A stretch of DNA of 13,809 bases from Leeuwenhoekiella sp. MAR_2009_132. GTDB lineage: Bacteria > Bacteroidota > Bacteroidia > Flavobacteriales > Flavobacteriaceae. Below, piece after piece: positions 1 to 13,809 of this stretch. The stretch covers positions 1 to 13,809 of the forward strand of contig NZ_JHZY01000005.1 in assembly GCF_000687915.1 (NCBI RefSeq), given 5' to 3'. Both the position numbers and the translations under genes were made by a program. Position 1 is the first letter of the stretch, and each line of letters opens with the position of its first letter. The notes under the pieces are model-generated. The model was not told where the DNA came from. It worked only from the letters and a program-made list of their open reading frames with translations, and did not search any database.

Positions 1-99
1 ATTGTTACCTGTAGTGGTGTTCCATCTGTATAATCCTCAGGATTGGTTGCAGTACCATCAGCAAAGGTGATGTCTACTACAATATCCTCATAACTTGGT
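1..99 (-). CDS. Continuation of the giant Calx-beta protein past a frameshift, partial at the window edge
   Basis: After the one-base loss at 99-100, the correct reading frame continues to position 1 without a stop. It encodes the middle of repeat unit 28, with the same sequence as the other units (PSYEDIVVDITFADGTAT, then PEDYTDGTPLQVTI). The gene is therefore cut by the window edge, not ended. More Calx-beta units and a C-terminal sorting domain are expected beyond it, but cannot be seen. Confidence 0.8.
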
Positions 100-3000
100 T
101 ATCTAAAGTCACTACAAAGACTGCATCTGCTCCTTCTGCTACGGTTACATCTGCAATAGTAATAGTTGGTGCTGCGCCGTCATTGTCGGTGATTGTTCCG
201 GTTCCGGTTGCACTTGGAGCCGCTGTAGTTCCACTAGCTACCGTTCCCGTTACCGTAAAGTTTTCGTCTACTTCAAATAAAGCATCGTCTACTGTTGGGA
301 ACGTGATTGGTCCACTGGTAGTCTGTCCCGCTGGGATTGTTACCTGTAGCGGTATTCCGTCTGTATAATCCTCAGGATTGGTTGCAGTACCATCAGCAAA
401 GGTGATGTCTACTACGATATCCTCATAACTTGGTTTATCTAAAGTCACTACAAAGACTGCATCTGCTCCTTCTGCTACTGTTACATCTGCAATAGTAATA
501 GTTGGTGCTGCACCGTCATTGTCGGTGATTGTTCCGGTTCCAGTTGCACTTGGAGCCGCTGTAGTTCCACTAGCTACTGTTCCCGTTACCGTAAAGTTTT
601 CGTCTACTTCAAATAAAGCATCGTCTACTGTTGGGAACGTGATTGGTCCACTGGTAGTCTGTCCCGCAGGGATTGTTACCTGTAGTGGTGTTCCATCTGT
701 ATAATCCTCAGGATTGGTTGCAGTACCATCAGCAAAGGTGATGTCTACTACGATATCCTCATAACTTGGTTTATCTAAAGTCACTACAAAGACTGCATCT
801 ACTCCTTCTGCTACTGTTACATCTGCAATAGTAATAGTTGGTGCTGCACCGTCGTTGTCGGTGATTGTTCCGGTTCCGGTTGCACTTGGAGCTGCTGTAG
901 TTCCACTAGCTACTGTTCCCGTTACCGTAAAGTTTTCGTTTACTTCAAATAAAGCATCGTCTACTGTTGGGAACGTGATTGGTCCGCTGGTAGTCTGTCC
1001 CGCTGGGATTGTTACCTGTAGCGGTGTTCCGTCTGTATAATCCTCAGGATTGGTTGCAGTACCATCAGCAAAGGTGATGTCTACTACGATATCCTCATAA
1101 CTTGGCTTATCTAAAGTCACTACAAAGACTGCATCTACTCCTTCTGCTACTGTTACATCTGCAATAGTAATAGTTGGTGCTGCACCGTCATTGTCGGTGA
1201 TTGTTCCGGTTCCGGTTGCACTTGGAGCTGCTGTAGTTCCACTAGCTACTGTTCCCGTTACCGTAAAGTTTTCGTTTACTTCAAATAAAGCATCGTCTAC
1301 TGTTGGGAACGTGATTGGTCCACTGGTAGTCTGTCCCGCTGGGATTGTTACCTGTAGCGGTGTTCCATCTGTATAATCTTCAGGATTGGTTGCAGTACCA
1401 TCAGCAAAGGTGATGTCTACTACGATATCCTCATAACTTGGCTTATCTAAAGTCACTACAAAGACTGCATCTGCTCCTTCTGCTACTGTTACATCTGCAA
1501 TAGTAATAGTTGGTGCTGCACCGTCATTGTCGGTGATTGTTCCAGTTCCGGTTGCATTTGGAGCTGCTGTAGTTCCACTAGCTACTGTTCCCGTTACCGT
1601 AAAGTTTTCGTTTACTTCAAATAAAGCATCGTCTACTGTTGGGAACGTGATTGGTCCACTAGTAGTCTGTCCCGCAGGGATTGTTACCTGTAGCGGTGTT
1701 CCGTCTGTATAATCCTCAGGATTGGTTGCAGTACCATCAGCAAAGGTGATGTCTACTACAATATCCTCATAACTTGGCTTATCTAAAGTCACTACAAAGA
1801 CTGCATCTGCTCCTTCTGCTACTGTTACATCTGCAATAGTAATAGTTGGTGCTGCGCCGTCATTGTCGGTGATTGTTCCAGTTCCGGTTGCATTTGGAGC
1901 TGCTGTAGTTCCACTAGCTACTGTTCCCGTTACCGTAAAGTTTTCGTTTATTTCAAATAAAGCATCGTCTACTGTTGGGAACGTGATTGGTCCGCTGGTA
2001 GTCTGTCCCGCAGGGATTGTTACCTGTAGCGGTGTTCCATCTGTATAATCCTCAGGATTGGTTGCAGTACCATCAGCAAAGGTGATGTCTACTACGATAT
2101 CCTCATAACTTGGTTTATCTAAAGTCACTACAAAGACTGCATCTACTCCTTCTGCTACTGTTACATCTGCAATAGTAATAGTTGGTGCTGCGCCGTCATT
2201 GTCGGTGATTGTTCCGGTTCCGGTTGCACTTGGAGCTGCTGTAGTTCCACTAGCTACTGTTCCCGTTACCGTAAAGTTTTCGGCTACTTCAAATAAAGCA
2301 TCGTCTACTGTTGGGAACGTGATTGGTCCGCTGGTAGTCTGTCCCGCTGGGATTGTTACCTGTAGCGGTGTTCCGTCTGTATAATCCTCAGGATTGGTTG
2401 CAGTACCATCAGCAAAGGTGATGTCTACTACGATATCCTCATAACTTGGTTTATCTAAAGTCACTACAAAGACTGCATCTACTCCTTCTGCTACTGTTAC
2501 ATCTGCAATAGTAATAGTTGGTGCTGCACCGTCATTGTCGGTGATTGTTCCGGTTCCGGTTGCACTTGGAGCTGCTGTAGTTCCACTAGCTACTGTTCCC
2601 GTTACCGTAAAGTTTTCGTCTACTTCAAATAAAGCATCGTCTACTGTTGGGAACGTGATTGGTCCGCTGGTAGTCTGTCCCGCTGGGATTATTACCTGTA
2701 GCGGTGTTCCGTCTGTATAATCCTCAGGATTGGTTGCAGTACCATCAGCAAAGGTGATGTCTACTACGATATCCTCATAACTTGGTTTATCTAAAGTCAC
2801 TACAAAGACTGCATCTACTCCTTCTGCTACTGTTACATCTGCAATAGTAATAGTTGGTGCTGCACCGTCGTTGTCGGTGATTGTTCCGGTTCCAGTTGCA
2901 CTTGGAGCTGCTGTAGTTCCACTAGCTACCGTTCCCGTTACCGTAAAGTTTTCGTTTACTTCAAATAAAGCATCGTCTACTGTTGGGAACGTGATTGGTC

Positions 3001-6000
3001 CGCTGGTAGTCTGTCCCGCAGGGATTGTTACCTGTAGCGGTGTTCCATCTGTATAATCTTCAGGATTGGTTGCAGTACCATCAGCAAAGGTGATGTCTAC
3101 TACGATATCCTCATAACTTGGTTTATCTAAAGTCACTACAAAGACTGCATCTACTCCTTCTGCTACTGTTACATCTGCAATAGTAATAGTTGGTGCTGCA
3201 CCGTCATTGTCGGTGATTGTTCCGGTTCCGGTTGCATTTGGAGCTGCTGTAGTTCCACTAGCTACTGTTCCCGTTACCGTAAAGTTTTCGTCTACTTCAA
3301 ATAAAGCATCGTCTACTGTTGGGAACGTGATTGGTCCGCTGGTAGTCTGTCCCGCAGGGATTGTTACCTGTAGCGGTGTTCCATCTGTATAATCCTCAGG
3401 ATTGGTTGCAGTACCATCAGCAAAGGTGATGTCTACTACGATATCCTCATAACTTGGTTTATCTAAAGTCACTACAAAGACTGCATCTACTCCTTCTGCT
3501 ACTGTTACATCTGCAATAGTAATAGTTGGTGCTGCACCGTCATTGTCGGTGATTGTTCCAGTTCCGGTTGCATTTGGAGCTGCTGTAGTTCCACTAGCTA
3601 CTGTTCCCGTTACCGTAAAGTTTTCGTTTACTTCAAATAAAGCATCATCTACTGTTGGGAACGTGATTGGTCCGCTGGTAGTCTGTCCCGCTGGGATTGT
3701 TACCTGTAGCGGTGTTCCATCTGTATAATCTTCAGGATTGGTTGCAGTACCATCAGCAAAGGTGATGTCTACTACGATATCCTCATAACTTGGCTTATCT
3801 AAAGTCACTACAAAGACTGCATCTGCTCCTTCTGCTACTGTTACATCTGCAATAGTAATAGTTGGTGCTGCACCGTCATTGTCGGTGATTGTTCCAGTTC
3901 CGGTTGCATTTGGAGCTGCTGTAGTTCCACTAGCTACTGTTCCCGTTACCGTAAAGTTTTCGTTTACTTCAAATAAAGCATCGTCTACTGTTGGGAACGT
4001 GATTGGTCCGCTGGTAGTCTGTCCCGCAGGGATTGTTACCTGTAGCGGTGTTCCGTCTGTATAATCCTCAGGATTGGTTGCAGTACCATCAGCAAAGGTG
4101 ATGTCTACTACGATATCCTCATAACTTGGTTTATCTAAAGTCACTACAAAGACTGCATCTGCTCCTTCTGCTACTGTTACATCTGCAATAGTAATAGTTG
4201 GTGCTGCGCCGTCATTGTCGGTGATTGTTCCGGTTCCAGTTGCACTTGGAGCTGCTGTAGTTCCACTAGCTACTGTTCCCGTTACCGTAAAGTTTTCGTT
4301 TACTTCAAATAAAGCATCGTCTACTGTTGGGAACGTGATTGGTCCGCTGGTAGTCTGTCCCGCAGGGATTGTTACCTGTAGCGGTGTTCCATCTGTATAA
4401 TCCTCAGGATTGGTTGCAGTACCATCAGCAAAGGTGATGTCTACTACGATATCCTCATAACTTGGTTTATCTAAAGTCACTACAAAGACTGCATCTACTC
4501 CTTCTGCTACTGTTACATCTGCAATAGTAATAGTTGGTGCTGCGCCGTCATTGTCGGTGATTGTTCCGGTTCCGGTTGCACCTGGAGCTGTTGTAGTTCC
4601 ACTAGCTACTGTTCCCGTTACCGTAAAGTTTTCGGCTACTTCAAATAAAGCATCGTCTACTGTTGGGAACGTGATTGGTCCGCTGGTAGTCTGTCCCGCT
4701 GGGATTGTTACCTGTAGCGGTGTTCCATCTGTATAATCCTCAGGATTGGTTGCAGTACCATCAGCAAAGGTGATGTCTACTACGATATCCTCATAACTTG
4801 GTTTATCTAAAGTCACTACAAAGACTGCATCTGCTCCTTCTGCTACTGTTACATCTGCAATAGTAATAGTTGGTGCTGCGCCGTCATTGTCGGTGATTGT
4901 TCCGGTTCCAGTTGCACTTGGAGCTGCTGTAGTTCCACTAGCTACTGTTCCCGTTACCGTAAAGTTTTCGGCTACTTCAAATAAAGCATCGTCTACTGTT
5001 GGGAACGTGATTGGTCCGCTGGTAGTCTGTCCCGCAGGGATTGTTACCTGTAGTGGTGTTCCGTCTGTATAATCCTCAGGATTGGTTGCAGTACCATCAG
5101 CAAAGGTGATGTCTACTACGATATCCTCATAACTTGGTTTATCTAAAGTCACTACAAAGACTGCATCTACTCCTTCTGCTACTGTTACATCTGCAATAGT
5201 AATAGTTGGTGCTGCGCCGTCGTTGTCGGTGATTGTTCCGGTTCCGGTTGCACTTGGAGCTGCTGTAGTTCCACTAGCTACTGTTCCCGTTACCGTAAAG
5301 TTTTCGGCTACTTCAAATAAAGCATCGTCTACTGTTGGGAACGTGATTGGTCCGCTGGTAGTCTGTCCCGCTGGGATTGTTACCTGTAGCGGTGTTCCAT
5401 CTGTATAATCCTCAGGATTGGTTGCAGTACCATCAGCAAAGGTGATGTCTACTACGATATCCTCATAACTTGGTTTATCTAAAGTCACTACAAAGACTGC
5501 ATCTGCTCCTTCTGCTACTGTTACATCTGCAATAGTAATAGTTGGTGCTGCGCCGTCATTGTCGGTGATTGTTCCGGTTCCAGTTGCATTTGGAGCTGCT
5601 GTAGTTCCACTAGCTACTGTTCCCGTTACCGTAAAGTTTTCGGCTACTTCAAATAAAGCATCGTCTACTGTTGGGAACGTGATTGGTCCACTGGTAGTCT
5701 GTCCCGCTGGGATTGTTACCTGTAGTGGTGTTCCGTCTGTATAATCTTCAGGATTGGTTGCAGTACCATCAGCAAAGGTGATGTCTACTACGATATCCTC
5801 ATAACTTGGTTTATCTAAAGTCACTACAAAGACTGCATCTACTCCTTCTGCTACTGTTACATCTGCAATAGTAATGGTTGGTGCTGCGCCGTCATTGTCG
5901 GTGATTGTTCCGGTTCCGGTTGCACCTGGAGCTGCTGTAGTTCCACTAGCTACTGTTCCCGTTACCGTAAAGTTTTCGGCTACTTCAAATAAAGCATCGT

Positions 6001-9000
6001 CTACTGTTGGGAACGTGATTGGTCCACTGGTAGTCTGTCCCGCAGGGATTGTTACCTGTAGTGGTGTTCCATCTGTATAATCCTCAGGATTGGTTGCAGT
6101 ACCATCAGCAAAGGTGATGTCTACTACGATATCCTCATAACTTGGTTTATCTAAAGTCACTACAAAGACTGCATCTACTCCTTCTGCTACTGTTACATCT
6201 GCAATAGTAATGGTTGGTGCTGCGCCGTCATTGTCGGTGATTGTTCCAGTTCCGGTTGCATTTGGAGCTGCTGTAGTTCCACTAGCTACTGTTCCCGTTA
6301 CCGTAAAGTTTTCGGCTACTTCAAATAAAGCATCGTCTACTGTTGGGAACGTGATTGGTCCACTGGTAGTCTGTCCCGCTGGGATTGTTACCTGTAGCGG
6401 TGTTCCATCTGTATAATCCTCAGGATTGGTTGCAGTACCATCAGCAAAGGTGATGTCTACTACGATATCCTCATAACTTGGTTTATCTAAAGTCACTACA
6501 AAGACTGCATCTACTCCTTCTGCTACTGTTACATCTGCAATAGTAATAGTTGGTGCTGCACCGTCGTTGTCGGTGATTGTTCCGGTTCCAGTTGCACTTG
6601 GAGCTGCTGTAGTTCCACTAGCTACTGTTCCCGTTACCGTAAAGTTTTCGTTTACTTCAAATAAAGCATCGTCTACTGTTGGGAACGTGATTGGTCCGCT
6701 GGTAGTCTGTCCCGCTGGGATTGTTACCTGTAGCGGTGTTCCGTCTGTATAATCCTCAGGATTGGTTGCAGTACCATCAGCAAAGGTGATGTCTACTACG
6801 ATATCCTCATAACTTGGTTTATCTAAAGTCACTACAAAGACTGCATCTACTCCTTCTGCTACTGTTACATCTGCAATAGTAATAGTTGGTGCTGCACCGT
6901 CATTGTCGGTGATTGTTCCGGTTCCGGTTGCACTTGGAGCTGCTGTAGTTCCACTAGCTACTGTTCCCGTTACCGTAAAGTTTTCGTTTACTTCAAATAA
7001 AGCATCGTCTACTGTTGGGAACGTGATTGGTCCACTGGTAGTCTGTCCCGCTGGGATTGTTACCTGTAGCGGTGTTCCATCTGTATAATCTTCAGGATTG
7101 GTTGCAGTACCATCAGCAAAGGTGATGTCTACTACGATATCCTCATAACTTGGCTTATCTAAAGTCACTACAAAGACTGCATCTGCTCCTTCTGCTACTG
7201 TTACATCTGCAATAGTAATGGTTGGTGCTGCACCGTCATTGTCGGTGATTGTTCCAGTTCCGGTTGCATTTGGAGCTGCTGTAGTTCCACTAGCTACTGT
7301 TCCCGTTACCGTAAAGTTTTCGGCTACTTCAAATAAAGCATCGTCTACTGTTGGGAACGTGATTGGTCCGCTGGTAGTCTGTCCCGCAGGGATTGTTACC
7401 TGTAGCGGTGTTCCGTCTGTATAATCCTCAGGATTGGTTGCAGTACCATCAGCAAAGGTGATGTCTACTACGATATCCTCATAACTTGGTTTATCTAAAG
7501 TCACTACAAAGACTGCATCTACTCCTTCTGCTACTGTTACATCTGCAATAGTAATGGTTGGTGCTGCGCCGTCATTGTCGGTGATTGTTCCAGTTCCGGT
7601 TGCATTTGGAGCTGCTGTAGTTCCACTAGCTACTGTTCCCGTTACCGTAAAGTTTTCGGCTACTTCAAATAAAGCATCGTCTACTGTTGGGAACGTGATT
7701 GGTCCACTGGTAGTCTGTCCCGCAGGGATTGTTACCTGTAGCGGTGTTCCGTCTGTATAATCCTCAGGATTGGTTGCAGTACCATCAGCAAAGGTGATGT
7801 CTACTACGATATCCTCATAACTTGGTTTATCTAAAGTCACTACAAAGACTGCATCTACTCCTTCTGCTACTGTTACATCTGCAATAGTAATAGTTGGTGC
7901 TGCACCGTCATTGTCGGTGATTGTTCCGGTTCCGGTTGCACCTGGAGCTGCTGTAGTTCCACTAGCTACTGTTCCCGTTACCGTAAAGTTTTCGTCTACT
8001 TCAAATAAAGCATCGTCTACTGTTGGGAACGTGATTGGTCCACTGGTAGTCTGTCCCGCAGGGATTGTTACCTGTAGCGGTGTTCCGTCTGTATAATCCT
8101 CAGGATTGGTTGCAGTACCATCAGCAAAGGTGATGTCTACTACGATATCCTCATAACTTGGTTTATCTAAAGTCACTACAAAGACTGCATCTACTCCTTC
8201 TGCTACTGTTACATCTGCAATAGTAATAGTTGGTGCTGCACCGTCATTGTCGGTGATTGTTCCAGTTCCGGTTGCATTTGGAGCTGCTGTAGTTCCACTA
8301 GCTACTGTTCCCGTTACCGTAAAGTTTTCGGCTACTTCAAATAAAGCATCGTCTACTGTTGGGAACGTGATTGGTCCACTGGTAGTCTGTCCCGCTGGGA
8401 TTGTTACCTGTAGCGGTGTTCCGTCTGTATAATCCTCAGGATTGGTTGCAGTACCATCAGCAAAGGTGATGTCTACTACGATATCCTCATAACTTGGTTT
8501 ATCTAAAGTCACTACAAAGACTGCATCTACTCCTTCTGCTACTGTTACATCTGCAATAGTAATAGTTGGTGCTGCACCGTCGTTGTCGGTGATTGTTCCG
8601 GTTCCAGTTGCACTTGGAGCTGCTGTAGTTCCACTAGCTACTGTTCCCGTTACCGTAAAGTTTTCGTTTACTTCAAATAAAGCATCGTCTACTGTTGGGA
8701 ACGTGATTGGTCCACTGGTAGTCTGTCCCGCTGGGATTGTTACCTGTAGCGGTGTTCCATCTGTATAATCTTCAGGATTGGTTGCAGTACCATCAGCAAA
8801 GGTGATGTCTACTACGATATCCTCATAACTTGGCTTATCTAAAGTCACTACAAAGACTGCATCTGCTCCTTCTGCTACTGTTACATCTGCAATAGTAATA
8901 GTTGGTGCTGCACCGTCATTGTCGGTGATTGTTCCAGTTCCGGTTGCATTTGGAGCTGCTGTAGTTCCACTAGCTACTGTTCCCGTTACCGTAAAGTTTT

Positions 9001-12000
9001 CGTTTACTTCAAATAAAGCATCGTCTACTGTTGGGAACGTGATTGGTCCGCTGGTAGTCTGTCCCGCAGGGATTGTTACCTGTAGCGGTGTTCCGTCTGT
9101 ATAATCCTCAGGATTGGTTGCAGTACCATCAGCAAAGGTGATGTCTACTACGATATCCTCATAACTTGGTTTATCTAAAGTCACTACAAAGACTGCATCT
9201 ACTCCTTCTGCTACTGTTACATCTGCAATAGTAATAGTTGGTGCTGCACCGTCATTGTCGGTGATTGTTCCGGTAGTTGAAACCGTTAAATTTCTTGTAT
9301 TATTAGTTTGAACACTTCCTTGAATGTTGAAAACTTCAGAGTTCTCATATATTATATCCTCTAAAGAATTTACAACATAATTAGCTGTCAATTGACCCGC
9401 AGGAATTGTAATAATCTGATTAACTGCTGCTGTATAATCTAATCCCGCAGTCGCAGAAACATCAGAAGTATTTACTTGTATCACTACATCTTCTGTAGAA
9501 ACATCACTTATAGTAAAAACAAATTGAAGAGGCTGTCCTTCAACTACCTGTACAGGCTGAACCGATAAAGTAGGATCTGCAGCAACTAAAATTCTAACAG
9601 TTGCCGTTGAACATTCTCTATCAGAAATTGGAGAATCTGCGTCACAAATTTGATATGTAAATAAGTCATTCCCAAAATAATCTGCATTAGGAGTATACGT
9701 GAAAAAGTCATCACTTAAATCTCCCGGAGTACCATTATTATTTGGAGTCAATGTTCCATTTGATGGGCCAGAAACTACAGATAAACTGCCAGGTCCATCA
9801 TTACCAAAATCATCATTTACTAGTACAGTAAGAGGATTATTTTGAGAATCTTCAGAAACTGTATATTGATCATCTTGAGCCCTTGGTGAATCATCTAAAA
9901 TTCCTATACGAACAACTGCTGTATCACAATCACCATCTGAATCACAAATCTGATAGGTTAATTGAACAGGTACTAAATTAAGTAATGGAGGATTATAAGT
10001 AATAAAATCATCTGTTGGATCATTAGGAGTACCTGAGTTATTAACAACTGCAGAACCTACTGCTGGTTGAGATACAATTGTTATAGTTCCTGTTGATGGA
10101 CCATCAGGGCCAAAAATATCATTCTCAAGAACTCTAATGTTAACCGGTTGAATAGGTCTTAAAGGACTTGCCTGAGCCGCATCATCCTGAGCCAAAGGCC
10201 TTCCATCATCAACAAAATTATTCTGACAAGTTGACATTAAATTTACAACTCTAGTAATTTTATTAAAATCAGGCCCACCATCAGCATCACTAATACTTAC
10301 ATAATTTTCAAGATCTGTTTCAGTAATCGTATATGTTACATCTACTAATGCTGAAGGTATTGAAGTTTGATATCTATAGTTACCATTTATATCAGTACTC
10401 AAGGTAGCAGAACTTCCATCTGTACCAGTAATATTTACTTTTACACCTCTCAAAGGATCTCCACCTTCATCAGAAACATTACCACAGATAACAGGAGCTG
10501 TTACTATAGTAGATTGCGGATTTGCATAATTAGCATTTTTGAGAGCTAGTGAATAATACCTGTCGCTATTACCGTTTTCTTTACCTATTGTATAATTAAG
10601 TTTTGATTTGCCCTCCCAATAATTACTAAAAGTATAACGAGCATCTGAAGAAATATCCCCTCCAGGTGCAGTAGTAGGATTAATAGCTGTACCGCGTACA
10701 GAACCTATTTTTCTTTGAATAGAAATCCGAGTATCTGCCGATTGGTAATACGCATCAGGCAAACTTAACTCTGCATACTCACGGGTTCTCTGACTATCAC
10801 CATCAATATCAAATGGGGTTCCAAAAAATGAAATAACCACCTCATTTCCATAATTCCCTCCACCAGTTACAAATGTGATTTCAAATTCCACACTTTGATC
10901 TCCATTTGTAGAACTCTTAATTTGTGGCTGAAAGTTTGCAGGCACACCTTGTCCAGCTACATCTATATTTAATAAAGAAGCACCGTTATTAAATTTAACG
11001 ATTTTTACAAGTGCATCTATAGGAGAAGGACTATCTGTAAATACATTTGAGAACCTATAAACAGCACCCGGCTGAAGATTAGTCCCAGATATTTTAACCG
11101 GATTTACAAAATTAGAATTTTGATAAAATGGAGCACAATCACAATTACGCTGACCCGGGGGAGTAACGATTACATTAGATACTGTAACGTCAACAGTAGC
11201 TGTACTCGTATCACCATTTGCATCTTTTATTGTATATGTGAAAGAATCTGAACCCACATATCCTAAAGCTGGTGTATATAAAATAGTATCATCAGTAGGA
11301 TCATTAGGTGTACCATTAGTATCTACAACCGCTGTACCATTTGAAGGATTGCTAGCAACCACAATAGCCTGAGAGGCAGGACCATCACCACCAAAATTAT
11401 CATTGATAACAACGTCAATATTTAAAGGACTATCAACTTGTGTACTTGCACTATCATTTACCGCAGTTGGCTTACACGCCCCACTCGCAACAAGAGTAAT
11501 ACGTGATGGCTGTAAGTTTCCTACAGGACACGCACCTGATAATGCTGAAGATGAAAGTGTTGTTTTTTGAGTGGTATTTTTTACACCTCTATAGTTAGCA
11601 TTTAATTGTAGATTAAATTGAGTTCCAGCTAGAGAACAATCTGAAGATGCTTTCAAATCAAAACCAACAGAAAGAACAGCATCACCCACTTCAACTATAT
11701 TATCTGCAAATCCAAAATTTAGCGTTCTTGTTCCTGCTACATAATTAACAGTTACGCCAGCTGGAAGAAGACTTGCATTGGGCACATAATTTACAGAGGA
11801 AGGTACTACATATGAAATTGATAAATTTTTCATATCGTCATTACCAAAGTTCTTCACCTGAAAAGTTGCACGAACGGTCTGATCAATAATTAATTCATTT
11901 TGAGCTCCTAAATTTGTGGTCAATAATAAAGGAGAAAGCTCTGGCTCATACACTTCAACAGCGAGACCCACCATATATAAACTGTATGTCTCCTGAGTAG

Positions 12001-12226
12001 AAGTTAATCTTAAAATCGTACTTGTCTGATCATTACCTAGTAGACTATTATTAGGATTATTAAGTGTAAAAACACCTGCATCAAAACCTAATGTATTTGT
12101 ACTTGCAGGAACTCTATTAGTAACATCCTGACCATATCTGGTAATTTTACTATTAAAAAAGTTATCTTCAGGTCTTAGTGCTGTACTTATATCTGTATAA
12201 GAATTAGAAGCATTTCTAATTTGCAA
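77..12226 (-). CDS. Giant Calx-beta repeat surface protein (adhesin-like), main open segment
   Basis: This is the central 4,049-codon segment of one giant exported protein. The TTG at 12226 is not a real start: the frame continues upstream, and the N terminus lies in another frame (12283-13064). Corrected residue numbers count from the ATG at 13064. A DUF11-like beta domain spans about 375-500. An Ig/cadherin-like domain (PTAVNDSA, then NDNFGGDGP, FTYTIKDANGD) spans 531-630. An unassigned beta-rich module covers 640-855, and a carboxypeptidase-regulatory-like domain (VICGNVSDEGGDPLRGVKV) follows at 857-950. Two more Ig/cadherin-like domains lie at 956-1163. A divergent Calx-beta domain occupies 1164-1272, and identical-length Calx-beta units run from 1273 to the end. 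Calx-beta domains form beta-sandwiches that often bind calcium; each unit ends in TDND and contains PEDYTDGT and VDDALFE. Long arrays of this kind in Bacteroidota are typically cell-surface or secreted adhesins exported by type IX secretion (inference; the sorting domain would be off the left edge). The TAG at 77-79 results from a one-base loss at 99-100, not a true end. Confidence 0.93.
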   Translation of the reverse strand: MQIRNASNSYTDISTALRPEDNFFNSKITRYGQDVTNRVPASTNTLGFDAGVFTLNNPNNSLLGNDQTSTILRLTSTQETYSLYMVGLAVEVYEPELSPLLLTTNLGAQNELIIDQTVRATFQVKNFGNDDMKNLSISYVVPSSVNYVPNASLLPAGVTVNYVAGTRTLNFGFADNIVEVGDAVLSVGFDLKASSDCSLAGTQFNLQLNANYRGVKNTTQKTTLSSSALSGACPVGNLQPSRITLVASGACKPTAVNDSASTQVDSPLNIDVVINDNFGGDGPASQAIVVASNPSNGTAVVDTNGTPNDPTDDTILYTPALGYVGSDSFTYTIKDANGDTSTATVDVTVSNVIVTPPGQRNCDCAPFYQNSNFVNPVKISGTNLQPGAVYRFSNVFTDSPSPIDALVKIVKFNNGASLLNIDVAGQGVPANFQPQIKSSTNGDQSVEFEITFVTGGGNYGNEVVISFFGTPFDIDGDSQRTREYAELSLPDAYYQSADTRISIQRKIGSVRGTAINPTTAPGGDISSDARYTFSNYWEGKSKLNYTIGKENGNSDRYYSLALKNANYANPQSTIVTAPVICGNVSDEGGDPLRGVKVNITGTDGSSATLSTDINGNYRYQTSIPSALVDVTYTITETDLENYVSISDADGGPDFNKITRVVNLMSTCQNNFVDDGRPLAQDDAAQASPLRPIQPVNIRVLENDIFGPDGPSTGTITIVSQPAVGSAVVNNSGTPNDPTDDFITYNPPLLNLVPVQLTYQICDSDGDCDTAVVRIGILDDSPRAQDDQYTVSEDSQNNPLTVLVNDDFGNDGPGSLSVVSGPSNGTLTPNNNGTPGDLSDDFFTYTPNADYFGNDLFTYQICDADSPISDRECSTATVRILVAADPTLSVQPVQVVEGQPLQFVFTISDVSTEDVVIQVNTSDVSATAGLDYTAAVNQIITIPAGQLTANYVVNSLEDIIYENSEVFNIQGSVQTNNTRNLTVSTTGTITDNDGAAPTITIADVTVAEGVDAVFVVTLDKPSYEDIVVDITFADGTATNPEDYTDGTPLQVTIPAGQTTSGPITFPTVDDALFEVNENFTVTGTVASGTTAAPNATGTGTITDNDGAAPTITIADVTVAEGADAVFVVTLDKPSYEDIVVDITFADGTATNPEDYTDGTPLQVTIPAGQTTSGPITFPTVDDALFEVNENFTVTGTVASGTTAAPSATGTGTITDNDGAAPTITIADVTVAEGVDAVFVVTLDKPSYEDIVVDITFADGTATNPEDYTDGTPLQVTIPAGQTTSGPITFPTVDDALFEVAENFTVTGTVASGTTAAPNATGTGTITDNDGAAPTITIADVTVAEGVDAVFVVTLDKPSYEDIVVDITFADGTATNPEDYTDGTPLQVTIPAGQTTSGPITFPTVDDALFEVDENFTVTGTVASGTTAAPGATGTGTITDNDGAAPTITIADVTVAEGVDAVFVVTLDKPSYEDIVVDITFADGTATNPEDYTDGTPLQVTIPAGQTTSGPITFPTVDDALFEVAENFTVTGTVASGTTAAPNATGTGTITDNDGAAPTITIADVTVAEGVDAVFVVTLDKPSYEDIVVDITFADGTATNPEDYTDGTPLQVTIPAGQTTSGPITFPTVDDALFEVAENFTVTGTVASGTTAAPNATGTGTITDNDGAAPTITIADVTVAEGADAVFVVTLDKPSYEDIVVDITFADGTATNPEDYTDGTPLQVTIPAGQTTSGPITFPTVDDALFEVNENFTVTGTVASGTTAAPSATGTGTITDNDGAAPTITIADVTVAEGVDAVFVVTLDKPSYEDIVVDITFADGTATNPEDYTDGTPLQVTIPAGQTTSGPITFPTVDDALFEVNENFTVTGTVASGTTAAPSATGTGTITDNDGAAPTITIADVTVAEGVDAVFVVTLDKPSYEDIVVDITFADGTATNPEDYTDGTPLQVTIPAGQTTSGPITFPTVDDALFEVAENFTVTGTVASGTTAAPNATGTGTITDNDGAAPTITIADVTVAEGVDAVFVVTLDKPSYEDIVVDITFADGTATNPEDYTDGTPLQVTIPAGQTTSGPITFPTVDDALFEVAENFTVTGTVASGTTAAPGATGTGTITDNDGAAPTITIADVTVAEGVDAVFVVTLDKPSYEDIVVDITFADGTATNPEDYTDGTPLQVTIPAGQTTSGPITFPTVDDALFEVAENFTVTGTVASGTTAAPNATGTGTITDNDGAAPTITIADVTVAEGADAVFVVTLDKPSYEDIVVDITFADGTATNPEDYTDGTPLQVTIPAGQTTSGPITFPTVDDALFEVAENFTVTGTVASGTTAAPSATGTGTITDNDGAAPTITIADVTVAEGVDAVFVVTLDKPSYEDIVVDITFADGTATNPEDYTDGTPLQVTIPAGQTTSGPITFPTVDDALFEVAENFTVTGTVASGTTAAPSATGTGTITDNDGAAPTITIADVTVAEGADAVFVVTLDKPSYEDIVVDITFADGTATNPEDYTDGTPLQVTIPAGQTTSGPITFPTVDDALFEVAENFTVTGTVASGTTTAPGATGTGTITDNDGAAPTITIADVTVAEGVDAVFVVTLDKPSYEDIVVDITFADGTATNPEDYTDGTPLQVTIPAGQTTSGPITFPTVDDALFEVNENFTVTGTVASGTTAAPSATGTGTITDNDGAAPTITIADVTVAEGADAVFVVTLDKPSYEDIVVDITFADGTATNPEDYTDGTPLQVTIPAGQTTSGPITFPTVDDALFEVNENFTVTGTVASGTTAAPNATGTGTITDNDGAAPTITIADVTVAEGADAVFVVTLDKPSYEDIVVDITFADGTATNPEDYTDGTPLQVTIPAGQTTSGPITFPTVDDALFEVNENFTVTGTVASGTTAAPNATGTGTITDNDGAAPTITIADVTVAEGVDAVFVVTLDKPSYEDIVVDITFADGTATNPEDYTDGTPLQVTIPAGQTTSGPITFPTVDDALFEVDENFTVTGTVASGTTAAPNATGTGTITDNDGAAPTITIADVTVAEGVDAVFVVTLDKPSYEDIVVDITFADGTATNPEDYTDGTPLQVTIPAGQTTSGPITFPTVDDALFEVNENFTVTGTVASGTTAAPSATGTGTITDNDGAAPTITIADVTVAEGVDAVFVVTLDKPSYEDIVVDITFADGTATNPEDYTDGTPLQVIIPAGQTTSGPITFPTVDDALFEVDENFTVTGTVASGTTAAPSATGTGTITDNDGAAPTITIADVTVAEGVDAVFVVTLDKPSYEDIVVDITFADGTATNPEDYTDGTPLQVTIPAGQTTSGPITFPTVDDALFEVAENFTVTGTVASGTTAAPSATGTGTITDNDGAAPTITIADVTVAEGVDAVFVVTLDKPSYEDIVVDITFADGTATNPEDYTDGTPLQVTIPAGQTTSGPITFPTVDDALFEINENFTVTGTVASGTTAAPNATGTGTITDNDGAAPTITIADVTVAEGADAVFVVTLDKPSYEDIVVDITFADGTATNPEDYTDGTPLQVTIPAGQTTSGPITFPTVDDALFEVNENFTVTGTVASGTTAAPNATGTGTITDNDGAAPTITIADVTVAEGADAVFVVTLDKPSYEDIVVDITFADGTATNPEDYTDGTPLQVTIPAGQTTSGPITFPTVDDALFEVNENFTVTGTVASGTTAAPSATGTGTITDNDGAAPTITIADVTVAEGVDAVFVVTLDKPSYEDIVVDITFADGTATNPEDYTDGTPLQVTIPAGQTTSGPITFPTVDDALFEVNENFTVTGTVASGTTAAPSATGTGTITDNDGAAPTITIADVTVAEGVDAVFVVTLDKPSYEDIVVDITFADGTATNPEDYTDGTPLQVTIPAGQTTSGPITFPTVDDALFEVDENFTVTGTVASGTTAAPSATGTGTITDNDGAAPTITIADVTVAEGADAVFVVTLDKPSYEDIVVDITFADGTATNPEDYTDGIPLQVTIPAGQTTSGPITFPTVDDALFEVDENFTVTGTVASGTTAAPSATGTGTITDNDGAAPTITIADVTVAEGADAVFVVTLDNQVMRIL
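99..100 (-). other. One-base deletion in repeat unit 28
   Basis: All 27 complete units have GGTTTATCT or GGCTTATCT at this place on the plus strand. Here it is GGTTATCT, one base short. The loss shifts the frame from VVTLDKPSYED to VVTLDNQVMRIL and a stop at 77. The units provide an internal control, so the missing base is certain as a difference; whether it is biological is not. Confidence 0.93.
9251..9577 (-). repeat. Divergent first Calx-beta domain capping the array
   Basis: About 109 residues starting DPTLSVQPVQVVEGQ have the Calx-beta order: VEGQPLQFVFTIS, then ATAGLDYTA, TIPAGQL, YENSEVFNI and GTITDND. It aligns in plan with the 112-residue units, but nearly all of its DNA is different and AT-richer. 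The exception is the last 24 bases (9251-9274), which match the repeat units exactly. It is probably an older domain that the homogenising process does not reach. Confidence 0.85.
10505..11150 (-). other. Unassigned beta-rich module within the giant protein (about residues 640-855)
   Basis: This stretch lies between an Ig/cadherin-like domain and a carboxypeptidase-regulatory-like domain. It begins with NCDCAPFYQ and continues with VYRFSNVFTDSPSPIDALVKI, LLNIDVAGQG, VEFEITFVTGG, VVISFFGTPFDIDGDSQR and then EYAELSLPDAYY. Alternating hydrophobic residues suggest a beta-sandwich. The paired cysteines (Cys-x-Cys) near its start, and FDIDGDSQ, could form a disulfide and a calcium site respectively (inference). 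I recall similar stretches in other large secreted flavobacterial proteins but cannot name a family. It ends around SLALKNANYANPQ, before the VICGNV of the next domain. Confidence 0.5.
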
Positions 12227-12282
12227 TCTATCTCCAGTTAAATCACGATCACCTTCTAAAGCTCCAAATACAACATCAGCAT

Positions 12283-13064
12283 TTACCGCCCAACAGGAAT
12301 AGTTCTAAAACCTTCAACACGTATATCGTAATTATTCTCTCCATTATTACGAGTAACATTAGCAAAACCATCAAATATGGTCACATTTCTTGCAGGAAGA
12401 TTGGTGTTTTCATAAACGACAACAATCTGCCATCCGGCAGAAGCTCCAATAATATCGCCACCATTAGCACCTTGATGACCTATGATCGTTCCGGTTTTGG
12501 CTTCGACGTTTGCCACAGTATAACTACCAGTATAATCGCCAATACCTTGAACCAGTGATGTAATATCTTTTACACAAGCATAAGGATCATTAGAAAAATG
12601 CTCAGTACGACCTCTATACAAAACTTCATCAGCAGTTACCGTTGTATATGCTGTTTGTCTTGGTAACTTTAGTTTTACCTGATTGTAATTCCAATTAGGT
12701 TGATTATCTGAAGAATTTCTATCTCCAGGCTCCTTATCTCCTGCTGTCCAGTACAAATAGACCTTGCGTATAGACACACAAGATCCAGTACCCACAGAAC
12801 TTAGAGACGCACTACTCGAGTTAAAAGTAGTCACATCTGAATCTATATCTACATAAACATTATCTTGAAAGTTATGATTGCCATCTTCACCTGTATAAGC
12901 TGAAGTAGCAGTTCTAGACATGTTATTATTGGCAATGGTAGTAAAATTACCACGCAATGTTTCAGAATAACGCACATCAAATGAGTTCTTAAGCTGAGCC
13001 TGCCCAGTAAAAATCCCACCAACAATAAGAAACCCTAAAAGGGAGAGAGTAATTTTATTTTCAT
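12283..13064 (-). CDS. N-terminal part of the giant surface protein (signal peptide plus DUF3344-like domain), frameshifted
   Basis: This is the 5' end of the giant gene. The ATG at 13064 lies 6 bases after the stop of the upstream small gene. As written it reads only 9 codons before TAG. Adding one A to the A run at 13058-13061 gives M-K-N-K, then a hydrophobic stretch ITLSLLGFLIVGGIF, then GQAQ: a standard Sec signal peptide with cleavage before or after the final Gln. The frame then stays open to 12283. Without the repair the first possible start is a GTG at 12975, which would leave an exported protein with no signal peptide. Residues 30-260 carry VYLYWTAGDKEPGDR, then GANGGDIIGASAGW, IVVVYE and NVTIFDGFANV. 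This pattern resembles the DUF3344-type domain seen at the N terminus of many large secreted Bacteroidota proteins (recognised from memory, not by search). The TAA at 12283-12285 follows IPVGR. One extra G in the run at 12289-12291 gives IPVGAVNADVVFGALEGDRD and joins the frame of the main segment. Confidence 0.85.
12289..12291 (-). other. Probable one-base deletion in a G run of the giant gene
   Basis: On the minus strand GTTGGGCGGTAAATGC stops at TAA (12283-12285). One more G gives GTT GGG GCG GTA AAT GC, reading V-G-A-V-N-A. It connects the N-terminal domain to the downstream frame, whose first residues (DVVFGALEGDRDLTGDRLQI) are plausible coding sequence upstream of the TTG at 12226. Confidence 0.8.
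13058..13061 (-). other. Probable one-base deletion just after the start codon of the giant gene
   Basis: The minus strand reads ATGAAAATAAAATT, giving a 9-codon peptide ending in TAG. With five A residues after ATG it would read M-K-N-K-I-T and continue into a textbook signal peptide and the rest of the gene. A length error in this A run, or in the A run at 13053-13056, would account for it. Confidence 0.75.
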
Positions 13065-13070
13065 AAGGTT

Positions 13071-13379
13071 TTATTTGAAGTTTGATGCGTTCGGATTAAG
13101 TTGTTTTATAATCACTGATGCCGCATCGGCGTTTGACCCTTGTGGTGTAGCAATAACTTCCACACAACTCCAAGAGCTATTTTGTATATTATCTTTCTTG
13201 ATAGTTCTTAAAATAAACTCAGCATTAGAGCCCGCAGCGATATCAATTTTAGATATAGAAACTCCTTCTAATGACAATAATTCAAACTCAACACTTGAAC
13301 TTGGGAGACTATCTTCATTACACGTAATAGATTTTGCTGATAAACTTAAATTTTCAACTTTTGCAGTAGAATTTTCAAT
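13071..13379 (-). CDS. Small secreted protein of unknown function, C-terminal part
   Basis: This is the second half of the small exported protein, open from 13379 (IENSTAKVENLSLSAKSITC) to the TAA at 13071-13073 after NPNASNFK. The TTG at 13277 is an internal leucine, not a start: the frame is open and well conserved in style for 34 codons before it. Joined to the first half, the protein would be about 173 residues. The mature part looks beta-rich, with segments such as SVEFELLSL, SISKIDIAAG, AEFILRTI and SCVEVIAT. It has two cysteines in this half (in SITCNED and SWSCVEV) that could pair outside the cytoplasm. Its stop lies only 6 bases before the ATG of the giant gene, so the two are almost certainly cotranscribed. 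A helper, anchoring or partner role for the giant protein is possible but purely contextual. Confidence 0.7.
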   Translation of the reverse strand: MENSTAKVENLSLSAKSITCNEDSLPSSSVEFELLSLEGVSISKIDIAAGSNAEFILRTIKKDNIQNSSWSCVEVIATPQGSNADAASVIIKQLNPNASNFK

Positions 13380-13592
13380 TTACAAAATAATCTATCTGTT
13401 TTGCAGTTATACCTATACCTTCTTGACGAGTATATTCAATCGTTAATAAACTAGAAGATTGTCCCGGCCCCTCAGATAAGGCATTCTGGGCGTAAAAAAT
13501 GCTGCTAAACATCATAAATACGGAAATCAGAATTAAGCGAGGTAGATTTGCTAACACAAAAAGTTATCAAAAACTGAAGTTTTATTATTCAT
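13375..13592 (-). CDS. Small secreted protein of unknown function, N-terminal part (signal peptide), frameshifted
   Basis: This is the first half of a gene just upstream of the giant protein. I do not recognise its family. The open frame begins at a GTG at 13557 and reads LANLPRLILISVFMMFSSIF, then YAQNALSEGPGQSSS. That is a clear Sec signal peptide with likely cleavage after Ala or Gln of YAQ. An ATG at 13592 lies 35 bases upstream, one base out of frame. One more base in the A run at 13558-13562 would join it, giving MNNKTSVFDNFF before the hydrophobic segment. I favour the ATG start modestly; GTG at 13557 also gives a usable signal peptide. The frame stops at TGA 13375-13377 after IDYFVN. 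The other half of the protein continues in a different frame from 13379, so the gene is broken here by one base. Removing one A from the run at 13379-13381 gives IDYFVIENSTAKVENLSL and reconnects the halves. Confidence 0.72.
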
Positions 13593-13762
13593 AGTAGGTT
13601 AAGTTGTAGATATACGTAAAAAATTACTTTAGCGTTTTAGAACTATTGTAAATAATTTTATAATTTATTTTGAGATAATATCAGAACCTACTTTAAAAGA
13701 AGAACCAATAATACTCTATTAATATAATAAGCCCCGTTCTAAAATTATTCAGAAATAGGGTA
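13593..13762. other. AT-rich intergenic region upstream of the two-gene unit
   Basis: The region has multiple stops on both strands and no RNA gene that I can recognise. It should contain the promoter of the minus-strand unit. I found no convincing Bacteroidota-type promoter: a TAATTTTT lies near 13620 on the minus strand, but no well-spaced TTG element precedes it. A weak inverted repeat at 13731-13760 (CCCCGTTCT against AGAAATAGGG, loop about 10) has mismatches and no T run, so I do not call it a terminator. Confidence 0.5.
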
Positions 13763-13809
13763 ATGAACGTATTAAGTTGGGTGGCACAATATATTAATCG
13801 ATTAAGTGA
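13763..13809 (+). CDS. Possible start of a divergent plus-strand gene, cut by the window edge
   Basis: An ATG at 13763 opens 15 codons (MNVLSWVAQYINRLS) with no stop before the window ends. The peptide is a plausible amphipathic or membrane-proximal N terminus, but a 15-codon open run is common by chance. An AGGG lies too close to the ATG to be a convincing ribosome site. If real, it would be transcribed away from the small secreted-protein gene. I do not assign a function. Confidence 0.25.
   Translation, partial: MNVLSWVAQYINRLS

Follow-up and report, generated by a model that had tools for sequence, protein, structure and literature searches.

Surface proteins with stalks of near-identical domains are already known. 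The Periscope Proteins include SasG, Rib, Sgo_0707, CdrA and CshA, and the available text of two papers proposes that intragenic recombination alters their unit number (PMC8201768, PMC9704523). "Calx" and "Flavobacter" are absent from both main texts, "Bacteroidetes" from that of PMC8201768 and "Bacteroid" from that of PMC9704523. The marine biofilm adhesin BapP of Pseudoalteromonas tunicata has, in the accessible part of its description, twelve beta-sandwich repeats that fall into three classes; seven are Calx-beta-like. It also has an N-terminal beta-propeller and is predicted to bind calcium (PMC12153261). A "gliding motility-associated protein" of F. psychrophilum, possibly the product of the same gene as the Calx-beta records treated below, varies in repeat number (PMC8400371, text available in part); that text does not use "Calx". 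The literature searched had nothing joining Calx-beta with Leeuwenhoekiella, and nothing joining Calx-beta, type IX secretion and an adhesin; Calx-beta and Flavobacterium occur together in two papers. P. tunicata lies outside the Bacteroidota.

The window, the whole stretch of DNA analysed here, is a complete contig of 13,809 bp (C5), an unplaced piece of a Leeuwenhoekiella assembly. The same locus is also present on contigs C3, C4 and C2, which makes C5 a redundant duplicate. Two large contigs terminate at this locus. C3 (20.1 kb) bridges both flanks and carries the complete gene, with five full Calx-beta units and a diverged last one. The window holds the following features.

1..166, minus strand: partial 28th unit, cut in the coding frame and truncated by the contig end
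167..9238, minus strand: 27 complete Calx-beta units of 336 bp (112 codons), from the repeat finder, Pfam and the unit alignment
9254..9562, minus strand: diverged first Calx-beta domain preceding the regular array (27 bits, at the cut-off)
9593..13064, minus strand: N-terminal part of the giant protein, with its start set where it aligns with the C3 ATG (position 2825) and its frame broken near 12291 and 13056
13072..13592, minus strand: upstream ORF of 174 aa with no family assigned, intact on C3 and C4 and interrupted in C5

At eight places in the stretch 12291-13789 a single base of C3 is missing from C5; two of these gaps are the breaks inside the gene. The longest open frame in C5 runs from 77 to 12226 (4,049 codons, TTG start). 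The initial annotation had given the gene at least 4,355 codons; no such single open frame exists in C5, and the intact frame, of 4,366 aa, is on C3. A separate second genomic locus for the window was ruled out: leaving the single-base gaps aside, C5, C3 and C4 have matching unique flanks. No second strain of the species was recognised among 104 protein matches (the window's own entry, P0003, aside), in a search that covered proteins 0.55 to 1.75 times the length of the C3 protein.

Tandem Repeats Finder reports a single array in C5 (1-9274, period 336, 27.6 copies, 97% matches, 0% indels). When the array is cut in the coding frame, unit spacing is exactly 336 bp throughout, from 9238 down to 167. 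Pairwise DNA identity among the 27 units is 95.8-99.7% (mean 97.8%). No two have the same DNA sequence, and together they encode 15 protein versions. A 9-kb array of such regularity is no chance feature. The units have the Calx-beta fold, scoring above the curated cut-off of PF03160; the C3 protein has six PF03160 stretches, and all 36 Calx-beta places listed in this genome reach at least 27 bits. The acidic residues of the DD...E..E motif are retained in the alignment, and the units may bind calcium. Four of five structure models were poor, and the angle between units is unreliable. The initial annotation had described 27 complete Calx-beta units without length change, nearly identical over more than 9 kb and running off the window, and in all of this it was right; the window edge is the contig end.

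Upstream of the units, the N-terminal part comprises about 530 residues without a Pfam family, followed by about 630 residues with Big_9 domains. The first 530 residues matched nothing in Pfam at E 0.1 or in the PDB at E 0.01; the first 24 resemble a Sec signal peptide by eye. The C3 protein has both a Calx-beta stalk and a Big_9 stalk, with six Big_9 array anchors on C3 versus five on C2. Outside the window, on C3 and C2, the protein ends in a C-terminal type B sorting domain (TIGR04131, 40.0 bits, cut-off 35; CHU_C, 90.8, cut-off 27). A PorP/SprF-like gene lies directly downstream (PF11751, 295 bits; TIGR03519, 278.8, cut-off 90.55), and a PorE-like gene comes next, its match to the PorE model falling below the cut-off (329.6 vs 600). 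The predicted product of the gene is a type B substrate of type IX secretion. What the DNA itself shows is the array of Calx-beta units, the Big_9 array and sorting domain on C3, and the PorP/SprF-like and PorE-like neighbours; the steps that follow draw on work on relatives. The protein would be exported through the type IX system, and its C-terminal domain would be held by the neighbouring PorP/SprF-like barrel. The PorE-like OmpA protein would tie the barrel-held protein to the cell wall. The Calx-beta units would form a stalk carrying the N-terminal part off the cell, probably for attachment.

The differences among the units are arranged as a mosaic. The 27 units vary at 25 sites, 18 of them common to at least two units in mosaic combinations, and all four gametes are present for 115 of 153 informative site pairs (a failed four-gamete test). 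No higher-order repeat was found in C5, where none of the lags from 1 to 15 is exceptional (5,000 permutations; fractions 0.10 to 0.965). C3's five units appear to alternate, though five are too few. This pattern of differences suggests that inter-unit recombination would keep the units alike by exchanging stretches shorter than one unit, while purifying selection would preserve the protein. Unit number would be expected to shift in 112-residue steps, and the array would be older and reshuffled, not freshly amplified. Another gene of the same genome contains a 267-bp array with 12 distinct sequences among 20 units and four gametes in 17 of 78 site pairs. Unlike the 336-bp array, it looks recently expanded. 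The 267-bp array, which is closed in the assembly, is far less shuffled than the 336-bp array; the well-shuffled array is precisely the one that the assembler left unclosed. Polishing with reads from other units could create false mosaics.

Near-identical arrays are also present in other species of the genus. Within the subarrays of a species the units resemble each other, whereas those of different species have diverged, which points to concerted evolution of the Calx-beta units. The regular units of MED217 form three subgroups that are mutually as different as species (pS 0.56-0.70), and its first three units differ by 0.27; homogenisation there is therefore local, not array-wide. G000 unit 28, G006, G004 and G001 unit 2 were left out of the unit comparison as partial or cut, and the unit pattern matched nothing in G002, G005, G009 and G012. 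For the comparison between species, the partial G001 unit 2 was restored (G001 then providing about 1.5 units) and the last diverged units of C3 and MED217 were grouped apart.

A wider Calx-beta survey scored 1,689 candidates, with 120 of 828 matches listed. Repeat periods were obtained for 22 proteins selected from it and from the length-limited protein search, the window's own included. Among the 21 others, adjacent-unit identity was below 0.74, or no regular array was present, in 17. The expectation that Calx-beta units usually diverge thus holds for most, but near-identity is not unique to this locus: four of the 21, three of them F. psychrophilum records, reach an adjacent-unit identity of at least 0.96, and relatives in the genus have such arrays too. 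The F. psychrophilum proteins P0108, P0112 and P0111 have 22, 20 and 17 units spaced exactly 109 residues apart, with mean unit identities of 0.998, 0.998 and 1.000 (last unit of each left out). The 22- and 17-unit pair has identical flanks. The initial annotation had proposed a filament that changes length by whole units; such change is seen between the F. psychrophilum records, and in the Leeuwenhoekiella species the difference between C3 and C5 is no more than a hint of it.

Taken together, we favour, at a probability of roughly 0.7, the reading that the window is a redundant contig from a Leeuwenhoekiella gene for one giant, type IX-secreted surface protein, and that it takes in the flank upstream of the gene along with its N-terminal part and the greater share of the Calx-beta stalk. 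On this reading the protein would be anchored by its PorP/SprF-like and PorE-like partners, and its array, subject to inter-unit recombination, would be an older one and not freshly amplified.

The strongest competing explanation, itself unlikely, is that the long C5 array, or its mosaic, was made by assembling or polishing reads of a shorter array, such as the five units and last one of C3. The unit count depends on the contig (27 and a partial unit on C5; five and a diverged last one on C3) and may be an assembly fault, a caveat that the initial annotation had rightly raised. C3, which bridges the two flanks, has few units. It is identical to C5 over the 354 bp preceding unit 1 and on to nucleotide 143 of that unit, beyond which five sites differ. 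C5 has single-base gaps at both ends (the partial unit is one base short near position 100 against the unit consensus), and tandem repeats are a known source of such errors (PMC6868369, in the part available). The 27 complete units, however, are free of gaps, and alleles found in just 2 to 4 of them persist, whereas a majority call across mixed reads would be apt to remove such alleles. C3 units 3 and 5 are nearest to C5 unit 27, and C3 unit 2 is nearest to C5 unit 26; both contigs therefore seem to see the same far end. As a counterweight, C3 units 1 and 4 are nearest to C5 unit 18, and only a weak overall trend runs along C5 (rho -0.35, p 0.07). In this comparison the last Calx unit of C3 gave a poor alignment (51.5% identity); it is absent from the G001 stretch. 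Finally, a contig end interrupts the Calx-beta units in 7 of 10 gene-bearing genomes, the outcome to be expected where uniformity of the array defeats assembly.

A more far-reaching account, which we hold to be speculative and rather improbable, takes the array as a recombining population of units within the gene. Sub-unit swaps would outpace mutation, leaving sites near linkage equilibrium, and long (C5) and short (C3) alleles would coexist in one culture. The unit pool would also have crossed between species, since the units of this genome and G001 differ at 25% of synonymous sites and the other compared gene and operon parts at 61-69%.

With still less probability, the protein could be a mobile gliding adhesin working like SprB rather than a fixed stalk. 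The type B sorting domain and the PorP/SprF-like gene directly downstream recall the SprB/SprF pair, but a PorE-like gene, albeit with a sub-cut-off match, follows here; sprB/sprF are without one, and type B proteins linked to PorE have been postulated not to be mobile (PMC9143113 and, for the pair, PMC12618676, in their available parts). Scanned against Pfam at E 0.001, the C3 protein gave no match to the SprB-repeat family (PF13573).

That a single unit or block was amplified very recently would account for the high identity and exact spacing, but is highly improbable: every unit is distinct, the variants form a mosaic, no lag stands out, and the 267-bp array exemplifies what such an event looks like. 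Between the two explanations first offered for the uniformity, very recent expansion or continuous homogenisation, the mosaic and the species-wise likeness favour the latter.

The fixed, type IX-secreted stalk favoured here would extend the idea of variable-length stalks to Calx-beta proteins of marine Bacteroidota. Most genomes searched break at the gene, which hides it. Orthologous arrays in one genus, separately homogenised, would allow the upkeep of tandem domains and the rate of change in unit number to be measured.

Among known systems, F. johnsoniae operons encoding a type B C-terminal domain, PorP/SprF and PorE-like proteins, SprB/SprF included, share the gene order found here, as far as the accessible text describes them (PMC9143113, PMC12618676). 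The stalk domain content differs. The F. psychrophilum proteins P0108, P0112 and P0111 likewise combine a Calx-beta array with the CHU_C type IX domain. Their unit is 109 residues, versus 112 here, and their arrays are even more uniform; the comparison covers the arrays and the CHU_C domain. BapP resembles this giant protein in its Calx-beta and Big_9 beta-sandwich domains (PMC12153261, available part), but belongs to another organism, carries an N-terminal beta-propeller and has twelve repeats in three classes. With the Periscope Proteins, as described in the available text, the giant protein shares a single surface chain whose long stalk consists of folded, beta-sandwich-type domains in tandem, highly identical to one another. 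Variation in unit number is seen in F. psychrophilum; in this one genome C3 and C5 differ, which may be an assembly fault. Unlike the Periscope Proteins, the stalk here is built of Calx-beta domains and export would be by the type IX route with a PorP/SprF-like partner. The giant protein is thus probably a Calx-beta, type IX addition to the Periscope Protein kind.

The near-identity of the 27 complete 336-bp Calx-beta units on contig C5, described in the initial annotation, was confirmed. The units carry 25 variable sites, of which 18 are informative. All 27 units are distinct, and the four-gamete test finds all four combinations at 115 of 153 informative site pairs. Mean r2 is 0.13 within 20 bp and 0.03–0.06 further off, where independent sites would give 0.038, and no higher-order periodicity appears at lags 1–15 (5,000 permutations; fractions 0.10 to 0.965). 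The pN/pS of the units is 0.17. Each of the seven singleton differences replaces a majority G:C by A:T, and such a bias looks more like mutation than like errors in the reads. The overall pattern is that of an older array which short exchanges have reshuffled, and not that of a fresh amplification. Reads from other units, used in polishing, could have put false mosaics into C5, and it is this well-shuffled array that the assembler left unclosed. However, alleles found in only 2 to 4 of the 27 units persist, which a polishing mixture would tend to remove. Of the two origins first proposed for the array, recent expansion is opposed by its distinct, mosaic units, while homogenisation is supported by concerted evolution across species (below).

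A contrast to this reshuffled array is the 267-bp array of another giant gene in the genome, which is closed within contig C4. There, 12 of 20 units are distinct and four gametes occur at 17 of 78 pairs. This second gene (locus L073, G000:C4:1760000-1774000) has an open frame of 8,851 aa, a type B sorting domain and arrays of 267 bp x 20 (98%), 276 bp x 6 (97%) and 300 bp x 9.4 (91%). In another Leeuwenhoekiella genome (locus L072, G006:C10:1-16000), a gene that shares these repeat periods has units 74–78% identical; homogeneity of these arrays differs between lineages, or between assemblies.

The unit comparison covers four species. Within-group pS is 0.058 in our array, 0.050 in G007 and 0.024 in G001 (one pair, one unit partial), and in the three subgroups of MED217 it is 0.057, 0.000 (one pair) and 0.27. 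Between our array and the regular units of other species pS is 0.25–0.63, and rpoC gives 0.48–0.67 (seven genomes compared). These values show concerted evolution of the units. In MED217, whose subarrays differ from each other (pS 0.56–0.70), this works at the subarray level.

The lowest between-species value, 0.25, is for G001 (locus L060), with only about 1.5 units at hand. Residues 531–1158 of the giant protein give 0.63 against the same genome, four further gene parts and the PorP/SprF-like and PorE-like genes 0.61–0.69, rpoC 0.48 and prfC 0.76. Unit exchange between the two lineages would explain the low unit pS. A less likely cause is constraint on synonymous sites, since our units are not comparably close to those of G007 (0.54) or MED217 (0.58–0.63).

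The 4.28-Mb genome is in five contigs, and the window is one of them, C5, in full. The unique part of C5 is found again on C3 (20.1 kb) and at the right end of C4 (2.3 Mb). C3 extends from the end of C4, through a complete giant gene, to the start of C2 (1.9 Mb); the gene therefore lies at the unclosed C4/C2 join and is represented redundantly, once by C3 and once by C5. On C3 it is a single open frame (ATG 2825 to stop 15925, 4,366 aa) with five full units followed by a diverged last one, which matches the copy at the start of C2 at all 330 bp compared. C5, with 27 units and an incomplete 28th, stops short of the diverged unit. The 354 bp preceding unit 1 are identical on both contigs, and unit 1 is the same to nucleotide 143, with five differing sites after it. 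The nearest C5 unit is unit 18 for C3 units 1 and 4, unit 26 for C3 unit 2, and unit 27 for C3 units 3 and 5; position along the array shows a weak trend (rho -0.35, p 0.07). Either shortening of the allele or collapse during assembly may account for C3. The Big_9 array (876-bp super-unit) has six anchors on C3 versus five, irregularly spaced, on C2. In the last 12 kb of C2 (locus L012, G000:C2:1907632-1919631), a stretch of about 2.5 kb is present twice with 0 mismatches and 16 gaps; it may be a further piece that is mobile or was left unclosed.

Relative to C3, C5 lacks single bases at eight sites (12291–13789), and its partial 28th unit is one base short of the unit consensus near window position 100. 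The 27 complete units contain no such gap. Errors at the contig ends probably account for the missing bases. Because these gaps interrupt the frame, the 4,355 codons first reported do not form one open frame in C5, where the longest is 4,049 codons.

An N-terminal query matched 11 of 13 Leeuwenhoekiella genomes, ours included (E 0.001). Ten of these have the giant gene; by coordinates and identity, G010 has only a distant paralogue. A contig ends inside the gene in nine of the ten: within Calx-beta units in seven (G000, our own, and G001, G002, G004, G005, G006 and G007), near a Big_9 domain in G011, and in a stretch judged by eye in G008. The array is spanned in MED217 (G003) alone, where it has 11 units at regular spacing; a run of N lies further on. 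The first 530 residues have no match at the locus in three of ten genomes (G001, G002 and G003; loci L074, L076 and L021). What follows them is retained, so the N-terminal part seems to behave as an exchangeable module. Directly upstream of the gene lies one further frame, with no Pfam family at E 0.1:

Window 13072-13592, minus strand, 174-aa ORF directly upstream of the giant gene

The part of the gene that lies past the window, carried by C3 and C2, encodes the Big_9 array, two stretches of DUF7507 and a type B sorting domain (CHU_C, 90.8 bits; TIGR04131, 40.0 bits, cut-off 35). Downstream are a PorP/SprF-family gene (295 bits) and a PorE-like OmpA/PD40 gene (329.6 bits, under the PorE model cut-off of 600). 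PMC9143113 and PMC12618676 describe type B proteins of F. johnsoniae and P. gingivalis binding a PorP/SprF-like partner, and postulate cell-wall fixation for those linked to PorE. By analogy with these systems, the giant protein would be a fixed surface stalk.

That Calx-beta units usually diverge is true of most of the proteins measured, but near-identity is not unique to this array. Adjacent-unit identity is at least 0.96 in 4 of 21 other proteins measured and below 0.74, or without a regular array, in the remaining 17. The four are Kordia algicida (about 21 units) and three F. psychrophilum proteins on 2.7–2.9 Mb contigs, each with a Calx-beta array and a CHU_C domain. The F. psychrophilum arrays have 22, 20 and 17 units, every unit exactly 109 residues long, with mean unit identities from 0.998 to 1.000, and the aligned flanks of the 22- and 17-unit pair are identical. 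The general class is named 'Periscope Proteins' in PMC8201768 and PMC9704523, whose main texts do not contain the words Calx or Flavobacter. The giant protein is probably a new member of this kind, differing from known Periscope Proteins in export route and in domain.
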